Shown here: positions 1 to 64,000 of the stretch, piece after piece
How positions within the stretch are numbered: position 1 is the first letter of the stretch
Layout of the letters: every line of letters starts with the position of its first letter
Position numbers and translations under genes: made by a program
From: Oecophyllibacter saccharovorans
GTDB lineage: Bacteria > Pseudomonadota > Alphaproteobacteria > Acetobacterales > Acetobacteraceae
DNA length: 64,000 bases
Reading direction: 5' to 3'
Assembly (NCBI RefSeq): GCF_006542375.1
Contig: NZ_CP038143.1
Location: 868,001 to 932,000, forward strand
The notes under the pieces: generated by a model
What the model was told of the DNA's origin: nothing
Database searches by the model: none
Seen by the model: the letters and a program-made list of their open reading frames with translations, nothing else

Positions 1-1
1 C

Positions 2-358
2 TACAATCTCGAGGAACGCGGCACGGAGTTCGACCTGCTGGCACGCGATGCCGCCAGTGGCGTGGTGACGATGGCCTACTCTCCCCTGGGCCAGGCGGGC
101 GCGCTGCTGCGCCAGCCTGTCCTGGTGGAAATCGCCAGCCGGCACGAAACCTCTCTCGGCCCCGCCACGCCCGCGCAGATCGCCCTGGCCTGGGTACTGC
201 GCCAGAAAAACATGCTCGCCATTCCCAAGGCTGCAAGCGTGGCACACCAGAAACTCAATATCGCCGCCCTGCAGATCGTGCTCACGCCTCAGGACCTGGC
301 CGCCCTTGACCGAGCCTTTCTGCCGCCGCGCCGCAAGCAGTCGCTCAGCGTCATCTGA
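2..358 (+). CDS. Aldo/keto reductase, C-terminal part (5' end outside window)
   Basis: The reading frame is open from base 2, so the gene starts upstream of the window; about 118 residues remain. The visible part resembles the last third of an NADPH-dependent aldo/keto reductase: a strand ending in AYSPLGQ, then ALAWVLRQKNMLAIPKAAS, the segment that in this family forms beta-strand 8 and binds the NADP(H) 2'-phosphate (Lys and Ser of IPKAAS), then a helix with LTPQDLAALD. The catalytic Asp/Tyr/Lys/His lie in the missing part. The substrate cannot be told. It ends 27 bp before the next gene on the same strand, so the two may be co-transcribed. Confidence 0.85.
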   Translation, partial: YNLEERGTEFDLLARDAASGVVTMAYSPLGQAGALLRQPVLVEIASRHETSLGPATPAQIALAWVLRQKNMLAIPKAASVAHQKLNIAALQIVLTPQDLAALDRAFLPPRRKQSLSVI

Positions 359-385
359 GTTTCCGAGCTTGCAGAAAAGCGCCAG

Positions 386-1423
386 ATGTTCAGACGCCTT
401 GACCCCTTCCTGACCTGCCTGCTGGCAGCCGTGGCCCTGGCCACCGTGGTGCCCTGCCCTGCTCGCTGGCAGCCGGCACTGGCCCATCTGACGTCCGGGC
501 TCATCATGCTGATGTTCTTCTTTCAGGGCGCCAAGCTGAAGCGCAGCGCCCTGGTGGAAAGCCTGAAGGACTGGCAGCTCCAGGGGGCCGTTCTGGCGGT
601 CACTTTCGTCGTCTTCCCCCTGGTGGGGTTGGGGCTGTACGCCTTCTGCCACCGCTTTGCGCCCCATCTGCTGGCCCCGGCCCTGTGGACGGGCATCCTG
701 TTCCTGTGCTGCCTGCCTTCCACCGTCCAGTCCTCCATCGCCCTTACCTCCATTGCACGCGGCAATGTCCCGGCAGTCATCTGTGCGGCCACGGCCTCCA
801 ACATTCTCGGCATTTTCCTGACCCCCCTGCTGACGGGGCTTCTGCTGGGACCGGCCGTTTCCGGCACTGGGCACGGCGGCACATCAGCGCTTTCAACCAT
901 TCTGGCCGTTGCGCGCGAACTTCTGGTGCCTTTTATTGCCGGACAATGCGTGCAGCGCTGGGTCGGGCCGGTCGTGGCACGCCACAAGTTCCTGCTGTCG
1001 CTGACCGATCGCAGCTCGATCATCGTCATGGTCTATGCCGCTTTCAGCTCGGCCGTCCTGCAGGGTCTGTGGCACCGCATCCCGCCGCTGGATTTTCTGA
1101 CTGTCACGGGCGTGTGTTTTGTTCTGCTGGTGATCCTGCTGCTGCTGACGGTTCTGCTGGCTCGCCTTTTGGGCGACGATCGGGCCGATACCATCGTGCT
1201 TCAGTTCTGCGGCTCCAAGAAGTCCCTGGCAACCGGCGTGCCCATGGCGAGCGTCATCTTCCCTGCAGGGGCCGGCATCATTGTCGTGCCGCTGATGATC
1301 TATCACCAGCTCCAGCTGTTCATCTGCACGCTCCTGGCGCGCCATTACGCCCGTACTTTCGCTGAGTCTCAGGCTGGCGCGGAACCGTCCAGGTTCCAGG
1401 GCACGGGCACGCCTTCCACGTAA
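386..1423 (+). CDS. SBF-like (bile acid:Na+ symporter family, YfeH type) membrane transporter
   Basis: A 345-residue protein with about nine or ten hydrophobic segments spread over its length. Its N-terminus (FLTCLLAAVALATVVP, then GLIMLMFFFQGAKL) is typical of the SBF-like/YfeH branch of the bile acid:sodium symporter superfamily, whose members carry organic anions across the inner membrane; the substrate of this branch is mostly unknown. The crossover segment near residues 110-120 (CCLPSTVQSSIALTSIARGN) is the conserved SBF motif. ATG at 386 is used; no strong ribosome-binding site is seen (AGAAAAGCGCC precedes). The last 55 bp overlap, tail to tail, the 3' end of the btuD-like gene on the other strand, which is a larger convergent overlap than usual. 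Confidence 0.85.
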   Translation: MFRRLDPFLTCLLAAVALATVVPCPARWQPALAHLTSGLIMLMFFFQGAKLKRSALVESLKDWQLQGAVLAVTFVVFPLVGLGLYAFCHRFAPHLLAPALWTGILFLCCLPSTVQSSIALTSIARGNVPAVICAATASNILGIFLTPLLTGLLLGPAVSGTGHGGTSALSTILAVARELLVPFIAGQCVQRWVGPVVARHKFLLSLTDRSSIIVMVYAAFSSAVLQGLWHRIPPLDFLTVTGVCFVLLVILLLLTVLLARLLGDDRADTIVLQFCGSKKSLATGVPMASVIFPAGAGIIVVPLMIYHQLQLFICTLLARHYARTFAESQAGAEPSRFQGTGTPST

Positions 1424-2199
1424 CGGGGAAGGATGCCGTAAACACGGCGCAGGTTTTCAGCGGTCAGGGCAGAAGCAGGCGAGCTGAGTGCGACCAGGCG
1501 GCCCTGGTGCAGCAGGGCAATCCGGTCACAGAAGCGGGCAGCCAGCGTGAGGTCATGCAGCACGAGCACGCAGCTTCCGGCAGCGCCTGTTTTTTGGCTG
1601 TCAGGCAGCATCGGCCTGGCGCGCGTGCGGGCACGCAGAAGCTGCAGCATGTGCAGGGCCTGCGCCGGGTCCAGGGCGGCAACCGGTTCATCCGCCAGCA
1701 GAACCGGCGCTTCCGTGACAAGGGCCCGGGCCAGAACAAGCCGCGCCTTCTCTCCGCCTGACAGCGTGTTGGCCGGCTGGCGGGCCTGGGTCAGCAGACC
1801 GACCTCACTCAGGCACCGGGCAGTCAGTTCAGCTTCAGTGTTACGCGCGCGCGCGCTCCGACAAGCCAGCAACCCCAGGGAGGCGACTTCTTCCACACAC
1901 ATTCCTTCAGGCACCGTGCCGCTCTGGGGCATGTAGGCCAGAAGCCGCGTGCGTTCACGCAGGCGCCAGTCTGCCAGGTTTCTGCCAGCCAGCATAAGCG
2001 TTCCCTCTGCAGGCCGCAGCAGACCGCCCAGAAGCTTCAACAGGGTCGATTTGCCAGCCCCGTTCGGCCCGAGGATACCCAGGACTTCTCCCGCCTCCAC
2101 GGACAGGGAAATATCATGCACGAGCGCGCGATCGGCCCTTGGACCGACCGAAAATGAAAGTTCCTTTCCGTCCAGCCAGGAAAATGCAGGTAAGCTCAT
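1369..2199 (-). CDS. btuD: ABC transporter ATP-binding protein, corrinoid/iron-siderophore type (BtuD-like)
   Basis: The cytoplasmic ATPase that powers the importer formed with the adjacent permease and binding protein. The 276 residues show Walker A (GPNGAGKST), Q-loop (YMPQSG), signature (LSGGEKARLVLARAL), Walker B followed by the catalytic Glu replaced in the usual way by LLADEP, and the H-loop (LVLHDLTLA). The start chosen is ATG at 2199: it overlaps the permease stop in an ATGA arrangement, implying translational coupling; a longer frame extends upstream but runs inside the permease gene. A loop rich in Arg/Ala just before the H-loop (about residues 190-205, RARTRARPMLPDSQKTGAAG) is longer than in E. 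coli BtuD. Cobalamin is inferred from the four-gene context; a siderophore cannot be excluded. Confidence 0.85.
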   Translation of the reverse strand: MSLPAFSWLDGKELSFSVGPRADRALVHDISLSVEAGEVLGILGPNGAGKSTLLKLLGGLLRPAEGTLMLAGRNLADWRLRERTRLLAYMPQSGTVPEGMCVEEVASLGLLACRSARARNTEAELTARCLSEVGLLTQARQPANTLSGGEKARLVLARALVTEAPVLLADEPVAALDPAQALHMLQLLRARTRARPMLPDSQKTGAAGSCVLVLHDLTLAARFCDRIALLHQGRLVALSSPASALTAENLRRVYGILPRYVEGVPVPWNLDGSAPA

Positions 2200-3245
2200 G
2201 GCGCGCCTGAGCCCCTGAACCGGGTACGCAACTTCCAGATCTGGGCCAGGAAAAACGGCGTGCCGATCAATGAGGTCACAACGCCCAGCTGCAGTTCCGC
2301 CCCGTGCAGCACTGGCCAAGGGATGCGCACCAGGACATCCGCTCCTCCCAGCAATACCGCTCCTGCCAGCGCTGAGGGCAGCAACGTGAAAGAGGGACGT
2401 CCCCCTGTAACGGAGCGCACCATATGGGGCACCACCAGCCCCACAAAGCCGATCGCGCCTGAAACAGCCACACCGCTGCCCACGACCAGCGCGGTGCCGC
2501 AAACCAGGCGCAGCTGCAGCCGCTCCGGCGCAAAACCCATGCTCCGGGCCACCTCCTCGCCCAGCGCCATGGCATCCAGCCCCCGGCCCGAGCCCAGCAG
2601 GAGCAGCCCGCCCAGCCCGAGCCCGGGAAGAGCCAGCAGCGCCTCAGGCCAGCCATCCTGCGCCAGGGATCCCATCAGCCAGTGCATGATCTCGTAAGCC
2701 GCATAGGGGCTCGGCAGGAGATTGAGCACGAGGGCGAGCAAAGCCATGCCCAGCGTGGACAGCCCCAGCCCGGCCAACACCAGAACCAGCGGCCCGCACT
2801 GCCCGAAAGCGAGCAGAATGAGCGTCGCCACCGCTGCTCCCAGCAGGGATGCTGCCGGCAGCAGAAGCGGTAAAGCGTGAAACAGGCCTGTGTAATATAC
2901 ACCGACCGCCCCCAGCGCCGCCCAGGTCGACAGCCCCAGCACACCGGGATCAGCCAGCGGATTGCGCAGAAAGCCCTGCCAGCAGGCGCCTGAAAGCCCC
3001 AGCGTGCCGCCAATGCTCAGCGCCAGCACCAGGCGCGGCAGACGCAGCGCCCCCATGATCACCGCAGCAGGCGTGCGGTGACCCAAGGCCCAATCCACCA
3101 GTCCCTGGCCGACGGCAAGCCCCGCCTCGCCCTGATGCAGCGACAGAAAGCTCACGCCAGCCAGCGCCGCTGCCAGCGCGAGCAGAACGACCCTGTATCG
3201 CTGCCGGGACCCGACCTGCCCTTGTAATGACTGGAAATGTTTCAC
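2196..3245 (-). CDS. btuC: FecCD-family ABC permease (BtuC-like)
   Basis: A 349-residue polytopic inner-membrane protein with about ten hydrophobic helices. It shows family hallmarks of the BtuC/FhuB/FecCD permeases: LRLPRLVLALSIGGTLGLSGACWQGFLRNPLADPGVLG near the N-terminus and GAIGFVGLVVPHMVR followed by the coupling region. In this family it forms a homodimer receiving substrate from the periplasmic binding protein. The start is GTG at 3245, which lies inside a parS sequence; an AAAGGG stretch about 8 nt upstream may serve as ribosome-binding site. It follows the btuF-like gene after 48 bp and overlaps btuD by 4 bp, so the set is one transcription unit. Confidence 0.88.
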   Translation of the reverse strand: MKHFQSLQGQVGSRQRYRVVLLALAAALAGVSFLSLHQGEAGLAVGQGLVDWALGHRTPAAVIMGALRLPRLVLALSIGGTLGLSGACWQGFLRNPLADPGVLGLSTWAALGAVGVYYTGLFHALPLLLPAASLLGAAVATLILLAFGQCGPLVLVLAGLGLSTLGMALLALVLNLLPSPYAAYEIMHWLMGSLAQDGWPEALLALPGLGLGGLLLLGSGRGLDAMALGEEVARSMGFAPERLQLRLVCGTALVVGSGVAVSGAIGFVGLVVPHMVRSVTGGRPSFTLLPSALAGAVLLGGADVLVRIPWPVLHGAELQLGVVTSLIGTPFFLAQIWKLRTRFRGSGAP

Positions 3246-3252
3246 GTGAAAC
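3239..3252. promoter_or_regulatory. parS: parS centromere site (ParB-binding), left copy
   Basis: The 14-bp palindrome GTTTCACGTGAAAC is perfect here and is preceded by T, giving 15 of 16 matches to the parS consensus TGTTTCACGTGAAACA. It covers the GTG start codon of the btuC-like gene. The ParB protein encoded at 57.4-58.4 kb is the expected binder. parS sites in bacteria cluster near the replication origin, and this one lies about 32 kb left of the proposed origin. Confidence 0.9.
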
Positions 3253-3293
3253 CCTTTTTCACCAACCTCTTCGCTCTCCCTCCCATTCTTCCG

Positions 3294-4256
3294 TCACGGA
3301 GGGCTGGCACTCAACCGGTGCCGCATGGCAATCAGTTTGCGCAGCGCTTCAAGGCTGCGGGTGGTCGGGCACAGCAACAGGCGTTGCGGCAGGCGCAGAA
3401 CCGCAACGCCGCCATGCCCTTCGCCCTGGCGACCCTGCAGCAGAAGAACCAGGCGCTGCGGTGCGGCTTCGGACAGGGAGGCACCTTCGCCAAGCACCGG
3501 CAGCACCAGCAGATCCGGGGGACGCCGCAGCAGGGCTTCCATCCCCGCTTCAGTCTCAGGCGCTCCCGAAAGACCCACGGGGCGGAAGCCTGCCTGCCGT
3601 ACCAGCGCCAGGGTGAAAGCGGACGGCTCCTGCTCCAGCACGACCGCTGTCAGTGGTCTGTGGGGAGGCTTATCTGGTGGCTGGGCGATCAAGCCCCCCA
3701 GCGCCTGACGATAAGCCTGTGCGCGCTCGCGTGCCAGCGATGCGACACCCAAAGTCTCCCCGAGCCTTTCGAGCTGATCGGCAACACCCTCGAGCGTTTC
3801 CGGGGGGCGAAGACGGTGAAAAACGAAATTTCCCTTCCCCTCATGACTCAGAGCCCGCCTGACTAGGCGCTCAAGGCCTTCATGGCCCCATGGCCCGTCA
3901 AGAATCACGTCGGGCCGTTCAAGAATCAGGCTTTCAGGCGTCGGAAGCTGGCTGGGCAGGGGCGCGTGCATGTTGCTTCCGGCTTCGCGGCAGAAGGCAC
4001 TTTCCGTGCAGCGCTGCACCAGAGGGGTCAGGCCCAGGATCTGCGCACGCGCCAGAGCCTGTGGCGCACCGGTTTCCCCAGGGGATCCGAGAAGTTCCAG
4101 AACCAGCTGGTCCGTGCAGAGATTGAGCGACCGGATTGTGGGCGCTGGCGGTGCGGCGCGGCAGTGGGCAACCGGCTCTGCCATCAGCGCCAGGAATACG
4201 AGCCCGCACAGGCGCCGGAGCGTTCCTGCCTTCACTTCAATTGCCCACCCATTCAT
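3294..4256 (-). CDS. btuF: Periplasmic corrinoid-binding protein (BtuF-like)
   Basis: Substrate-binding protein of the importer. The 320 residues start with a signal peptide (hydrophobic GLVFLALMAEPVAHCRA after basic residues, cleavage likely near residue 30). The mature start, RSLNLCTDQLVLELLG, is typical of the BtuF/FepB class III binding proteins, as is the second-lobe segment PHRPLTAVVLEQEPSAFTLA and the DLLVLPV strand. ATG at 4256 is preferred: an AAAGGAGG stretch lies just upstream, and the signal peptide begins right after it. A longer frame begins at 4367 but would add residues overlapping the receptor gene. It follows the receptor gene by 43 bp. Ligand assignment to cobalamin rests on context and family resemblance. 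Confidence 0.8.
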   Translation of the reverse strand: MNGWAIEVKAGTLRRLCGLVFLALMAEPVAHCRAAPPAPTIRSLNLCTDQLVLELLGSPGETGAPQALARAQILGLTPLVQRCTESAFCREAGSNMHAPLPSQLPTPESLILERPDVILDGPWGHEGLERLVRRALSHEGKGNFVFHRLRPPETLEGVADQLERLGETLGVASLARERAQAYRQALGGLIAQPPDKPPHRPLTAVVLEQEPSAFTLALVRQAGFRPVGLSGAPETEAGMEALLRRPPDLLVLPVLGEGASLSEAAPQRLVLLLQGRQGEGHGGVAVLRLPQRLLLCPTTRSLEALRKLIAMRHRLSASPP

Positions 4257-4299
4257 CCCCCTCCTTTCATCCAGGCCGCCATGGACGGAGCCCTCTTTC

Positions 4300-6375
4300 C
4301 TAGAGACCAAGGCGCACCCCGCCATAAAAGGCACGCCCCGGCTGTCGGTAGCCGGCTGGCGACGCATAATTGCGGTTGGTCAGGTTATCGCCCCGCATGA
4401 AAAGCTGCAGGCGGGGGGTAAGCTGGTAGCTCAGGGCCAGGCTGGCCGTCAGATAAGGCGCCGTCCGCACGGCTTGCGGGTCGTAACGCCCGATATCGTG
4501 CCAGTTGCTGACATAAAGCAGCGCAGGCGCCACGGTCAGCCCTGCGCAGGGCTGCCAGATGAGGGTAGCGGCGAATTTGTGGTGCGGCCTGCGCAACAGG
4601 GGCTGATGGGTGGTAGTATCGCGCGCCACCGTCCAGGTATAGGAACCCTGCAGATTGAGTTTGGGGGAAAAAACCGCCTGCACCACTGCCTCCGCACCGT
4701 GGGTTTCGGCCCGGCTGACATTGAAATAACTGCCCATCCAGCCTCCCCCCGGCAGGGGGGCATACTGGATCAGATCGCGCACGTGATTGGCGTAGTAATC
4801 AGCGCTCATCACCAGGTGGCCGCCCCACAGCCGCTGCTCAAAACCGCCGTCAAAGCCCACAAGGCGCTCGGCATGCAGATGCGGGTTGGGCATGACGTAG
4901 AGCGTGCGCACACTCAGCTCCTCCAGCGATGGCCCCCGGAAGCCGGTGCCGCCACTGGCCTTGAAAGCCAACCCTGTGCCTGGCACCGACACCACCGGGG
5001 CGACCCGCCAGGTCAGATGGTTGCCGTAACGGGTGCTGGCATCAAAACGGAGATTGGCAGCCAGGGAAAGCCAGGGGTTCCAACGCGCTGTCAGCTGGCC
5101 GTATCCGGCTTCCGTCACGATGGACGCACTGCCGCTGCGCCCTTCGCGCCGGTCGGGGCGCAGCAGGCGCTCAGACAGGTGGTCGACCCCGAGCAGCAGG
5201 GTCGTGCCCGCGTCCAAACGGGCCAGGGCCTGCCAGTCCGCTTTCGCCCTCAGGCTCCGGTTGAACATCCGCCCGGACCGGCTGCCGGCCGGGAGATCGC
5301 GGCGGTCAATGAGAACAATGCCGCCCTCGACTTTCTGGACCAGGCGCCGGTCAAAGCTTTCCAGCTGCAGGCGACCGTGCAGAACAGCCTGAGCCTGATC
5401 ACTCCTGTCGTGACGGTCTGAAGGACCGTCCAGACCGGTTCGCGGCTCCACCTGGTCATGGACATAGGCATAATGTGCATCAATGAGATGGGCCGTGAAC
5501 TGCGCGCTTAGCGCCTGGGTGAGATCATAGTCAAATCGCATGCTGGCTGTGCGGTTGTCATTGCGGTTGTCTGCCACCCGCCGGTGCCCGGCAGGGGCCT
5601 GGGGGGCACGGGCGCGCCATGGCCGCGGCACGTCATCGAAGCCGCCCACATGGCTGTGACGCAGGGCGACCATGTAGTGAAAGCGGTCCTGCTGGCCTGA
5701 GAGCGTTGCGGCCTGGTCCGTGGTTGCATATGTGCCGCCTTCGGCGCGTATCCAGGCCTGTGGCCTGGTCGCCTGGCCTTCCTGGGTGGTGATGTCAATC
5801 ACACCCCCCATGGCATCGGCGCCATAAAGGCCGCTTTGCGGGCCGCGCAGGACTTCCACGCGCCCCAGCCCCGCGCTCATGAACTGGCCCGGATCGAACT
5901 GACCGGAAGGCGTGCCGGCATCGTTGATCTCCATGCCGTCCAGACGCGCCTTGACCTCGTTGGCATTCAACCCGCGCACGAAAACCGAAGCCGTCCCGCC
6001 ATTGCCGCCGCTGCGCATCACGCTCAGCCCCGGAACATAATTCAGCACATCTACCAGGGTACGGCGCTGGGTGGCGGTGATTTCAGGCTGCGTGATGACC
6101 GTCACTGCCGAGCCCACCTGCGAGACAGGGCGGGGCTGGCGTTCCGCCGTCACGGTCAGCACGTCCGCTGTACCGGTCTTGGGCGACGGGGCCGGGGGAC
6201 TGGGCGCCCCTTTCATGAGGGGGCGCTGGCCCTTGTCTTTGCCGGCAGACGGCAGGTCCGCGCTCCGCCCCAGGTGAGGCACGGCAAGCAGCATCAGGGG
6301 CAAGCCTGCCAGAACCAGGCTGTAAGGCAGACATGAGACGCGCGGCCGGCCGCAACGGATCAGCTCACGCACCAT
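4300..6375 (-). CDS. btuB: TonB-dependent outer-membrane receptor, BtuB-like
   Basis: A 691-residue outer-membrane transporter. It has an N-terminal signal (LPYSLVLAGLPLMLLAVPH), a Pro-rich linker, a TonB box-like ADVLTVTA near residue 70, and a plug domain (VLNYVPGLSVMRSGGNGG, VFVRGLNANEVKARLDGMEINDAG, VEVLRGPQSGLYGADAMGGVIDI). The rest is a 22-strand-type beta barrel ending in YGGVRLGL, with a C-terminal aromatic/Leu end as barrels have. Plug motifs match BtuB-type receptors, and the three following genes encode a matching ABC importer, so vitamin B12 or a related corrinoid is the likely cargo. The gene is divergent from the nuclease gene, with only 117 bp between start codons; no recognisable cobalamin riboswitch fits in that gap. 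Confidence 0.88.
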   Translation of the reverse strand: MVRELIRCGRPRVSCLPYSLVLAGLPLMLLAVPHLGRSADLPSAGKDKGQRPLMKGAPSPPAPSPKTGTADVLTVTAERQPRPVSQVGSAVTVITQPEITATQRRTLVDVLNYVPGLSVMRSGGNGGTASVFVRGLNANEVKARLDGMEINDAGTPSGQFDPGQFMSAGLGRVEVLRGPQSGLYGADAMGGVIDITTQEGQATRPQAWIRAEGGTYATTDQAATLSGQQDRFHYMVALRHSHVGGFDDVPRPWRARAPQAPAGHRRVADNRNDNRTASMRFDYDLTQALSAQFTAHLIDAHYAYVHDQVEPRTGLDGPSDRHDRSDQAQAVLHGRLQLESFDRRLVQKVEGGIVLIDRRDLPAGSRSGRMFNRSLRAKADWQALARLDAGTTLLLGVDHLSERLLRPDRREGRSGSASIVTEAGYGQLTARWNPWLSLAANLRFDASTRYGNHLTWRVAPVVSVPGTGLAFKASGGTGFRGPSLEELSVRTLYVMPNPHLHAERLVGFDGGFEQRLWGGHLVMSADYYANHVRDLIQYAPLPGGGWMGSYFNVSRAETHGAEAVVQAVFSPKLNLQGSYTWTVARDTTTHQPLLRRPHHKFAATLIWQPCAGLTVAPALLYVSNWHDIGRYDPQAVRTAPYLTASLALSYQLTPRLQLFMRGDNLTNRNYASPAGYRQPGRAFYGGVRLGL

Positions 6376-6492
6376 GCAAGGCCCTGGCCTGAAGCAAAAA
6401 TCTGAAGCCAGTCCAACCTCCGTTCGCCCGCTCTTTCCAACCGTGTTACCCTAGGCATTCCCGCCCTTGCCTGTCTCGGAAAATGCCCTTTC

Positions 6493-7815
6493 ATGACCGT
6501 TCTGCGCTTTCTCCATGCGGCCGACCTGCATCTTGACAGCCCCCTGCGCGGGCTGAAACGCCATGAGGGCCTGCCGCATGAGGAGATCCGCCTTGCCACC
6601 CGCCGCGCCCTCGACCGCCTGGTGGAAACCGCCATCGCAGAGGAAGTGGCTTTCGTCATTCTGGCAGGCGACCTGTATGACGGCGACTGGAAAGATGCCT
6701 CGACCGGCCTGTATATGGCCAGCGCCCTCGGCAGGCTGACACGCAAGGGCATTGAGGTCATCACGGTTTCAGGTAACCATGATGCGGATTCAGTGATCAG
6801 CCGGCGCTTGCCCATGCCTGAAGGCGTGCACACCTTTCCCACCCGCCAGCCGACCACCTACCGGCTGGAAGGGCTGCAGGTCGCGCTGCACGGCCAGAGC
6901 TTCGCCACCCGTCACGTGCCTGAAGACATCACCCGCAATTTCCCCCCGCCGGTGCCCGGCTGGCTCAATATCGGGGTGTTGCACACCTCCCTGACAGGCG
7001 ACAGCGCCCATGCCACCTACGCGCCGTGCACTGTCGAGGGGCTGTGTGCGCTCGGTTATGATTACTGGGCGCTCGGCCATGTCCACAAGCGCCAGATCGT
7101 GCATGAGGCGCCGTGGATCGTCTTCCCGGGCGTCATTCAGGGGCGGCATGTGCGCGAGACCGGGGCCTGCGGCGGCATGATCGTGGAGGCGGAAGGCACG
7201 CGCATCCTTTCGGTGCGGCCTGTCGATTTCGACACCGTGCGCTGGCACGTCCTGAACCTTGATCTCACGGATATGGCAACCACAGAGGCCCTTGCCCGCC
7301 GGGCGCGCCAGCAGCTCATGGAAGCCATGGGGGCAGCGGAAGGCAGATTGCTGGTGGTGCGCGTCGTGCTGCAGGGAACCACGCCCCTGCACGGGCAGCT
7401 GGGCCGATGGGATGAGGACCTGCGCGCCATCATGGCCGGGCTTGGAGAAGGCATCGCGCTGGAAAAACTGCACGATGAAACACGCCCGCCTGCGCAGCAA
7501 CGCACCGCCAACCCCCTGCTCGACACGCTGCTTGAGGAAGCCAGGCAGGACGTGCTGGGCAAAAGCATGCCGCACATGCCCCACGAAAACCCGCTGGCAG
7601 CCCTGGATGAAACCCTCAGTGACTTCCTGCGCCTGCTGCCGCGCGACATCGCGTCCGAGGCGCTGACCACAGCCCCTGAGCTCTTGCTGGGCCAGGCAAT
7701 GACAAGTCTGAAAGACCGGCTGACAGGAGCGCACACGCCAGACGATCGCTTGCCTGAAGCACCCGCAGCCCAATCCACCAGAGCGGACCATAACTCCCGG
7801 GGAAACGCAGCATGA
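6493..7815 (+). CDS. DNA repair metallophosphoesterase, SbcD/YhaO-like
   Basis: A 440-residue calcineurin-fold nuclease subunit. All metal-binding motifs of the Mre11/SbcD family can be seen: FLHAADLHLDSPL (motif I), LAGDLYDG (II), VSGNHDAD (III), a His in GVLHTSL (IV) and ALGHVHKRQ (V). Length and the HAADLHLDSPLRGL start fit the YhaO branch rather than classic SbcD. In the family it cuts DNA ends or hairpins together with an SMC-like ATPase; the partner is the next gene, which overlaps it by 4 bp (ATGA). The C-terminal third, rich in Ala/Pro/Thr, carries no catalytic motif and may hold the partner-docking segment. Confidence 0.88.
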   Translation: MTVLRFLHAADLHLDSPLRGLKRHEGLPHEEIRLATRRALDRLVETAIAEEVAFVILAGDLYDGDWKDASTGLYMASALGRLTRKGIEVITVSGNHDADSVISRRLPMPEGVHTFPTRQPTTYRLEGLQVALHGQSFATRHVPEDITRNFPPPVPGWLNIGVLHTSLTGDSAHATYAPCTVEGLCALGYDYWALGHVHKRQIVHEAPWIVFPGVIQGRHVRETGACGGMIVEAEGTRILSVRPVDFDTVRWHVLNLDLTDMATTEALARRARQQLMEAMGAAEGRLLVVRVVLQGTTPLHGQLGRWDEDLRAIMAGLGEGIALEKLHDETRPPAQQRTANPLLDTLLEEARQDVLGKSMPHMPHENPLAALDETLSDFLRLLPRDIASEALTTAPELLLGQAMTSLKDRLTGAHTPDDRLPEAPAAQSTRADHNSRGNAA

Positions 7816-10800
7816 GATTGGCGCGCCTGTCTCTGCAGCCTTATGGCGGTTTCGAATCCCGCGAGCTCATCTTTGCCAAAGAAGCGGGAAACGGCCGGAA
7901 AAATTGCGACCTTCAGGTGATCTTCGGGCCGAATGAGGCAGGAAAATCCACCACGCGACGCGCGGTGCTGGATTTTCTGTTCGGCTTTCCCCACCGGGTG
8001 CAGGGAGCGGACTGGAACGTTCCGGCAGCCAGGCTGCGCGTCGGCGCGGAAGTGGAAACCAGTGCTGGAATTTTCAGCGCCTGGCGTCGGCGTGGGCAGA
8101 AAAGCCTTTACGGGCCTGACGACAAAACCCCGCTCAGCGACGCCTGGCTGCGGGACTGCCTGCCCGGGCTCGAGCAGGGCGCGCCCGGTGCGCGCGAAGC
8201 CTATGAAAGGGATTGGGCCCTGGACCATGCGCGCTTGCGCGAAGGCGGCGCGCAGATGCTGGCGCTCAGGCGGGATGCCGGGCTGCAGGTGCTGGCAGCA
8301 GAGCTGGGTACCGACAGGCTCGGCGAAGTCCTGGACGACCTGAAACAGGCGCGGGAAAAACTCTGGAAGAAACGGGCCTCCACCCCGGAAATCGCCAGGC
8401 GGAAAGAGCAGCTTCTCACCCTGCGCAAAACGCTGGGCGCACAGATGCTCACTCCCGAAAAACTGTTGCAGGCTCGCCAGGCTGTGCAGGAAACCGCAGC
8501 CGAGATCAAACGGCTGGACGGCCAGGAGGCTGAGACCAGGCACGCCCAGGTCGAGCTGGTCCGCCTGCAGGCCCTGCTGGGGCCTTATCGTCATTACCGT
8601 GCCGCACAGACGGCGCGCGCGAGCCGTCCTGCGCCGGTGTTCAGAAAGCCTGAGGCAGAAGAGGTTCTGGCGCTGATTGAAAAACACCACCAGACCGCTC
8701 GCGCGTTGGCAGAAGACGAAGCGCTCTGTACCGCTCTTCAGGCTGAACTTGCAGCCCTCGGCCCACGCCCTGCCCTGCTCGGAGAAGCCGGGCAGCTGGC
8801 CAGTCTCCTGAACGAGGCGAAGAAGCTGGTGGAAAGCGGGCAACGCCATCAGGACCTGAAAGCCCGCAATGAACGCCTGACCTATCAGGGCACAACCCTG
8901 CGCCGGCAGTTGCAACTGACTGTGCCCGAGAGCGGGTCTGCGCCCGACTGGGCCTATGAGGAAAGGGACACGCTTGAGCAGCTGCAGAAGCTTCAAACCC
9001 TTCAGAACAGCCTCATGGATCGCCAGACCCGCCTCAGATCGGCGGAACTGGCCTGCCGGACTGCCGAGCAGCGCCTGGCCGCGCTCCCTGCCATTGAGAC
9101 GCAGGAAGATCCCGACGAATCGCACGTCAACCAGCTCGAAGCCTGGCTGGAGCAAGCTCTGCCCCTTTATGAACTCTCCACCAGCCTGGAAGAGGAGACC
9201 GGCACGCAGGAAAACCGGGCCCGCCAGCTGAACCGGCATTTGCTGGCACGTCTGAACCCCTGGGAGGGCCCCCAGACACCCGTGCCCCTGTTGGAAGCTC
9301 TGCAAAAACTGTGCGTGCCGGGACTGGAGGAAATCCAGCTCTGGCTGACACGCCTGCTGCAGCTGGAGCAGCAATGCGCACGCTGTGCCCAGGAAACCCG
9401 CCAGGCGGAAGAGGACGTGGCCAAACAACAGCAGCGCCTGACCCAGCTTCAGGCCTCCGGGCAGGGCGTAACCGTGGCTGACCTCCTCAAAAGCCGGCAG
9501 GCGCGTGACGCACGCCTGGAAGAATTTCTGCAGGAACCTTCGCCTGCCTCCTGGCCCGCCTTGCGGCAGGCTGTACGCCAGGCGGACGAACTGGCAGACC
9601 GCCGGATGCAGGAAGCGGAAACCTCTGCCGCCCTGGAGGGAGCAAAAAACACCCTGGAGCAGGCGCAGCTGCATCTGGCCCAGCGGAAGGAAGCAGACCG
9701 TCTGGCACAGGGCGAAAGACACGCATGCCAGCAGGCGTGGCAGGGACAGTTGCGAAGCGCAGGGCTGCCCCCGCTTGCGCCTGCCGCCTTCATGAGCTGG
9801 CGCGAGCGCTATGAAGAGGCGCTGGAAAAGCTCCAGAATTTTCAACAGGCTCAGCAGACGTACCGGCAGCGCCTGAGCACGCTGCAGCATCTCGCACGTC
9901 AGGCTGCACATTTACCAGGCCGGCCGGTTGAGACCCAGGAACTGCCCTTCCGTGAGCTGGTGGCAGAAATCAGGGCCCGGCTGAAGACTGAACGCCACCA
10001 CGAGACACAGCGCCAGACCCGGCGGCACATGCACAACACGGCCACGCAGCAAGTGCACGAGGCCCGCACGGCTCTTGAATTATTGCAGCAGGAGCAGATT
10101 CTGGGCCTGGAGGAATGGGCGGCCGCCTGCCAGCGCCTGGCTTTTCCGCCCACCCTGGAGACCCAGGCCCTGACACCGGAGAATTTCCCCGCTTTCTGCC
10201 AGCTCGTGCAGCTGGAAGCCGAACGCCAGCGGGTAATGCAGGAAGTGCGGCAGCTGCAGGAAACAGGAACGCGTTTCGCTGAAAGACAACAGGCGCTGCT
10301 GAAAAGATACCCCGCTGAAAGCCTGCAGGCCCTGCAGAACCGCCTGCAGGAAGAGCAGAAGCGTGACGAGGCCCGGCGACACCTTGAAGGCCAGCTGGCC
10401 GCTCGGCAAGCGCAGAGCGGCAGACTGCAACACCTGCTGCTGGTTTCCCGAAAGCGGCTGGAAGCCTGCATGGCCCGCCTGCCTTATGGTCCGCTGCCTG
10501 CAGGCCCTGAAAGCGCACAAACGCTTGAGCAGCGTCTGGTGCAGCAGGCCCAGGAGGACCTGCAGACAGCAGAGTGCGACCGCCAGCTCAGTGAAACACG
10601 CGAGCGCCTGCAGGAGGCGGGCCGCGGCGAGGCTCTGGACACGCTCTGCAGTCAGGCTGGCGCTCTGACAGCGGAAGGACTCGAAAGCGACATAGCCGCT
10701 CTGGAGCGCCAGCTGGCCGAGCTGCGACAGCTGCGTGAGGAAGCCTTCACCCGCCAGAGCGCTGCCCGCCAGGCGCTGGCGGAGATGGAAAGCCAGGATG

Positions 10801-11333
10801 ACAGTGCCAGGATTGCCGCGGAAATCGCCCAGGTCGAGGCAGAGCTTGCTGAACTGGCGGAAACCTATGTCTCCCTTCACCTGCAGCAGACCCTGCTTGA
10901 AACGCTCATCGCGCGTGAGCGCGAAAAATCACAGGGCCCCTTCCTGCAACGCGCCGGGGCTCTCTTCAGTCGCCTGACCCTGGGCCAGTATGAAGGACTT
11001 TCCCTGGAACCACAGGGGAAATCCCTGCTGCTGGCCGGGCAGAAAACCGGCAGCAAAACCACATCCCTGGTGCCGTCCGGCGAGATGAGTGAAGGCACGC
11101 GTGACCAGCTCTACCTGGCCCTGCGCTTGGCTCATGTGCAGCAGGCGGTGGAAGCAGGCGTGCGGCTGCCTTTTCTGGCTGATGACCTGTTCATCACCTT
11201 CGATGACGAACGCGCACGCGCCGGGCTGGAGATCCTGAGTGAGCTGGCGCAGCAGACCCAGGTCCTGTTTTTCACCCATCACCGGCGCCTCTACGAGATG
11301 GGCAGCGAGCTCGGTCTTGCGCTTACGCTCTGA
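7812..11333 (+). CDS. SMC-like ATPase, SbcC/YhaN-like
   Basis: A 1173-residue ABC-type ATPase with split head domains. The N-terminal head carries RLSLQPYGGFESREL and Walker A (FGPNEAGKST, about residues 38-47). Roughly residues 170-1000 are highly charged heptad-like helix rich in Glu, Gln, Arg and Leu, the expected antiparallel coiled coil. The C-terminal head has the signature region (VPSGEMSEGTRDQLYLALRLA) and Walker B (LPFLADDLFITFDDERA), then the D-loop/H region ending in FFTHHRRLYE. No obvious CxxC zinc hook is present in the middle, as in YhaN rather than Rad50/SbcC. Translational coupling with the upstream nuclease gene supports a two-subunit DNA-processing complex. Confidence 0.87.
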   Translation: MRLARLSLQPYGGFESRELIFAKEAGNGRKNCDLQVIFGPNEAGKSTTRRAVLDFLFGFPHRVQGADWNVPAARLRVGAEVETSAGIFSAWRRRGQKSLYGPDDKTPLSDAWLRDCLPGLEQGAPGAREAYERDWALDHARLREGGAQMLALRRDAGLQVLAAELGTDRLGEVLDDLKQAREKLWKKRASTPEIARRKEQLLTLRKTLGAQMLTPEKLLQARQAVQETAAEIKRLDGQEAETRHAQVELVRLQALLGPYRHYRAAQTARASRPAPVFRKPEAEEVLALIEKHHQTARALAEDEALCTALQAELAALGPRPALLGEAGQLASLLNEAKKLVESGQRHQDLKARNERLTYQGTTLRRQLQLTVPESGSAPDWAYEERDTLEQLQKLQTLQNSLMDRQTRLRSAELACRTAEQRLAALPAIETQEDPDESHVNQLEAWLEQALPLYELSTSLEEETGTQENRARQLNRHLLARLNPWEGPQTPVPLLEALQKLCVPGLEEIQLWLTRLLQLEQQCARCAQETRQAEEDVAKQQQRLTQLQASGQGVTVADLLKSRQARDARLEEFLQEPSPASWPALRQAVRQADELADRRMQEAETSAALEGAKNTLEQAQLHLAQRKEADRLAQGERHACQQAWQGQLRSAGLPPLAPAAFMSWRERYEEALEKLQNFQQAQQTYRQRLSTLQHLARQAAHLPGRPVETQELPFRELVAEIRARLKTERHHETQRQTRRHMHNTATQQVHEARTALELLQQEQILGLEEWAAACQRLAFPPTLETQALTPENFPAFCQLVQLEAERQRVMQEVRQLQETGTRFAERQQALLKRYPAESLQALQNRLQEEQKRDEARRHLEGQLAARQAQSGRLQHLLLVSRKRLEACMARLPYGPLPAGPESAQTLEQRLVQQAQEDLQTAECDRQLSETRERLQEAGRGEALDTLCSQAGALTAEGLESDIAALERQLAELRQLREEAFTRQSAARQALAEMESQDDSARIAAEIAQVEAELAELAETYVSLHLQQTLLETLIAREREKSQGPFLQRAGALFSRLTLGQYEGLSLEPQGKSLLLAGQKTGSKTTSLVPSGEMSEGTRDQLYLALRLAHVQQAVEAGVRLPFLADDLFITFDDERARAGLEILSELAQQTQVLFFTHHRRLYEMGSELGLALTL

Positions 11334-11465
11334 AAACGCCTGTTTCCCTTTTCCCGGTCTTCTGCACCCGGAAAATAAAAAAAACTTCAAAACACATCCG
11401 CCCATGGCAGTGATAGGGAGGGATGCAACAGGTGAACATGAACAGAGGTACGGCTCAGGACGCAC

Positions 11466-13100
11466 ATGACCCACCCTGCTTCAACCCTTCATGAAACCCC
11501 TGCCGGCAAGGCCCGCACCCCGTGGTGGCGCAACGGCTGGTGCGTCGGGCTGCTCCTGGCTTTCGTCATCCTGGCCCTGCGCGGCGCCACGCTGGGCAAT
11601 CCCCTCCTCGATGATGATGACGGCTTCTACCTCTACGGAGGCGGGCAGCTTCTGGCCGGCCACAAGCTCTATCTGGACTTCTGGGACCGCAAGCCCTTCG
11701 GCCTGTTTGCGCTTTTCGCTTTTTTCCATGCCTTCGGGCCCTGGCGCTTCTGGGCCTATCAGCTTGGCGCCTGCGCCTGTGTCTGGGGCACCGCCATGGC
11801 CATCTGGCGCATGGCCCGCCTCCTTGCACCAAACGGTGGGGCGGTCGCCGCAGCGCTGCTCTATGTCGCGGGCCTCAACATGCGTGGAGGTTTCGGCGGG
11901 GAAACGCCGGTTTTCTACAATTTCCTCACAGCCTGCGCTTTTCTGCTGGTTGTGCAGCTGCTCGCGCTGGCCAACCCTGATCGCGTCCTGCCGGAAGACC
12001 AGCCCCTCTCCAGAAAGCCTCCCCCCCGCCTGACTGGCAAGCTGCTTCTGACCGAGATCGGCGCGATGGCGCTTTTCGGGCTAGGGCTGCAGATCAAGCC
12101 GACCGTCGTTTTTGAAGGCGTCTACTGTGCGCTGGCCCTGCTGTGGTTCTCCTACCGCTTCTCCGCTTCCCAGAAGCCGGGAGCAGCCCGTGCAGGCGCC
12201 ATGCTGCTGGGCCAGGCCGGGCTCATGGTCCTTATCGCCCTGCTGCCCACCCTTCTGGTCGTGATCTATTACGTCCATCTGCACGCAGTGGCAGCCTGGT
12301 GGCAGGCCAATGTCCTCTCCTCCCTGCACCGCGGGGCCGAGTTTCAGTGGCACAAGTTCCTGAATCTTCTCTTCACCCTGGCAATCCTGACACTTGCCTG
12401 GCCGCTCAGCCGCTTTCTGGCGCTCCGCTTCACCCCTTTCCAGAAAACCGTCTGGCGCTTCATTTCAGGATGGGCGCTGGTCGCCGTGATCGCGGTTCTG
12501 CTGTTCACGCAGTATTACAAATACTACGCCCTGCCCCTTTTCGTGCCCTTTGCCATTCTCTGGGCGCCGCTGTGGCAACGACCCCTGGGACGTGCCCTTG
12601 TTCTGCTGCTTCTGGCCGTTCTAACAATCGGCGGGGAACTCCAGGTCCATCGTCGCGTCACCGACCGGACAGGCGCGGACTGGCAGGCGATGCTCAGGGC
12701 GGTGTCCGACCCACCCGGCTGCGTGTTTGAATACAAGGCCCAGGGCATCCTGCTGGATGCAACGCCCACCCTGGCCGGCTGCCATCTCACGCCCTGGTCC
12801 TTCCCCGATCACCTCGGCGACGCACAGGAAGTGAACTCGATCGGCATTGATCCCTTCACCGAACTCAAGCGGGTCATGGCTGGCCGCCCCCGCTACGTCG
12901 CCACCGCCTCCAGCATCATGGATGCTGAGCGGAGCGGCGATCCTGAAGCGAACCCGCCCCTTGACCGTTACCTCGCACAGATTCTGCAGCGCGATTACGT
13001 TGCGGTCTATCACCACCGCGAGCACCGCAGGCACGGGCGCGACAGGGAAGAGGACATGGTCATCTGGCAGCGCAGAGAACCCACTTCACCCGCTCCCTGA
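11466..13100 (+). CDS. Integral-membrane glycosyltransferase, GT39/PMT-like (copy A)
   Basis: A 544-residue protein with about ten hydrophobic segments. An acidic cluster (LLDDDDGFYLYGGG, Asp49-52) directly follows the first membrane helix, as in GT-C fold enzymes that use polyprenyl-phosphate sugars, where this loop holds the catalytic acidic residue. GT39-like members (ArnT, PMT) transfer sugars to lipid A, lipids or proteins on the periplasmic side. The C-terminal soluble part contains DPPGCVFEY and HLTPWSFP, also found in the neighbouring paralogue. It lies 50 bp from that paralogue, tail to tail. Acceptor and donor are unknown. ATG at 11466 is used; GGCTCAGGACGCAC precedes with weak Shine-Dalgarno character. 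Confidence 0.75.
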   Translation: MTHPASTLHETPAGKARTPWWRNGWCVGLLLAFVILALRGATLGNPLLDDDDGFYLYGGGQLLAGHKLYLDFWDRKPFGLFALFAFFHAFGPWRFWAYQLGACACVWGTAMAIWRMARLLAPNGGAVAAALLYVAGLNMRGGFGGETPVFYNFLTACAFLLVVQLLALANPDRVLPEDQPLSRKPPPRLTGKLLLTEIGAMALFGLGLQIKPTVVFEGVYCALALLWFSYRFSASQKPGAARAGAMLLGQAGLMVLIALLPTLLVVIYYVHLHAVAAWWQANVLSSLHRGAEFQWHKFLNLLFTLAILTLAWPLSRFLALRFTPFQKTVWRFISGWALVAVIAVLLFTQYYKYYALPLFVPFAILWAPLWQRPLGRALVLLLLAVLTIGGELQVHRRVTDRTGADWQAMLRAVSDPPGCVFEYKAQGILLDATPTLAGCHLTPWSFPDHLGDAQEVNSIGIDPFTELKRVMAGRPRYVATASSIMDAERSGDPEANPPLDRYLAQILQRDYVAVYHHREHRRHGRDREEDMVIWQRREPTSPAP

Positions 13101-13150
13101 CGGCCCTTGCAGTCTACCAGGACCGCTCCTGCTCTGGCACCAGAGGGCGG

Positions 13151-14875
13151 TTACTGAACGGCCGGGCCCGAAAGATCGGGACGCGGCAGATCGGCCTGCA
13201 GACCGGGGCGCAGGCGCCAGATACTGAAATCCACATCAGCGCGCTTGCCTTCCTTCAGCGGGCCCTGCAGGCGTGTGTGCATGGCAGCCACAAGCGCAGC
13301 CGCTGCTGCAGGCGGTACCTGGGCGACGCGCCCCGGCACGGGCTGGCTGCGGCGGTGAAGGTAGACCGGCTCATAATCAGCAAGCAGATGCCTGATCACG
13401 GCCAGGTCCGTGGCAGGGACCCCTTCATCCTTCGGGTCCTGAAAGAAATCATTGATCACCACATAGCGCGGATGCGCTGCAAAAATACGCGTCACTTCCG
13501 TCCCCTCATCAGGCGTCACACCCATCGCCCCCTGCTCACGCCGCAGTCCCAGATGAGCCGGAAAGGGCCAGCGTGTCAGCTGGCAGCGTGCAGCCTGTGG
13601 CGTGGCATCCATCAGAATAGGCGTGGCCAGATATTCAAACACGCAGCCGGGCGGATCGGACAGGGTGCGTACGATCTCCCGGTAGGTCTCAATACCCCGC
13701 TTTTTGGCAATATGCCTGACCTGGCGCACACCGCTTGAGATCAGCGCCACCAGGACCGCAATGAGGAGAAGCTTGCCCGTCCGCTCCTGCCAGACAGGCG
13801 CAACCAGAATGGAAAGCGGCAGCATGAGGGGCAGGGCGTAGTGAATGAAATAGCCCCCTACCAGCCATACTGCGCCCAGCGCCACCAGGGCCCAGGCGCT
13901 CAGAAACAGATAGGCTCTTTTCTGGGCGGCTGAAAAACGTGTTTTCTGCGCCCAGGTGAAGACCCAGCCGCACAGCAGGAAAATCCCCACAATCACCAGC
14001 AGCTGGCGCACATCACGCGGCTCAGGCGCATTGGCCCGGTGGAAAAAGGAGAGGATGTTTGCAAACCACCATTCCCGCCCATGTCCGGTCAGCACATATC
14101 CCAGAACGACCAGCACTGTCGGCAGCAGCGCCGCTGCAACCCACAGCATACCATCCAGCAGCAGGGCGAGCGGTTTCTGGCCGCCTTTCCAGCCCAGCCA
14201 TAACAGGAACAGGCCCAGGAACATCCCCTCGAACACGACTGTCGGTTTAAGCTGCAGGGCCAGGCCGAACAGGCCCATGCAGACAAGACCGGTCAGGCGC
14301 AGGCGGGCAGGCTGGCGCTGCAGGGCTTCCATCTGAGAGACGACCAGCCAGAAGGCGCAGGCGACCAGAAGATTGTAGAAAACAGGCGTCTGCCCCCCGA
14401 AACCCTTGCGGATTTCCAGGGCGACAATATAGAAGACGGCCGCCACGAACGCACCGCCCGGCGAGGCGATCAGCAGGGCCATGCGGCGCACAAGCAGCGC
14501 GGTCAGCCAGACGCAGCCCGTCGCGCAGAGCTGATAAGCCCAGAAGCGCCAGGGACCGAACGCATGGAAAAAAGCGAAAAGCGCGAACAGGCCGAAGGGC
14601 TTGCGGTCCCAAATATCCAGATAGGGCCAGCGCCCCAGCCACATCTGTCCGCCCCCGTAGAGATAGAAATCCTCATCATTATAGATCAGCGCATTGCCGA
14701 ACAGCGGCGCCCGCATCGCCAGCGCGACTACAAAAAGAAGCACTGGTACCACCCAATGCGGCAGGGCAGGCAGCTTTTCCAGTGAAGCCCGCATCCGTGC
14801 CCCCAGCCCCGCAAAAGCAGCCGCAGGGAAGGCGCCAGGGTGAGGAGAGGGTTCTTCAGCGTAAGGCGTCGTCAT
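13151..14875 (-). CDS. Integral-membrane glycosyltransferase, GT39/PMT-like (copy B)
   Basis: A 574-residue paralogue of the gene at 11466-13100, on the opposite strand. It shares the first-loop acidic motif (YNDEDFYLYGGGQ), the block DIWDRKPFGLFALFAFFHAF, the motif FGGQTPVFYN and the C-terminal DPPGCVFEY with Cys and Arg residues in the same places. It differs by a C-terminal tail of about 60 residues (VPPAAAAALVAAMHTRLQ onward) absent from copy A. ATG at 14875 is chosen because CAGGAAA lies about 7 nt upstream and the N-terminus then matches copy A in length; the frame stays open up to 15016. It follows htpG on the same strand but after a strong hairpin, so it likely has its own promoter. 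Confidence 0.75.
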   Translation of the reverse strand: MTTPYAEEPSPHPGAFPAAAFAGLGARMRASLEKLPALPHWVVPVLLFVVALAMRAPLFGNALIYNDEDFYLYGGGQMWLGRWPYLDIWDRKPFGLFALFAFFHAFGPWRFWAYQLCATGCVWLTALLVRRMALLIASPGGAFVAAVFYIVALEIRKGFGGQTPVFYNLLVACAFWLVVSQMEALQRQPARLRLTGLVCMGLFGLALQLKPTVVFEGMFLGLFLLWLGWKGGQKPLALLLDGMLWVAAALLPTVLVVLGYVLTGHGREWWFANILSFFHRANAPEPRDVRQLLVIVGIFLLCGWVFTWAQKTRFSAAQKRAYLFLSAWALVALGAVWLVGGYFIHYALPLMLPLSILVAPVWQERTGKLLLIAVLVALISSGVRQVRHIAKKRGIETYREIVRTLSDPPGCVFEYLATPILMDATPQAARCQLTRWPFPAHLGLRREQGAMGVTPDEGTEVTRIFAAHPRYVVINDFFQDPKDEGVPATDLAVIRHLLADYEPVYLHRRSQPVPGRVAQVPPAAAAALVAAMHTRLQGPLKEGKRADVDFSIWRLRPGLQADLPRPDLSGPAVQ

Positions 14876-15060
14876 GAAAATTTCCTGAATGGGAATCTGC
14901 GCCTGTTCCGATCCGGAAAAGGCAGACAGGTCAGGCATTGTCAGAAATTCGCCTGCAAAAACAAGAGCCGGCGCGCGCGTTCTCCCTGCCTTAGCGGGCT
15001 GCCTAAGCCCTGACAAGACACGGGCAAAGCGCGTTCTCCAAAGGCGCCCACAAATACAGC

Positions 15061-15088
15061 AAAGGGAGAACCGATGGGTTCTCCCTTT
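15061..15088 (-). terminator. Perfect stem-loop downstream of htpG
   Basis: A 12-bp perfect inverted repeat (AAAGGGAGAACC / GGTTCTCCCTTT) around a 4-nt loop, 40 bp past the htpG stop. The stem is not especially GC-rich and the T-run after it is short and lies partly within the stem, but position and symmetry make a transcription terminator the simplest reading. Confidence 0.65.
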
Positions 15089-15127
15089 TCACGCCTTTCA
15101 CGGTTTCAAACCTGCAGGGCTGAGCGG

Positions 15128-17116
15128 TCAGGAAGCGGCTTTCCCGCCGGCCAGCAGGGAAGTCAGCAAACGGGCGAAACCGGTCGGATCCGGCAGGGGC
15201 TCGCCTTCCTGCACGCGCGCCAGGTCAAGCAGGGCACGGGCGTAATCTGTCACGCTCTCGCCCTTCCCGACCCGCTCGGCCAGCTCGCCGATCAGCGGGT
15301 TGCGCGGATTGATCTCCAACACCGGCGCCACTTCCGGCACGGCCTGGCCGGAGCGGCGCAGCAGGCGCTGCATGGCAAGGTCGGGGCCGCCTTCCTGCGT
15401 CAGCACCACAGCACTATCTGTCAGGCGGTCGGTGTCCCGCACTTCCTTGACACTGTCGCCCAGCGCCTCCTTGAGCGCAGGCAGAAGCTTGGCCATATCC
15501 GCCGCTTCGCCCTTGGGCAGCGCCGCCTCATCGACCTTGTGCTTCTCCAGGTCACTGCGGGCCTGCGCGACGGAGCGGAAAACCTTATCCTTGTAGGAAT
15601 GCATACGCTCGGGCCAGAAGCTGTCCACCGGATCGGTCAGCAGCAGGACTTCGATGCCGCGGGCCTTGAAACCCTCCAGCTGAGCGGAGGCACGCATGGC
15701 CTGGAGATTGTCACCGACCAGATAGTAGATCGCCTCCTGCTCGGGCTTCATGCGGCTGATATAGCCGTCAAGCGTGGTCCAGCCTTCATCGTGGGTAGTG
15801 CGAAAAAGCGCGAACTCGGCAATAGCGGAACGATACTCCGCATCCTCCCAAAGGCCTTCCTTGATGACGAGGCCGAAATTCTCCCAGAACTGCAGGAACT
15901 CTTCACCCCCCGTCTTGGCCAGGCTCTTGATTTCATTGACCACGCGCCGCGTCACGGCCTTGCGGATACGCGCCAGAACAGGCGTGGACTGCAGCATCTC
16001 GCGCGACACGTTGAGCGGCAGATCGTCCGTATCGACAACACCCTGGACGAAGCGCAGCCAGTTGGGCACGAGATGCGCATCATCGGTGATGAACATGCGC
16101 CGGACGTAAAGCTGGATGTGGCTTTCACGGTTGGGCTGCTCGAGGAAATCAAAAGGTCGTGCACCCGGGATGAACAGCAGGGCCGTGAATTCCGTCGTGC
16201 CTTCCGCATGCCAGCGCATCATGGCGTAAGGGGTGTCAAACGCACGCGCCAGGTGGCGATAGAACTCCGTGTACTGCTCTTGGGTCACATCGGCTTTGGG
16301 GCGCATCCACAGGGCGGTGCCCGCATTGATGGTCTGCTCCTCCACCTTGCCGTCCTGGCCGGTTTCACGCAGGCGGACCGGCCAGGAAATATGGTCGGCC
16401 CATTTGCGGATCAGCTCACGCAACCGCCATGGATCGAGAAATTCCTCCGCATCGGCCTTCATGTGCAGGATCACATCCGTGCCGGGCTGGTCACGATGGG
16501 CAGGAGAGATCGTGTAACTGCCCTTGCCGTCTGATTCCCATTTCAGCGCCTCATCTGTTCCGGCGCGCCGGGAGATGACAGTCACCCGGTCAGCCACCAT
16601 GAAAGCTGAATAGAAACCGACGCCGAACTGCCCGATCAGGTTCGGCCTGTCTTCAGGCTTGGCCTCTCCCAGCTTTTCACCGAAAGCGCGCGTGCCTGAG
16701 CGCGCGATCGTGCCGAGATTCTGCGCCAGGTCTTCAGCCGTCATGCCCAGCCCGTCATCGGAAACTGTCAGCGTACGGGTGGATTTGAGCGGTGTGATGA
16801 CGATTCCGGCGTTTTCAGGCAGGGCCAGGGCCGGGTCGGTCTGGGCTTCAAAGCGCCGCTTGTCCATCGCGTCAGCCGCGTTGGCGACCAGCTCGCGCAG
16901 GAAGATTTCCCGGTCTGAATAAAGGGAATGCACCACCAGCTCGAGCAGCCGCTCCACTTCGGCGCTGAACTTGTGCTCAGTGGCGTCACTCGCGCCTGAA
17001 ACGGCTTTGTCAGCCTTGTTGCCTGACGGCCCAGTCCGGGAAGAGGCATTGGCCGCATCTGAGTTTTTGGCGGAGGCTGATTTATGTGAATCCGGTTTCT
17101 TATCCTGGGTCATCAT
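15128..17116 (-). CDS. htpG: Hsp90-family chaperone HtpG
   Basis: An ATP-dependent cytosolic chaperone of 662 residues. The GHKL ATPase domain is clear: [15 protein letters not shown] (catalytic Glu and Mg-binding Asn), [13 protein letters not shown], and the lid plus [17 protein letters not shown]. The middle domain with its ATP-contacting Arg (LNVSREMLQ) and the C-terminal dimerisation region follow. It is longer than the E. coli protein (624) because of an extra N-terminal stretch of about 50 residues rich in Ser, Asp, Lys and Ala (positions 5-50) that looks disordered. GGAG lies 6 nt before the ATG pair at 17116/17113. No clear RpoH-type promoter could be assigned upstream. Confidence 0.96.
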
Positions 17117-17444
17117 CTTTTCTCCAAATTTCCCCGGGTGCTGGCTTCATCCTGCCTGCCCACAGCCATCAAAAGGGCTGCTGAACATTCGCATACTGGG
17201 ACACTGAGCAAGACTGGCAGGGAAACGTCTTGATTTATCGGTTGATATGGGGAGGAAAGACAGGGTTTCAACTCATTCGACTCATAGACCCCCTTGCCGG
17301 CACTGGCGCCCTCCCCGCCGGTTACCGGCAGATAATCTGCAGGTTCCCGGCCCCTGAACCTCGCTTTTTGTTAATTGCTGAAATTTATGGTTTTATCTGG
17401 GGTGGTCGTGATGCGGCCCGGTTGAAAGAAAGTAGAATCCTGCA
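17117..17444. other. Intergenic region between divergent htpG and exported-protein gene
   Basis: 328 bp without a credible gene. It must hold the promoters of htpG (leftward) and of the exported-protein/nhaA pair (rightward). The middle has a GC-rich dyad (GCCGGTTACCGGC, around 17318-17330); the right part is AT-rich (TTTTTGTTAATTGCTGAAATT) as promoters often are. No RNA gene was recognised. Confidence 0.5.
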
Positions 17445-17981
17445 ATGCCCCTCAAGAACACCAGCCCCCTTCCGAAGCTTCCCACCCGCCGACATATTCT
17501 GGGTGCTGTCGGCCTGCTTGCGGGTCTGGGGCTTTCAGGCCTGGCTGGCACGCCGCAGGCCCGGGCAGAAGCCTTCGGCCGCATCTACCACATCGAAGCC
17601 CGGCTCCAGCCGACAGTGCTTGTGGCCGGAAAGGCCCCTCAGCAGCCGGTCAAGCTGGTTATCGAAGTCAACCCGAGCGACCGGCGCGGCCAGAAGGAGA
17701 TCAAGGTCAGTCAGGGAAGCCAGGGCTGGCAGATCGACGGTTACAAGATGCGCGTTTTCCTGAAAGCAGGCCCCGGCGGGGGATCTGACAATGGCACGCT
17801 CAACTACCTGATCACCGCTGATGTCGGGCACAATCTCGGCGACCGGTTCAAATCCATCTACGCCCGCAGTCACGGCGCACTGCAACTGCAGAACGGCAAC
17901 GGCCAGATACCGTTGAGCGGCAACAAATACTTTACCGGCACGCTGAGCGTGAAACTCATCGCGCCCGATGCCGGCTGGTAA
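17445..17981 (+). CDS. Small exported protein of unknown function, possible Tat substrate
   Basis: A 178-residue protein that I do not recognise. The N-terminus TRRHILGAVGLLAGLGLSG followed by TPQARAEA has a twin arginine, a hydrophobic core and an Ala-x-Ala cleavage site, so export by Tat (or Sec) is likely. The mature part (about 140 residues) is rich in beta-type segments and Gly, with no Cys, suggesting a small periplasmic beta fold. The gene overlaps nhaA by 14 bp, so the two are translated from one message; a functional link with Na+/H+ homeostasis is possible but not shown. GAAAGAAAGTAGAA upstream of the ATG offers only a weak ribosome-binding site. Confidence 0.7.
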   Translation: MPLKNTSPLPKLPTRRHILGAVGLLAGLGLSGLAGTPQARAEAFGRIYHIEARLQPTVLVAGKAPQQPVKLVIEVNPSDRRGQKEIKVSQGSQGWQIDGYKMRVFLKAGPGGGSDNGTLNYLITADVGHNLGDRFKSIYARSHGALQLQNGNGQIPLSGNKYFTGTLSVKLIAPDAGW

Positions 17982-19137
17982 GAAATTCAGTGAACGTCTC
18001 AGCGGCCCCGCAGTAACCGGAATATTGCTGGTGCTGGCCACAGTGCTGGGCCTTGGCTGTGCTTCCACCTCGCTCGCTCCTCTCTACCACGCCCTGCTGG
18101 CCTGGGTGCCTTTTCCGGCTTTTCCTCTCACAGTGGCAAACTGGATAAGTGAAGGGCTGATGGGCGTGTTTTTCACAACGCTGGCCCTGGAGATCAAACA
18201 TGATCTTCTTGTCGGCCCTCTCGCCTCTCCCAGACGCGCCGCCCTGCCCCTGGTCGGGGCGGTGGGGGGCATGGCCGTGCCAGGAGCGGTGGCAGCTCTC
18301 TGCGGTTCCGCCTTTCTCAACCTTGCCGGCGCCCCAGCCCTGCAGGGCTGGGCCATTCCGACAGCCACGGACGCGGCGTTCACTGTGCCCATCCTGGCAT
18401 CCCTGCCGCGCATTCCGGGCAATCTGCGCGCTTTTCTCATGGCGCTGGCAATTTTTGATGACCTCGGCGCCATTGTCATCATGGCGCTGTTCTACGGCCA
18501 CTCCCCCCAGCTGGGTATCCTGGCGGCAGCCCTGGTACCTCTGCTGTGCATGGGTCTGCTGGCCTGGAGGAAGGTGCCCCAGCTCTGGGCGTATCTGCCT
18601 TTTACCCTGATTCTGTGGGCTCTCCTGCTCCGTGCAGGGTTGGAGCCCACACTGGCCGGAGTCGTGCTTGGCTTCTGCCTACCCTTGCAGAGCGGCCACA
18701 GGCTGAACCGGCAACTGGCCCTGCCTGTCGGTCTGGTCATCCTGCCGCTGTTCGCCTTCGTCAGCACCGGCGTGGACCTGCGGCTTTTCACCCCGGCCTT
18801 TCTGGCAGCAGCGCCTTTTCTGGGCCCCGCCCTCGGCCTTGTGCTCGGCAAGCCCCTGGGGGTGTGCGGAGCGGTGTGGGGGGTCAACCGGCTGGGCCTG
18901 TTGCCTGCCATGCCTGGCGTTCAGGGGCGCTGGCTGCTCGGCATGGGAATGGTCTGCGGTATCGGCTTCACCATGAGCCTGCTCATTGCCAGCCTGGCCT
19001 TCGGTGGTGCACTTCCGCTGATGCAGGCCCGTCTCGGCGTTCTGGCGGGCTCGCTGATCGCCGCTCTGACCGGCTGGCTGACCCTGCGGCGCGCCTGCCA
19101 GCTCAGCACTTCTTCTGCCCACTCGCCTTCCGGCTGA
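17968..19137 (+). CDS. nhaA: Na+/H+ antiporter NhaA
   Basis: A 389-residue inner-membrane antiporter that expels Na+ (or Li+) in exchange for protons. The ion-binding residues of the E. coli protein are in place: Asp135 in IPTATDAAFTVPIL (equivalent to D133) and Asp164-Asp165 in AIFDDLGAIVIMA (D163/D164). The TALEIKHDLLVGPL helix and the IGFTMSLLIASLAF segment near the C-terminus are also typical. Eleven or twelve hydrophobic segments are present and the length matches the family. The start ATG at 17968 lies within the end of the upstream exported-protein gene. Confidence 0.95.
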   Translation: MPAGKKFSERLSGPAVTGILLVLATVLGLGCASTSLAPLYHALLAWVPFPAFPLTVANWISEGLMGVFFTTLALEIKHDLLVGPLASPRRAALPLVGAVGGMAVPGAVAALCGSAFLNLAGAPALQGWAIPTATDAAFTVPILASLPRIPGNLRAFLMALAIFDDLGAIVIMALFYGHSPQLGILAAALVPLLCMGLLAWRKVPQLWAYLPFTLILWALLLRAGLEPTLAGVVLGFCLPLQSGHRLNRQLALPVGLVILPLFAFVSTGVDLRLFTPAFLAAAPFLGPALGLVLGKPLGVCGAVWGVNRLGLLPAMPGVQGRWLLGMGMVCGIGFTMSLLIASLAFGGALPLMQARLGVLAGSLIAALTGWLTLRRACQLSTSSAHSPSG

Positions 19138-19291
19138 TAGCGGACAGAAGTGAAGTAATCACTGGCCTGTAATCCCCTGACCTTAAATCTCTCTCTTGGT
19201 ATTTGCGAAATAAAACCAAACAAAATCACAGAAATTCTTTTCCTTTGGGGAAATATTCCCTCAGATCCCCTCTCTCAACAGTGAGGATAAC

Positions 19292-21316
19292 ATGAAAAAA
19301 CCTGCCTTTTTCACCCTTGGACTTTCCCTGCTTCTGGGAGGGGCCGGCATTACGACGCGCCCTGCCTCGGCCAGGCCATTTCCCACAGCCCTGAAACCGG
19401 CTCAGCCCCAGTCTCTTTCCCTGCTCCGTGCAGATACCCCTCTTTCCACCTCCGCTCTTATGATTCAGCGCCCTTATCAGGCGCCAGACGGGCGCACGCT
19501 CGCCCCACCGGTCATCGGACTACCCGGCGCGCAGATATACCGCGAGGCCTTCACCCTGGGCGCTGAATCCGCCATTCTGGGCGGTATTCCCACCGATCTC
19601 GGCTTTACGGCCCCTGAAGCGCTGTCAATCGTCGGCCGCCCTTACGGCAACTACAATGCGGGCTGCACGCTCTGCGTGTTCTCCACGCCTGACAACCTCC
19701 ACCAGGGCGGCGCACAGGCCGCGCTGTCAGGGATTGATTTCCGCATGGGCGCCTTTGCTGTGGCCCATGGTGATGCAGCTGTGGCCGGTTTCTACCAGTA
19801 TGACGAGCTTTCCCAGGCCCGCGTCACCGCCCGCGCCACCCGCTTCACCGCCACGACCGTCTCTCTTGCCCGGCCCATGACTGATGCCGAGATGGCCCTG
19901 CTGCATCAGGGAATGTATCTGGCCACCAACGTCGTCGACCCTCACCTGCCCCCCCGCAACTGGCAGGGCCTGCCCAATGAGAACGCTTACTGGGGCTTCA
20001 TCAAGTCCTGGACGCCCACCAGCATCACGGTTTACGGCTGGGCCGTTCTGGGAGCCGGCAACGCGGCAGGCGGGCAGGTGCCCGATCCGGCCCATCTGGA
20101 CACGCTCAAATCCTCAGCCGCCGTTCCGCTGGTCTTTGCAGGGGTACCGGCGAAGATCTTCTCCAAGAACACCTATGTCAGCATGGACGCGGACCGCATC
20201 TACGGCCCCCATCCCACCGCCCGCGCCAATGCCTATGAGCGCGAAGAGCTGGATTTCCGACCGCGCAATTTCACCAGGCCGCACTCGATGTCCTTTCACG
20301 GCTGGACGACCTCTTATGAGTGCGATCACTGTGCCCCCAATGCCAGCACTGACGAGAGCTATGCCTATCTGGTGAACGGCCCAGGCCTCAAACGCGCCTA
20401 TGTGGCCCAGCTTTACTCGGACGGGCTGGAGTTCTCGGGCTACAACACCTGGCTGCCCGGCAATGGCGCCCCCCAGGTACAGGGCGACAACCATATCCTG
20501 TTTGACTTCGCCTCCGACCTGCCGACCAGAAACACGCTTCATTTCGGAGCGAAAGTCTTCAAGGACACAGCCCCCGGCACTTCCTGGACGAACTGGGACG
20601 TACGGCTGGGTCTCAATATTGACGGCCAGCGTTCCGACAGGATGCAGGGCGGGGTGGACATGGTCCAGCTGGCCTGGAACTACCAGAACGCTCCTGATAC
20701 GCTGTGCCTGCTGAGCGCCGGCAATGTTCCGGGCCTCTGTCAGGACAGCCAGGCCAATGCTGTCTTCCACGGCAAGGCCCACTTCCAGGATGCCGTCGAT
20801 TTCACCGGCACGCGGCCGACGAATTTCGCCAACGGGCTGACCCTCCACGCCATGCCTGACGGAAGCGGGCTTCTCGGCGGCCAGGGAACGACGCTGCAGT
20901 GGAACGATTACGGCAGCCAGACGCGCACAAGCCTGGTCAATATTGACCCTAGCGGCAAGCAGGGCGGCTTCACCTTCTATGACATCAATGCTGACAGCTC
21001 GGGCACGCCGGCTGATCTCCTGCTCTCGCTCAGTAAGAGAGACGGTCTGCGCACCACGCAGCCGGCGCATTTCGGCGCCTTGGAGGCAGCGCGCCTGAGC
21101 ACCGGCCCCATAACGGCCCCGGGCTCTGCGGCCGGACCGGCTTTTCCGGCCTTTCCGCGCAGCCGCCTGCCCGCTTCCACCTCCGCCGCACCCCTGAAGG
21201 ACGGCCAGCATGCCCGCTGCACCGATTGCACCCTCAACGGCCGCACCGGTGTCGACGTTGTCTGGAATGCCGCCAGCGCCCGCTGGACCGACATGATGAA
21301 CAATCCGCTGCACTGA
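19292..21316 (+). CDS. Large exported protein of unknown function, tail-fibre-like C-terminus
   Basis: A 674-residue protein that I cannot assign to a family. It begins with a clear Sec signal (KKPAFFTLGLSLLLGGAGI... cleavage after ASA near residue 28) behind a good ribosome-binding site (GAGGATAAC-ATG). The mature protein is rich in Gly, aromatic and Thr residues, as in beta-helical or jelly-roll surface proteins. It has paired cysteines in GCTLC, ECDHC and RCTDC. The end (RCTDCTLNGRTGVDVVWNAASARWTDM) resembles the short terminal strand-loop modules of phage tail or capsid-decoration proteins. It may be a captured phage structural gene or a surface adhesin. It stands alone, 20 bp before the convergent copB. 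Confidence 0.6.
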   Translation: MKKPAFFTLGLSLLLGGAGITTRPASARPFPTALKPAQPQSLSLLRADTPLSTSALMIQRPYQAPDGRTLAPPVIGLPGAQIYREAFTLGAESAILGGIPTDLGFTAPEALSIVGRPYGNYNAGCTLCVFSTPDNLHQGGAQAALSGIDFRMGAFAVAHGDAAVAGFYQYDELSQARVTARATRFTATTVSLARPMTDAEMALLHQGMYLATNVVDPHLPPRNWQGLPNENAYWGFIKSWTPTSITVYGWAVLGAGNAAGGQVPDPAHLDTLKSSAAVPLVFAGVPAKIFSKNTYVSMDADRIYGPHPTARANAYEREELDFRPRNFTRPHSMSFHGWTTSYECDHCAPNASTDESYAYLVNGPGLKRAYVAQLYSDGLEFSGYNTWLPGNGAPQVQGDNHILFDFASDLPTRNTLHFGAKVFKDTAPGTSWTNWDVRLGLNIDGQRSDRMQGGVDMVQLAWNYQNAPDTLCLLSAGNVPGLCQDSQANAVFHGKAHFQDAVDFTGTRPTNFANGLTLHAMPDGSGLLGGQGTTLQWNDYGSQTRTSLVNIDPSGKQGGFTFYDINADSSGTPADLLLSLSKRDGLRTTQPAHFGALEAARLSTGPITAPGSAAGPAFPAFPRSRLPASTSAAPLKDGQHARCTDCTLNGRTGVDVVWNAASARWTDMMNNPLH

Positions 21317-21336
21317 GCGCCTCAGGCGCCAGGTCC

Positions 21337-22302
21337 TCAGAACCAGCTCCTGATGCCGAAAGTGAAGCGCGGCCCACGACCGGGACGGTAGACACGCCTG
21401 CCGTCCCGGGCGCGTTCGCGGTGCCAGGAAGCATTTGCCATGCGCCGCGCCTGCCCCAGGGGACCGTCATAGGTGACGCCGACATAAGGGGCGAATTTGC
21501 GCCAGATCTCGTAGCGCAACCGCAGGCCCGTATCGATATCGGACAGGCCCTGCCCCACGCCACGCGCACGGTCAGCGGCACTGTAGAAGTTCATCTCCAC
21601 CTGCGGCTGCAGGATGAGCCGGTTGGTCAGGAGGATGTCGTAGAAGCCTTCCAGCTTTCCTGCCACGCCACGGTCACTGAAATAGAACGTGGCTGAGGCC
21701 TCCAGCTCGTAAGGCAGCAGGCCTTCCATGCCGATCGCCCCCCAGGCCCGCACAGGCCCGCTGTCGAGATCAAGCCGCAGACCGGTCTGAAAGTTGAAAA
21801 AGCTGGTCAGGGCGCGGCTGTAGAGCAGTTCCTGGTCGCCATCAGAGACACGGTCTCTGCGCTGCGCAGCAGGGGTGACGGTGCCCTCAGTCTTGAGCCA
21901 GACCCGGTTGAAGTCACCCCCGTACCAGCTTTCGCCGTCCCAGCGGAAGGCGCTGTTGCCATGAGGCGCGTACCGGCCTTCAAACTCGTTGAGCAGGCCA
22001 TGCCACCAGCGCCCCTGATCGTTGACCGGTGTGACGTGACCGATAAACACCATGGGCTGCGGCCCCGGTGCATCCGCCGCACCGCCGTACCAGATTTTCT
22101 GTCTCGTTTTCTGCTCCGAAAGCCGAGGTTCTTGGCCTGTTGGAGGGGCCGGCATCGCTGACATCGTCATGGAACCTGGTGAATTTTTATCGCCCAGCCT
22201 CACCATGACTGGCGCTGAAGCCCGCGCTGACGGCAGAACCCCAACAGCAATCACAAGAACCAATAGCCTCGGAACGTTTCTCAGAAGGTGCTTGGGCTTC
22301 AT
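21337..22302 (-). CDS. copB: Copper resistance protein B (outer-membrane type)
   Basis: A 321-residue CopB/PcoB-family protein; members are outer-membrane beta barrels that act with the periplasmic oxidase CopA. After a signal peptide (LLVLVIAVGVLPSARASA) comes a short Met-containing stretch (SMTMSAMPAPP), then family blocks FEGRYAPHGNSAFRWDGESWYGGDFNRVWLKTEG, ELLYSRALTSFFNFQTGLRLD and GLSDIDTGLRLRYEI, ending in FTFGIRSWF with the terminal Phe of barrels. ATG at 22302 is used since it overlaps the copA stop (TGATG) and directly precedes the signal peptide; the frame runs open further upstream inside copA. Confidence 0.9.
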   Translation of the reverse strand: MKPKHLLRNVPRLLVLVIAVGVLPSARASAPVMVRLGDKNSPGSMTMSAMPAPPTGQEPRLSEQKTRQKIWYGGAADAPGPQPMVFIGHVTPVNDQGRWWHGLLNEFEGRYAPHGNSAFRWDGESWYGGDFNRVWLKTEGTVTPAAQRRDRVSDGDQELLYSRALTSFFNFQTGLRLDLDSGPVRAWGAIGMEGLLPYELEASATFYFSDRGVAGKLEGFYDILLTNRLILQPQVEMNFYSAADRARGVGQGLSDIDTGLRLRYEIWRKFAPYVGVTYDGPLGQARRMANASWHRERARDGRRVYRPGRGPRFTFGIRSWF

Positions 22303-23963
22303 CACAGCACCTCCACCACCCGGAACATGCCGGTATCCATGTGATAGGCGAGGTGACAGTGCCAGGCCCACCGGCCCGGCGTGTCGGCAGTGACCAGAAA
22401 GCGCATTACCGAGCCGGGCTGTGAAATGATCGTGTGCTTGAGCGGGCAGGCCTCTCCCTGCCCGTTCTCCAGCTGGCTCCACAAACCGTGCAGGTGCAGG
22501 GGATGTTCCATCATCGTGTCATTGATGACCCGAAAGCGTACCCGCTCGTTGCGCAGCAGGCGGATGGGACCGGACTGCGAGAACTTGCGCCCGTTGAAGC
22601 CCCAGATGTAGCGCTCCATGTTGCCGGTCAGGTGCATCACGATCTCACGTGTCGGCAAAGGGGCCGGCTGGGGATGGAGCGCGCGCAGCATCGTGTAGTT
22701 GAGCACCCGCCTGCCGGTGTGTTCCAGCCCGTCCCCGGGGCTGGCGGTACGGTTGGTGGGGTGTGGGTCTGTCCACTGGTTCTCCACGCTCAGCGGAGGC
22801 GGCCCCGGATCATCGATCTCGCGCAGGGCTGAATCCGCTTTGTCCGGCCCGGGCATGGATATGCCGGTTTTCATGCCCGGTCCCATGCTCATGCCCATGT
22901 CCACCATCGTGCGGACAGGGCGCGGATCCATGGGAGGAACCGGCCCGTACCAGCCGTGGCGCGGAGTCAGGGTGCCCCGGGCGTAGCCGGTCCTGTCCTC
23001 GCTCTGCACGAAGATCGTGTAAGGCTTCTCCTGTTCGGGCACGACATCGACCACATAGGTTTCCCCCACGCCGATCCGGAACTCATCGACCTCAAACGGC
23101 TGCACCGCATTGCCGTCCGCTTCCACCACCTGCATAGGCAGGCCGGGCAGACGCACGTCATACAGGGTCATGGCGCTGCCGTTGATGAACCGCAGGCGCA
23201 CGCGCTCCCCCTTGCGGAACAGTCCGCTCCAGCCCGGCGTATTGGCCTGGCCGTTGAGAAGATAACTCAGGATCACCCCGCTCGTGTCGGAGATATCGGT
23301 CGCTGACATGCGCATGCCCGACCACATCAGCCGGTCTTCCAGCGCGTTTATCATGCCTCCCTGCCGGCGGGCTTCCATGGGCAGGGAAGCGACGCTGCGC
23401 TGGCGGAAGTTATAGTAATCGCCATCCATCTTGAGATTGGAGACGATCCAGGGCGGCAGGACATCCGTCCAGGTCGAGAGGAAGATAATATAATCGCGCG
23501 CGACAGGCGGCAGGGGATCAGGCCCGGCGGGATCGAGGATCAGGGGCCCGTACATGCCGCGCGGCTCCTGACCGGCCACATGGCTGTGGTACCAGTAAGT
23601 GCCGCTCTGGCGCAGGGGCAGGTGGTAGGTGAAAGTGCTGCGCGGGGCGATGCCGGCATAGCTCAGCCCCGGCACTCCATCCTGCGAGGAAGGAACCCGC
23701 AGCCCGTGCCAGTGCACGGAGGTAAGGACATCAAGGTGATTATGCACCGTCACCTGCATGTCGGTGCCTTCCCGCCACCGCAGCAGCGGTGCCGGCAGGG
23801 ACCCGTTGATCAGCAGGGCCGGAGCCGTCTTGCCGTCAATGGTCAGACGTTGCTCAGTGATATGGAAGGTTGTCGCGGCAGCCGGAGCAGCCAGTCCCCT
23901 TTTCGGGACCACCAACGATGCAGCCCCCGCGAGGAAGCGGCGGCGGGATAGAAAATCAGACAC
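22302..23963 (-). CDS. copA: Periplasmic multicopper oxidase CopA
   Basis: A 553-residue copper-resistance oxidase that oxidises Cu(I) or sequesters copper in the periplasm. It has a Tat signal (SRRRFLAGAASLV), three cupredoxin domains and all four copper-ligand motifs: HWHGL, WYHSHVAGQ, HPLHLHGLW and AWHCHLAYHMDTGMF. A Met-rich linker (MVDMGMSMGPGMKTGISM, about residues 345-365) between domains 2 and 3 is the kind of segment that binds cuprous ions in CopA/PcoA. It is shorter than the Pseudomonas protein (609), with fewer Met repeats. It precedes copB in the same operon and follows a Cys-rich exported protein by 63 bp. Confidence 0.95.
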   Translation of the reverse strand: MSDFLSRRRFLAGAASLVVPKRGLAAPAAATTFHITEQRLTIDGKTAPALLINGSLPAPLLRWREGTDMQVTVHNHLDVLTSVHWHGLRVPSSQDGVPGLSYAGIAPRSTFTYHLPLRQSGTYWYHSHVAGQEPRGMYGPLILDPAGPDPLPPVARDYIIFLSTWTDVLPPWIVSNLKMDGDYYNFRQRSVASLPMEARRQGGMINALEDRLMWSGMRMSATDISDTSGVILSYLLNGQANTPGWSGLFRKGERVRLRFINGSAMTLYDVRLPGLPMQVVEADGNAVQPFEVDEFRIGVGETYVVDVVPEQEKPYTIFVQSEDRTGYARGTLTPRHGWYGPVPPMDPRPVRTMVDMGMSMGPGMKTGISMPGPDKADSALREIDDPGPPPLSVENQWTDPHPTNRTASPGDGLEHTGRRVLNYTMLRALHPQPAPLPTREIVMHLTGNMERYIWGFNGRKFSQSGPIRLLRNERVRFRVINDTMMEHPLHLHGLWSQLENGQGEACPLKHTIISQPGSVMRFLVTADTPGRWAWHCHLAYHMDTGMFRVVEVL

Positions 23964-24026
23964 ACGGAACTCCTGCCTGGCGCAAGAAAAACAGGCTGAA
24001 AAACTTTTGTTTTCCAGGAAAGGATT

Positions 24027-24533
24027 TCAGGCAGGCAGGAAACGGGGCGGTGGCAGAAGGTTTTCAGGACGGTGGGAGAACAGTCTGGCAACCCGCTGCG
24101 GCCATGACAGGCTCTGTCCCAGCCGCGGAGAAACCAGGGTGAGCTTATCGGCCAGCACGGCAGGATGACAGGCTGACAAAGCTGCCTGACAACATCCTGT
24201 AAAGCCGGACACCTGCGGACCAGCAGCAGGTTTTGAAACGGTCGTCACCGCAGCAGAAGGCAAAGAAACATTTTGGCTGGAAAATACTGTAAATCCATGG
24301 CCTGGAGCACAGCCAGAACCACAGGCCATGTGGCAGGCACCAGGGACGCCGTGCTCTGATAGCGCCCCTGACATGGCAAAACCACAGGCATTGCCAAGAC
24401 GCGGACAGATCACAACGGCCAAAGCCAGAAGAGCGAGAACCAATGGAAGCCTACGCTGCCTGCGATCGGCAGGTCGGAGAAAGCGCGAAAAAAGCAGCCG
24501 GACTTTTGCAAAGGCATGAACATCCGCTTCCAT
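24027..24533 (-). CDS. Cys-rich membrane/exported protein upstream of copA
   Basis: A 168-residue protein (if ATG at 24533 is right) with a basic N-terminus, one hydrophobic segment (LPLVLALLALAVVICP) and a mature part containing CGFAM, CHMACGSGCAPGH and GCCQAALSACH. The eight or more Cys and several His suggest copper binding on the periplasmic side. It ends 63 bp before copA on the same strand, so it is probably part of the copper operon. I do not recognise a family; position and cysteines recall the small uncharacterised proteins often found beside copA/copB. The start is uncertain: the frame is open to 24635, and another ATG lies at 24584. Confidence 0.6.
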   Translation of the reverse strand: MEADVHAFAKVRLLFSRFLRPADRRQRRLPLVLALLALAVVICPRLGNACGFAMSGALSEHGVPGACHMACGSGCAPGHGFTVFSSQNVSLPSAAVTTVSKPAAGPQVSGFTGCCQAALSACHPAVLADKLTLVSPRLGQSLSWPQRVARLFSHRPENLLPPPRFLPA

Positions 24534-24653
24534 TTCGTCCTGCCTCTCCTTTCCTCTTGCCAAGGGCTTTCCTGTCTCTCCCATTATCGGAACAGCCCCA
24601 ACCTCCCTATTCTTATGGAGAGCGGCCCGGCGCAAAACAAGTGCCGACAGCTC

Positions 24654-25523
24654 TCAGGCCGGACTGGCCGGCGCGATGCTGGCTGTGACTTCAGGCAGGC
24701 CGCTGAAAAGCACTTTCAGCGCCGTTCCCGGCCCCACGAAATGCGATCCCATCGTGGAGCCGGTGATGATGGTCACTTCCGCCGGCAGCCCCAGTCCCCG
24801 CCTGCTGGCCTGGTTGGCAAGCCAGACGAGCAGCCGCACCGGGTCACCAGCCGGGGTAGCGCCGCTCTGGTCATAAGCAAGCTTGCCGTCGATCCACATC
24901 TTCATGTTCAGCTCGGCTGGATTAAAATCACGCCAGTTGCGCCGACCATAGCCGATAATCAGGGCGCCATGGCTGGCCTGATCAGCCAGATGCGTCAGCG
25001 CGGACTGGCTGCCGAAAGTCTCGAAACGGGAATCAACGAGTTCAATAACGGCATGAACTGAGCCAATGGCCTCTTCCACTTCCTCCCGCGTCCAGGGCGT
25101 GGCGCGGGGCGGCAAAGCGCGCGACAGGCGGAAACCAAGCTCCGCCTCCGCGCCGAAAACATGGCACAACTCATCAGGAATGACCGCTCCGCTGGCAAAA
25201 ACAGTCCCCCGGTGAATAGGTGCACAGACCGGTTCTGCCTGCGGCGAGCTTGCCCCGACCTTCCAGGCGACGACCGGGCCGCCGGAAGGGGCGTGATTCT
25301 GCTCGAGTTCACGGCGCATGAGATCCTGGATCTCATAGGCCTGCGCAGCATTTCCCGGCACAAGCGAGGGCGGCAGCTCGCGCAGTGGCGCACCAGAACT
25401 TTCACCTCCGCTTTTGTGGGCATTATGACGCGCATTGAGCAACAGACGCGCCACCACCTGCGGCACCAGGTCAGGCTCTTCTTCACTAGGGCTGACAGAA
25501 CTGGATGGCTTCAGTACGGTCAC
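24654..25523 (-). CDS. 2-keto-4-pentenoate hydratase-like protein (FAH superfamily)
   Basis: A 289-residue protein resembling MhpD/DmpE-type hydratases and 4-oxalocrotonate decarboxylases, which add water to, or decarboxylate, 2-oxo-enoates in the meta-cleavage of aromatics. Typical segments are AAYEIQDLM-like (AQAYEIQDLMRRELEQ), VVAWKVGASS, the acidic metal-site block FGAEAELGFRLSRALPP, VIELVDSRFETF and ITGSTMGSHFVGPG. No other catabolic gene is nearby, so its pathway is unknown. GTG at 25523 is preferred, since GAGGAG lies about 7 nt upstream; a TTG at 25577 would extend it by 18 residues with a less convincing N-terminus. It lies 120 bp before the Cys-rich protein gene on the same strand and may be co-transcribed with the copper genes. 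Confidence 0.78.
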   Translation of the reverse strand: MTVLKPSSSVSPSEEEPDLVPQVVARLLLNARHNAHKSGGESSGAPLRELPPSLVPGNAAQAYEIQDLMRRELEQNHAPSGGPVVAWKVGASSPQAEPVCAPIHRGTVFASGAVIPDELCHVFGAEAELGFRLSRALPPRATPWTREEVEEAIGSVHAVIELVDSRFETFGSQSALTHLADQASHGALIIGYGRRNWRDFNPAELNMKMWIDGKLAYDQSGATPAGDPVRLLVWLANQASRRGLGLPAEVTIITGSTMGSHFVGPGTALKVLFSGLPEVTASIAPASPA

Positions 25524-25688
25524 GGCGCTCTCCTCATGATGACTGCAGCAAGATCGCCCCTGTGCATAGCGGAACAAGGCGGAACAAGCAGAACTATATT
25601 AAATGGTATAAACATGAGGCAGACGCGGCTCCAGAGCCCGGCGCTCATGGCTGGTGCCGAACCAGGCGACCGCTTGCACATCTCTTAA

Positions 25689-25712
25689 GGTTTCCCCGGT
25701 CTTCACGAAACC
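25689..25712. promoter_or_regulatory. Inverted repeat upstream of the HMA chaperone gene
   Basis: GGTTTC and GAAACC face each other across 12 nt, 23 bp before the HMA chaperone ATG. The 24-bp dyad could be an operator for a metal regulator, but it does not match the usual CueR box and no MerR-family gene is in the window. Chance is possible. Confidence 0.25.
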
Positions 25713-25734
25713 ACATGCAGGAAAGATCACTTTC

Positions 25735-25974
25735 ATGACCCAACAGCCCACTCTCATCTTCCCGGTTACCGGCATGGTCTGCGATCATTGCGTGGCCAGC
25801 CTAACCAAAGCCCTTGAGCAGGTGCCCGATGTGACGCAGGTTCACGTCACCCTCAAGCCGGAAGAGGCCCAGGTCACTTTCAATCCCACCCGCACCACGC
25901 CCGATGCCCTCGCAAAAACCGTGACCGCAGCCATCATCGATACCGGCTTCGGCACGACAGGTCCCAGAAACTGA
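25735..25974 (+). CDS. Heavy-metal-associated (HMA) domain protein, CopZ-like chaperone
   Basis: A 79-residue single-domain protein. The ferredoxin-like HMA fold is recognisable from FPVTGMVCDHCVASLTKALEQ, where the two Cys of GMxCxHC bind Cu(I), followed by VTQVHVTLKPEEAQVTF and the final helix. Such proteins carry copper in the cytosol to P-type ATPases or regulators. The ATG at 25735 has AGGAAA about 10 nt upstream; the frame is open 27 codons further but without homologous sequence. It is divergent from the hydratase/copper genes, 211 bp away. No copper P-type ATPase is present in the window. Confidence 0.88.
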   Translation: MTQQPTLIFPVTGMVCDHCVASLTKALEQVPDVTQVHVTLKPEEAQVTFNPTRTTPDALAKTVTAAIIDTGFGTTGPRN

Positions 25975-26077
25975 AAGTTATCTTTCCTGAACGCGCTTCC
26001 CAGCCAAAGGGCACACGCCTATCTGAGGCACCAGGGCCGCTAGCTCCCGGGATGTAAAACGGGCAGAATGCCGTTTC

Positions 26078-27538
26078 ATGCCGAAACCGTCTTTTCCCAA
26101 CTCATCTGCCCGGCCCGTTCCTGCCGCCACCTCAGCTCTTCGGGGCCCCGATCGCCGGGTGCCTCGTTTTGTGCAGGGCTCCATTCTGCGCCATGTCATC
26201 ATCATGGCCGGAACGGGAGCGGTCGGACTGATGGCGCTCTTCGTCGTTGATCTGCTGAACTATTATTATATCTCCCATCTGCATGATCCCTCCCTGACAG
26301 CCGCCATCGCCTTTGCCACCTCACTGAACTACGTGCAGAATTCAGTCGCTCTTGGCCTTTCCATCGGTCTGGGTGCAGCAACCGGACGCCTTATCGGTGC
26401 CCGCAGGCATGCACGTGCACGCAAGATCGCTTCGGCTTTCCTCTGCCTCATGGTCACCGTCACGCTGGTCCTGGGGGTCACCACGGCCGTGCTGGCCCAT
26501 CCCCTTCTTGTTCTGCTGGGAGCTCGGGGCGAGGCACTGACCCAGGCGACACGCTTCATGCACATGACCTCTCCCACCCTGACGCTGGTATGCCTGGGCA
26601 TGGCTCTGTCTTCCATGCTGCGGGCCGTCGGCGCAGCCAGCCAGGCCATGCGCGTCACCCTGTCAGGTGCTTTCTGCACCGCGCTCATGGATCCGTTGCT
26701 GATTTTCGGCCTTCACCTCGGGCTCGAAGGCGCTGCGATCAGCACCATTCTGGCACGCCTGGTCATGGCGTTGAGCGGTTTTCTCAACCTGCGCAGCCAT
26801 GATCTGCTGGAATGGCCTTCACGGCGCTTTCTACCGGTGGCAGCCCGCATCGTGGGGGCCATCGCGCTGCCTGCCATCGCCACCAATCTGGCCACGCCCT
26901 GCGGCAATCTCTTCGTCATGCATGCCATGGCACGGTTCGGTCTCAACGCCGTCTCGGGGCAGGCCGTGATCGACCGGCTCATGCCTGTCGCTTTCGCCTT
27001 CGTCTTTGCTCTGACCGGCTCAGTCGGCCCCATCATGGCCCAGAATCTGGGGGCCGGCCTGATCGGACGCGTGCGTGAAGCCTTTCTGTGCACCCTCAAG
27101 CTTACCGCGCTCTGCGTGTGTATCGCCTGGCTGGTGTTCTTTCTGTGCCAGAACCTCATTCTGGTGCAGTTCCAGGTCCAGGGGGCTGGCATCGGCCTGG
27201 TGCGCCTGTTCTGCGACTGGGTGGTGGCCAGTTACATGTTCGTCGGTCTGCTTTTCGTCTCCAACACGGCTTTCAACAATCTGGGACGCCCGTTGTTTTC
27301 AACGGCTTTCAACTGGGGCCGCGCCACGCTGGGCACGATTCCCTTCGTCTCCATCGGCGCTGCCTACGGGCCCAAAGGCGTTATGTTGGGACAGGCTCTG
27401 GGGGTGGTTCTGGTTGGTTCAGCGGCCATGCTCACCGCTCTGGGCGTCATCAATTCCCTGGCGCGCCATCCTGAAAAATGGCGCGGCTCCTCTTCTCCAG
27501 TCAGGCCACGCCGGACCGGACAAGAAGGTAAGGTTTAA
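26078..27538 (+). CDS. MATE-family multidrug/toxin efflux pump
   Basis: A 486-residue inner-membrane protein with about twelve hydrophobic segments in two similar halves, the pattern of MATE (NorM/DinF) antiporters, which expel cationic compounds using Na+ or H+. Blocks such as SLNYVQNSVALGLSIGLGAATGRLIGARRHARAR in the first half and FALTGSVGPIMAQNLGAGLIGRVREAF in the second match the family's repeated helix pair. About 35 residues before the first helix are basic and Pro-rich, and no good ribosome-binding site precedes ATG 26078, so the start could lie downstream. It runs tail to tail with the S9 peptidase gene, 2 bp between stops. Confidence 0.88.
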   Translation: MPKPSFPNSSARPVPAATSALRGPDRRVPRFVQGSILRHVIIMAGTGAVGLMALFVVDLLNYYYISHLHDPSLTAAIAFATSLNYVQNSVALGLSIGLGAATGRLIGARRHARARKIASAFLCLMVTVTLVLGVTTAVLAHPLLVLLGARGEALTQATRFMHMTSPTLTLVCLGMALSSMLRAVGAASQAMRVTLSGAFCTALMDPLLIFGLHLGLEGAAISTILARLVMALSGFLNLRSHDLLEWPSRRFLPVAARIVGAIALPAIATNLATPCGNLFVMHAMARFGLNAVSGQAVIDRLMPVAFAFVFALTGSVGPIMAQNLGAGLIGRVREAFLCTLKLTALCVCIAWLVFFLCQNLILVQFQVQGAGIGLVRLFCDWVVASYMFVGLLFVSNTAFNNLGRPLFSTAFNWGRATLGTIPFVSIGAAYGPKGVMLGQALGVVLVGSAAMLTALGVINSLARHPEKWRGSSSPVRPRRTGQEGKV

Positions 27539-27540
27539 TT

Positions 27541-29799
27541 TCAGCCAGCGCCGTCCGACTCCTGAAACACGCTCTCGTAAAAAGCAAGTTCACGTTGCAG
27601 GGCGTCAGCAAGTGTTTCAGGCGCGCGGAATCCATGGCCTTCATCGGGATAGAGATGCAGCAGGCTGTCAGGCAGGCGCGCATGCAGCGCTTCAGCCTGT
27701 GCCAGAGGCACCACCTTGTCACACTCTCCGTGCAGGAACAGGACAGGCTGGCTGATCCGCTCAGGCCAGCTGAGGGGCGAGCGGGCCAGATAGGTGGCTT
27801 CCCCGGCAGGCCAGGGCGCCACCAGACCGTCAAGGTAGCGCGCTTCGAAACGATGCGTGTCTTCAGCAAGTGCGCGCAGGTCGGTCACACCATACAGCGA
27901 TGTGCCGGCACGAAACAGCGGACCTGCAGCAAGCGCAGCCAGAACCGTCAGCCCGCCGGCACTGCTGCCGCGAATCACGCAGCGCTGCGGGTCGGCCAGG
28001 CCGTGATCGATGGCATACTGCGCAGCTGTCAGGCAATCCTGCACGTCAAGCAGCCCCCAACGCCCGGCCAGTGCCTCACGGTAAGCCCGCCCGAAACCGG
28101 TCGAGCCCCGGTAATTCACCTCCAGAACCGCATAGCCCCGCGTTGTCCACCACTGCACCTTGAACGAGAGCTCCGCCCGCGCCTGGCCTGTGGGGCCGCC
28201 ATGCACGATCACCACCATCGGCGGCGGCTGGCCATTTTCAGCGGCTTGTTTCCCTCCCGGTAACCCTGTGCAGTACGGACCGCGGGCGGGCGGCGTATAG
28301 AAAGCCCGCAATGGACCGGGGCCTTCAGTGACAGGAATCGTCAGCAGGTGCGGGCGGGCCAGATCAGCAGGCGTCAGATTTTGCGGCAACGCCCAGGCCT
28401 GCCTTACTGTATCGACTGTTCCGGTCCTGTTCCCGTGGCCCTCCTCACAAGAAGGAAGCCCCCGAAGAAGTGGGCCCGTCACCACGGCAGGCGGTTGATC
28501 GTCCGGACAGTCGATCCAGGCGAACAGGTCTCCAGTTCCCAGCGGTACCGGCACGCTTTCGGGCTGCCCTAAAATTCCCTGTGCAGGCGACCCCGGCGTC
28601 ATGGCCGGTCGCGCGGGCACGCAAACCTGTTGCCAGTGTCCCCCTGTCCTGGTTCCAGGCGCGGCATGATGCGTGTTGGAGTGCAAGCCGGACGCGGCAT
28701 CTGGCGTAAAGCAGAGAAGTTGCGCCACGCCGTCCTTCAATCCACGGGCTAGCAGCCGCCCGTCAGGCAGCGCCAGACACGTCCTCTGACCGAAAACCCA
28801 GGCAGGCAGCCCGATCTCAGCCGGGGCTGGGGGAAGGAGCAGTCGTTCCCAGCCTGTTTCTGCCTTCAATCGTTCCGGTTGTGTCTCAGATCCCTGCATG
28901 CCGGAACGCCGGAAGACTGTCGGGGTCCAGTGACGCTGGGCTTCCCCCTGATCCGGCTGGCGTTGATCCGTCAACGCATAAAGCGTTTCCCCGTCACCCC
29001 AGAAAGGCTCGATCGTGCTGGTTCCCGTATCCTGCAGCGGCTTCCAGGATGTATTGTCTGTACTGTCCTGAAAACCCTCCTGAGGCCTCCCGTCCAGCAG
29101 CACTGTTCTGGCAGGAATCTTCCCCTGACCCGCAACAAGGTCAGCTACGCAAAGACGCGTGGCCGTCCAGGGCATGAAAGGAAAATCCCATTCCACCCAG
29201 GCCAGAAACCTTCCATCTGGTGAAGGCCTGGGCGACATCATGAAATCCGCTCCCCGGGCAACGACCCTCAAAGTACCTGCTTTCTGTGAAGGAATACTTT
29301 TCTCACCACCCTCCGGCACAGACAAGGCGACGATCTCCATCACGGTCCGAAGAATTTTCCCCTTCGCATCCGTCTCATCACGTTCACAAACGCAGAAAAG
29401 TGTCTCAGATCCGAGCGCCAGATCAGCAAAACGGACACGCGGCTCCGCTGCCACCAGGCATTCCGCCCGCCCCCCTTCAAGACTGCGCCACAACCCGCCT
29501 GTGCGCCTGGTCGTAAAGAACGTTTCCACCCCTTTCCGGCCACGGCGAAAGGTCCATGCGCCGCCGCCATAATGAATGGCACTGCCCACATCGCTTTCAA
29601 GCGGGGTAAGGTCCACGAGACGGCCATCAGGACGCCGAGCAGTAACGACACCGCGGCCCTTTTCTTCAGGACGCCGTTCATGCCAGGCCAGCCATCCCGC
29701 ACCTTCTCCTTCAAGAGAATGCAATTCACTCAGAGAGCGCGAAGGACGCGTCATCAGCTCGGCTGTCAGCCAGGGCTGGAAAGATACAGGGCCGGACAT
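27541..29799 (-). CDS. S9 family peptidase (prolyl-oligopeptidase/dipeptidyl-aminopeptidase type)
   Basis: A 752-residue serine peptidase. The N-terminal two thirds form a beta-propeller-like region (repeated DGRFLAWVEWDFP- and DLFAWIDCP-like blades). The C-terminal alpha/beta hydrolase part has the nucleophile elbow GSSAGG, the catalytic Asp in GECDKVVPL and the His in PDEGHGF, in family order. A segment VVIVHGGPTGQAR forms the oxyanion region. No signal peptide is evident, so it is probably cytosolic and trims short peptides. Relatives in alphaproteobacteria have a similar length. It follows the low-GC glycosyltransferase gene by 42 bp on the same strand, but its composition is like the rest of the chromosome. 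Confidence 0.88.
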   Translation of the reverse strand: MSGPVSFQPWLTAELMTRPSRSLSELHSLEGEGAGWLAWHERRPEEKGRGVVTARRPDGRLVDLTPLESDVGSAIHYGGGAWTFRRGRKGVETFFTTRRTGGLWRSLEGGRAECLVAAEPRVRFADLALGSETLFCVCERDETDAKGKILRTVMEIVALSVPEGGEKSIPSQKAGTLRVVARGADFMMSPRPSPDGRFLAWVEWDFPFMPWTATRLCVADLVAGQGKIPARTVLLDGRPQEGFQDSTDNTSWKPLQDTGTSTIEPFWGDGETLYALTDQRQPDQGEAQRHWTPTVFRRSGMQGSETQPERLKAETGWERLLLPPAPAEIGLPAWVFGQRTCLALPDGRLLARGLKDGVAQLLCFTPDAASGLHSNTHHAAPGTRTGGHWQQVCVPARPAMTPGSPAQGILGQPESVPVPLGTGDLFAWIDCPDDQPPAVVTGPLLRGLPSCEEGHGNRTGTVDTVRQAWALPQNLTPADLARPHLLTIPVTEGPGPLRAFYTPPARGPYCTGLPGGKQAAENGQPPPMVVIVHGGPTGQARAELSFKVQWWTTRGYAVLEVNYRGSTGFGRAYREALAGRWGLLDVQDCLTAAQYAIDHGLADPQRCVIRGSSAGGLTVLAALAAGPLFRAGTSLYGVTDLRALAEDTHRFEARYLDGLVAPWPAGEATYLARSPLSWPERISQPVLFLHGECDKVVPLAQAEALHARLPDSLLHLYPDEGHGFRAPETLADALQRELAFYESVFQESDGAG

Positions 29800-29841
29800 G
29801 AAATTTCCTTTCAGGCCCTGTTCAGTTCTAGCGGCCTTCTT

Positions 29842-31377
29842 TTACAGTGCATTCCACAACTGTCCGGGCACGCAACGAGAAACCTCCTCCTGTACAGAAG
29901 GAGAAACTGAATAAAGAACACGCATGAAATCAGCATTCTCCGGCACCTCATCGAGACTTTGAAGCCAGACCAGAATATCCCGAAAGCTCGTGGTGCCATC
30001 CGGCACGAAAGGCAATGCCGGCTGAGCCGCGCTCAGGGAGGGCTGCAGGACAAGCTCCAGATGAACCTGCTCCCATTCCTGCGCAACATGGCGATTCGTC
30101 TCTACCTTGCCAAGCTCATCAACAGGTGGATGAAAAGCCATAAAAGCACCCGTCATTGGATTTGACAGCACCATGCTGTCCTGCTGTCCAGCCTTGAGCC
30201 GATAGACCAGTTTCCGTGCCAGTCGATCATCAAAAGGAATACGGAGGATATGATCCGTCTGCCCGGGAATAAAAAGCGTAATCAGATCCGGCGTCTCATC
30301 ATGAATACTGCCATAAAGCGGGATGAATCCTCGCTCTGCTGCGACTTCTTCGGACGCCTGAAGAACTTTTCCGGCTTCCGGCGAGTAATAAAGATAAAGA
30401 CCGAAATACCCTCTCAACCTGTAGATCCGGGCACTGTTCATAGGCGTAGTCTTCAAGAATGCAGGAGTGAGCGCTTTCTCTTCAGGCCTTTCATCAGTAT
30501 CTGCGTCACCGATCGGGCAAAATCCGTCTTTCAACTTTCCAACTGCCTGCCGGATCGCTTCCTCGTAAATCTTTCCCAAAGGCGCATCCATCTTCGGAAG
30601 TAATCTGTGAGGTCCATAGTCCGTCACATCGTTGCGGTTGAAATGATCCCAGTAACCTATGGAATCAGACAGATCCGCGTTGAGACGCCTTTTAATCCGC
30701 TGAATATAATGCTCCATGCTGCGGCAGATATAATGCAGGACAAAACCGTCCGTCCATTCGATATCCTGAACAGCATTAGCGCTGCTGACATAACGTCCGC
30801 TTGGACGCACGTAACGCTCCGTGGCTACATCAAACCAATGTGGATTGACATATTCATCGCCCATCTTCTCCGGACGCACGAAGCTCTTGACCAATCCGTT
30901 ATCACCCAGAGCCTCGGTCGAATGCTGGGGGAAAGCTTCCACTGTTGTAACATGCGGCCTTATAACACGATTGGCACTCCCCTGGATGCGCCAGGAAAAG
31001 GCAATGCCATCCGCGTGGTCAAAATGCTTCAGAAACTCAGGTAGACTGTCATAATGAGGTAAATAGATATATTCATCCCCATCCAGAAAACCGATCCAGT
31101 CGAACTCTCCTTTGCTTTCTTCTGCAGCCTGCATAAAACTGTCACGCTGACGCCAATAGAAGTCCGGCTGAATAAGTGGATCTGTCCGAAAAAGTCGGAT
31201 GTCGTAATGTTTGGCTGCCGCCTGGAGAAGTTCCCACGTTCCATCTGAGGAATGATCATCAAAGACAAAGAATGTCTTCACGCCCAGAGCGAGATGCCAA
31301 GCAATCCAGCCCGCAATATCTGAAAACTCATTTTTAACAAACGAAGCGACGGCAATATTCAGACTCTCGGCACTCAT
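29842..31377 (-). CDS. Glycosyltransferase, family 2/92-like, low-GC gene
   Basis: A 511-residue protein. Its first 230 residues match the glycosyltransferase family 92 / GT2-like group: VASFVKNEFSDIAGWIAWHLALGV, FFVFDDHSSDGTWELL, and the metal-binding WIGFLDGDEYIYLP (DxD-type), then EWTDGFVLHYICRSMEHY. Such enzymes add sugars to cell-surface glycans; donor and acceptor are unknown. The remaining 250 residues have no feature I can name. The DNA here is clearly less GC-rich than its surroundings (counts on sample lines give about 45-53%), and the upstream gap is very AT-rich, which suggests horizontal acquisition. No membrane segment is seen. Confidence 0.78.
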   Translation of the reverse strand: MSAESLNIAVASFVKNEFSDIAGWIAWHLALGVKTFFVFDDHSSDGTWELLQAAAKHYDIRLFRTDPLIQPDFYWRQRDSFMQAAEESKGEFDWIGFLDGDEYIYLPHYDSLPEFLKHFDHADGIAFSWRIQGSANRVIRPHVTTVEAFPQHSTEALGDNGLVKSFVRPEKMGDEYVNPHWFDVATERYVRPSGRYVSSANAVQDIEWTDGFVLHYICRSMEHYIQRIKRRLNADLSDSIGYWDHFNRNDVTDYGPHRLLPKMDAPLGKIYEEAIRQAVGKLKDGFCPIGDADTDERPEEKALTPAFLKTTPMNSARIYRLRGYFGLYLYYSPEAGKVLQASEEVAAERGFIPLYGSIHDETPDLITLFIPGQTDHILRIPFDDRLARKLVYRLKAGQQDSMVLSNPMTGAFMAFHPPVDELGKVETNRHVAQEWEQVHLELVLQPSLSAAQPALPFVPDGTTSFRDILVWLQSLDEVPENADFMRVLYSVSPSVQEEVSRCVPGQLWNAL

Positions 31378-31653
31378 TGAAGCGGCTTTCTCAATTCATG
31401 AAATAAATATGATAATTTTCATAATTTTTACCATGTTCGCATGGTGAAGACCACATACCGCCTCATCTGCCTGAAGGCCTCTTAAAAAGAAAGGCTACAT
31501 TTCATAAGCTTTCCTTCATTATGGCTGCCAGAGCATGAGAATTCATCATTTCTGCCATATTTGTTTTGATCTTGAAGGCAAAGAGAAGACAGAGAATTGA
31601 AATCGTCTGAGTTATAATAGGGTCATTGTGATCCTGTCTCACTCAGATCATGA
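31378..31653. other. AT-rich intergenic region between divergent genes
   Basis: 276 bp holding the start regions of the low-GC glycosyltransferase (leftward) and the DedA gene (rightward). It includes an AT-rich stretch at 31393-31430 with TATGATAATTTTCATA and a perfect hairpin ACCATG-TTCG-CATGGT at 31430-31445 whose stem extends with G-T pairs. No gene is seen. Confidence 0.5.
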
Positions 31654-32412
31654 ATGCTATGGTTATTTTCCTTCTCTCCACCCATTTCCTCCCGAAACAG
31701 GAGCCGCCTTCTGGAACACGTTTCTGCCTTTCTGGAACATCTCCCTCCTGATTATGCGTATCTGCTGCTGTTCCTCATCATCATGCTTGAAAGCATGGGT
31801 TTGCCGCTGCCTGCTGAAAGCCTGCTGGTTCTCTGCTCGCTTTACGCTGCCCATACCCACAGGCTGGATATCTGGGCCATCATGGCAGCCGGGTGCCTGG
31901 GGGCCATGGCAGGCGATAATTTCGGCTATCTGATCGGGCATTTCTGGGGGCGCAAGCTGCTTGAAAAGCATGGGCCCAAGGTCGGTATCAGCCGCAACCG
32001 GCTCATCCTGGGAGAATACCTGGCCAAGCGTTTCGGTGGCTGGGCGGTATTGTTCGGCCGTTTTGTAGCCATAATGCGTCTGTTCATCGCCATTCTGGCC
32101 GGCGCGACGCGCATGCCGTGGCACATCTTTCTCTTCTTCAACGCTGCCGGCGCGATTCTCTGGGCAGGGGGTTATTCCCTCATCACCTATCAGGTCGGCA
32201 AGGAAATCGAGAAGCTCACCGGGCCGATCGGCATCGTTCTGGGCTGTTTGGTGGTCATCGGGGCCATTGCGGCGATACTGGCCCTCAGACGCAATGAACG
32301 CCATCTTATGGCCTTGGCGCTGGCCGATGCCCGCCAAGGCGAGCTGCTCGTGCCGGGAATGCCTGAATCGACAGCGGGAAAAGCTATCGACCAAAGCAAG
32401 AAAGCCGATTGA
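31654..32412 (+). CDS. DedA-family membrane protein
   Basis: A 252-residue inner-membrane protein of the DedA (SNARE-associated/VTT) superfamily; members flip undecaprenyl phosphate or phospholipids and affect envelope homeostasis. The first re-entrant block LIIMLESMGLPLPAESLLVL and the second FGRFVAIMRLFIAILAGATRMPWHIFLFFNAAGAILWA carry the family's conserved Glu, Pro and Arg residues. It has four or five hydrophobic segments and a hydrophilic C-terminal tail of about 35 residues. ATG at 31654 is used, but the first 20 residues look poorly conserved. It runs tail to tail with hemJ, 16 bp between stops. Confidence 0.87.
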   Translation: MLWLFSFSPPISSRNRSRLLEHVSAFLEHLPPDYAYLLLFLIIMLESMGLPLPAESLLVLCSLYAAHTHRLDIWAIMAAGCLGAMAGDNFGYLIGHFWGRKLLEKHGPKVGISRNRLILGEYLAKRFGGWAVLFGRFVAIMRLFIAILAGATRMPWHIFLFFNAAGAILWAGGYSLITYQVGKEIEKLTGPIGIVLGCLVVIGAIAAILALRRNERHLMALALADARQGELLVPGMPESTAGKAIDQSKKAD

Positions 32413-32428
32413 AAAGCTGCCTTCGCTC

Positions 32429-32875
32429 TCAGGGCCGTACGACGATCATGATGACAATCACCATCATCAGCAGGGTCGGTACTTCATTGGCGATGCGGTA
32501 GAAACGCTCGCTGTGGGTATTGTCGTCCCTGGCGAAAGCCCGTTGCCAGCGACCGCACATGCCCTGAAAACCAAAAAGAAAAACCAGGGCGATGAGCTTT
32601 GTCCACCACCAGGCCGCGTGCCAGTCCACCACACCCGGCAGCGCTGCCATGCAGGCGCCCGTCAGAAAAGTCACGATCATGGCAGGAAGCATGATCTGGT
32701 GCAGCAGGCGCCATTCCATCAGGGTGAGGCGTGCATATTCCTCGGTCCCCGGTCTGACCTGTGTGTGATAGACGAACAGGCGCGGCAGATAGAACAGCCC
32801 AGCCATCCACGAGATGAAGGCCATGACGTGCAGGGCCAGGATCCAGCTGAGATGCGTGACAAGAAATGCCGTCAT
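32429..32875 (-). CDS. hemJ: Protoporphyrinogen IX oxidase HemJ
   Basis: A 148-residue membrane protein of the UPF0093/HemJ family, which oxidises protoporphyrinogen IX to protoporphyrin IX, the second-last step of haem synthesis in most alphaproteobacteria. Four hydrophobic helices are visible. The conserved His of LHVMAFISWMAGLFYLPRLFVYH and the Lys of WWWTKLIALVFL match the residues shown to matter in family members. It sits near hemE, as in many relatives, 114 bp downstream of the HAD gene on the same strand. Confidence 0.93.
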   Translation of the reverse strand: MTAFLVTHLSWILALHVMAFISWMAGLFYLPRLFVYHTQVRPGTEEYARLTLMEWRLLHQIMLPAMIVTFLTGACMAALPGVVDWHAAWWWTKLIALVFLFGFQGMCGRWQRAFARDDNTHSERFYRIANEVPTLLMMVIVIMIVVRP

Positions 32876-32989
32876 TGTTTCGCTCCAGTGCCGGACTGCC
32901 GCAGGATCAGACAGGTGACACTCTGTCGCAGGCCGGAAAACGTGAAATCATCCGCTCGCCTAGCAGAAACCCCTTCCCGGGTCAGCCTG

Positions 32990-33733
32990 TTAATTCACCT
33001 TTCCGAACGATGCATCCGGCGCCAGGCGCGCACGGATGAGGGGCAACGCTTCAGACAGGCTGGGGATGCGCTGGAAATGCGGTGCAGGCCACCAGGGGGG
33101 AAGCTTCCGGCCTTCAGGACGCAGCAGCAGGCAGGACATGCCGGCCTTCAGTGCCGCTTCCGCCCCGGCATCGCTGTCTTCAATCACCACGCAGCGTTCA
33201 GGTGGCACGCCGGCGGCCCGGGCGGCCTGCTCATAGACAAACGGTGAGGGTTTGGGGTGGCCGAGCGCTGTCGCTGAATGAATGTTGCCAGGCGGGAAGT
33301 AACGCTCCATATCCGCATGCCTGAACTTCATCTCCATTTCATGCGGCAGGGAATTCGAGCCGACACGCATCGGCACTTTCAGCGCCTGCAGCCCTGCCAG
33401 CAGATCAAGCGCACCTGCTATGGGCGGAGGCGGGGTCAGGTGCATCCGGTCTTCCAAGGCCTGATCACGCGCACGGATGGTTTCAGGAGCAAGCTTGCGG
33501 CCGAGTTTTTCTTGCAGAATCTCAACCACCTGCGGCGATGCCAGACCCAGAAACGTGTCATGCGCTTCCTGCGGCGTCATGGCCAGGCCCAGCTTGCTGA
33601 CGAAAGCCGAGGTGGCTTCAGCACCGATGCGCTCGCTGTCGACAAGCACACCGTCGCAATCGAAAATGACCAGCTCAAGACCCGGGCGCAGGGCATTTTC
33701 ACGGTCATGCTCTCTCTCAGACAAGGTAATCAC
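32990..33733 (-). CDS. HAD-family hydrolase (phosphoglucomutase/phosphatase type)
   Basis: A 247-residue haloacid-dehalogenase phosphatase with an inserted helical cap. Motif I is FDCDGVLVDSE with the nucleophile Asp, motif II lies in MRVGSNSLPHE, motif III around HPKPSPFVYEQA, and motif IV is VIEDSDAGAEAALKAGM. The pattern is closest to beta-phosphoglucomutase or phosphoglycolate-phosphatase-like enzymes of subfamily I; the substrate is unknown. It starts with GTG at 33733, overlapping the hemE stop by 4 bp (GTGA), so it is translated in coupling with hemE. This could mean a housekeeping role, such as damage repair of phosphorylated metabolites. Confidence 0.88.
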   Translation of the reverse strand: MITLSEREHDRENALRPGLELVIFDCDGVLVDSERIGAEATSAFVSKLGLAMTPQEAHDTFLGLASPQVVEILQEKLGRKLAPETIRARDQALEDRMHLTPPPPIAGALDLLAGLQALKVPMRVGSNSLPHEMEMKFRHADMERYFPPGNIHSATALGHPKPSPFVYEQAARAAGVPPERCVVIEDSDAGAEAALKAGMSCLLLRPEGRKLPPWWPAPHFQRIPSLSEALPLIRARLAPDASFGKVN

Positions 33734-34812
33734 ACGTCTCTTACCGTTTCTACCAGGAGGGCCACATTTTCAGGCGGCGTATGCTGCATGACCCCATGGC
33801 CGAGATTGAAGACATGGGCCCGGCCACGCAATGAATCACGGATGCGACGGGCTTGCCGAACCAGTTCCGGCCCTCCGTTGAAAAGCACCATCGGATCGAG
33901 ATTGCCCTGCAGCGTAACTGTATCCGGCACCATGGGGGCCATGGTAGCAGGATCACTCACCGTATCGAGCGCCAGCGCATTCACTTTCGTGCGAGAGGCG
34001 TATTCCGGCGCCATCACGCCTGACAGGCGCGGAAAACCGATAACGGGGATATGGGGATGGGAGTGTTTCAGCGCTTCCCTGATCTGATGCGTCGGCGCGA
34101 TGACATAGCGCCGGAAGGCCTCAGGCGGCAGGATGCCCGACCATGAATCGAACAGCATCACCGCTTCAGCCCCCGCCTCGATCTGGCCGCGCAGCATCTC
34201 GATGGTGGCGCGGGTCAGCATGTTGATCAGGCGATCGTAAAGTTCGGGCGCCTGAAGCATCATGCGCCGCGTCTGGGCAAAATCCCGCGAGCCACCCCCT
34301 TCCACCATGTAGCAGGAAACGGTGAATGGACTGCCTGCGAAGCCCAGCAGAGTGGTGGCTTCCGGCAATTCGCAGCGTAAGCGGCGCAGCGCTTCGCGTA
34401 CCGGGGCCACTGCTTCCATGACGCGGCTTTCATTCAGCCGCTCCAGATCGGCTTCGGAACGCACCGGCTCCAGCACAGGGCCGCGGCCTTCGATGAATTC
34501 AAGCGACTGGCCCAGCGCCCAGGGCAGAATCAGGATATCTGAAAACAGAATGGCGCCATCCATGCCGTAGCGGCGGATCGGCTGCAGGGTCAGTTCAACA
34601 GCCATGTCAGGCGTCAGGCAGCGCGTCAGGAAGTCGGCCCTGGCCCTCATTTCCCGGAATTCCGGCAGGTATCGCCCGGCCTGGCGCATGAGCCAGAGCG
34701 GTGGCGGCCACAGGGCTTCTCCGTTAAGGACCCGCAGCAGCGGTTTGGAAGCAGACATCCTGGTGTGAGGGGCGTGAGGGGCGGGCTGCCGGGAAGAGTT
34801 TTGCACTGTCAT
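33730..34812 (-). CDS. hemE: Uroporphyrinogen decarboxylase HemE
   Basis: A 360-residue enzyme that removes four carboxyl groups from uroporphyrinogen III to give coproporphyrinogen III. The signature PLWLMRQAGRYLPEF is present (its Arg residues bind the substrate carboxylates), as is the second family pattern GFAGSPFTVSCYMVEGGG. ATG at 34812 is used; a GTG three codons upstream and an ATG at 34758 are alternatives, and none has a strong ribosome-binding site. Residues before KPLLRVLNGE are probably a short variable leader. The 5' side faces the proposed origin; in Caulobacter the origin also adjoins hemE. Confidence 0.95.
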   Translation of the reverse strand: MTVQNSSRQPAPHAPHTRMSASKPLLRVLNGEALWPPPLWLMRQAGRYLPEFREMRARADFLTRCLTPDMAVELTLQPIRRYGMDGAILFSDILILPWALGQSLEFIEGRGPVLEPVRSEADLERLNESRVMEAVAPVREALRRLRCELPEATTLLGFAGSPFTVSCYMVEGGGSRDFAQTRRMMLQAPELYDRLINMLTRATIEMLRGQIEAGAEAVMLFDSWSGILPPEAFRRYVIAPTHQIREALKHSHPHIPVIGFPRLSGVMAPEYASRTKVNALALDTVSDPATMAPMVPDTVTLQGNLDPMVLFNGGPELVRQARRIRDSLRGRAHVFNLGHGVMQHTPPENVALLVETVRDV

Positions 34813-35221
34813 GCCGAACACTAATCATGAAAAGAAAAAGAAAGATATCCTGTCGGGGTTAAGGATGCCTGTGGATATCGGGGTACCCGGCTTTCAGAAA
34901 ATGTACCCCATTTTATTCACACTGTGTACAACTCCCGCGACCAGCCTTTTCAAGGGCTGCAGGAAACTATCCAGATTTTTCCACAAATGGCCTGTGTACA
35001 ATCCACCTTCCGTGACACTGTACGCATTCATCCCCGGTACTCAGGTCGCCGGCCCTTTGATGAACGTACAATCCCCATGTACCCCATGTATCCCGTATGC
35101 CTTCCGCTAAGGTGAGGTCGTGTGTTCAGGGGAGTCCGGCAATCAGTTCCGGTTACCGGGACTCGGGTTTTTAATGAACGGCTTTCTTTCGCCCGCTGAA
35201 TGTCCAGGAGGTCTGCGTTTC
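34813..35221. other. oriC: Putative chromosomal replication origin (oriC) between hemE and maf
   Basis: A 409-bp non-coding gap between divergent hemE and maf. DnaA-box-like 9-mers seen: TTATTCACA at 34913-34921 (full match to TTATNCACA); TGTGGATAT at 34870-34878 (one mismatch on the other strand); TTTTCCACA at 34977-34985 (one mismatch); TGTGTACAA at 34923-34931 and 34993-35001 (one mismatch, other strand). GTAC occurs eight times, at 34883, 34903, 34926, 34996, 35020, 35037, 35066 and 35079. ATGTACCCCAT is repeated exactly at 34901 and 35077, and GTACAATCC at 34996 and 35066. The left edge (34823-34850) is A-rich and could be the unwinding element. The location matches the Caulobacter-type hemE origin, and parS sites lie on both sides. 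dnaA is not in the window. Confidence 0.6.
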
Positions 35222-35968
35222 ATGTCTGTTTCGGTCCAACCGTCTTTAGAAAGTGGGGAGGCTGTGTTTCTGCCCGCTGAACGTCCTCTTATTCTGGCGA
35301 GCGGCTCTGCCATCCGGCGCCAGCTTCTGCAGCAGGCCGGCGTGCCGTTCCAGGTGCGTTCTGTCGATCTGGATGAGGAGAAACTGCGTCAACAGGCGCA
35401 GGCAGAAGGGCTTTCCATCCAGCAGACGGCCTTGGTTCTGGCAGAGGCCAAGGCGCAGCAGGCCTGTATCCTGGCAGGACAGGCGCTGCCGGGTGCTGGC
35501 GGGGAAGAGAAGCCTGCTGACAGGGCTCTGCCAATTGTGATCGGGGCGGACCAGATCCTTGAATGCGACGGGCAGATTTTCAACAAACCGGCCACGCTGG
35601 ACGAAGCGCGGCGGCAGCTTGAGCGCCTGCGGGGCCGGACACATCTTCTGCACACGGCTGTGACGCTTTGGGAACCGGTGCACGATGCACCTGCGGTCAC
35701 GGTTTCTTCTGCGAGGCAGCCGGCGCGCAGGCTCTGGTCGCATGTCGAAACGCCGCGGCTGGATATGCGGGATTTTTCCGACCGCGTTCTGACGCGTTAT
35801 CTGGAAGTGGAGGGAGAGGAACTGCTTTACTGTGTGGGCGCCTGCAAGGTGGAAGGGCCCGGTGCGCAGCTGTTTGCGCATATGGAAGGCAGCCAGGACG
35901 CTATTCTCGGCCTGCCCCTGCTGCCTCTGCTCGAGGCGCTGCGCCGTTTCGGCGTGCTTCCTTCCTGA
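35222..35968 (+). CDS. maf: Maf-family nucleotide pyrophosphatase
   Basis: A 248-residue member of the Maf/HAM1 structural superfamily, house-cleaning enzymes that hydrolyse dTTP, UTP or modified nucleotides. The N-terminal phosphate loop is LILASGSAIRRQLLQQAGV (usual form SxSPRR; here SAIRR, with the Arg pair kept). Other motifs are VIGADQILECDG with the catalytic Asp, FNKPATLDEARRQLERLRGRTHLLHTAV, and the YLEVEGEELLYCVGACKVEGPGAQLF block. The ATG at 35222 is chosen, because AGGAGGT lies 11 nt upstream and the conserved part starts soon after; in-frame starts exist at 35174 and 35120. About 30 residues precede the conserved strand. Confidence 0.9.
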   Translation: MSVSVQPSLESGEAVFLPAERPLILASGSAIRRQLLQQAGVPFQVRSVDLDEEKLRQQAQAEGLSIQQTALVLAEAKAQQACILAGQALPGAGGEEKPADRALPIVIGADQILECDGQIFNKPATLDEARRQLERLRGRTHLLHTAVTLWEPVHDAPAVTVSSARQPARRLWSHVETPRLDMRDFSDRVLTRYLEVEGEELLYCVGACKVEGPGAQLFAHMEGSQDAILGLPLLPLLEALRRFGVLPS

Positions 35969-36036
35969 AGAGCAGCGGTCGGGAAAAACTGTGGCGTCGG
36001 GGCCTTGAAGAAATTGACAAAAGCGCGTTTTCCGCC

Positions 36037-36065
36037 TTGTCAGAGGCAGCGGGGAAGGATATACG
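36037..36065 (+). promoter_or_regulatory. Likely sigma-70 promoter of tRNA-Ala
   Basis: TTGTCA (36037-36042) and TATACG (36060-36065) are separated by exactly 17 bp and lie about 60 bp before the tRNA on the same strand, a fit to a housekeeping promoter. Another TTGACA occurs at 36014-36019 but has no matching -10 at the proper distance. Confidence 0.5.
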
Positions 36066-36125
36066 ACGTTGCAGCGCATCCCTCATTTCTTTCCCGTGAG
36101 GAAATGAAAAAAGAGAGCGTCACGT

Positions 36126-36201
36126 GGGGCCATAGCTCAGTTGGTAGAGCGCTTGAATGGCATTCAAGAGGTCGTCGGTTCGATCCCGATTGGCTCCACC
36201 A
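36126..36201 (+). tRNA. tRNA-Ala (anticodon GGC)
   Basis: A complete 76-nt cloverleaf. The acceptor stem GGGGCCA pairs with TGGCTCC, including the G3-U70 wobble pair that identifies alanine tRNAs. The D-arm is AGCTCAGTTGGTAGAGC. The anticodon stem is CTTGA/TCAAG with loop ATGGCAT, giving GGC, which reads GCC codons (and GCU by wobble). The T-arm contains GGTTCGATCCC, and CCA is encoded. A TTTTT run follows directly. The 3' side leads into a 188-bp gap with a long hairpin. Confidence 0.98.
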
Positions 36202-36328
36202 TTTTTCTCATGAAAAACTGTTTCTCATGCCTGGGCCTGATCTTCTGCTCAGCGCCAGAGCTCTTGCTTCTTCAGCAGCCAGAGCGTTCTGTTAAATCAA
36301 AACTCTGTTCAGTTCTGCCGGGCATGGG

Positions 36329-36375
36329 GCAACCTGCCCGTTGACCTGTGTAAATAGGTCAATCCGGCAGGTTGC
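36329..36375 (-). terminator. Long bipartite hairpin downstream of the oxidoreductase gene
   Basis: GCAACCTGCC (36329-36338) pairs with GGCAGGTTGC (36366-36375), and inside it TTGACCT (36341-36347) pairs with AGGTCAA (36356-36362), leaving a small internal loop and an 8-nt apex. It lies 15 bp after the oxidoreductase stop, so it may end that transcript, or the tRNA transcript from the other side. No T-run follows on either strand, so the role is not certain. Confidence 0.5.
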
Positions 36376-36389
36376 GCGTCTTCTGTGGC

Positions 36390-37424
36390 TCAGGGCTTGA
36401 GAAGAATTTTGCCGTTGCGGGCTGACTGCGCATTGGCCTGGAGCGCCTGGGTGATCTGGTCGAAGCTGTAAATGCCGGTCACGGGCAGTTTCAGCTGTCC
36501 TGACTGCAGCAGGCCCAGAACTTCGCCGAGCAGGCGCTTTTTGGTTTCAGGAGGCATGGAACGCGCTTCCCTGGTGGCCCAGAAACCGCGCACGGTGATG
36601 CCACGGAAAATCAGGTCTGCAGGTGAGATGATTACCGGCTGGCCTCCCTGCGCACCGAAGGAGACCAGAGCGCCACCTTCGCGCAGCAGGTTCGCCATGC
36701 CCACATCCACCGGACCGCCGATTTCATCGACAGCAGCGCCTGCTGTTCGACCACCCATTATCTTTTCAGCTTCCTGGGGCCAGTCCGGCTCGGCTGTGGA
36801 GAGGTTGCCTTCCGTAATGCCTGCTTCCACCAGTTCCTCAAGCGCTTTCTGACTGCGCACCAGGTTAAGGGTATGGATGCCGCGTGCACGCGCCATGACG
36901 GCCAGCGCCTTGCCCACCGCGCCATTGGCACCGTTGTGGATCAGCCAGTCGCCGCTTCTGAGCCTGAGCGAATCAAGCAGCATCAGAGCGCTCATGGGCA
37001 TGGAAAGCAGCTGGGCGGCCGTTTCATCCCCCATCCATTGCGGCACGGGAACCACCGCACTGGCCGGCGCGGCGAAATACTGTGCCCACGTTCCTGCGAT
37101 ACGCGCACAGGCCACGCGCTGCCCCACTGAAAGCCCTTTCACGTCCTTTCCTACAGCGGCAATGGTGCCAACGGCCTCATCGCCATCCACTGCAGGCAGC
37201 GTGGGACGGATGCCGTATTCGCCACGTGCGATCCAGAGGTGATGGTTGTGGATGGGGGCCAGAAGGGTTCTGACCAGCACCTGGTCCGCCCCGATATGCG
37301 GGGTGGGCATGGTGCCCGGGTGAAGCACCTTTTCAGGCGCACCGAATTCATCCAGCACCACGGCATGCATAGTCGGGGGCAGCTTGGCGGCCTGGCTGGA
37401 ATCCGGGAGTGGCTGTGGAGGCAT
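36390..37424 (-). CDS. MDR-superfamily oxidoreductase (zinc-binding-dehydrogenase-like / quinone or enoyl reductase)
   Basis: A 344-residue medium-chain dehydrogenase/reductase. It has a GroES-like N-terminal half (VLDEFGAPEKVL, HNHHLWIARGEYGIRPTLPAVDGDEAVGTI) and a Rossmann half with the cofactor loop NGANGAVGKALAVMARA. The usual catalytic-zinc Cys and the four structural-zinc Cys are missing, so it fits the zinc-free quinone oxidoreductase / 2-enoyl thioester reductase side, using NADPH. ATG at 37424 is used; the conserved part begins at MHAVVLDEF, whose ATG at 37370 is an alternative start. Same strand as the hydrolase gene 88 bp upstream and, further up, the TetR gene, suggesting one regulon. 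Confidence 0.82.
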   Translation of the reverse strand: MPPQPLPDSSQAAKLPPTMHAVVLDEFGAPEKVLHPGTMPTPHIGADQVLVRTLLAPIHNHHLWIARGEYGIRPTLPAVDGDEAVGTIAAVGKDVKGLSVGQRVACARIAGTWAQYFAAPASAVVPVPQWMGDETAAQLLSMPMSALMLLDSLRLRSGDWLIHNGANGAVGKALAVMARARGIHTLNLVRSQKALEELVEAGITEGNLSTAEPDWPQEAEKIMGGRTAGAAVDEIGGPVDVGMANLLREGGALVSFGAQGGQPVIISPADLIFRGITVRGFWATREARSMPPETKKRLLGEVLGLLQSGQLKLPVTGIYSFDQITQALQANAQSARNGKILLKP

Positions 37425-37512
37425 TTTCGGTAGATCCTGCGCGTATCAGATCATCAAATGTTGAGTTGGCTGGATCCCGGCTCAGAAACCTCAGAGCCGG
37501 GGCCCACGTCCT

Positions 37513-38220
37513 TCAGGAACGGGCGGCCTCATCAATCAGACCGGCAATGGCTTCAGGATGCGTGGCCATCGGCGCATGGCTGGTAGGAAGTTCCAGAACG
37601 CGGCGTGCCTTGACGCGCTTGGCGAATTCACGCTGCTGCTCAGGCAGGATCATGCGGTCCTGAGTGGAGAGCTGATACCAGCTGGGCTTGTTCTCCCATG
37701 CGGCAGCCGTGGTGCGGTTTTTCAGCAGGCCAGCTAGGGGCGCTTTCTGCGTTACCGCCATGACAAAAGCCTTGTCCTCCGGCACGTCCTGGCAGAAGAA
37801 TTCATGGAATTTGTCAGGCGCAATCCAGAGATAGCCGAATTTATCCTCTTTCACAGCCTGCAGCCCCGGGGCCGGTGCTTCCTTGCAGAGATCGTCAGCG
37901 CATTGGCCTTTTTCAGGCGCCCAGGCGGAAATATAGACCAGCGCTTTGACATTGGGCATGTCGCCCATTTCGGTGATGACCTCACCACCGTAGGAATGGC
38001 CTACCAGGACTACGGGTCCTTCCAGCGTTTCGACGAGTTTGCGCGTGCGCGCGGCATCATCCGGCAGGGAGGTAAGCGGATTTTCCACGGCGCGGATCTT
38101 GGTGTGGCCCTTCTTTTTCAGTTCCGTGATGACATCGGCCCAGTGTGCGCCGTCGCCCCACAGGCCATGGATGAGAACGATAGTGGGTTCTACCGAAGAA
38201 GGGGTGTTTTTAGAGGTCAT
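37513..38220 (-). CDS. Alpha/beta hydrolase (esterase-like)
   Basis: A 235-residue single-domain hydrolase. The oxyanion strand IVLIHGLWGDGAHW, the nucleophile elbow VGHSYGGEV (Ser in GHSYGG) and the final His in LPTSHAPMATHPEAIAGLI follow family order; Asp is likely in the DRMILP strand region. Close relatives are small cytosolic esterases of the RsbQ/salicylate-binding-protein-like type that are often controlled by nearby TetR or LysR regulators. No signal peptide is present. It starts at ATG 38220, with GGGAG about 10 nt before. The substrate is unknown. Confidence 0.82.
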   Translation of the reverse strand: MTSKNTPSSVEPTIVLIHGLWGDGAHWADVITELKKKGHTKIRAVENPLTSLPDDAARTRKLVETLEGPVVLVGHSYGGEVITEMGDMPNVKALVYISAWAPEKGQCADDLCKEAPAPGLQAVKEDKFGYLWIAPDKFHEFFCQDVPEDKAFVMAVTQKAPLAGLLKNRTTAAAWENKPSWYQLSTQDRMILPEQQREFAKRVKARRVLELPTSHAPMATHPEAIAGLIDEAARS

Positions 38221-38276
38221 GGAGGAAACTCCCTGAAAAAGTGGTTATGGAAACAAAGAGATGTTGAACAGACAGC

Positions 38277-38471
38277 TCAACCTGGATGCGCAGACGTATT
38301 TTGCCGGGTTTTGAGGAGCTGCAGCATCACGGTGCCGATTTCGCGCGAGGATTGAGGGGTCTGACCTGTAACTAGCAGCTTATCGTCACGGGTGATGTCC
38401 ATGGCGGTGAAAGCCTGCCAGTTGGGTTGACGCTGGTACAGCCCGCCTCGGGCCTGGGGTCTGAAGGGAAA
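38277..38471 (-). pseudogene. Remnant of a DJ-1/PfpI-family (type 1 glutamine amidotransferase) gene
   Basis: No full ORF exists here, but reading the minus strand from 38471 to the stop at 38277 gives about 45 residues that match the C-terminus of DJ-1/PfpI amidotransferase-like proteins: LYQRQPNWQAFTAMDITRDD, then KLLVTGQTPQSSREIG and TVMLQLLKT. The motif LVTGQxPxSS is characteristic of this family's last strand-helix. A stop codon at 38474-38472 and the TetR gene directly upstream show that the rest, including the nucleophile Cys, is gone. The deletion lies between the TetR gene and the hydrolase, which probably once followed it in an operon. Confidence 0.7.
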
Positions 38472-38499
38472 TCAGGCACGAATCGAGCTTAAGTTTTTT

Positions 38500-38515
38500 T
38501 GGACCGATCAGTCCA
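38500..38515. promoter_or_regulatory. TetR-type operator palindrome
   Basis: TGGACCGATCAGTCCA is a 16-bp palindrome with one mismatched pair. It resembles the GACCGATCGGTC-like operators known for TetR regulators of NemR/YxaF-like type. It overlaps the stop codon of the TetR gene (38508-38510) and lies just upstream, on the minus strand, of the DJ-1 remnant, the hydrolase and the oxidoreductase, where it would sit in a promoter for those genes. Confidence 0.55.
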
Positions 38516-39200
38516 GAACTCTTTTGTTCTGAGAGTGCTTTATCCGGTGAGAAGGCGTTCGGGCGGCAGGCTTCTCTCTCTTGCTTTGAAGGTGTTCGTC
38601 ACTTTTACAGTTCTTTTCAGGGCCGCCGACCGGGTCCAGAATGGTCAGCACGCCTGTTACGGCTTCCTGCAGATATTGTGCCGGTGTGCCTGCGCGCGCC
38701 ATGTGCTGAAGGCCCTGGTAGAGCACCATCAGGCTGTGAGCGAGCGCGCGTGCGGACATGGCTGACGAGATGTTGCCCAGCTGCTGGCCCGCGGTCAGTT
38801 CTTTGGTCAGAAAGTCTTCAAGCTCCGCCTGATCAGTGGCCAGAATTTCGCCCATCTCTTTATCATGCTCGTGGGAGACGACAGCAGGCTCACTGCAACT
38901 CAGGCAGCCCTCAGCCGGTGCCGCCAGCAGAGCCTGGAAAAAGCCTTCCACCCCGGCGCGTATGTGAGGGGCGTTTTCAAGATGGCTTTGCAGAAAATTC
39001 AACCTGGCCTGGCGGTAAAGGGCGAAGGCTTTCAGAAAGAGCTGCTTCTTGTTGCCGAAACAGTCGTAAAGGCTGCTCTTGCTCAGCCCGGTTGCTGCCA
39101 GAAGGTCCGTCAGGGAAGTGCCTCTGAAACCTTTGTTTCTGAACACGTCCAGCGCTTTGAGCAGGACTTCCTGTTCATCAAATGAGCGTGGTCTGGCCAC
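38508..39200 (-). CDS. TetR/AcrR-family transcriptional regulator
   Basis: A 230-residue repressor-type protein. The N-terminal helix-turn-helix is clear: ALDVFRNKGFRGTSLTDLLAATGLSKSSLYDCFGNKKQLF (about residues 15-55). The ligand-binding domain has GCLSCSEPAVV at about 98-108; the two Cys could sense electrophiles or oxidants, as in NemR-like regulators. The last 40 residues (GPEKNCKSDEH to the end) are basic and look unlike a folded helix; they may be an extension created when a deletion removed the original stop. GTG at 39200 is the start, with AGGAAG 5 nt upstream. Probable targets are the three genes or gene remnants directly downstream. Confidence 0.87.
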   Translation of the reverse strand: MARPRSFDEQEVLLKALDVFRNKGFRGTSLTDLLAATGLSKSSLYDCFGNKKQLFLKAFALYRQARLNFLQSHLENAPHIRAGVEGFFQALLAAPAEGCLSCSEPAVVSHEHDKEMGEILATDQAELEDFLTKELTAGQQLGNISSAMSARALAHSLMVLYQGLQHMARAGTPAQYLQEAVTGVLTILDPVGGPEKNCKSDEHLQSKREKPAARTPSHRIKHSQNKRVLD

Positions 39201-39261
39201 AGGGCTTCCTGTTCATTGTAGCGACGTGATTGAAGCAGCAGATAGATACAGTGTTTTCCGG

Positions 39262-39621
39262 TCAGCTCTGGCCAGAGCCGGTTTTCTGGAGTGCTTCCAC
39301 CTGGGCTTCAAGGCGTTCGACGCGTTCGGAAAGCAGAATTTCGCGTTTGACCAGCCAGTGCAGCAGGGTGGTGATTTCCGAAGGCGTGAGATGGCGTGCG
39401 GATTGGAGCATTTTCAGCTCTTCGGACGCTTCTTCCGTGCTTTTCTTCGACATGGCGAGCTGATGCTGCTCTGCCAGTTCACGCAGGGCGTCATCGGTTT
39501 CCGGCCGCTCGGGGGGCGTGTCAGAAACACTGGCATTCGGTGCACTGGCAGGCACGCTGCCGGACGGGGCTGCTTCGGCTGAAAGGCAAGGCTGGGTGAA
39601 AGCAGGCATGAAGGGATCCAT
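39262..39621 (-). CDS. Hypothetical protein with C-terminal coiled coil
   Basis: A protein of about 119 residues if the ATG at 39621 is used (39609 is also possible); the frame is open up to 39894 but the extra part reads like non-coding sequence. The first 50 residues are Pro/Ala/Ser-rich and probably disordered. The rest is helical: ELAEQHQLAMSKKSTEEASEELKML, then LTPSEITTLLHWLVKREILLSERVERLEAQVEAL, a likely coiled coil. I know no family for it. It is divergent from znuA, so its promoter shares the Zur-like site region, and a link to zinc control is possible but unproven. Confidence 0.5.
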   Translation of the reverse strand: MDPFMPAFTQPCLSAEAAPSGSVPASAPNASVSDTPPERPETDDALRELAEQHQLAMSKKSTEEASEELKMLQSARHLTPSEITTLLHWLVKREILLSERVERLEAQVEALQKTGSGQS

Positions 39622-39826
39622 CAGGGTGTGAAAAACTGCGGGAAGAAGCCGCAAAAGGCGTGGCGCATGCGGGTATTTGTTCCGCTTCTGGCTGTGCCGG
39701 CAGCGCCAGTCCCCACTTACATCCGCACTTTCAAAAGTGGCGGCCGGGAGAACAGCGGCAAAAATATAGGCAGAACGCCCCGGCCCTTCGGAACGCGTTG
39801 TCAGGGTTCGGGGGAGCGTATAAGAC

Positions 39827-39839
39827 GTTATGCTATAAC
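39827..39839. promoter_or_regulatory. Zur-box-like palindrome upstream of znuACB
   Basis: GTTATGCTATAAC has perfect 5-bp arms (GTTAT/ATAAC) around a 3-nt centre and an AT-rich flank (ACATTT). This matches the core of alphaproteobacterial Zur sites. It lies 112 bp before the znuA start in the 330-bp gap between the divergent small hypothetical gene and znuA. No zur gene is in the window. The rest of the gap holds no visible gene. Confidence 0.6.
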
Positions 39840-39951
39840 ATTTATGAAACAGGAAGCGCTGATAAGGTCTCTGCAAGGTGAAATTCTGCCGCAAAGAAGT
39901 CGAGTGGCAGGCTACCGGCAGTCATCAGGCGCAAAGTGTGGGGACAGGCAG

Positions 39952-40938
39952 ATGAAGGCAGGAACGGACATGTGGCGTCCGAAAGCTTTGGGACTGGTCT
40001 TTTGCGCTTTCCTGTCAGGCGTTTTTCTGCCAGGCGCTGCCTCAGCCATTCCAGCCCCCGCGCCTTCTGCCCGCAGCCTTTCAGCCCCGGCCCCTGCCTC
40101 TGCACCTGTCACACTTGTCTGTGTTGAAGCGGTGTGGTGCTCCATAGCCCAGCAGGTTGGCGGCGCGCTGGTCAGGCCGCAGGTGCTCATTACCACTGAA
40201 GGTCTTGATCCTCATCATCTTCAGCCCACGCCCTCGATGGCGCGGGCCCTGGCCGGCGCACAGGGAGTGATTGTCAACGGGGCCACTTATGATGACTGGG
40301 CGCTGGCCCTGAGCAGGGGAAATGCTGATGGCCCGCAGCCCGAGCGTTTTGTGGTCAGCCAGCTGGCGGGCTGGAAAGAAGGTGAGGACCCGCATCTTTT
40401 TTTCAGCCCGCCTTTCGTGCTCAAAACCGCGCAGGCCATTGCCGCCTGGCTGCAGAGCCGTTTTCCCGAGCAGAAGGAAGCTATCACCAACCGTCTGCAG
40501 ATCGTCGCTCATCAGGTCATGCAGGTTGAAAGCCGGCTGGACGTGCTGAAAGGGCAGGCGCCGGCAGCGCCGGTGGCCATGCTCGAGCCGGCAGGGGCGC
40601 GTCTTCTGGAAGCGGCGGGTTTTGATATCGTTGATCCACGCTGGGCGCATATGGCCATGGAAGGAAACGGGGCTTCACCGCAGGAGACAGCGGCTCTGGA
40701 AGCTGCCCTTACCGGGCACAAGGTGCGTTTTCTGGTCGTCAATCCTGCTTTGGACTCCCCTTCCATGACTGCCATGGTGGCCTGTGCGCAGCGGGCCGGA
40801 GTGCCTCTGGTCAGAATCGGTGAAAGCCTTCCGTCAGGTGAGAACTGGGCACAGTGGATGAACCATCTTCTTGATGAGATAACCGTGGCTCTGCGGATGA
40901 CTGCCCGCCCGTCCGCTCCACTGCCGACCCTGCCTTGA
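39952..40938 (+). CDS. znuA: Periplasmic zinc-binding protein ZnuA
   Basis: Binding protein of the zinc ABC importer, 328 residues. A signal peptide (LVFCAFLSGVFLPGAASA) leads into the cluster-9 binding-protein fold. Metal-ligand motifs visible are GLDPHHLQPTPSM (first His) and GEDPHLFFSPPFVLKTAQAI (second His); a third His sits in RWAHMAME, and the fourth ligand is probably an Asp/Glu near the C-terminal NPALDSP. The His/Asp-rich loop of E. coli ZnuA is absent, as in many alphaproteobacterial forms. Start at ATG 39952, with ATG 39970 (AGGAACGGAC upstream) as an alternative. Zinc rather than manganese is inferred from the Zur-like site and family similarity. Confidence 0.85.
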   Translation: MKAGTDMWRPKALGLVFCAFLSGVFLPGAASAIPAPAPSARSLSAPAPASAPVTLVCVEAVWCSIAQQVGGALVRPQVLITTEGLDPHHLQPTPSMARALAGAQGVIVNGATYDDWALALSRGNADGPQPERFVVSQLAGWKEGEDPHLFFSPPFVLKTAQAIAAWLQSRFPEQKEAITNRLQIVAHQVMQVESRLDVLKGQAPAAPVAMLEPAGARLLEAAGFDIVDPRWAHMAMEGNGASPQETAALEAALTGHKVRFLVVNPALDSPSMTAMVACAQRAGVPLVRIGESLPSGENWAQWMNHLLDEITVALRMTARPSAPLPTLP

Positions 40939-40986
40939 GCCTGGGTGGTGTGGTTTGCCTAATCCGCCAGAGCTGAGAGCCCTGTC

Positions 40987-41712
40987 ATGACCCCTTCTCC
41001 GGGCCTTTCCACGGTTGAGGCGCTTTCATGCGACTATGCACCATGGCTGGATCTGGCGCATGTCACGTTACGGGTGGGGCATTATGACGTGCTTGATGAT
41101 GTCACATGCCGGATCAATCTGAGCGGCGTGACGGTTCTGCGTGGTCCCAATGGGGCCGGAAAGACCACTTTCCTGAGATCGCTTCTGGGATTGTGCATGC
41201 CAATACGGGGAGAAATCCGGCTTTTCGACCGGCCCCCTGCTCGCTGTCGGTCTCTGCTGGGATACATGCCCCAGAAAGGTGACAGGGCTGCCCCCATGCT
41301 GCCGGTTTTAAGTCATGTGGCAGCCTGCATAGATGGCGCAGCCTGGGGGTTTTCATGGCCCGGTGTGCGTGCGCGCCAGGCGCGCGCCCTGCTGCGCCAG
41401 ACCGATGCGCTGCATCTGGCCGCCCGCCCGCTCGGGGTTCTCTCAGGCGGGGAACGCCAACGCGTCGCGCTGGCCCAGGCTCTTTCCGATGCCCCGCGCC
41501 TGCTGCTGCTTGATGAGCCGCTGGCCGGTCTGGACCAGGAAGGACGCAGACGCATGCTAGCGTTGCTGCGGCGCCTGCGGCAGGTTCTCAAGCTTTCCGT
41601 GCTGATGACGGTTCACGAGGATCTGAGCCGTGAGGAACTGGGTGACAATGCCCATGAGCTCTGGCTGGCGCACGGCCAGCTGTGCCGGGGCAGAGAGGGA
41701 GAAAGGAGGTAG
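40987..41712 (+). CDS. znuC: Zinc ABC transporter ATP-binding protein ZnuC
   Basis: A 241-residue cytoplasmic ATPase. It shows Walker A (GPNGAGKTT), Q-loop (LGYMPQKG), signature (LSGGERQRVALAQAL), Walker B with catalytic Glu (LLLLDEPLAGLD) and the H-loop (LMTVHEDLS). YMPQKGDRAAPMLPVLSHV resembles the ZnuC Q-loop region. It lies 48 bp behind znuA and 4 bp before znuB on one transcript. Confidence 0.9.
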   Translation: MTPSPGLSTVEALSCDYAPWLDLAHVTLRVGHYDVLDDVTCRINLSGVTVLRGPNGAGKTTFLRSLLGLCMPIRGEIRLFDRPPARCRSLLGYMPQKGDRAAPMLPVLSHVAACIDGAAWGFSWPGVRARQARALLRQTDALHLAARPLGVLSGGERQRVALAQALSDAPRLLLLDEPLAGLDQEGRRRMLALLRRLRQVLKLSVLMTVHEDLSREELGDNAHELWLAHGQLCRGREGERR

Positions 41713-41716
41713 GGTC

Positions 41717-42529
41717 ATGTTTGCTTACGATTTCATGCGCTACGCCTTTCTGGGCTGTCTGCTGGTAGCGCTGATCGCTGCGCCGACGGGCTGGTTCCTG
41801 CTCCTGCGCCGACAGGCCTTTGCCGCCCACGCCCTGCCGCATATCGGCTTCAGCGGGGCTGCTGCGGCTGTATGGCTGGGCGTGGCGCCGCTGGAGGGAA
41901 TGCTGGCAGCCACTCTGCTTGCAGGGCTTTTCATGGCCTGGGAAAGCCAGACCCCTCATGACACCTTTCAACTGGTGCAGCGCGAAACCATGACCGGTCT
42001 GGTCCTGGCGGCAAGCCTGGGGGTGGGGTTGTGGTGTCTCCATGAGGCAAATGGCGCCACCAACAGGGCAACGACCCTGTTGTTTGGCGATATTCTGGGC
42101 ATCACCCCAGGAGATCTGGAAGTTCTGGGCAGTGTCGGGTGTGTGTGTGCGCTTCTGCTGGCCCTTATGTGGCGGCCGTTGCTGTTTGCCAGCCTGGCCC
42201 CTGAGCTTGCCGCGGCGCGGGGAGTGAACATGCGCCTCGTGACCCTGGGCTTCATGACCCTGGCTGCCCTTGCCGCCGCTGCATGTTCGGTCGTGGCCGG
42301 TGCGCTGCTGGCTTTCAGCCTGATGATCGGCCCTGCCGCCGCCGCCCTGCGCCTGGAGCTGCCACCGATCAGGGGAATCCTGTTTTCGCTTGGAACAGCC
42401 CTTGTCCTGTCCTGGGGCGGCCTCATGTTGTCCTGGTGGACCGATGCGCCGGTTGCTTTCTGGATTTCAGTCGGTGCCGTGCTGCTTTACATGATCGCCT
42501 GCCTGGTCAGAGGCTGGCGTGCGGCCTGA
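41717..42529 (+). CDS. znuB: Zinc ABC transporter permease ZnuB
   Basis: A 270-residue permease of the ABC-3 family with eight or so hydrophobic helices. LLRRQAFAAHALPHIGFSGAA near residue 30 is the family's hallmark (usual RRxxxxGDALSHxxLPG), and GALLAFSLMIGPAAAALRL fits its coupling region. The start is ATG 41717: GAAAGGAGGT lies 7 nt upstream and overlaps the znuC stop; a longer frame from 41630 would overlap znuC. It ends 45 bp before the stop of the convergent small membrane protein. Confidence 0.88.
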   Translation: MFAYDFMRYAFLGCLLVALIAAPTGWFLLLRRQAFAAHALPHIGFSGAAAAVWLGVAPLEGMLAATLLAGLFMAWESQTPHDTFQLVQRETMTGLVLAASLGVGLWCLHEANGATNRATTLLFGDILGITPGDLEVLGSVGCVCALLLALMWRPLLFASLAPELAAARGVNMRLVTLGFMTLAALAAAACSVVAGALLAFSLMIGPAAAALRLELPPIRGILFSLGTALVLSWGGLMLSWWTDAPVAFWISVGAVLLYMIACLVRGWRAA

Positions 42530-42574
42530 ATTTACCGGGCAGCGGCTTGTACGCCGAAACTGTCCGGGCTGTTC

Positions 42575-42730
42575 TTACTGAACGGGCAGAAAAACCAGGT
42601 AGAGATGCACCAGCAGAATGAACAGCGCCATGCCGATCTGGATGCCGATCAGGTCTCTTTTCGTGATGATCGGCACCTTGTCGGGATCGGAGAGCCGGTC
42701 GGGATTCCACTCGAAAGTCGGACGTCGCAT
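42575..42730 (-). CDS. 51-residue single-span membrane protein at the end of the rhamnose operon
   Basis: A small ORF with ATG at 42730, preceded by AAGGAAA about 6 nt upstream, and a TAA stop at 42575. The translation begins MRRPTFEWNPDRLSDPDKVP, continues with a basic patch (ITKRD), and ends with the hydrophobic helix LIGIQIGMALFILLVHLYLVFL and the tail PVQ. Topology is likely N-in with one membrane span. It starts 25 bp after rfbD on the same strand, so it is probably translated from the rhamnose operon. I do not know a family; it could help anchor a glycan-assembly complex, or be unrelated. Confidence 0.65.
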   Translation of the reverse strand: MRRPTFEWNPDRLSDPDKVPIITKRDLIGIQIGMALFILLVHLYLVFLPVQ

Positions 42731-42754
42731 GTGAATTTCCTTCGTAAACCTGCT

Positions 42755-43687
42755 TCAAGAAGAAGCGGGGTTTCTGTTTTCTTCCATCAGGCTCTGCACA
42801 GTGCGGCGCGTGCTTTCCCGCCAGTCCGGAAGGGTAAGCCCGAAAGTTCTGGCCAGTTTGGCGGTATCAAGCCGTGAATCTGCAGGCCGTTTGGCAGGCG
42901 TAGGCCAGTCGGCAGTCTGTATGGCCTGCAGTTCCGGCATTTTCTGGCCCAGGCGGTCCGCCTCTTCAAGCGCTTCGCGTGCCAGCTCGTACCAGGTTCC
43001 CTCGCCACTGCCCACAGCGTGGAATATACCGTGCCAGTTCTCCTGCCAGGGGCGAGTCTGCATCTGTTCACTGACACCCAGCAGCACGGCTGCCAGATCA
43101 TCCGCGTTGGTGGGATTGCCCTTCTGGTCTCCCACGATGCGCAGAACAGGGTTTTTGGCGCCGGCATTAAGCATGGTACGCACGAAATTTTTGCCGTGCG
43201 GTGCGTATACCCAGGCTGTGCGGAAAACGGCGCTGAGCGGGGAGGCTGCCAGCACGGCGCGTTCTCCCGCCTCCTTGGTGCGCCCGTAAGCCGTGACCGG
43301 ATGGACCGGGTCCTCTTCCGTATAAGGCGCGCCTTTTTCGCCGTCGAAAACATAATCGGTCGAGACATGAAGGAAGGGAATGTGACGCCTGGCGGTTTCG
43401 GCGGCCAGCTTTTCCGGCCCGCTCCGATTAGTGCGTCCGGCAGCTTCCTCCTCGCTTTCCGCAAGGTCGACTGCCGTCCAGGCGGCTGCGTTGATCACTA
43501 CAGAGGGCCTGATCCGGTCCAGCAGGGGGCCGATGTCTTCCGGTGCGTCGAGGGAGAATTCCGGCCGGCCGATCCGGATGACGCGTGCGCCGCCCAGTTT
43601 CTGCAGGGACGTGGCCAGCTGGCCGTTGCGGCCGATAACAAGTATCGGCCCGGTCGCGTCCTGCTGTGCTGACTGATGCTGCGTCAT
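42755..43687 (-). CDS. rfbD: dTDP-4-dehydrorhamnose reductase
   Basis: The last enzyme of dTDP-L-rhamnose synthesis; reduces dTDP-4-keto-L-rhamnose with NAD(P)H. A 310-residue extended SDR. The cofactor loop is GRNGQLATSLQKLG, the substrate block is HVSTDYVFDGEKGAPYTEED, and the catalytic YxxxK is YGRTKEAGE. The rest follows RmlD architecture, with LPDWRESTRRTVQSLMEE at the C-terminus. It follows rfbC by 26 bp. Confidence 0.95.
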   Translation of the reverse strand: MTQHQSAQQDATGPILVIGRNGQLATSLQKLGGARVIRIGRPEFSLDAPEDIGPLLDRIRPSVVINAAAWTAVDLAESEEEAAGRTNRSGPEKLAAETARRHIPFLHVSTDYVFDGEKGAPYTEEDPVHPVTAYGRTKEAGERAVLAASPLSAVFRTAWVYAPHGKNFVRTMLNAGAKNPVLRIVGDQKGNPTNADDLAAVLLGVSEQMQTRPWQENWHGIFHAVGSGEGTWYELAREALEEADRLGQKMPELQAIQTADWPTPAKRPADSRLDTAKLARTFGLTLPDWRESTRRTVQSLMEENRNPASS

Positions 43688-43713
43688 GAAACTTACCCTT
43701 CCTCTCTGACTTC

Positions 43714-44277
43714 CTAGCCTTGAAAGCCGAACCAGCCTTCAGCTGCGCTGAACGCCGGGGCTTCGAGGTCTTTTTCCGACAGGATGGCTTTCCCGGGCTC
43801 GATCGGCCAGTCGATGCCCAGCGTGGGATCATCCCAGCGCACGGAACGCTCTGAGGGTTTGTTGTAGAGAGCGGTGCATTTGTACTGCACTTCCGTATCA
43901 TCCTCGAGCGTGACGAAACCGTGCAGGAAGCCTGGAGGTATCCAGAGCTGCGACCAGTTTTCGGCTGACAGCTCAGCACCAGCCCATTGCCCATAGGTCG
44001 GTGAGCCGGTCCGTGCATCCACCGCCACGTCCCAGATGGCCCCTTTGGTGACGCGGACCAGCTTGCCCTGCGCGAAGGGATCAAGCTGGCAGTGCAGGCC
44101 GCGGACCACGCCTTTCTTGCGGGACAGGCTCTGGTTGTCCTGGATGAAAGGCATGGTGATGCCGGCATCGCGCATGCGGTCAATATTGTAGGTTTCAGAG
44201 AAAAAACCACGATTGTCGCCAAAACGCGGGGGCGTTACCAGAATGACTTCAGGCAGGCGGAGAGGGGTGACTTGCAT
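43714..44277 (-). CDS. rfbC: dTDP-4-dehydrorhamnose 3,5-epimerase
   Basis: Epimerises dTDP-4-keto-6-deoxyglucose at C3 and C5. A 187-residue cupin, close in length to the E. coli enzyme (185). Typical segments are FFSETYNIDRM, DNQSLSRKKGVVRGLHCQ with the catalytic His, WDVAVDARTGSPTYGQW, and IPPGFLHGFVTLEDDTEVQYKCT. It lies between rfbA (47 bp) and rfbD. Confidence 0.96.
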   Translation of the reverse strand: MQVTPLRLPEVILVTPPRFGDNRGFFSETYNIDRMRDAGITMPFIQDNQSLSRKKGVVRGLHCQLDPFAQGKLVRVTKGAIWDVAVDARTGSPTYGQWAGAELSAENWSQLWIPPGFLHGFVTLEDDTEVQYKCTALYNKPSERSVRWDDPTLGIDWPIEPGKAILSEKDLEAPAFSAAEGWFGFQG

Positions 44278-44324
44278 GAAAAACCTTTTTGCTTGCAGCA
44301 GATCTCTTCAGAACGGTAGCTGTA

Positions 44325-45263
44325 TCAGGCCAGTGAGCGGAGGGTATCGGCCACCTGGAGCAGCATACGGCCCAGCTCGGTCTTGGACATCTTGCGTCCA
44401 TGCGCGCGCAGCTGCTCCGCGTCAATGAATCCCATGCGGAAAGCCGCTTCCGCGGGGGAGCCGACCAGCAGCCCCTGGCGGGACTGGATGGCCTGAACGA
44501 ACGTGCCGGCCTGCATCAGGCTGTCGGGCATCCCCGCATCCAGCCAGGCACAGCCTCGTCCCAGAAGATCCACCTGCAGGGTGCCTTCATCGAGATACAT
44601 CTGGTTGAGGTCGGTGATTTCCAGCTCACCGCGGGCGCTCGGTCTGACCTGGCGGGCCATGTCGCACACGCGGTGATCATAGAAATAAAGCCCGGTCACA
44701 GCCCAGTTGGAAGCCGGATCAGCGGGTTTTTCGGTGATGTCGAGAGCCTGGCCCTTCTCATCGAAGGTAACCACGCCGTAGCGTTCGGGATCGCGTACCT
44801 GATACGCAAAAACGGTCGCGCCCTTTTCGCGCAGCGCGGCTTCACGCAGCATCAGGGGAAGATGGTCGGCAAAGATCAGGTTGTCTCCCAGCGCCAACGC
44901 GCAGGGCGCGCCGTCCAGCCAGTCCTCGCCGATGAGAAAGGCCTGTGCGATGCCGTCGGGATTTGGCTGGCTGCGATAGGTGAACGTCACGCCGAACTGG
45001 CTGCCGTCACCGAGCAGGCGCTTGAACTGTTCCTGGTCATGCGGGGTGGTGATGATCATGATATCTCTGATGCCCGCCAGGATAAGCGTGCTCAGGGGAT
45101 AATAGATCATCGGCTTGTCATAGACCGGCAGAAGCTGTTTTGAAGTCGCCAGGGTCATGGGATGGAGGCGTGTTCCCGACCCGCCTGAAAGCAGGATACC
45201 CTTCATGGGCTTCACGGGAGAGGCCTCAGCAGCCTTGCGCGTCTTGTCACGGGGCTTACTCAT
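44325..45263 (-). CDS. rfbA: Glucose-1-phosphate thymidylyltransferase
   Basis: First enzyme of the pathway, joining dTTP and glucose-1-phosphate to dTDP-glucose; 312 residues. The nucleotide-binding signature [13 protein letters not shown] and [18 protein letters not shown] are clear, followed by [18 protein letters not shown] with its Mg-binding Asp. Here the first loop is LSGGSGTRL rather than LAGGSGTRL. ATG 45263 is used: it overlaps the rfbB stop (ATGA). The first 18 residues, basic and Ser/Pro-rich, are an extension relative to E. coli RmlA. Confidence 0.96.
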
Positions 45264-46315
45264 GCTGAGGCTCCCAGGCGCTGGCCGGTATAGCGCTTGC
45301 TGTTGATGTCCTCCCACCATTGCGGGTGGTCGAGATACCACTGGATAGTCTTGCGCAGGCCGCTTTCAAAATCGTGCTCGGCTTTCCAGTCAAGGGCAGT
45401 CTCGGCATGGCTGGGGTCGATCTCATAGCGAAAATCATGGCCGGGCCGGTCATTGACGTAGCGGATCAGCTGCTCGCGCGGTCCCTTGTCAGAGGGGACC
45501 ATTTCATCGAGGATGGCACAGATTTTCCGGACCACTTCCAGGTTAGTACGCGGCTGGCGGGCCCCTATGGCGTAGGTCTCGCCCGGTACCCCCTTTTCGA
45601 CAGCGCGCACCAGGGCTTCGGCATGATCCTCCACGTAAAGCCAGTCGCGAATATTGGCCCCCTGGCCGTAAACCGGCAGTTCATGACCCTGAAGGGCCTT
45701 GATGATCATCAGCGGAATGAGCTTTTCGGGAAAATGCCACGGCCCGTAATTGTTGGTCGTGTTGGTTACCAGGGTCGGCAGGCCGTAGGTGGTGTGCCAG
45801 GCCCGTACCAGATGGTCCGAAGCGGCTTTGGTGGCTGAATAGGGGCTGTGCGGGTCGTAGGGGGTCTGTTCCGTGAAAGGAGGGGCGTTCTCATCGAGAT
45901 GGCCGAAGACCTCGTCAGTGGAGATATGGTGAAAGCGGAAGGCCTGTTTTTTTTCCTCTTCCAGTCCCATCCAGTATTTGCGCGCCGCTTCGAGAAGGGC
46001 GTAAGTGCCGATGACATTGGTCTGCACGAACACGCCCGGTCCGTCGATGGAACGGTCCACATGGCTTTCAGCGGCCAGGTGCATGACGGCGTCTGGCTTG
46101 TATTCTTCAAACAGTTTCTGCATCTCGCTGCCATTGACGATATTGGCGCTGACATGCCGGTAGCGCGGATCCTCAGCCACCTCAGCCACATTGTCCTCGG
46201 AGGCTGCATAGGTCATGCAGTCCACATTGAGGACCTCATGGGAGGTGTTGTTGATCAGATGCCTGACGACGGCTGATCCGATGAAACCGCAACCACCTGT
46301 GAGGAGAATACGCAT
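45260..46315 (-). CDS. rfbB: dTDP-glucose 4,6-dehydratase
   Basis: Converts dTDP-glucose to dTDP-4-keto-6-deoxyglucose with bound NAD; 351 residues. The NAD loop [15 protein letters not shown], catalytic [11 protein letters not shown] (Asp/Glu pair) and [15 protein letters not shown] (YxxxK) are all present. ATG 46315 is preferred over the in-frame codon at 46333, since AAAGGA lies 6 nt upstream. It is the first gene of the rfbB-A-C-D operon; its promoter must lie in the 277-bp AT-richer gap up to 46592. Confidence 0.96.
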
Positions 46316-46578
46316 GGGGGTCCTTTGAAACAAATTCAGGCAAATTCACCAGTTGGATCCGCTGGCTGAACCGGCTTTCCCGTACCCGGCCGGAAAGCTG
46401 AGGAAGTAACCGGGCAGTGAAACTGCAGGAAAAACCAGGTTTTTATAACATCCGGTTAATGTAAGATAAAGAACTTCCTTCTGCCTGCCTGTTGCAGCGA
46501 TGTGGACAGAGACTGCTTTTCAGAAAAATTATTTTAATCTCCGGCATTACAGAAATTACCACGCTCCGTCGCGTGCTG

Positions 46579-46596
46579 CTGAAAAGGCCTTTTCAG
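46579..46596. repeat. Perfect 18-bp palindrome at the end of the GT4 gene
   Basis: CTGAAAAGGCCTTTTCAG is fully self-complementary and covers the stop codon of the glycosyltransferase (46593-46595). As RNA it could fold into a 7-bp stem with a GGCC loop and act as a weak terminator for that gene, or it may be a protein-binding site upstream of the rhamnose operon. Confidence 0.4.
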
Positions 46597-47768
46597 GAAT
46601 GAGCGGAGGCGTCCGGGGAGCTGTCAGACGGCCTGACAGAAGGGCGTGCTTTTCGCCTCACCAGACCTTCAATGTGCTCCATGACTTTCTTGCCGTTGCG
46701 GCGGAAGCTGCCAGGCCCATACTGGGCCAGAACCCGGCGGCGCCCTTCCTGGCCCAGTGGCGCGCATTGCTCGGGATGGTCGAGAAAGAAGGCCAGGGCC
46801 TTGCAGCAACCGTCGATGCAGGCCTGCCCTTCTGTGCTTTCAAGCAGGATACCTGTTTCCCCTGTTTTCACGATGGCGCCCATGTTGCCTGCCGGCGTGG
46901 CAATGGCAGGCACGCCCCGGCTCAGGGCTTCATGCACGCCCAGGCAGAGCCCTTCCTTCAGGGAAGGCTGGATGTAGACATCAAGCGTGTCGAGAAAGGC
47001 GTTGGTGTCTGTCACGAAGCCTTCGAACGTGACCAGATCTTCGACCCCCAGCGAGCGTGCCAGGGCTTTCAGCTCCTCTTCCTGCGGGCCGTCCCCGCCG
47101 ATATGCACGTGCAGCTGTTCTGCCAGGCCCGGTCGCGCCTGCCTGAGTGCGGCAAGGGCGTGAAGGAGCAGGTCATATTGCTTGAGGGGGTGCAGGCGCC
47201 CCAGCGTGCCTACGCGCAGAGGCTCGCCCTTTCTCCGTTTTCCGGGTGTATGACCACCAGGCATGTTGCCGGCGAGCGGATGGCCTGCGCATTCAAACAG
47301 GGGCCAGACCATGATACGTTCCTGCGGCACCTGCAGATCACGTTGGAGGGCTGCTGATACGGCATCAGAGTCGGCCAGCCAGAGCTTGGCGACCTTGCGG
47401 GTCCGGTGGCTGTAAGGGCGCGAGGCCGCCTGGTTTTTCCAGCTCACCACCGGAATGCCGAGGATTTTCCCTGCGACCTGGCCCACGAAAGAGGCCTTGC
47501 TGTGGGAAGTCCAGATCAGGTCGGGGCGTCTGCGCAACAGATGGGCGACCAGGCGGAAAATCTTGTAGGGCTTGCCGCGTGTGCCTCCTTTCAGCACTGA
47601 CCATGGCACGCCCGCTTTTTCAACCAGGACTGCGATCTTCATGTCGCGTGCCTCGCAGGCCACCACTTCCACGTCATGACCACGCTCCCTGATCAGCGCC
47701 AGAAGATCCGGCAGGGTGGCTGAGGCACCACCGCCTTCAAAGCTGCTCATCAGATAAAAGATTTTCAT
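46593..47768 (-). CDS. Glycosyltransferase family 4 (copy A)
   Basis: A 391-residue GT-B retaining transferase. The N-terminal domain starts YLMSSFEGGGASATLPDLLALIRERGHDVEVVACE; the C-terminal domain has GTLGRLHPLKQYDLLL, GGDGPQEEELKALA, and the nucleotide-sugar site EGLCLGVHEALSRGVPAIAT with the E-x7-E pair. It resembles the GT4 at 53028-54131 along its whole length (SSFEGGGA/SSLDSGGA, RRPDLIWTS/RRPDVIWTS, PVVSWKNQAA/PVVSWKHSAA), so the two are paralogues, probably adding successive sugars of one polysaccharide. It stands as a single gene, divergent from the phosphatase. Confidence 0.88.
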   Translation of the reverse strand: MKIFYLMSSFEGGGASATLPDLLALIRERGHDVEVVACEARDMKIAVLVEKAGVPWSVLKGGTRGKPYKIFRLVAHLLRRRPDLIWTSHSKASFVGQVAGKILGIPVVSWKNQAASRPYSHRTRKVAKLWLADSDAVSAALQRDLQVPQERIMVWPLFECAGHPLAGNMPGGHTPGKRRKGEPLRVGTLGRLHPLKQYDLLLHALAALRQARPGLAEQLHVHIGGDGPQEEELKALARSLGVEDLVTFEGFVTDTNAFLDTLDVYIQPSLKEGLCLGVHEALSRGVPAIATPAGNMGAIVKTGETGILLESTEGQACIDGCCKALAFFLDHPEQCAPLGQEGRRRVLAQYGPGSFRRNGKKVMEHIEGLVRRKARPSVRPSDSSPDASAHS

Positions 47769-48205
47769 GTCTATTCCTTGCTTCCTGCAGCTTCTTTTTC
47801 TTCGTGCCGGTTTTGCACATCATTATTCAAATTTAATGCGACAGCCTGCCTAACGTCCGATCCATCCAGCGTCATTAGAGCTATAACATAAGTGACAACA
47901 TAAGTGACCGGCCTGCCATTCATTGCTGTCTTCATCTCAGCACGAAATCTGTATGAAACGGGTCTGTAAAAAACGGGATTGCCCTGCCTCGCCCTACCGC
48001 TCTGGCCTGCCTGGGCTGCACATGGAAACGTTAAAGTTTCCCTGCCCCCTTGAGCCTGAAGGCTTTCCCCGCTATCGCCATTGCGGACAATGCCTTCCCG
48101 GACGCTGGCGCGGTTTTCAGAAACACCCCCCTGTCTGCTGGCCTGCTCCAGCTGTCCAGCCGTTTTCTTCGGGAGGTCCTGCCATGATGAGGTCTGTTGC
48201 GCCAG
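47769..48205. other. 437-bp divergent promoter region with repeats
   Basis: No convincing gene; reading frames here lack family signals. The left part (47800-47910) is AT-richer and includes a perfect 12-bp tandem repeat (47885-47908). An 18-bp dyad, GGAAACGTTAAAGTTTCC, lies at 48024-48041. Both sites fall between divergent genes of the polysaccharide region, so control of the GT4 gene and of the phosphatase/flippase pair is the likely role. Confidence 0.45.
47885..47908. repeat. Tandem 12-bp direct repeat
   Basis: AACATAAGTGAC occurs twice in direct succession (47885-47896 and 47897-47908) without a mismatch. It lies 117 bp upstream of the GT4 start codon on the minus strand. A 12-bp period places both copies on about the same face of the helix, as expected for two adjacent binding sites of one regulator; a simple duplication by slippage is the alternative. 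Confidence 0.6.
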
Positions 48206-48988
48206 ATGCCCGTTGATTCAGACACGCCCGGAATTACCCCCGACATCAGTCAGGACCATTTTCTGGATGGTCCGGGTCTTGAAGCGGGGGTAACGCGTTT
48301 CTGGCTTGTGCGTCATGGCGTGGTGGAGGAAGGCGCGCGCCAGACCCTGTACGGCACGCTTGATGTGCCGCTTTGCGCCCCCACTCTGCAAACCCATAGC
48401 ACGGCCCTTGCTTCACTGGCGGAGATGCTGCCGCGCGACACGCTCTGGCTGACCTCCCCGTTGCAGCGGGCCCGCGAAACGGGGCGTGCCGTACAGAAAG
48501 CGGGGCATTTCACTCACTCCCTGCAGGTGGAGCCTGCTTTTATTGAGCAGTCGCTGGGATCATGGAACGGCGTGCCGCACCGAGATTTCCATGCCTACCG
48601 CCAGCAGGAGGCGCATCCTTTCTGGTCCCTGTGTGCTACGGAAAAACCTCCGGGTGGGGAAAGCATGGTCGAGGTCTGCGAACGTGTCGGCGCGGCCCTG
48701 ACCCGTCTGGCCGATACCCATGAAGGCCAGGATATCGTCGTGTTCAGCCATGGCGGGGCCATCCGCATGGCGCTGGCTTTTGCGCTGGCCATTCGTCCGG
48801 AAAATGCCCTGCGTTTTACGATCCAGAATCTCTCGGTGACGATTATCGAACGCCTTGAGGGGGAATGGCGTGTGGTCTGCGTGAATGTCCTGCCGGATTT
48901 CGGTCCGGATTTTGCCCCGCCCTTCAGCGTTGCCGAGGCACCTCAGGACCGCAGATCCCGCAAGAAGGGCAGCGGGACCGCAGGGTGA
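48206..48988 (+). CDS. Histidine phosphatase (phosphoglycerate-mutase-like)
   Basis: A 260-residue member of the histidine phosphatase superfamily, branch 1. The phosphate-accepting loop is FWLVRHGVVEEG (catalytic His of RHG), followed by TSPLQRARETG, the acidic EQSLGSWNGV and the second His in VVFSHGGAIRMAL. Substrates in this group are diverse, for example alpha-ribazole phosphate or sugar phosphates. ATG 48206 is chosen; a TTG three codons upstream is possible. About 25 residues precede the conserved strand. It overlaps the flippase gene by 1 bp (TGATG), so the two are translated together, hinting at a role in glycan assembly such as removal of a phosphate from a sugar or lipid precursor. 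Confidence 0.85.
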   Translation: MPVDSDTPGITPDISQDHFLDGPGLEAGVTRFWLVRHGVVEEGARQTLYGTLDVPLCAPTLQTHSTALASLAEMLPRDTLWLTSPLQRARETGRAVQKAGHFTHSLQVEPAFIEQSLGSWNGVPHRDFHAYRQQEAHPFWSLCATEKPPGGESMVEVCERVGAALTRLADTHEGQDIVVFSHGGAIRMALAFALAIRPENALRFTIQNLSVTIIERLEGEWRVVCVNVLPDFGPDFAPPFSVAEAPQDRRSRKKGSGTAG

Positions 48989-50382
48989 TGGGTGGGGTCG
49001 GGAAAAGACTGTTCGGCGATGATCTTTTCCGCAAGGTCTTTGCCAATACGGCCAAGCTTGGATCAAGCAAGATTCTGGGGGGTCTGTTCAGCCTCATCGC
49101 CCTGGTCTGCACCACCCATGGGCTGAGCGCAGGGGCCTTCGGGGTCCTGACCCTCATTTCTTCTTATGCGCTCAGCGTTACGGCTTTCGGGAGTTTCCAG
49201 AGCTGGCAGGTGGTGTTGCATTATGGCGCGGTCCCCTGGAAGGACGGTCAGCGGGGGCGGGTGGTCAACACGATCCGTTTCGCCTTCGGCCTCGATCTCA
49301 CGGCAGGCCTTGTAAGCATGGCAGTCGCCATGGCAGCTCTGCTCCTGTTCGGTCACAAGCTGGGGGTGCGAGCGGAGCATCGGCACCTGGCACTGCTTTA
49401 CTGCACCCTCATTCCCGGGATGGCGAGTTCCACTTCGCTGGGGGTGCTCAGATTGCTCGACAGGGTGGGCATGCTGGCACGCCAGAAGATGGTCGGTCCG
49501 GTTCTGCAGGCCGTGCTCTGTGCGATTGCCATGGTGCTCAAGGGCAATCTCGCCTCTTTCGTCATCGCCTGGTATGTCGCCCGGCTGGTTTCGCAGATCT
49601 GGATGTGGGTCTGCACCTGGCGTGCCTTGAAGGAAGTTGGGCTGAGTGCCGCCCTGCGCCCTTCCCTTCTGGGTGCCGGGCGCCGCATGCCGGCCGGCAC
49701 CTGGAGCTTCACCTGGATGTCGAGCATCAACGTGCTGATCTACTCAGCCTGGCAGCCGGTCAGCAACCTGATGGTCGGCAGTGTGCTCGGCAATGCGGCC
49801 GCCGGCGTGTATGGTCTGGCCCTCAAGCTCCTTTCGGCCGTGCGCAGCCCTGCGCGCATGCTGGAGAAGAACTACTATCCCGAGATCGTGCGGCTTGATC
49901 CGCGCACGCAACGGCCATGGGCCATCCTGGCGCGCTTCTGCGGGATTTCGGCCCTGGTCGGGGTAGGGGGCATGCTGCTTGTTTATGTCGGCGGCCAACC
50001 GCTGATCAGCCTGCTTGGCCATCGTTACGGGCAGAGTGCGACAGTGCTGAAATGGATGGCGCCTTCAGTGCTGTTCTTCCTCTTTCCGCTGCCACTCGAC
50101 AGCATTCTTTTCACTTCCGGCCGCGCGGCATCTCTCATGGTCATTGAGGGCAGTTCAGCCCTGATTTACCTGCTGCTGGTAATTCTTCTGGGCCATTTCT
50201 GGGGGCTGAACGGCGTCGGATTGGCCTATACGGTCGGACGCGGCATTCTGGCCCTGATGGTGGTGAGCCTCAGCCTTTATGTTTTCTGGCACCGCGACCG
50301 CATCATCCCGCCCCATGAACGCCGCAAGCAGAAAAGAGCCCCGGAAAGGGGCGAGGTGAAAAGGGCTGTCTCCACCCCGTAA
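48988..50382 (+). CDS. Wzx-like polysaccharide flippase / MOP-family transporter (copy 1)
   Basis: A 464-residue inner-membrane protein with about twelve to fourteen hydrophobic segments, typical of the MOP exporter superfamily that flips polyprenyl-linked oligosaccharides across the inner membrane. Segments such as LGSSKILGGLFSLIALVCTTHGLSAGAFGVLTL near the start and NVLIYSAWQPVSNLMVGSVLGNAAAGVYGLALKL in the middle are what Wzx-like proteins show. The start ATG 48988 overlaps the phosphatase stop. The 25 C-terminal residues are strongly basic and cytosolic. A paralogue with related layout lies at 51624-53024. Confidence 0.82.
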   Translation: MGGVGKRLFGDDLFRKVFANTAKLGSSKILGGLFSLIALVCTTHGLSAGAFGVLTLISSYALSVTAFGSFQSWQVVLHYGAVPWKDGQRGRVVNTIRFAFGLDLTAGLVSMAVAMAALLLFGHKLGVRAEHRHLALLYCTLIPGMASSTSLGVLRLLDRVGMLARQKMVGPVLQAVLCAIAMVLKGNLASFVIAWYVARLVSQIWMWVCTWRALKEVGLSAALRPSLLGAGRRMPAGTWSFTWMSSINVLIYSAWQPVSNLMVGSVLGNAAAGVYGLALKLLSAVRSPARMLEKNYYPEIVRLDPRTQRPWAILARFCGISALVGVGGMLLVYVGGQPLISLLGHRYGQSATVLKWMAPSVLFFLFPLPLDSILFTSGRAASLMVIEGSSALIYLLLVILLGHFWGLNGVGLAYTVGRGILALMVVSLSLYVFWHRDRIIPPHERRKQKRAPERGEVKRAVSTP

Positions 50383-50457
50383 GGGAAAGGGTCGGAAGCC
50401 GCGGTACAGCCAAAGACGCCTGACCGTTCTGGTCATGCCTGGGCCCGCCACAACCGC

Positions 50458-51627
50458 TCAGCCCTGTTCCAGAAGCCAGTCCCGCAAGGCATGTGCATTG
50501 CACAGTCCCGCTGTCTGTTCCCCAGCTCCTGGAGCTGTCATGTTTTCAGAAGGAAGGGTGTAGGTCTCGTGCAGCAGGGCCTGTTGCGCCTGCAGATACA
50601 GGGCGTGCCGCTCCGGTGCCGCTCTGATCGCTTCCATCAGATCCGCAGGATCCTCTACCACATCGCCGAGAGCCCAGTGGCGAAAATAGGGATTGCCGCG
50701 CCAATCCAGCCGAAGTGGATTGAGAAACACGCAGGGCCGGGGCCGAATGAGAAATTCATAGACCTGGCTGCTGATGTCTCCCAGGTAGAGACTGGCGGTG
50801 GATGTATAGCTCAGGTCCTGCATGGCCATGGAGCCGGTATCCACCCTGATATTGCCACCGGCAAAACTCTGCAGCCAGCGAGCTGTTGCCCCCCAGCCTT
50901 CATGAAACAGCTTGACATGCGGAGCGACCATCAGTCCGAGGCCTGCATCGCTGCCCGTTCCCTGCCGGGACCGGAAAGCCTCCACCACCTGCGGCAGCAG
51001 GTGCTTCCAGCCGTTCAGGGAATTTTTGTAATGGGGGTTGTAAAGCACGTAGGGCTGGGTGCCGAAAGGCGCTCCCTTGCCGGGAATTGCGGGCAGGAGG
51101 TCGAGCTTTGGCGCGCCGACTGTGCGTATCTGCTTTCGTGACAGCCATCCCTGGCCATGCAGGTAATCAGCCATTTTCGGTCCGGGCAGCAGGGCAAGGT
51201 CGAAATGGCGTATCAGGGCTTCATCGCCGACCTTCCGGTCTCCCGCCCCGTGGGACAGATAGACCAGTTTTGCCCTCAGGCCCGCTTTCTTCAGCAGGGC
51301 TGCCGTGTATTCCGTGGCCACCACGGCATCGAATTCCTGCAGCTGCGCCACGTTCTCACGCAGGAGCTGCAGGCGCTGGGCGTCGAGCAGATGCGCCTTT
51401 TCCAGCCCACGGCAGTACCAGGACTTACGGAAAGTGTGTTGTGGCAGAGCGGGCGTGCCCAAGCGCTTTCTGATGTGAGCCAGGTGGGGCAGGCAGGCGC
51501 TGTAATTGACGAACTCCACCACTTCGCAGCCAGGCAGCCGGGCCATGGCGCTGGCCATCGGGGCGGCATGATAGCAGTGGTAGGGTTCGGCAAAGTGCAG
51601 AAAGGCGATCTTCAGCGCCGGCTTCAT
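50458..51627 (-). CDS. CDP-glycerol glycerophosphotransferase-like protein
   Basis: A 389-residue protein resembling, at moderate level, the CDP-glycerol:poly(glycerophosphate) glycerophosphotransferase fold (GT-B like). Suggestive segments are LVYLSHGAGDRKVGDEALIRHFDLALLPGPKMADYL, IRTVGAPKLDLL, YVLYNPHYKNSLNGW, and STASLYLGDISSQVYEFLIRPRPCVFLNP, where the SD/DISS-VYEF block matches the nucleotide-binding part of the family. It could attach glycerol phosphate or a related group to a surface polymer. ATG 51627 overlaps the flippase stop (ATGA). It is last in the operon GT4-flippase-this gene, convergent with flippase copy 1. Function is inferred, not certain. Confidence 0.65.
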   Translation of the reverse strand: MKPALKIAFLHFAEPYHCYHAAPMASAMARLPGCEVVEFVNYSACLPHLAHIRKRLGTPALPQHTFRKSWYCRGLEKAHLLDAQRLQLLRENVAQLQEFDAVVATEYTAALLKKAGLRAKLVYLSHGAGDRKVGDEALIRHFDLALLPGPKMADYLHGQGWLSRKQIRTVGAPKLDLLPAIPGKGAPFGTQPYVLYNPHYKNSLNGWKHLLPQVVEAFRSRQGTGSDAGLGLMVAPHVKLFHEGWGATARWLQSFAGGNIRVDTGSMAMQDLSYTSTASLYLGDISSQVYEFLIRPRPCVFLNPLRLDWRGNPYFRHWALGDVVEDPADLMEAIRAAPERHALYLQAQQALLHETYTLPSENMTAPGAGEQTAGLCNAHALRDWLLEQG

Positions 51628-53024
51628 GGCAGCGTGTCTCCTGCCTGGAGAGGGGGTATTTGCCGCATGCGTGCATGCATCTTCCGAAGCAGCCTCGCTG
51701 TGCGCTGCCAGAAGCACAGCAGCAGAAGCATGGACGCACTGACAGAAGCCCAGGCGGCACCATCAATGCCGTCCTGGCGCACGAGCAGGTAGAGCAGGGG
51801 CACGTAGAGGAAGAGGACGGCCAGGCGAGTATGAAACACATGAGCGGCCTGGTTCATCACCAGCAGAACCGGTTCCATCGGCACTGTCGCGACATCGATC
51901 AGCACACTCAGCGCCAGCAGGGTGATCAACCTTCTGCCACCTGCAAAATGGTGGTGCAGCATGTAATCCAGCAGAGGCGCGCCGGCTGCGAGGGCCAGCA
52001 GGAGGATGAGCCCTGCTGCCAGAAGAATGCCGCGCAGGAGAAGCAGGACCGTTTTGCGGAAACCCCGCCAGTCATTCTTGTCACGCAGCTGGACGAACTC
52101 CGGATAGAGTGCAGGAGTGAGAACGCTGGCAGGCTTTGCCAGGGCGCGGGTGATCTGCGAGGCTACCCGGAACACAGCAACCTCTGCCGCACCCAGCCAG
52201 GCGCCGATCAGCAGGGTGGAAAGCTGCCTGGTCAGCGCACTCAGAAAATTGCCTGAACTGACGCTGAACGTGAATTTCCAGAAAGTCGCCCAGTCGGGGT
52301 GTGGTGCCCGACCTCTTTCAGTCCACGGTCCCTGCCAGAGCAGGACGGGAGAAAAGCGGCGGTTCAGCCGGCGGCGCAGCAGATGCAGGCCACTCAGGGT
52401 GGAAAGCAGGAAAAGAAAGACCTGCATAGCGCACCAGACCAGAAGGAAGAACGTTAGCCCTTGATGGGTCTTCCAGCCGATGAAGCAGCCGAGGGTACGC
52501 AGGCAGGTGCCGGCGAACTCGACGCTTGTGGTCGTCCTGAAGCTGTCGAACAGACGCATGATGCCAATGGCCCAGCCCGTGTTCATGATCAGCACGACTG
52601 GCGTGCAGAGCAGGCCCAGGGTGGCCAGATGGGGGGACCATCCCAACAGGGGCGCGCACAGGCCTATGCCGGCGGCCCCGAGCAGCGCGCCTGCCAGTCC
52701 GCTCGCCCAGTCCGTCTGCATGGCCACAGCTGCGAGCCGCTGCACAGTTGCAGCTTTTCCGCGTTCATGGGGGGCGGTGGCGAAGTGGAGAAGCGCTTTC
52801 CAGGACTGCAGATGCGTGATGCTGGAGACGAGGGAAAGATAGCTGGTCAGAAGCAGCATTTCCCCGAAGCCGCCCAGCCCCAGGGCCTGCACGCACCAGG
52901 GAACGTAGATGAAGCTGCACAGGGCATTGAGCGCCTGCTCCAGCACGACGAAGGACGCGTTGCCCATGATACGCGACAGAGGGGTCGAGGCTGTGGGACA
53001 GGAAGGAGACCGGGAGGCAGACAT
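51624..53024 (-). CDS. Wzx-like polysaccharide flippase / MOP-family transporter (copy 2)
   Basis: A 466-residue polytopic inner-membrane protein with twelve or more hydrophobic helices. The start (SFVVLEQALNALCSFIYVPWCVQALGLGGFGEMLLLTSYLSLVSSITHLQSWKALLHF) parallels copy 1 (GAFGVLTLISSYALSVTAFGSFQSWQVVLHY), so they are distant paralogues. The middle has NFLSALTRQLSTLLIGAWLGAAEVAVFRVASQITRALAKPASVLTPALYPEF, a family-typical segment. It follows the GT4 by 3 bp and is coupled to the next gene by ATGA, so it probably exports the product of that GT4. Confidence 0.82.
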   Translation of the reverse strand: MSASRSPSCPTASTPLSRIMGNASFVVLEQALNALCSFIYVPWCVQALGLGGFGEMLLLTSYLSLVSSITHLQSWKALLHFATAPHERGKAATVQRLAAVAMQTDWASGLAGALLGAAGIGLCAPLLGWSPHLATLGLLCTPVVLIMNTGWAIGIMRLFDSFRTTTSVEFAGTCLRTLGCFIGWKTHQGLTFFLLVWCAMQVFLFLLSTLSGLHLLRRRLNRRFSPVLLWQGPWTERGRAPHPDWATFWKFTFSVSSGNFLSALTRQLSTLLIGAWLGAAEVAVFRVASQITRALAKPASVLTPALYPEFVQLRDKNDWRGFRKTVLLLLRGILLAAGLILLLALAAGAPLLDYMLHHHFAGGRRLITLLALSVLIDVATVPMEPVLLVMNQAAHVFHTRLAVLFLYVPLLYLLVRQDGIDGAAWASVSASMLLLLCFWQRTARLLRKMHARMRQIPPLQAGDTLP

Positions 53025-53027
53025 GTT

Positions 53028-54131
53028 TCAGGCAGGTCTCTTCCATCTGGCCTGCCGCGCGATTTCCTCCACCCGTGTCAGCACCTGGCGCCCATGGGTT
53101 TCAAAGGCGGCAGGACTGAAATTCCCTCGTGCCAACGCCTGCCCCGCCTGCCCGCAGCTTGCCAGCAGGTGCGGCTGGGTAAAGAGGTGTTCGAGCGTCG
53201 TGCAGATGGCTGTTTCAAGATCCCCTTTGAGCACGAAGCCTGTCCGGCCGTCGCGCAGGCTGGCCTGCAGCTCCCCGACCGGCGTGGCCATGACCGGCAG
53301 CCCTGCAGCCATGGCTTCATGGGCTGCCAGGCACAGCCCCTCATAGCGCGATGGCTGGACGTAGAGATGCAGGCTTTCCAGAAAGGGCCCGACATGGCGC
53401 AGGGCACCGACGAGCCTGACGTTCTGCTCCAGTTTCAGGGTGCGGATCTGTGCTTCCAGCGCGTCACGTTCAGGTCCGTCGCCTGCCAGGGACAGATGAA
53501 GGCGTGCGGCCAGATCGGGGCGGTGTTCGCGAAACTGGACCAGGGCCTTAAGAAGGCGATCGTAATTCTTCACTTTATGCAGGCGTCCGACGCTGCCCAG
53601 GCGCAGCACCCCCTGGCCCTGCCAGTAGCCTGGCACGCTGCTTTCCATGTCACAGCGCAGAAGGGGCCAGGTCATGACCCGGTCAGCCGGCAGGTGCATC
53701 TTCGTGCGCAGATAGCTCCCCAGCATGGGGGAGTCGCCGATCCACAGCTGTGACATGCGGCTCATGGCCAGCATGGAGGGACGCACAGCAGCGCTGTGTT
53801 TCCAGCTGACGACGGGAATATTCAGCAGACGGCCTGCGATCTGGCCCAGAGCGGTCGCACGGGTGAGCGAGGTCCAGATGACATCCGGCCTGCGCGCGCG
53901 CAAGTGCTTGAGCAATCCGTGGAGAGTCGGGATGAAAAAACGGCGCGGATTGGCCAGCAGGTGGCAGGGAATGTTGGCTTCTGCCAGGCGCGGTGCCGTG
54001 CCCATGTCCTTGGGCTCGCAGGCGGTAAGGTCCACCTCGTGGCCGTGGCGTTCAAAGAAGCGGACCAGGTCGGGGATGACAAATTCAGCACCACCACTGT
54101 CCAGGCTCGAGACGAGATAGTGAATTCTCAT
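53028..54131 (-). CDS. Glycosyltransferase family 4 (copy B)
   Basis: A 367-residue GT-B glycosyltransferase, paralogue of the gene at 46593-47768. Key segments: SSLDSGGAEFVIPDLVRFFERHGHEVDLTACEPKDM at the start, GSVGRLHKVKNYDRLLKAL, LAGDGPERDALEAQIRTL, and EGLCLAAHEAMAAGLPVMAT with the paired Glu of family GT4. First gene of a three-gene operon with flippase copy 2 and the glycerophosphotransferase-like gene. Its promoter lies in the 284-bp gap up to the CHAD-like gene, which also contains a T-rich stretch (54342-54358). Confidence 0.88.
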   Translation of the reverse strand: MRIHYLVSSLDSGGAEFVIPDLVRFFERHGHEVDLTACEPKDMGTAPRLAEANIPCHLLANPRRFFIPTLHGLLKHLRARRPDVIWTSLTRATALGQIAGRLLNIPVVSWKHSAAVRPSMLAMSRMSQLWIGDSPMLGSYLRTKMHLPADRVMTWPLLRCDMESSVPGYWQGQGVLRLGSVGRLHKVKNYDRLLKALVQFREHRPDLAARLHLSLAGDGPERDALEAQIRTLKLEQNVRLVGALRHVGPFLESLHLYVQPSRYEGLCLAAHEAMAAGLPVMATPVGELQASLRDGRTGFVLKGDLETAICTTLEHLFTQPHLLASCGQAGQALARGNFSPAAFETHGRQVLTRVEEIARQARWKRPA

Positions 54132-54415
54132 GAACAGAGTCTCATGGCAGGGGCTGAGCGGCTCCTTTGTGTTTTGGTTTCCCGGTGGGACAGTGTTTAA
54201 GGGTTTATGTGCCGCAAGCTTGGGGGCTGACCAAGGAGAAAGATCAGTCCCACGGGGAAGGAGGCCTGGTTGGTAGGCGCCGGATGGGCCTTTAAGGGGT
54301 GGAAAGCCGGAGCGCGACTAAACCCTGGCCGCTTCTCTCTTTTTTTATTTAATTGTTTTCGGCGTCTCAGATTTCTAGAGGACGTGAAGATGATTTCAGG
54401 TAGGAGAAGCCGCAA

Positions 54416-55357
54416 TTGGCTCAGTTATGGCGACCATTGATGCGTCAGTCAGTGAAGTCCCTTCTGGCGTCCTGCGGTGTCAGCAGTGAAAAGGATAGGC
54501 TCAGGCGCATGGAACAGGTCCTGGCCAACCCGCCTTATCCGCGCGAAGCTCTTGATACGCTTTTTCAGCATATTCTTCTTGATGACGTTCCCCATCCGGA
54601 GACCCCTCTGCCAGCCACGACGCTGCCTGTCTGCACCTCTCGGGAAATCGAGGAAGGGTACCGGCTCAGCTGGCAGCTTCTGGTGCGTGGGTTTGATCGC
54701 CGGCGTTTCCGCCGGCTGGTGGCCAGGATTGCCCTGACAGGCCAGGCCACCGCGCGTGAACGCCAGGCGTTCAAGGATGTCAGAGCCCGGTGCAAGCACA
54801 TGCGTTTCGCCTGTGCCAATTTTGACCGCAAGCATCACTATCCCCTCCTGTTGCAGGGCGTGACGGTGCTGATGGGCAATATGCAGGATGCCTTCAAGCA
54901 TCACGATCGCCTGCGTACACTTAGCTATGGCCTTACATTATGGCTCATGCTCGGCAGCGGGCCTTTCGCACTGTTCATGCAGGCTTTGCTCGATTTTGAG
55001 CCGGCAACGCCGGAAGATGTGAAGGATTACCAGCAGCGGGAAAACCATAAGCTGCAGGCGGTGCTGGACAGCCAGGCGCACCTGACCGGGCACGAATTTC
55101 ATACCTTGCGCAAGTTCATCAGCCGCCGTGTGGCTTTTAACGATACGTTGCGTACACTGCGCCCAGACCCCGCGCTTCATCAACTCTCGGAATGCCTGGC
55201 TACCCTTAATGGCATGATGGGGGAAAAGCATGACGAGCTGGTGGAGAAAAGCCTGCATGGCACCCAGAACTACCGGCAGGACCGTTTCGCGCCGCCTGCG
55301 GAAATCGTCAGCCGTCTGAAGGAATTCCTGCAGGCCTCAGTGGATGGGAAGTCCTGA
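54416..55357 (+). CDS. Helical cytosolic protein, possibly CHAD-like
   Basis: A 313-residue protein of unknown role, rich in Arg, His, Leu and Gln and entirely helical by composition, without signal peptide or membrane span. Segments at about 225-243 (GHEFHTLRKFISRRVAFND) and 264-276 (LNGMMGEKHDELV) recall the HxLRxxxKRLR and LGxxxD motifs of CHAD domains, which bind polyphosphate; an earlier pair (RARCKHMRFACANFD, LLQGVTVLMGNMQDAFKHHD, residues 123-164) may be the first half of the repeat. The resemblance is weak. The TTG at 54416 has AGGAG 9 nt upstream and is a better start than ATG 54440, which has none. Convergent with the tandem kinase gene, 20 bp apart. Confidence 0.55.
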   Translation: MAQLWRPLMRQSVKSLLASCGVSSEKDRLRRMEQVLANPPYPREALDTLFQHILLDDVPHPETPLPATTLPVCTSREIEEGYRLSWQLLVRGFDRRRFRRLVARIALTGQATARERQAFKDVRARCKHMRFACANFDRKHHYPLLLQGVTVLMGNMQDAFKHHDRLRTLSYGLTLWLMLGSGPFALFMQALLDFEPATPEDVKDYQQRENHKLQAVLDSQAHLTGHEFHTLRKFISRRVAFNDTLRTLRPDPALHQLSECLATLNGMMGEKHDELVEKSLHGTQNYRQDRFAPPAEIVSRLKEFLQASVDGKS

Positions 55358-55377
55358 AGAAAGCCTGTGGGTTCAGC

Positions 55378-56859
55378 TCAGAGCGGGCCCGTCAGAGCGT
55401 GCTGGCGCAGGGCTTCACTGACCTGACGCTTGACTTCCTTGTAAGGCGCGCGGCTGTCGATGACCACACGTGGCGCTTCATTGTAGCGCAGCCGGGACAT
55501 GACCGAAGTTTTGATACGCAATGCTTCAAGATCATGATCGGGTTTGCGGCGCTGAGCCGTTTCAGGATCAATGTCGAGATGCACGACAAGGTCGGGGCGG
55601 CGGGCGGCCATGCGCTGGTAAAGCCTGCGTTCGACGGCGGCCAGTCGCTGGATGAGGGGATTGTCGCTTGTCGCAGCAGACAGCCCAGGGCCATCGCATT
55701 GAGCTGGAATTTCCATCTGCGGGTACCGGTCTGTGATGACCATTTCTCCCCGTGCTGCTGCGCGCTGGATCTGCCGGAAACGACGATAGCGCAGCAGAGA
55801 GAAGGCGAACACGACCAGAGCGGTCGGTAGGTCGGGGATCTTCTCCCCGCGGGTACGGGTCGTTTTGGCGCGCTTGCCAAGCTTGTGCTCCAGAACAGGG
55901 CCGATGAAAGGCAACCTGCCGATGCGCCGCCCGAGATCGCCTGAGCCGAGTCCCAGATAACCGTAACGCGTCGGGCGGCTCTGGCCGATTTCCGTCACCA
56001 GTTCCCGGCTCAGGCTGGACTTGCCGCTGCCGTCGCAACCAACCAGGGCGATAACGGCCCCGCGCGGCGTGGGGAGGGACTTTTCCTGGGGCACCTTCCC
56101 GTAGACCTTCATGACGCCCAGGGCTGCCTGGCTTGCCGCTGCCACCACCTCCTTGAGAGGTGCACGCGTATCGAGGTCGATGATGGGCGCATTTCTGAAG
56201 CGCAGACGGGGAACATCGCGGATCTTCGCGGCGAGCTTGACCGGATCATGATCGGGCTTGCGGGCAAAAGCTGTTTCGGGATCCACATTCAACCGGATAA
56301 CCAGATCCGGCGGAAAGGCATCCATCCTGGCGAAAGCGCGGGTTTCCAGCGCGGTCAGAAAGGGTGTCAGCCATCCTGTCTGGGGGGCGCGACTGAAATA
56401 AGGGCCATCCATGGGACCGGGGCAGGCGATCTGTGGATACCGGTCTGCCAGGATGGCATAGCCCGCGGCATTATAGGCCCGCATGCGCCAGAAGCGGACT
56501 GTCCGCCGTATGACAAACAGGAAGTTGACGAGGGCGCCGAGCGGGCTGAAGCCTTTTTCCTTCTTGCGCTTCGTCTCACGGGCAGAGCGCGCGGCGATAT
56601 GATTTCCAAGCACGGGAAGCTTGAAGAGCGCGCGTCCGAGATTGCCGGCCTGCTTGCCCAGATGGCACTGTCTGGTCGGATATATGGGCTGCAAGATCTT
56701 CAGTAATTCCTCGCAGACTGTCGATTTTCCACTTCCGTCGCATCCGACGACAGCGATGACTGGTGCTTTTCGGCCGGGCAGGCGCTTGCTGGGCAGTACA
56801 GAGTCCGGAAAAGCACCAGCGGAGCGGAGCGGCGTCCGGGCGGCAGAAGGCATGGGCAT
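55378..56859 (-). CDS. Tandem-duplicated thymidylate-kinase-like P-loop protein
   Basis: A 493-residue protein made of two similar kinase-like domains. Walker A is GCDGSGKST at 39-47 in the first and GCDGSGKSS at 274-282 in the second. ADRYPQ (138-143) and TDRYPQ (376-381) match the DRY motif of dTMP kinases; PDLVIRLNVDPETAFARKPDHD (184-205) and PDLVVHLDIDPETAQRRKPDHD (422-443) match each other almost residue for residue. The repeat period is about 238 residues, with a linker near 250-265. Between the Walker A and the DRY motif each copy has a basic, partly hydrophobic insert (KRKKEKGFSPLGALVNFLFVIRR; then RTRGEKIPDLPTALVVFAFSLLRYRR). dTMP kinases are single-domain and about 210 long, so this is likely a different nucleotide or sugar kinase linked to polysaccharide synthesis. 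Confidence 0.75.
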   Translation of the reverse strand: MPMPSAARTPLRSAGAFPDSVLPSKRLPGRKAPVIAVVGCDGSGKSTVCEELLKILQPIYPTRQCHLGKQAGNLGRALFKLPVLGNHIAARSARETKRKKEKGFSPLGALVNFLFVIRRTVRFWRMRAYNAAGYAILADRYPQIACPGPMDGPYFSRAPQTGWLTPFLTALETRAFARMDAFPPDLVIRLNVDPETAFARKPDHDPVKLAAKIRDVPRLRFRNAPIIDLDTRAPLKEVVAAASQAALGVMKVYGKVPQEKSLPTPRGAVIALVGCDGSGKSSLSRELVTEIGQSRPTRYGYLGLGSGDLGRRIGRLPFIGPVLEHKLGKRAKTTRTRGEKIPDLPTALVVFAFSLLRYRRFRQIQRAAARGEMVITDRYPQMEIPAQCDGPGLSAATSDNPLIQRLAAVERRLYQRMAARRPDLVVHLDIDPETAQRRKPDHDLEALRIKTSVMSRLRYNEAPRVVIDSRAPYKEVKRQVSEALRQHALTGPL

Positions 56860-57231
56860 ATGAAAAGCTCAGTTGGAGGTGAAAAGAGATTTTCTGAAGA
56901 AATCCTTCGGAAAAGGCAGCGGACATTACAGCAGCCTACCTCCGCGGCCGCTCCAGGTGCTCGGTTCTAAAGCCATTCCGGCAACACAGCTCTCCACGCT
57001 AGCATGGAACAGGCTGGAATATCCAATATGAATACCTATATAGCAGCGTGTTATTCTTAAATACCTGGAACTGATCTGCTGTTTACCAAGACTGCTTCTG
57101 AAAAAGCCATGAAAGCCCTGGAAAAGCATCGCAGACCAGCTTTCCAGGCCCGCTTCAGCCTGAAGGGCAGCTTGGGTCCCGGCGCTTCTGAAACCTGACA
57201 AATCATTTTTCTGGATGGATCAACCAGGTCA
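56860..57231. other. 372-bp gap between the tandem kinase gene and tRNA-Lys
   Basis: No gene is recognised. It includes an AT-rich segment at 57013-57063, an imperfect inverted repeat built from CTGGAAAAGC and GCTTTCCAG (57117-57149), and the near-palindrome CTTCAGCCTGAAG (57154-57166). These may end the tRNA transcript or be remains of older sequence. The kinase gene's promoter should lie in its left part. Confidence 0.4.
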
Positions 57232-57307
<76 letters not shown>

Positions 57308-57389
57308 ATGACCGGGTTGATGGCCGCTTTTTATCAGCCACAGCCAGCGGCGACAAGGGGAGAAAAGCGAATTTGCGAATTTGCTGCCC

Positions 57390-58358
57390 TCAGCTTTCTT
57401 GTTTCAGGCGCTTCAACAGGTTCTCGAACTGATCGAGGGAGGAATAGCTGATTTTCAGCGTGCCTCTTTTGCCGTTGAAGCGAATCTGCGTTTTCAGGCC
57501 CAGCTCCTGGGAAAGATCGTCTTCCAGGCGCCGAATTTCCCTCTGGTCGCTTTTGGTCAGAGCCGGTTTCCGGGAGCTGGCCTGCTGCTTGCGGGCGGCG
57601 GCCACCAGGGCTTCAGTCTGCCGGACGTTGAGCCCTTTCTGCAGGACAGTCTGCATGGCCGCAGTCGCGTCAGGGTGGCTGAGCAAGGCGCGGGCGTGGC
57701 CTGCACTCAGCAGGCCGTTGCGCAGGTTGGCGCGCACGGCTTCCGGCAGGTTGAGCAGACGCAGGATATTGGTGACATGCGAGCGCGACTTGCCGACAGC
57801 ACCGGCCAGTTCCTCCTGTGTCAGGCTGTATTGCTGCAGGAGGCGTTGCAGGCCTTCCGCCTCTTCAACCGGGTTGAGGTCCGAACGCTGCAGGTTCTCC
57901 ACCAGCGCGGCGGCCATGGCATCGACATCATCGAGCTGGCGGATATGCACCGGTACTTCGTGCAGCCCTGCCATCTGGGCAGCGCGCCAGCGCCTCTCGC
58001 CTGCGATGATCTGGTACCCGCCGCGCCGGTCAGGGTCAGGACGCACAAGCAGGGGCTGCAGCACGCCCCGGGCGCGGATGGAGGCTGTCAGCTCTGCAAG
58101 GGGCTCAGCTTCCATGCTCTGGCGCGGCTGATAAGGGCTGGGCGTGAGCTGGTCCACCCCCAAGCTGCTGATCTGGGAGACGGGCGAGGCAATGCCCTGG
58201 GCGGAATTCACCCGCGAGGCACGGGCGAGATCGGGGGCCTGGTCGCCAAGCAGGGCTGCAAGACCGCGCCCTAGTCGCGTTGCCCCTGAGCGGGGTTTGT
58301 CAGTTCTGGTTTTGTCAGTTCGGGCATTGGCAGAAGGGGAGTCCGGTTTATGTCTCAT
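57390..58358 (-). CDS. parB: Chromosome-partitioning protein ParB
   Basis: A 322-residue CTP-dependent clamp that loads at parS and spreads along DNA. The CTP-binding part has PYQPRQ (75-80) and [12 protein letters not shown] (120-131); [16 protein letters not shown] (154-169) is box II; a helix-turn-helix follows (about 179-205, [27 protein letters not shown]). The C-terminus is the dimerisation domain. The first 35 residues are basic with a repeated RTDK-like pattern, produced by a short repeat in the DNA (TTTGTCAGTT twice near 58296-58320). It overlaps parA by 1 bp (TGATG). The window contains two parS sites for it. Confidence 0.96.
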
Positions 58359-59140
58359 CAGAGGCCGCCTTTTCCGTGCTGGCGCTTGAGAAGTTCTTCA
58401 GCGAGGGCCTGATAAGCGCGCGCGCCGCTCGAATTGCGGTCGTATTCCAACACGGGCTTGCCATGACTCTGCGCTTCCGAAATGCGGATATTGCGGGGAA
58501 TCAGGGTATCGAGCACCTGCTCGCCGAAAAAGCTGCGCGCATCTTCAGCCACGAGGGCCGACAGGTTGTTGCGCCGGTCATACATGGTCAGCACGATGCC
58601 TTCGAGATGCAGATCGGCATTGAAGGCGCGCCTGACGCGTTCAATGGTGCGGACCAGCTGGCTGATGCCTTCAAGCGCGAAAAACTCGCATTGCAGCGGC
58701 ACCAGAACGCTTTGGGAAGCCACCAGTGCATTGAGTGTCAGCAAGCCGAGGCTCGGGGGGCAATCGATCAGGATGACGTCATACAGTCCCTCAATCATCT
58801 GAAGCGCGTCATGCAGGCGATATTCACGCCGATCGGCATCGATCATCTCCAGCTCTGCACCTGCCAGATCGGCATTGGCAGGCATGATGTCGAGCTGGGG
58901 CACATTGCTGGGCTGGGGAAGCGAGGTCGGTTCCTCTTCGCCCATCAGGGCGCTGTAACTGCCGCGTGCGCGCTGGTCGTAATCGATCCCCAATCCCGTG
59001 GAAGCATTCCCCTGCGGATCGAGATCGACCAGGAGCACGCGCCGATGCAGCGCCAGGGCGGCAGCAAGGTTAAGGCTGGTGGTGGTTTTACCCACGCCGC
59101 CTTTCTGATTGGCGATCGCGATGATGCGGGTGCTGCTCAC
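58358..59140 (-). CDS. parA: Chromosome-partitioning ATPase ParA
   Basis: A 260-residue deviant-Walker ATPase that moves ParB-parS complexes over the nucleoid. Walker A is KGGVGKTTT, A' is LLVDLDPQGNAST, and B is VILIDCPPSLGLLT. It lacks the N-terminal HTH of plasmid ParA proteins, so it is the chromosomal type Ib/Soj-like form. The start is GTG at 59140, overlapping the rsmG stop by 4 bp (GTGA). Confidence 0.97.
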   Translation of the reverse strand: MSSTRIIAIANQKGGVGKTTTSLNLAAALALHRRVLLVDLDPQGNASTGLGIDYDQRARGSYSALMGEEEPTSLPQPSNVPQLDIMPANADLAGAELEMIDADRREYRLHDALQMIEGLYDVILIDCPPSLGLLTLNALVASQSVLVPLQCEFFALEGISQLVRTIERVRRAFNADLHLEGIVLTMYDRRNNLSALVAEDARSFFGEQVLDTLIPRNIRISEAQSHGKPVLEYDRNSSGARAYQALAEELLKRQHGKGGL

Positions 59141-59808
59141 GTATGCTTCAAGCCACTGATTTCTAGAATGGTGCCGTCCGGATCAGTCCGGCTCTGAAAG
59201 ATCCTTTCGGACATGTGCCAGTCAGGGCGGGCTGCGGTCAACTCGTCTGCAGCCTTGCGCCCTTTCAGGAAAAGGCATTTTCCCTCCGGCTTGAGCAAAG
59301 GCGAAGCCCAGCCGAACAATGTGCCCAGAGGGGCCAGGGCACGGGCGGTGACATAGTCAGCGGGCGCCAGATGGCCTGCCGCCTGTTCGATACGTTCGGG
59401 GACAACCGTCACGTCCGCTTTGCAGATGCGCGCGGCCTCGCGCAGGAAGGCGCATTTGCGCTGGTCGGATTCGACCAGCGTGACCGGCGTGCGAAGCCCG
59501 TCCTTGCGGCAGGCAATCGCAATGATAAGCCCTGGAAAGCCCCCGCCTGAACCCAGATCGGTCACTGTGGCCCCTGGTGTGATGAGGGAAGCCAGCTGCA
59601 GGCTGTCCTCGATATGGCGGTGCCAGAGATTGGGCACGTCGCGCGGACTGACCAGATTGATGCGCTCGTTCCACTGCACCAGCAGCCCGGCAAAGGCTTC
59701 CAGCTGTGCAGACGTTTCAGCCGGGAGTTCGGAAACAGGAGGCAGGGGAAACGTTTCACGTGAAACATGCGTTCCGGACTCGTGGCTCAACACACTCTCC
59801 TCAGTCAT
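59137..59808 (-). CDS. rsmG: 16S rRNA (guanine-N7) methyltransferase RsmG
   Basis: A 223-residue enzyme that methylates G527 (E. coli numbering) of 16S rRNA using S-adenosylmethionine. The SAM loop [19 protein letters not shown] is unmistakable; RINLVSPRD and [11 protein letters not shown] before it and VTARALAPL after it are family motifs. Codons 13-18 (HVSRET) are spelled by the parS sequence. It overlaps mnmG (ATGA) and parA (GTGA), so the whole mnmG-rsmG-parA-parB row is translationally linked. Confidence 0.96.
59753..59766. promoter_or_regulatory. parS: parS centromere site (ParB-binding), right copy
   Basis: GTTTCACGTGAAAC is again perfect; on the minus strand it reads with a leading T as TGTTTCACGTGAAAC, 15 of 16 matches to the consensus. 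It lies inside rsmG near its start codon, the position where many bacteria carry a parS next to parAB. Distance to the proposed origin is about 24.5 kb, on the side opposite to the 3.24-kb copy. Confidence 0.92.
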
Positions 59809-61772
59809 TTCCGCTGGCCTTTCCTGTCAATGGGCTGATGCTTTGGGGCCTGATGCTTCGGGAGGCTCTCCGCCTGAACAGGCGGTCGCTGCCGGAGATG
59901 GGCCAGAAGCGCCACCAGCGCGGCCGGCGTGATGCCACGCACGCGCTGGGCTGCAGCGAAATCAGGGGGGCGGGCCTGTGAAAGGCGTTCCTGCATTTCA
60001 CGGCTCAGCCCGCCGACATGGGCGTAATCGAGAGTATCGGGCAGTTTCAGCGTTGCCTCATTCGCCAGTTGCTGGATATCACGTTCCTGCCTGCGCAAAT
60101 ACCCGCCATAGCGCGCCTCTGTAGCCAGATGATGCTGTACCCGTACAGGCAGGGTGGCGAACCAGGGCGCAAGGGCTGTGATTTTTTCCCTGGAAGCCCC
60201 GGTTGCCAGCACATCGCTGAGGCTGCGCCTGCGCCCGTCCTGAGAGACGTCGATTCCGTGCTGTGCCAGCACAGCGGGGGTGAACTGCATTTCCGCAGCC
60301 CGGGTAAGGGCCTCGGTGATCTGCGTTTGCAGCCGCTCAAAGGCCAGCCTGCGTTCTTCGCTGACGCATCCCGCTTCAATGGCGCGGGGGGTAAGGCGCA
60401 GATCGGCATTGTCGGCGCGCAGCAACAGGCGGTATTCCGCGCGCGAGGTGAACATCCGGTAAGGCTCGCTGACGCCGTGCAGGGTCAGATCGTCGATCAT
60501 CACTCCGAGATAGGCTTCATGGCGTTCCAGGGTCACGGGAGCCTGGTCCTGGCTGGCGCGTGCGGCATTGAGACCGGCCAGCAGGCCCTGGGCCGCCGCT
60601 TCCTCGTATCCTGTCGTGCCGTTGACCTGACCGGCCAGGAACAGGCCGGGAAGTGTGCGGACTTCCAGGGAGGGGCGCAGCTGCCGGGGGTCGACGTAAT
60701 CATATTCCACCGCATAGCCGGGAGTGGTGATGCGGGCATTTTCAAGACCGGGTAGGGATCGGATCATCGCTTCCTGCACCTCAGCAGGCAGGGAGGTGCT
60801 GATGCCGTTGGGATAGACCAGCGCGCCACCCAGGGTGCCGGGCAAGCCTTCGGGCTCCAGAAAGATCTGGTGGCTGTCCTTGTCGGCAAAGCGCACGATC
60901 TTGTCCTCGATGGAGGGACAGTAGCGGGGGCCGCGCCCGCGGATCTCACCGCCATACATGGCCGACAGGTGCAGATTGTCGCGGATGATGCGGTGCGTCT
61001 GCGCTGTTGTATGGGTGATGCGGCAGGAAAGCTGGGGATTTGTGATGCCCTGTGAAAGACTGCTGAACAGTTCGGGCTCGGTATCGCCGGGATCGGGCGG
61101 AAGGGCTTCCCAATCAATGCTGTCACGTGCGATTCGGGGGGGCGTGCCTGTTTTGAGCCTGCCCATGGCCAGGCCCAGCTGGGCCAGCCGCTCGCCCAGC
61201 TTTGTGGCAGGACGCTCGCCAATGCGCCCGGCCGGAAGTTGCTCATGACCCGTGTGGATGACGCCGCGCAGGAAGGTGCCGGCTGTCAGCACGACCTGAG
61301 CTGCATGGATCGGGGTCGTCTCACTGTCTGCATCCGTGCTTTCGCACTGCACACCGCGGATGCATCCGTCTTTCATGAGCAGATCGGCGACCGCGCCCTG
61401 GCGGATGGTGAGATTGGGCGTACTGGCCAGCAGCTCCTGAATGGCCTGGCGGTAAAGGACGCGATCGGTCTGCGCGCGTGGCCCCTGCACTGCCGGCCCC
61501 TTGGAGCGGTTGAGCAGCTTGAAATGAATGCCTGCCCGATCAGCGGCGCGACCCATAAGCCCGTCAAAGGCATCGATCTCACGGACCAGATGGCCTTTGC
61601 CGATGCCGCCGATGGCCGGATTGCAGGACATGGCGCCGATCGTGCGCGGGTCATGGGTCAGCAGCAGGGTGCGTGCGCCGCACCGAGCCGCCACTGCTGC
61701 CGCTTCACACCCTGCATGGCCCCCGCCGACCACGATCACGTCATAATTTTCTTCACTTTCTTCGTGAGTCAT
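59805..61772 (-). CDS. mnmG: tRNA uridine-5-carboxymethylaminomethyl modification enzyme MnmG (GidA)
   Basis: A 655-residue FAD protein that works with MnmE to form (c)mnm5U34 in tRNAs. The FAD loop [22 protein letters not shown] is at the start; [26 protein letters not shown] and KTGTPPRI follow, and [17 protein letters not shown] matches the family. The ATG at 61772 is chosen, with conserved sequence starting 10 codons later; the frame is open to 61913 but that part has no similarity. E. coli GidA has 629 residues. The start overlaps no gene; mnmE ends 164 bp upstream. Confidence 0.96.
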
Positions 61773-61936
61773 TTCTGCAGGTCCGTCATGACGGGCGGTG
61801 AATTCGTCGTCAGTCAAGCGCTGGTTCCTGTTGTTCTGTTTTTCGTCAATTGCGCTCAAGCGCGCCCTGGGCTGTGAGCTGCTGATGTGGCCCGCGTTAG
61901 GACCAGGGGTCAAGCAGCACGTGTCAGGCAGGAAGC

Positions 61937-63244
61937 TTACTTGCCGATGCAGAAGCTGCTGAAAATGGTGTCGAGCAGCGCTTCCACATCCACCTTGCCG
62001 GTCAGGCGTCCCAAGGCCCGCATGGCCTGGCGCAGCTCCTCGCCGCGCAGTTCGGGCCAGTCTGTCCGCAGGGCCCGGGTGAGAGCGTGCTGCGTTTCCT
62101 CCAGCCCGGCCCGGTGACGCGCACGGGTAAGGGGTGGGGCCTCCCTTTGCGCCAGGAGAGGCTGCAGCCGTGTTCTGAGGGCCGCCAGCAGAGGCGCCAG
62201 CCCATCAGGTGTGACAGTATTTATCCCTATAAGGGAACCGGTGAGGGAAACACTGGGAGCAGGCAGGGGCGCCAGATCGGTTTTTGTGCGCACACGCAGG
62301 GCCTCAGGCGTGATGGAGGGGGTGGCTTCCTCTCCCGGTGCCAGCAGATGCAGGACCAGATCGGCCTGGCTGACATGAGTGCGCGCGCGCCTGATGCCCT
62401 CCGCCTCGATCTCGTTTTCAGTCTCACGCAGGCCGGCCGTATCGGTAAGGCGCAGACGAATGCCTTCAAAAGTCCAGTCGAGGCTGATGGCATCACGCGT
62501 GGTGCCGGCATGTGCCGTGACAATGGCTGCTTCCGTGCCGCTCAGGGCATTGAGCAGGCTGGACTTGCCTGCATTCGGCGCGCCTGCGATGACCACGCGC
62601 AGTCCTTCACGTGTCGCCTCGCCCCGCCGGTCCTGCAGATGTTCAGCGATTTCCACTTGCAGGCCCAGCATGTTCTGCATGAGCTGGTTTTCCACTTCGG
62701 GGGGCAGTTCCTCATCGGGAAAGTCGATCAGCGCTTCCTGCTGGGCCAGAATCTGTTTCAGCCGCCCCGCCCAGCTGTCGTAAAGGGCGCTCAGGGCGCC
62801 GTCAGCCTGCCGGAGCGCCTGTCGGCGCTGGGCCTGCGTCTCGGCTTCGACGAGGTCTGCAATCGCCTCAGCCTGCAGGAGGTCCATGCGTCCTGCCTGG
62901 ACCGCACGCCGCGTGAAAGCCCCTGCTTCAGCAAGGCTGGCGCCAAGAGCCCGCAGCGCTTCCGCCACGGCTTCAATGATGGCCGGGCTGCCATGCAGGT
63001 GAAGCTCGAAACTGTCTTCGCCCGTATAGGAATTCGGACCCGGGAACCACAGAACAAGCGCTTCGTCGAGGACTTCCCCGCCATGTTTCAGGGGCCGCAG
63101 GCTGGCGCGCCGCGGCGCAGGCAAAGTGCCCGCCAGCGCCTGCAGTATCTCGGCACTTCCCGGCCCGCTGGCGCGCATGACTGAAATCGCGCCGCCCGGG
63201 GCAGTGGCGAGGGCAAAAATAACAGAAGGATCCGTCGGGCTCAT
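61937..63244 (-). CDS. mnmE: tRNA modification GTPase MnmE (TrmE)
   Basis: A 435-residue potassium-stimulated GTPase, partner of MnmG. The N-terminal folate-binding domain begins [19 protein letters not shown] and has [15 protein letters not shown]. The G domain shows [14 protein letters not shown], the TTRD switch ([12 protein letters not shown]) and DTAGLRET. The fourth GTP motif reads TKTD instead of the usual NKxD, a notable variation. The C-terminal FCIGK with the catalytic Cys is intact. ATG 63244 is used; on the minus strand TATAAC lies only 7 nt before it, so the transcript may be nearly leaderless. A TTG at 63271 could extend it. Confidence 0.95.
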
Positions 63245-63340
63245 GGAAGCGTTATAATCTATTGTCCTCAATGTTTGGACCTTTCTCTGCAGACCCCCCT
63301 GCCGGTCGGGGCGTTGACCTCCTGGAGAGGAAGCTGCAGC

Positions 63341-63799
63341 ATGAGCTTTATGGCTCAGCTATCCCTGCATACGCCTCTTGGTGACCTTACCCTCAGTGAG
63401 GAAGACGGCGCGCTTGTCTCTGTGGATGACGGCTGGGGCCGTGACCAGACCCCAACCCCTCTGCTGCTGCGCGCCCGTGACCTGCTCAATGCCTATTTCG
63501 ACGGGGAGAAAGTCGATTTTTCGACCCTGCCCGTCAGCCCGCCTTTCGGAACGGCTTACCAGAGAAAAGTCTGGGAGGCTTTGCGCCGCATTCCCCATGG
63601 CCGGACCCGGCGTTACGGCGAGATTGCGCAGGAAGTCGGCGGCACGGCGCGTTCCGTGGGGCAGGCAGTAGCTGCCAATCCCGTCCTGCTGCTCATTCCC
63701 TGTCACCGTGTGGTGGCAGCGCAGGGGATGGGCGGGTATTCCGGCTTCAACGGCGTGGAAGACAAACAGCGTCTGCTGGAGCTGGAAAAAGGCCTCTAG
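63341..63799 (+). CDS. ogt: Methylated-DNA--protein-cysteine methyltransferase
   Basis: A 152-residue suicide repair protein that moves the methyl group from O6-methylguanine to its own cysteine. The active site is IPCHRVVA; the DNA-binding helix-turn-helix is [31 protein letters not shown] with the arginine finger, and [19 protein letters not shown] follows. The short N-terminal domain fits the Ogt type. ATG 63341 is used, with GAGAGGAAG about 8 nt upstream; ATG 63350 is an alternative. The last codon shares a CTAG palindrome with the stop of the convergent next gene. Confidence 0.93.
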
Positions 63800-64000
63800 A
63801 ACAGGCTGAGCTGAGCGGGCTTCCGCGTAGCTGCGCCCTTTCTCCTGCGTGGCGTCACGGGCGCTTCCTCCAGATTTGGTTCCTGTTGCAGGGAACCTTG
63901 GGTTTTCTGGCTGATCCAGGCCAGTAGCAGCGCGATGATGAAAGCTTTTTCCGGCTCGCTGAGCGGGCGACCCTTGGGGATGTGATGCCATTTTTCGAGG
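63796..64000 (-). CDS. C-terminal part of a DUF4186-like protein (5' end outside window)
   Basis: Reading the minus strand from the window edge gives 67 residues to a TAG at 63796. The segment LEKWHHIPKGRPLSEPEKAF, followed by IIALLLAWI, resembles the C-terminal end of DUF4186 proteins, whose typical form is CxxCLEKWHGIPKGR...V(I)xxWI. The rest is a basic tail (TPRRRKGAATRK). No function is known for the family. It overlaps ogt by 4 bp, tail to tail, with both stops formed by one CTAG. Confidence 0.6.
   Translation of the reverse strand, partial: LEKWHHIPKGRPLSEPEKAFIIALLLAWISQKTQGSLQQEPNLEEAPVTPRRRKGAATRKPAQLSLF

Follow-up and report, generated by a model that had tools for sequence, protein, structure and literature searches.

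A strongly supported chromosomal origin in the hemE-maf gap of an acetic acid bacterium, with a conserved GTAC array accompanied by a putative orphan methyltransferase

The gap between hemE and maf is almost certainly the chromosomal replication origin of the acetic acid bacterium Oecophyllibacter saccharovorans (Acetobacteraceae), a conclusion that is strongly supported in the absence of initiation data. The reading that we favor, and consider likely on the whole, is that of an oriC whose GTAC sites are the targets of a conserved orphan RsaI-type methyltransferase, referred to here as MTase2, with hemimethylation timing or licensing re-initiation. We observed an origin placed by skew and octamer polarity, a conserved GTAC array, the co-occurrence of MTase2 with this array, and homology of MTase2 to enzymes whose genes overlap RsaI-annotated genes. 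The genome comprises 1.94 Mb in two contigs, and the stretch analyzed, termed the window, covers 64,000 nucleotides of the main contig (C1:868001-932000).

A preliminary description had singled out the gap as a non-coding stretch between divergent genes, and its coordinates were confirmed (Table 1); the start codons of hemE and maf were read by eye. A 99-aa open reading frame spanning the gap (34811-35110, plus strand) has no Pfam match and was discarded as a gene. The DnaA-box-like set that had been listed, one TTATTCACA and four 9-mers with one mismatch, was recovered completely, as were the eight GTAC sites within 200 bp and the A-rich left edge. DnaA-type boxes (TTDTNCACA) occur four times in the gap compared to an expectation of 0.05; this number was reached in none of 5,000 shuffles, and only three such boxes are present in the rest of the window. 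TTGTACACA matches the wider DnaA-box consensus, TTRTNCACA. The repeat ATGTACCCCAT has only two copies in the 1.94-Mb genome, and these lie in the gap as described, but the exact 11-mer is not kept as a repeat, unlike its core GTACCCC, which is conserved. The A-rich element is a probable DNA unwinding element, its melting being inferred from base composition. Of 33 relatives examined, 31 have a 25-mer of 72–96% AT that precedes the first GGTAC by 17–40 bp; for the remaining two (G042 and G122) the script had searched before an extra upstream GTAC, where no AT-rich 25-mer was present. The spacing between hemE and maf is 0.2–0.5 kb in most acetic acid bacteria and about 1.2 kb in Roseomonas, Azospirillum and other loci, a distance that would accommodate a single gene, probably that of COG1806. 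To the left of the origin (window positions 28000-34000) the GC content drops locally to 0.55, and a glycosyltransferase-type gene is located at 29842-31377.

Table 1. Features of the hemE-maf region and the MTase2 gene (window coordinates unless a contig is given).
Feature	Position	Strand	Remarks
hemE, uroporphyrinogen decarboxylase	33730..34812	-	PF01208, E 8e-117; left neighbor of the origin; ATG at 34812
Chromosomal replication origin (oriC), hemE-maf gap; almost certain	34813..35221	.	genome C1:902813-903221
A-rich, purine-rich element, probable DNA unwinding element	34822..34846	+	25-mer, 80% AT
DnaA-box-like ATATCCACA	34870..34878	-	within conserved CTGTGGAT..CGGGGTACCC; one mismatch
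GTAC 1 (GGGgtacCC)	34883..34886	.	kept in 38/39 arrays
GTAC 2 (AAAANgtacCCC)	34903..34906	.	kept in 35/39 arrays
DnaA box TTATTCACA	34913..34921	+	
DnaA box TTGTACACA with GTAC 3 inside (34926-34929)	34923..34931	-	one mismatch; GTAC in 35/39 arrays
DnaA box TTTTCCACA	34977..34985	+	one mismatch
DnaA box TTGTACACA with GTAC 4 inside (34996-34999)	34993..35001	-	one mismatch; GTAC in 37/39 arrays
GTAC 5	35020..35023	.	poorly kept: 13/32 in the anchored alignment, <40% of 39 in the unanchored one
GTAC 6 (TCCNCGgtacTC)	35037..35040	.	kept in 30/39 arrays
GTAC 7 (gtacNNTCCC)	35066..35069	.	kept in 25/39 arrays
GTAC 8 (CCCCATgtacCCC)	35079..35082	.	kept in 34/39 arrays
maf	35222..35968	+	PF02545, E 2e-41; right neighbor of the origin; ATG at 35222
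MTase2, second PF01555 protein besides the CcrM-like gene	C1:1713710-1714510		between mltA and smr

GC skew was sampled in 38 stretches of 8 kb across contig C1, in addition to the window. The skew was negative in all 18 stretches to the left of the window and positive in 19 of the 20 to its right, with the exception located at 1.55 Mb; within the window, the first four 8-kb pieces displayed a negative skew and the last four a positive one. On this sample, which is not the full chromosome for which the check had been proposed, the sign switch falls at the gap and, together with the GTAC positions kept in relatives (see below), supports the earlier suggestion of a chromosomal origin. GGGNAGGG octamers, which are of the KOPS type, were counted 13 times on the plus and 38 times on the minus strand to the left of the gap and 51 and 16 times, respectively, to its right (same sample), and therefore point outward from the gap, in the direction of the contig ends. 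A single weak match to dif was found at 1,857,221 within the sampled part of the genome. The assignment of oriC in Table 1 is based on the skew switch, the KOPS polarity, the conserved architecture and the skew minima beside arrays that have moved away from hemE in relatives. As a counterpoint, the cumulative skew minimum of the window itself, at 31,860, lies 3 kb to the left of the gap, the curve being nearly flat to 34 kb. In addition, no coding-strand bias matching the replichores was obtained with a crude ORF caller (84 and 68 kb on the plus and minus strand to the left, 88 and 72 kb to the right). The missing bias is evidence against an origin at this position and remains unexplained beyond the crudeness of the caller.

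With 8 sites per 400 bp, GTAC is 20 times more frequent in the gap than predicted by its rate elsewhere in the window, which would give 0.40 sites (Poisson 1e-8), and none of 20,000 dinucleotide shuffles reached this number (mean 1.25, highest 7). Elsewhere the tetramer is scarce, at 0.83 per kb and an observed/expected ratio of 0.65 in 368 kb of genome sampled. GTAC triplets with gaps of up to 30 occur seven times genome-wide, four of them in the gap. The shuffles, together with the conservation described below, ruled out chance or composition as the source of the cluster. GANTC was rejected as an origin mark, with 2 sites in 600 bp here.

The HemE protein of the window is 70–75% identical to those of Bombella and Gluconobacter records. 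Within 600 bp upstream of hemE, 13–16 GTAC were counted in ten Gluconobacter (L005, L006, L008, L010-L012, L023, L025, L053, L061) and in seven Acetobacter (L014-L017, L019, L020, L022) loci and 8 in Endobacter (L024); most other loci compared had 0–3. Defining an array by a minimum of four GTAC within the 350 bp upstream of hemE, we found one beside hemE in 36 of 137 family genomes. These 137 were drawn from 150, five of which had no HemE match while eight (split or late in the list) were left out. In a first, anchored alignment of 32 origins (29 of the 36 plus three moved arrays), GTAC was present in 32 of 32 at four columns; two of these columns hold by construction, since the alignment had been trimmed on a GTAC pair, and the weak arrays of G099, G017, G076 and G033 as well as those of G084, G130 and G134 were not included. 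We therefore rely on a second alignment, made without an anchor, that comprises all 39 arrays (the 36 beside hemE and the three moved ones) and in which GTAC was kept in 38, 35, 35, 37 and 34 at the five best-kept columns and in 25–30 at four further columns. The misses at the five best-kept columns fell nearly all into the four weakest arrays (G099, G017, G076, G033). The GTAC sites are accordingly kept at corresponding positions in relatives, as the preliminary description had asked of its repeats. The contexts in the 32-row alignment were GGGgtacCC, AAAANgtacCCC, GTgtacA, CTGTgtacAA, CGgtacTC and CATgtacCCC, of which GTgtacA and CTGTgtacAA are DnaA boxes. Judging from these differing contexts, the only element common to the array positions is the tetramer itself. 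Across 33 origins no tetramer was more enriched than GTAC, which exceeded the coding background used 20-fold; inside origins it occurred at 1.68 times its second-order (trinucleotide) expectation, below TTAT and CTAT.

Three genomes (G032, G117 and G100) lack an array in the hemE gap, and a pattern search recovered a complete array about 20–26 kb away, in G032 adjoining a GMC oxidoreductase gene. They (G117 also as g33) were thus dismissed as counter-examples carrying MTase2 without an array. In the 100–120 kb read, the cumulative skew minimum was located at 58,875 in G032 (array from 59,534, hemE at 85,557), at 886,445 in G117 (array from 887,196, hemE at 912,080) and at 41,988 in G100 (array from 42,196, hemE at 61,931), that is, 0.2–0.8 kb from the moved array. 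The origin therefore follows the array, not hemE. In G121 the skew minimum also lies at the array, here beside hemE. The pattern search detected no moved array in the other 28 array-less genomes with MTase2 or in G041, G104 and G138, the HemE gaps of which were unreadable; as the pattern detects only 26 of the 36 known arrays, a moved array may have been missed. Bombella L003, L007 and L009, and also L013, were left out of this search. Among the controls, 6 of 63 genomes without MTase2 had one match each, with 2–4 GTAC per 350 bp around it.

The GTAC array is accompanied by an orphan METHYLTRANSFERASE (MTase2). Strong matches to MTase2 (E<1e-90, next best 5e-19) were obtained in 70 of 150 family genomes, and none of the 25 records from acetic acid bacteria that were searched (L003-L025, L053, L061) lacked the gene. 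At E 1e-40, matches occurred in 4 of 385 genomes drawn from the class, all of them Acetobacteraceae. Arrays were found in 36 of 67 genomes with MTase2 (39 if the moved arrays are included) compared to none of 70 without the enzyme (Fisher 8e-15, uncorrected for descent). No other palindromic tetramer displayed a comparable contrast, the means for GTAC being 6.2 and 0.8. In the 31 MTase2 genomes with fewer than 6 GTAC (moved arrays excluded), the mean was 1.9 versus 0.8 in the 70 without MTase2. Twenty-eight of the 67 MTase2 genomes are more distant, with HemE 53–60% identical to that of the window, and have no array (1–3 GTAC per 350 bp near hemE); thus, the enzyme does not need the array. Conversely, G066, G029 and G115 are devoid of MTase2 and adjoin the window genome inside the array-bearing group in a quick HemE tree. 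Their skew minimum is located at the start of hemE in G115 and G029 and within about 3 kb of it in G066, and no array was found in the 100 kb read around, which contained at most 4 GTAC per 300 bp. We interpret these genomes as one or two joint losses of array and MTase2, an inference from the tree. Beside hemE, G066 (L138) has 14 TTATCCACA in 300 bp (around G066:C1:948575), as though ordinary DnaA boxes had taken the place of its GTAC origin. A descent-corrected pair test (sign test) on the HemE tree was not significant; it yielded two pairs, both on starred branches, which is too few. Long branches were flagged in this tree. It deliberately omits 12 named loci; a length filter of 280 aa excluded no others, and five rows of undetermined array state did not enter the count.

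The 10-kb neighborhood of MTase2 encodes HemD, SecB, Tim44, MltA, Smr, Peripla_BP_2, FecCD and ABC proteins; no endonuclease family was identified in this stretch, which does not exclude a distant or unknown endonuclease. The TSPPYN motif was invariant in 33 of 33 sequences, and DPFMGTGT is located near the C-terminus. With its SPPY catalytic motif and the motif order IV then I, MTase2 fits the N4-cytosine type of the PF01555 class, the modified base being inferred. Its relatives in the PDB include PvuII and other cytosine-N4 enzymes, but also m6A enzymes (CcrM, MboIIA) and DpnA. RsaI recognizes and cuts GTAC. Homologues from the cyanophages Syn19 and ACG-2014j share 45% identity with MTase2 along almost the entire protein; the similarity extends to the middle region, the expected site of target recognition. 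In these two of the three cyanophage regions opened, the homologue overlaps a gene annotated as R.RsaI endonuclease, and the third (ACG-2014f) has an unnamed gene at this place. The label is the depositors' annotation only, and Pfam gave no match for the R.RsaI-annotated protein. The best phage match (49%) came from an uncultured phage without annotation. Relatives also occur on two Paracoccus plasmids (51% identity over 95% and 53% over 64%); no RsaI-annotated gene lay beside them in the stretches shown, and on one plasmid a GIY-YIG nuclease gene is located about 2 kb from the MTase2 relative. Persistent orphan m4C enzymes for GTAC have been reported in an archaeal survey, as far as the part of it available to us goes (PMC10609329), so that GTAC m4C activity exists in nature. 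Based on its homology to RsaI-linked enzymes and without methylation data, MTase2 is probably an RsaI-type orphan N4-cytosine methyltransferase. CcrM was rejected as the GTAC enzyme, as a strong CcrM-type PF01555 match was present in 37 of 37 genomes tested, with or without an array. The CcrM-like copy of the window genome scored 608 bits against the NCBIfam model, below the cut-off of 830, and is the only copy so named.

The preliminary description had left open whether GTAC marks a regulator or a variant DnaA box. Two of the eight sites indeed lie inside TTGTACACA, but the core shared by all is GTAC alone, and the co-occurrence of the array with an orphan RsaI-type methyltransferase is an option that had not been considered. 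In the mechanism that we propose, DnaA would bind the TTNTNCACA-type boxes and open the A-rich element adjoining hemE, and MTase2 would mark the origin GTAC sites as Dam marks GATC in E. coli. Passage of the fork would leave these sites hemimethylated, a state that an unknown protein, or DnaA itself at the two TTGTACACA boxes, may recognize and that, in analogy to Dam/GATC/SeqA, would delay or license the next initiation round. Methylation of GTAC in cells, the m4C nature of the mark and its action on initiation are all inferred and have not been demonstrated. In a narrower form, m4C on the origin GTAC sites, two of them in TTGTACACA boxes, would directly switch initiator binding, a device portable with the origin and lost with the enzyme in the G029/G115/G066 branch; we regard this form as possible but would not yet lean on it. 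If true, it would represent m4C-based origin control in a bacterium, alongside a CcrM-like enzyme.

Alternatively, with the gap still being the origin, the GTAC sites could form part of the binding sites of DnaA or of another origin protein that recognizes a GTAC core, so that methylation is irrelevant and MTase2 merely shares the clade. The two GTAC within TTGTACACA boxes agree with this, as do the flanks, which are conserved at each position too, and the single GTAC after the left DnaA box, which is present also in genomes without MTase2. We nevertheless consider this explanation unlikely: the contexts vary by position (GGGgtacCC, AAAANgtacCCC, GTgtacA, CGgtacTC, CATgtacCCC) with GTAC alone in common, G029, G115 and G066 lack both the array and MTase2, and in two phages a relative of MTase2 overlaps a gene annotated as RsaI. 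It is also conceivable, but very improbable, that array and enzyme are real and methylation serves strand choice in mismatch repair, phage defense or transcription, the origin GTAC being only weakly or historically selected. MTase2 is kept in the 28 family members with hardly any GTAC at hemE (1–3 per 350 bp), as such a role would allow; yet GTAC is rare in the sampled genome (0.65) with eight sites here, four positions are kept in 35–38 of 39 arrays, and origins located elsewhere have retained the array.

The dnaA gene is located outside the window (G000:C1:442-924), at the contig ends, where the skew turns from positive (1.89 Mb) to negative (50 kb). If the contig is circular, a local skew maximum lies 7.5 kb before the contig start (26 kb read). 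With hemE set as the origin and the main contig treated as a circle, dnaA is positioned nearly across from the origin, at a distance of 46.5% of the circle in the window genome. The distance was 41–50% in 9 of 12 genomes measured (G000, G013, G121, G115, G066, G029, G040, G046, G022) and fell outside this range in G099, G045 and G062. Thus placed, dnaA would lie near the terminus, and the initiator gene would be one of the last to be replicated. For A. pasteurianus 386B and A. cerevisiae KSO5, oriC has been published near dnaA, in KSO5 at the skew maximum, according to the parts of these reports available; both calls may therefore sit at the terminus. That the true origin lies near dnaA, with the hemE-maf gap as terminus or plain regulatory region, has these two published calls in its favor but is hardly tenable, as dnaA resides here where the sampled skew goes from positive to negative, the GGGNAGGG octamers run from the gap to dnaA, the oriC of KSO5 itself was reported at a skew maximum, and the hemE side is that of the experimentally identified Caulobacter origin, as given in the accessible part of that work (PMC1914354).

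The origin beside hemE with its GTAC targets, as favored here, locates the origin of acetic acid bacteria precisely and provides a natural setting in which to test whether methylation controls initiation, with relatives that have or lack the enzyme and three origins that lie 20–26 kb from hemE and carry the array. No description of such a GTAC/methyltransferase layout for acetic acid bacteria was found in the literature searched. According to the sections available (PMC1914354), the origin resembles Caulobacter Cori (hemE-COG1806) and the hemE origins of Rickettsia and Wolbachia in its position beside hemE, its DnaA boxes and its AT-rich part; it differs from Cori in having maf as right neighbor, a distant dnaA and a GTAC array. 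Unlike the cyanophage methyltransferases of Syn19 and ACG-2014j, which overlap an endonuclease gene, the bacterial MTase2 stands alone between mltA and smr. With E. coli oriC, where Dam (GATC) and SeqA operate (PMC10073500, seen in part), it shares dense palindromic 4-bp origin sites and a conserved solitary methyltransferase. However, Dam forms m6A at GATC, whereas here the site is GTAC and the enzyme a PF01555 protein with TSPPYN (N4-cytosine type); E. coli has SeqA, whereas here no SeqA-like reader is known (none was sought) and a CcrM-like gene is also present. As far as the literature searched goes, the GTAC variant, at an alphaproteobacterial origin next to hemE, seems to be without precedent, and unpublished GTAC methylomes in REBASE are not excluded. 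The closest parallel is provided by Blow et al. (2016), who, in the portions of the paper available, described origin motif clusters that track orphan methyltransferases, namely GATC, TTAA in Arthrobacter, CTCGAG in Nocardia and CTAG in Haloarchaea (PMC4752239). Those clusters lie at dnaA-side or orc1/cdc6 loci in other phyla, and GTAC is absent from what was available of the main text; as here, a motif cluster in the origin gap tracks an orphan methyltransferase across relatives, so that the kind of system is already known.
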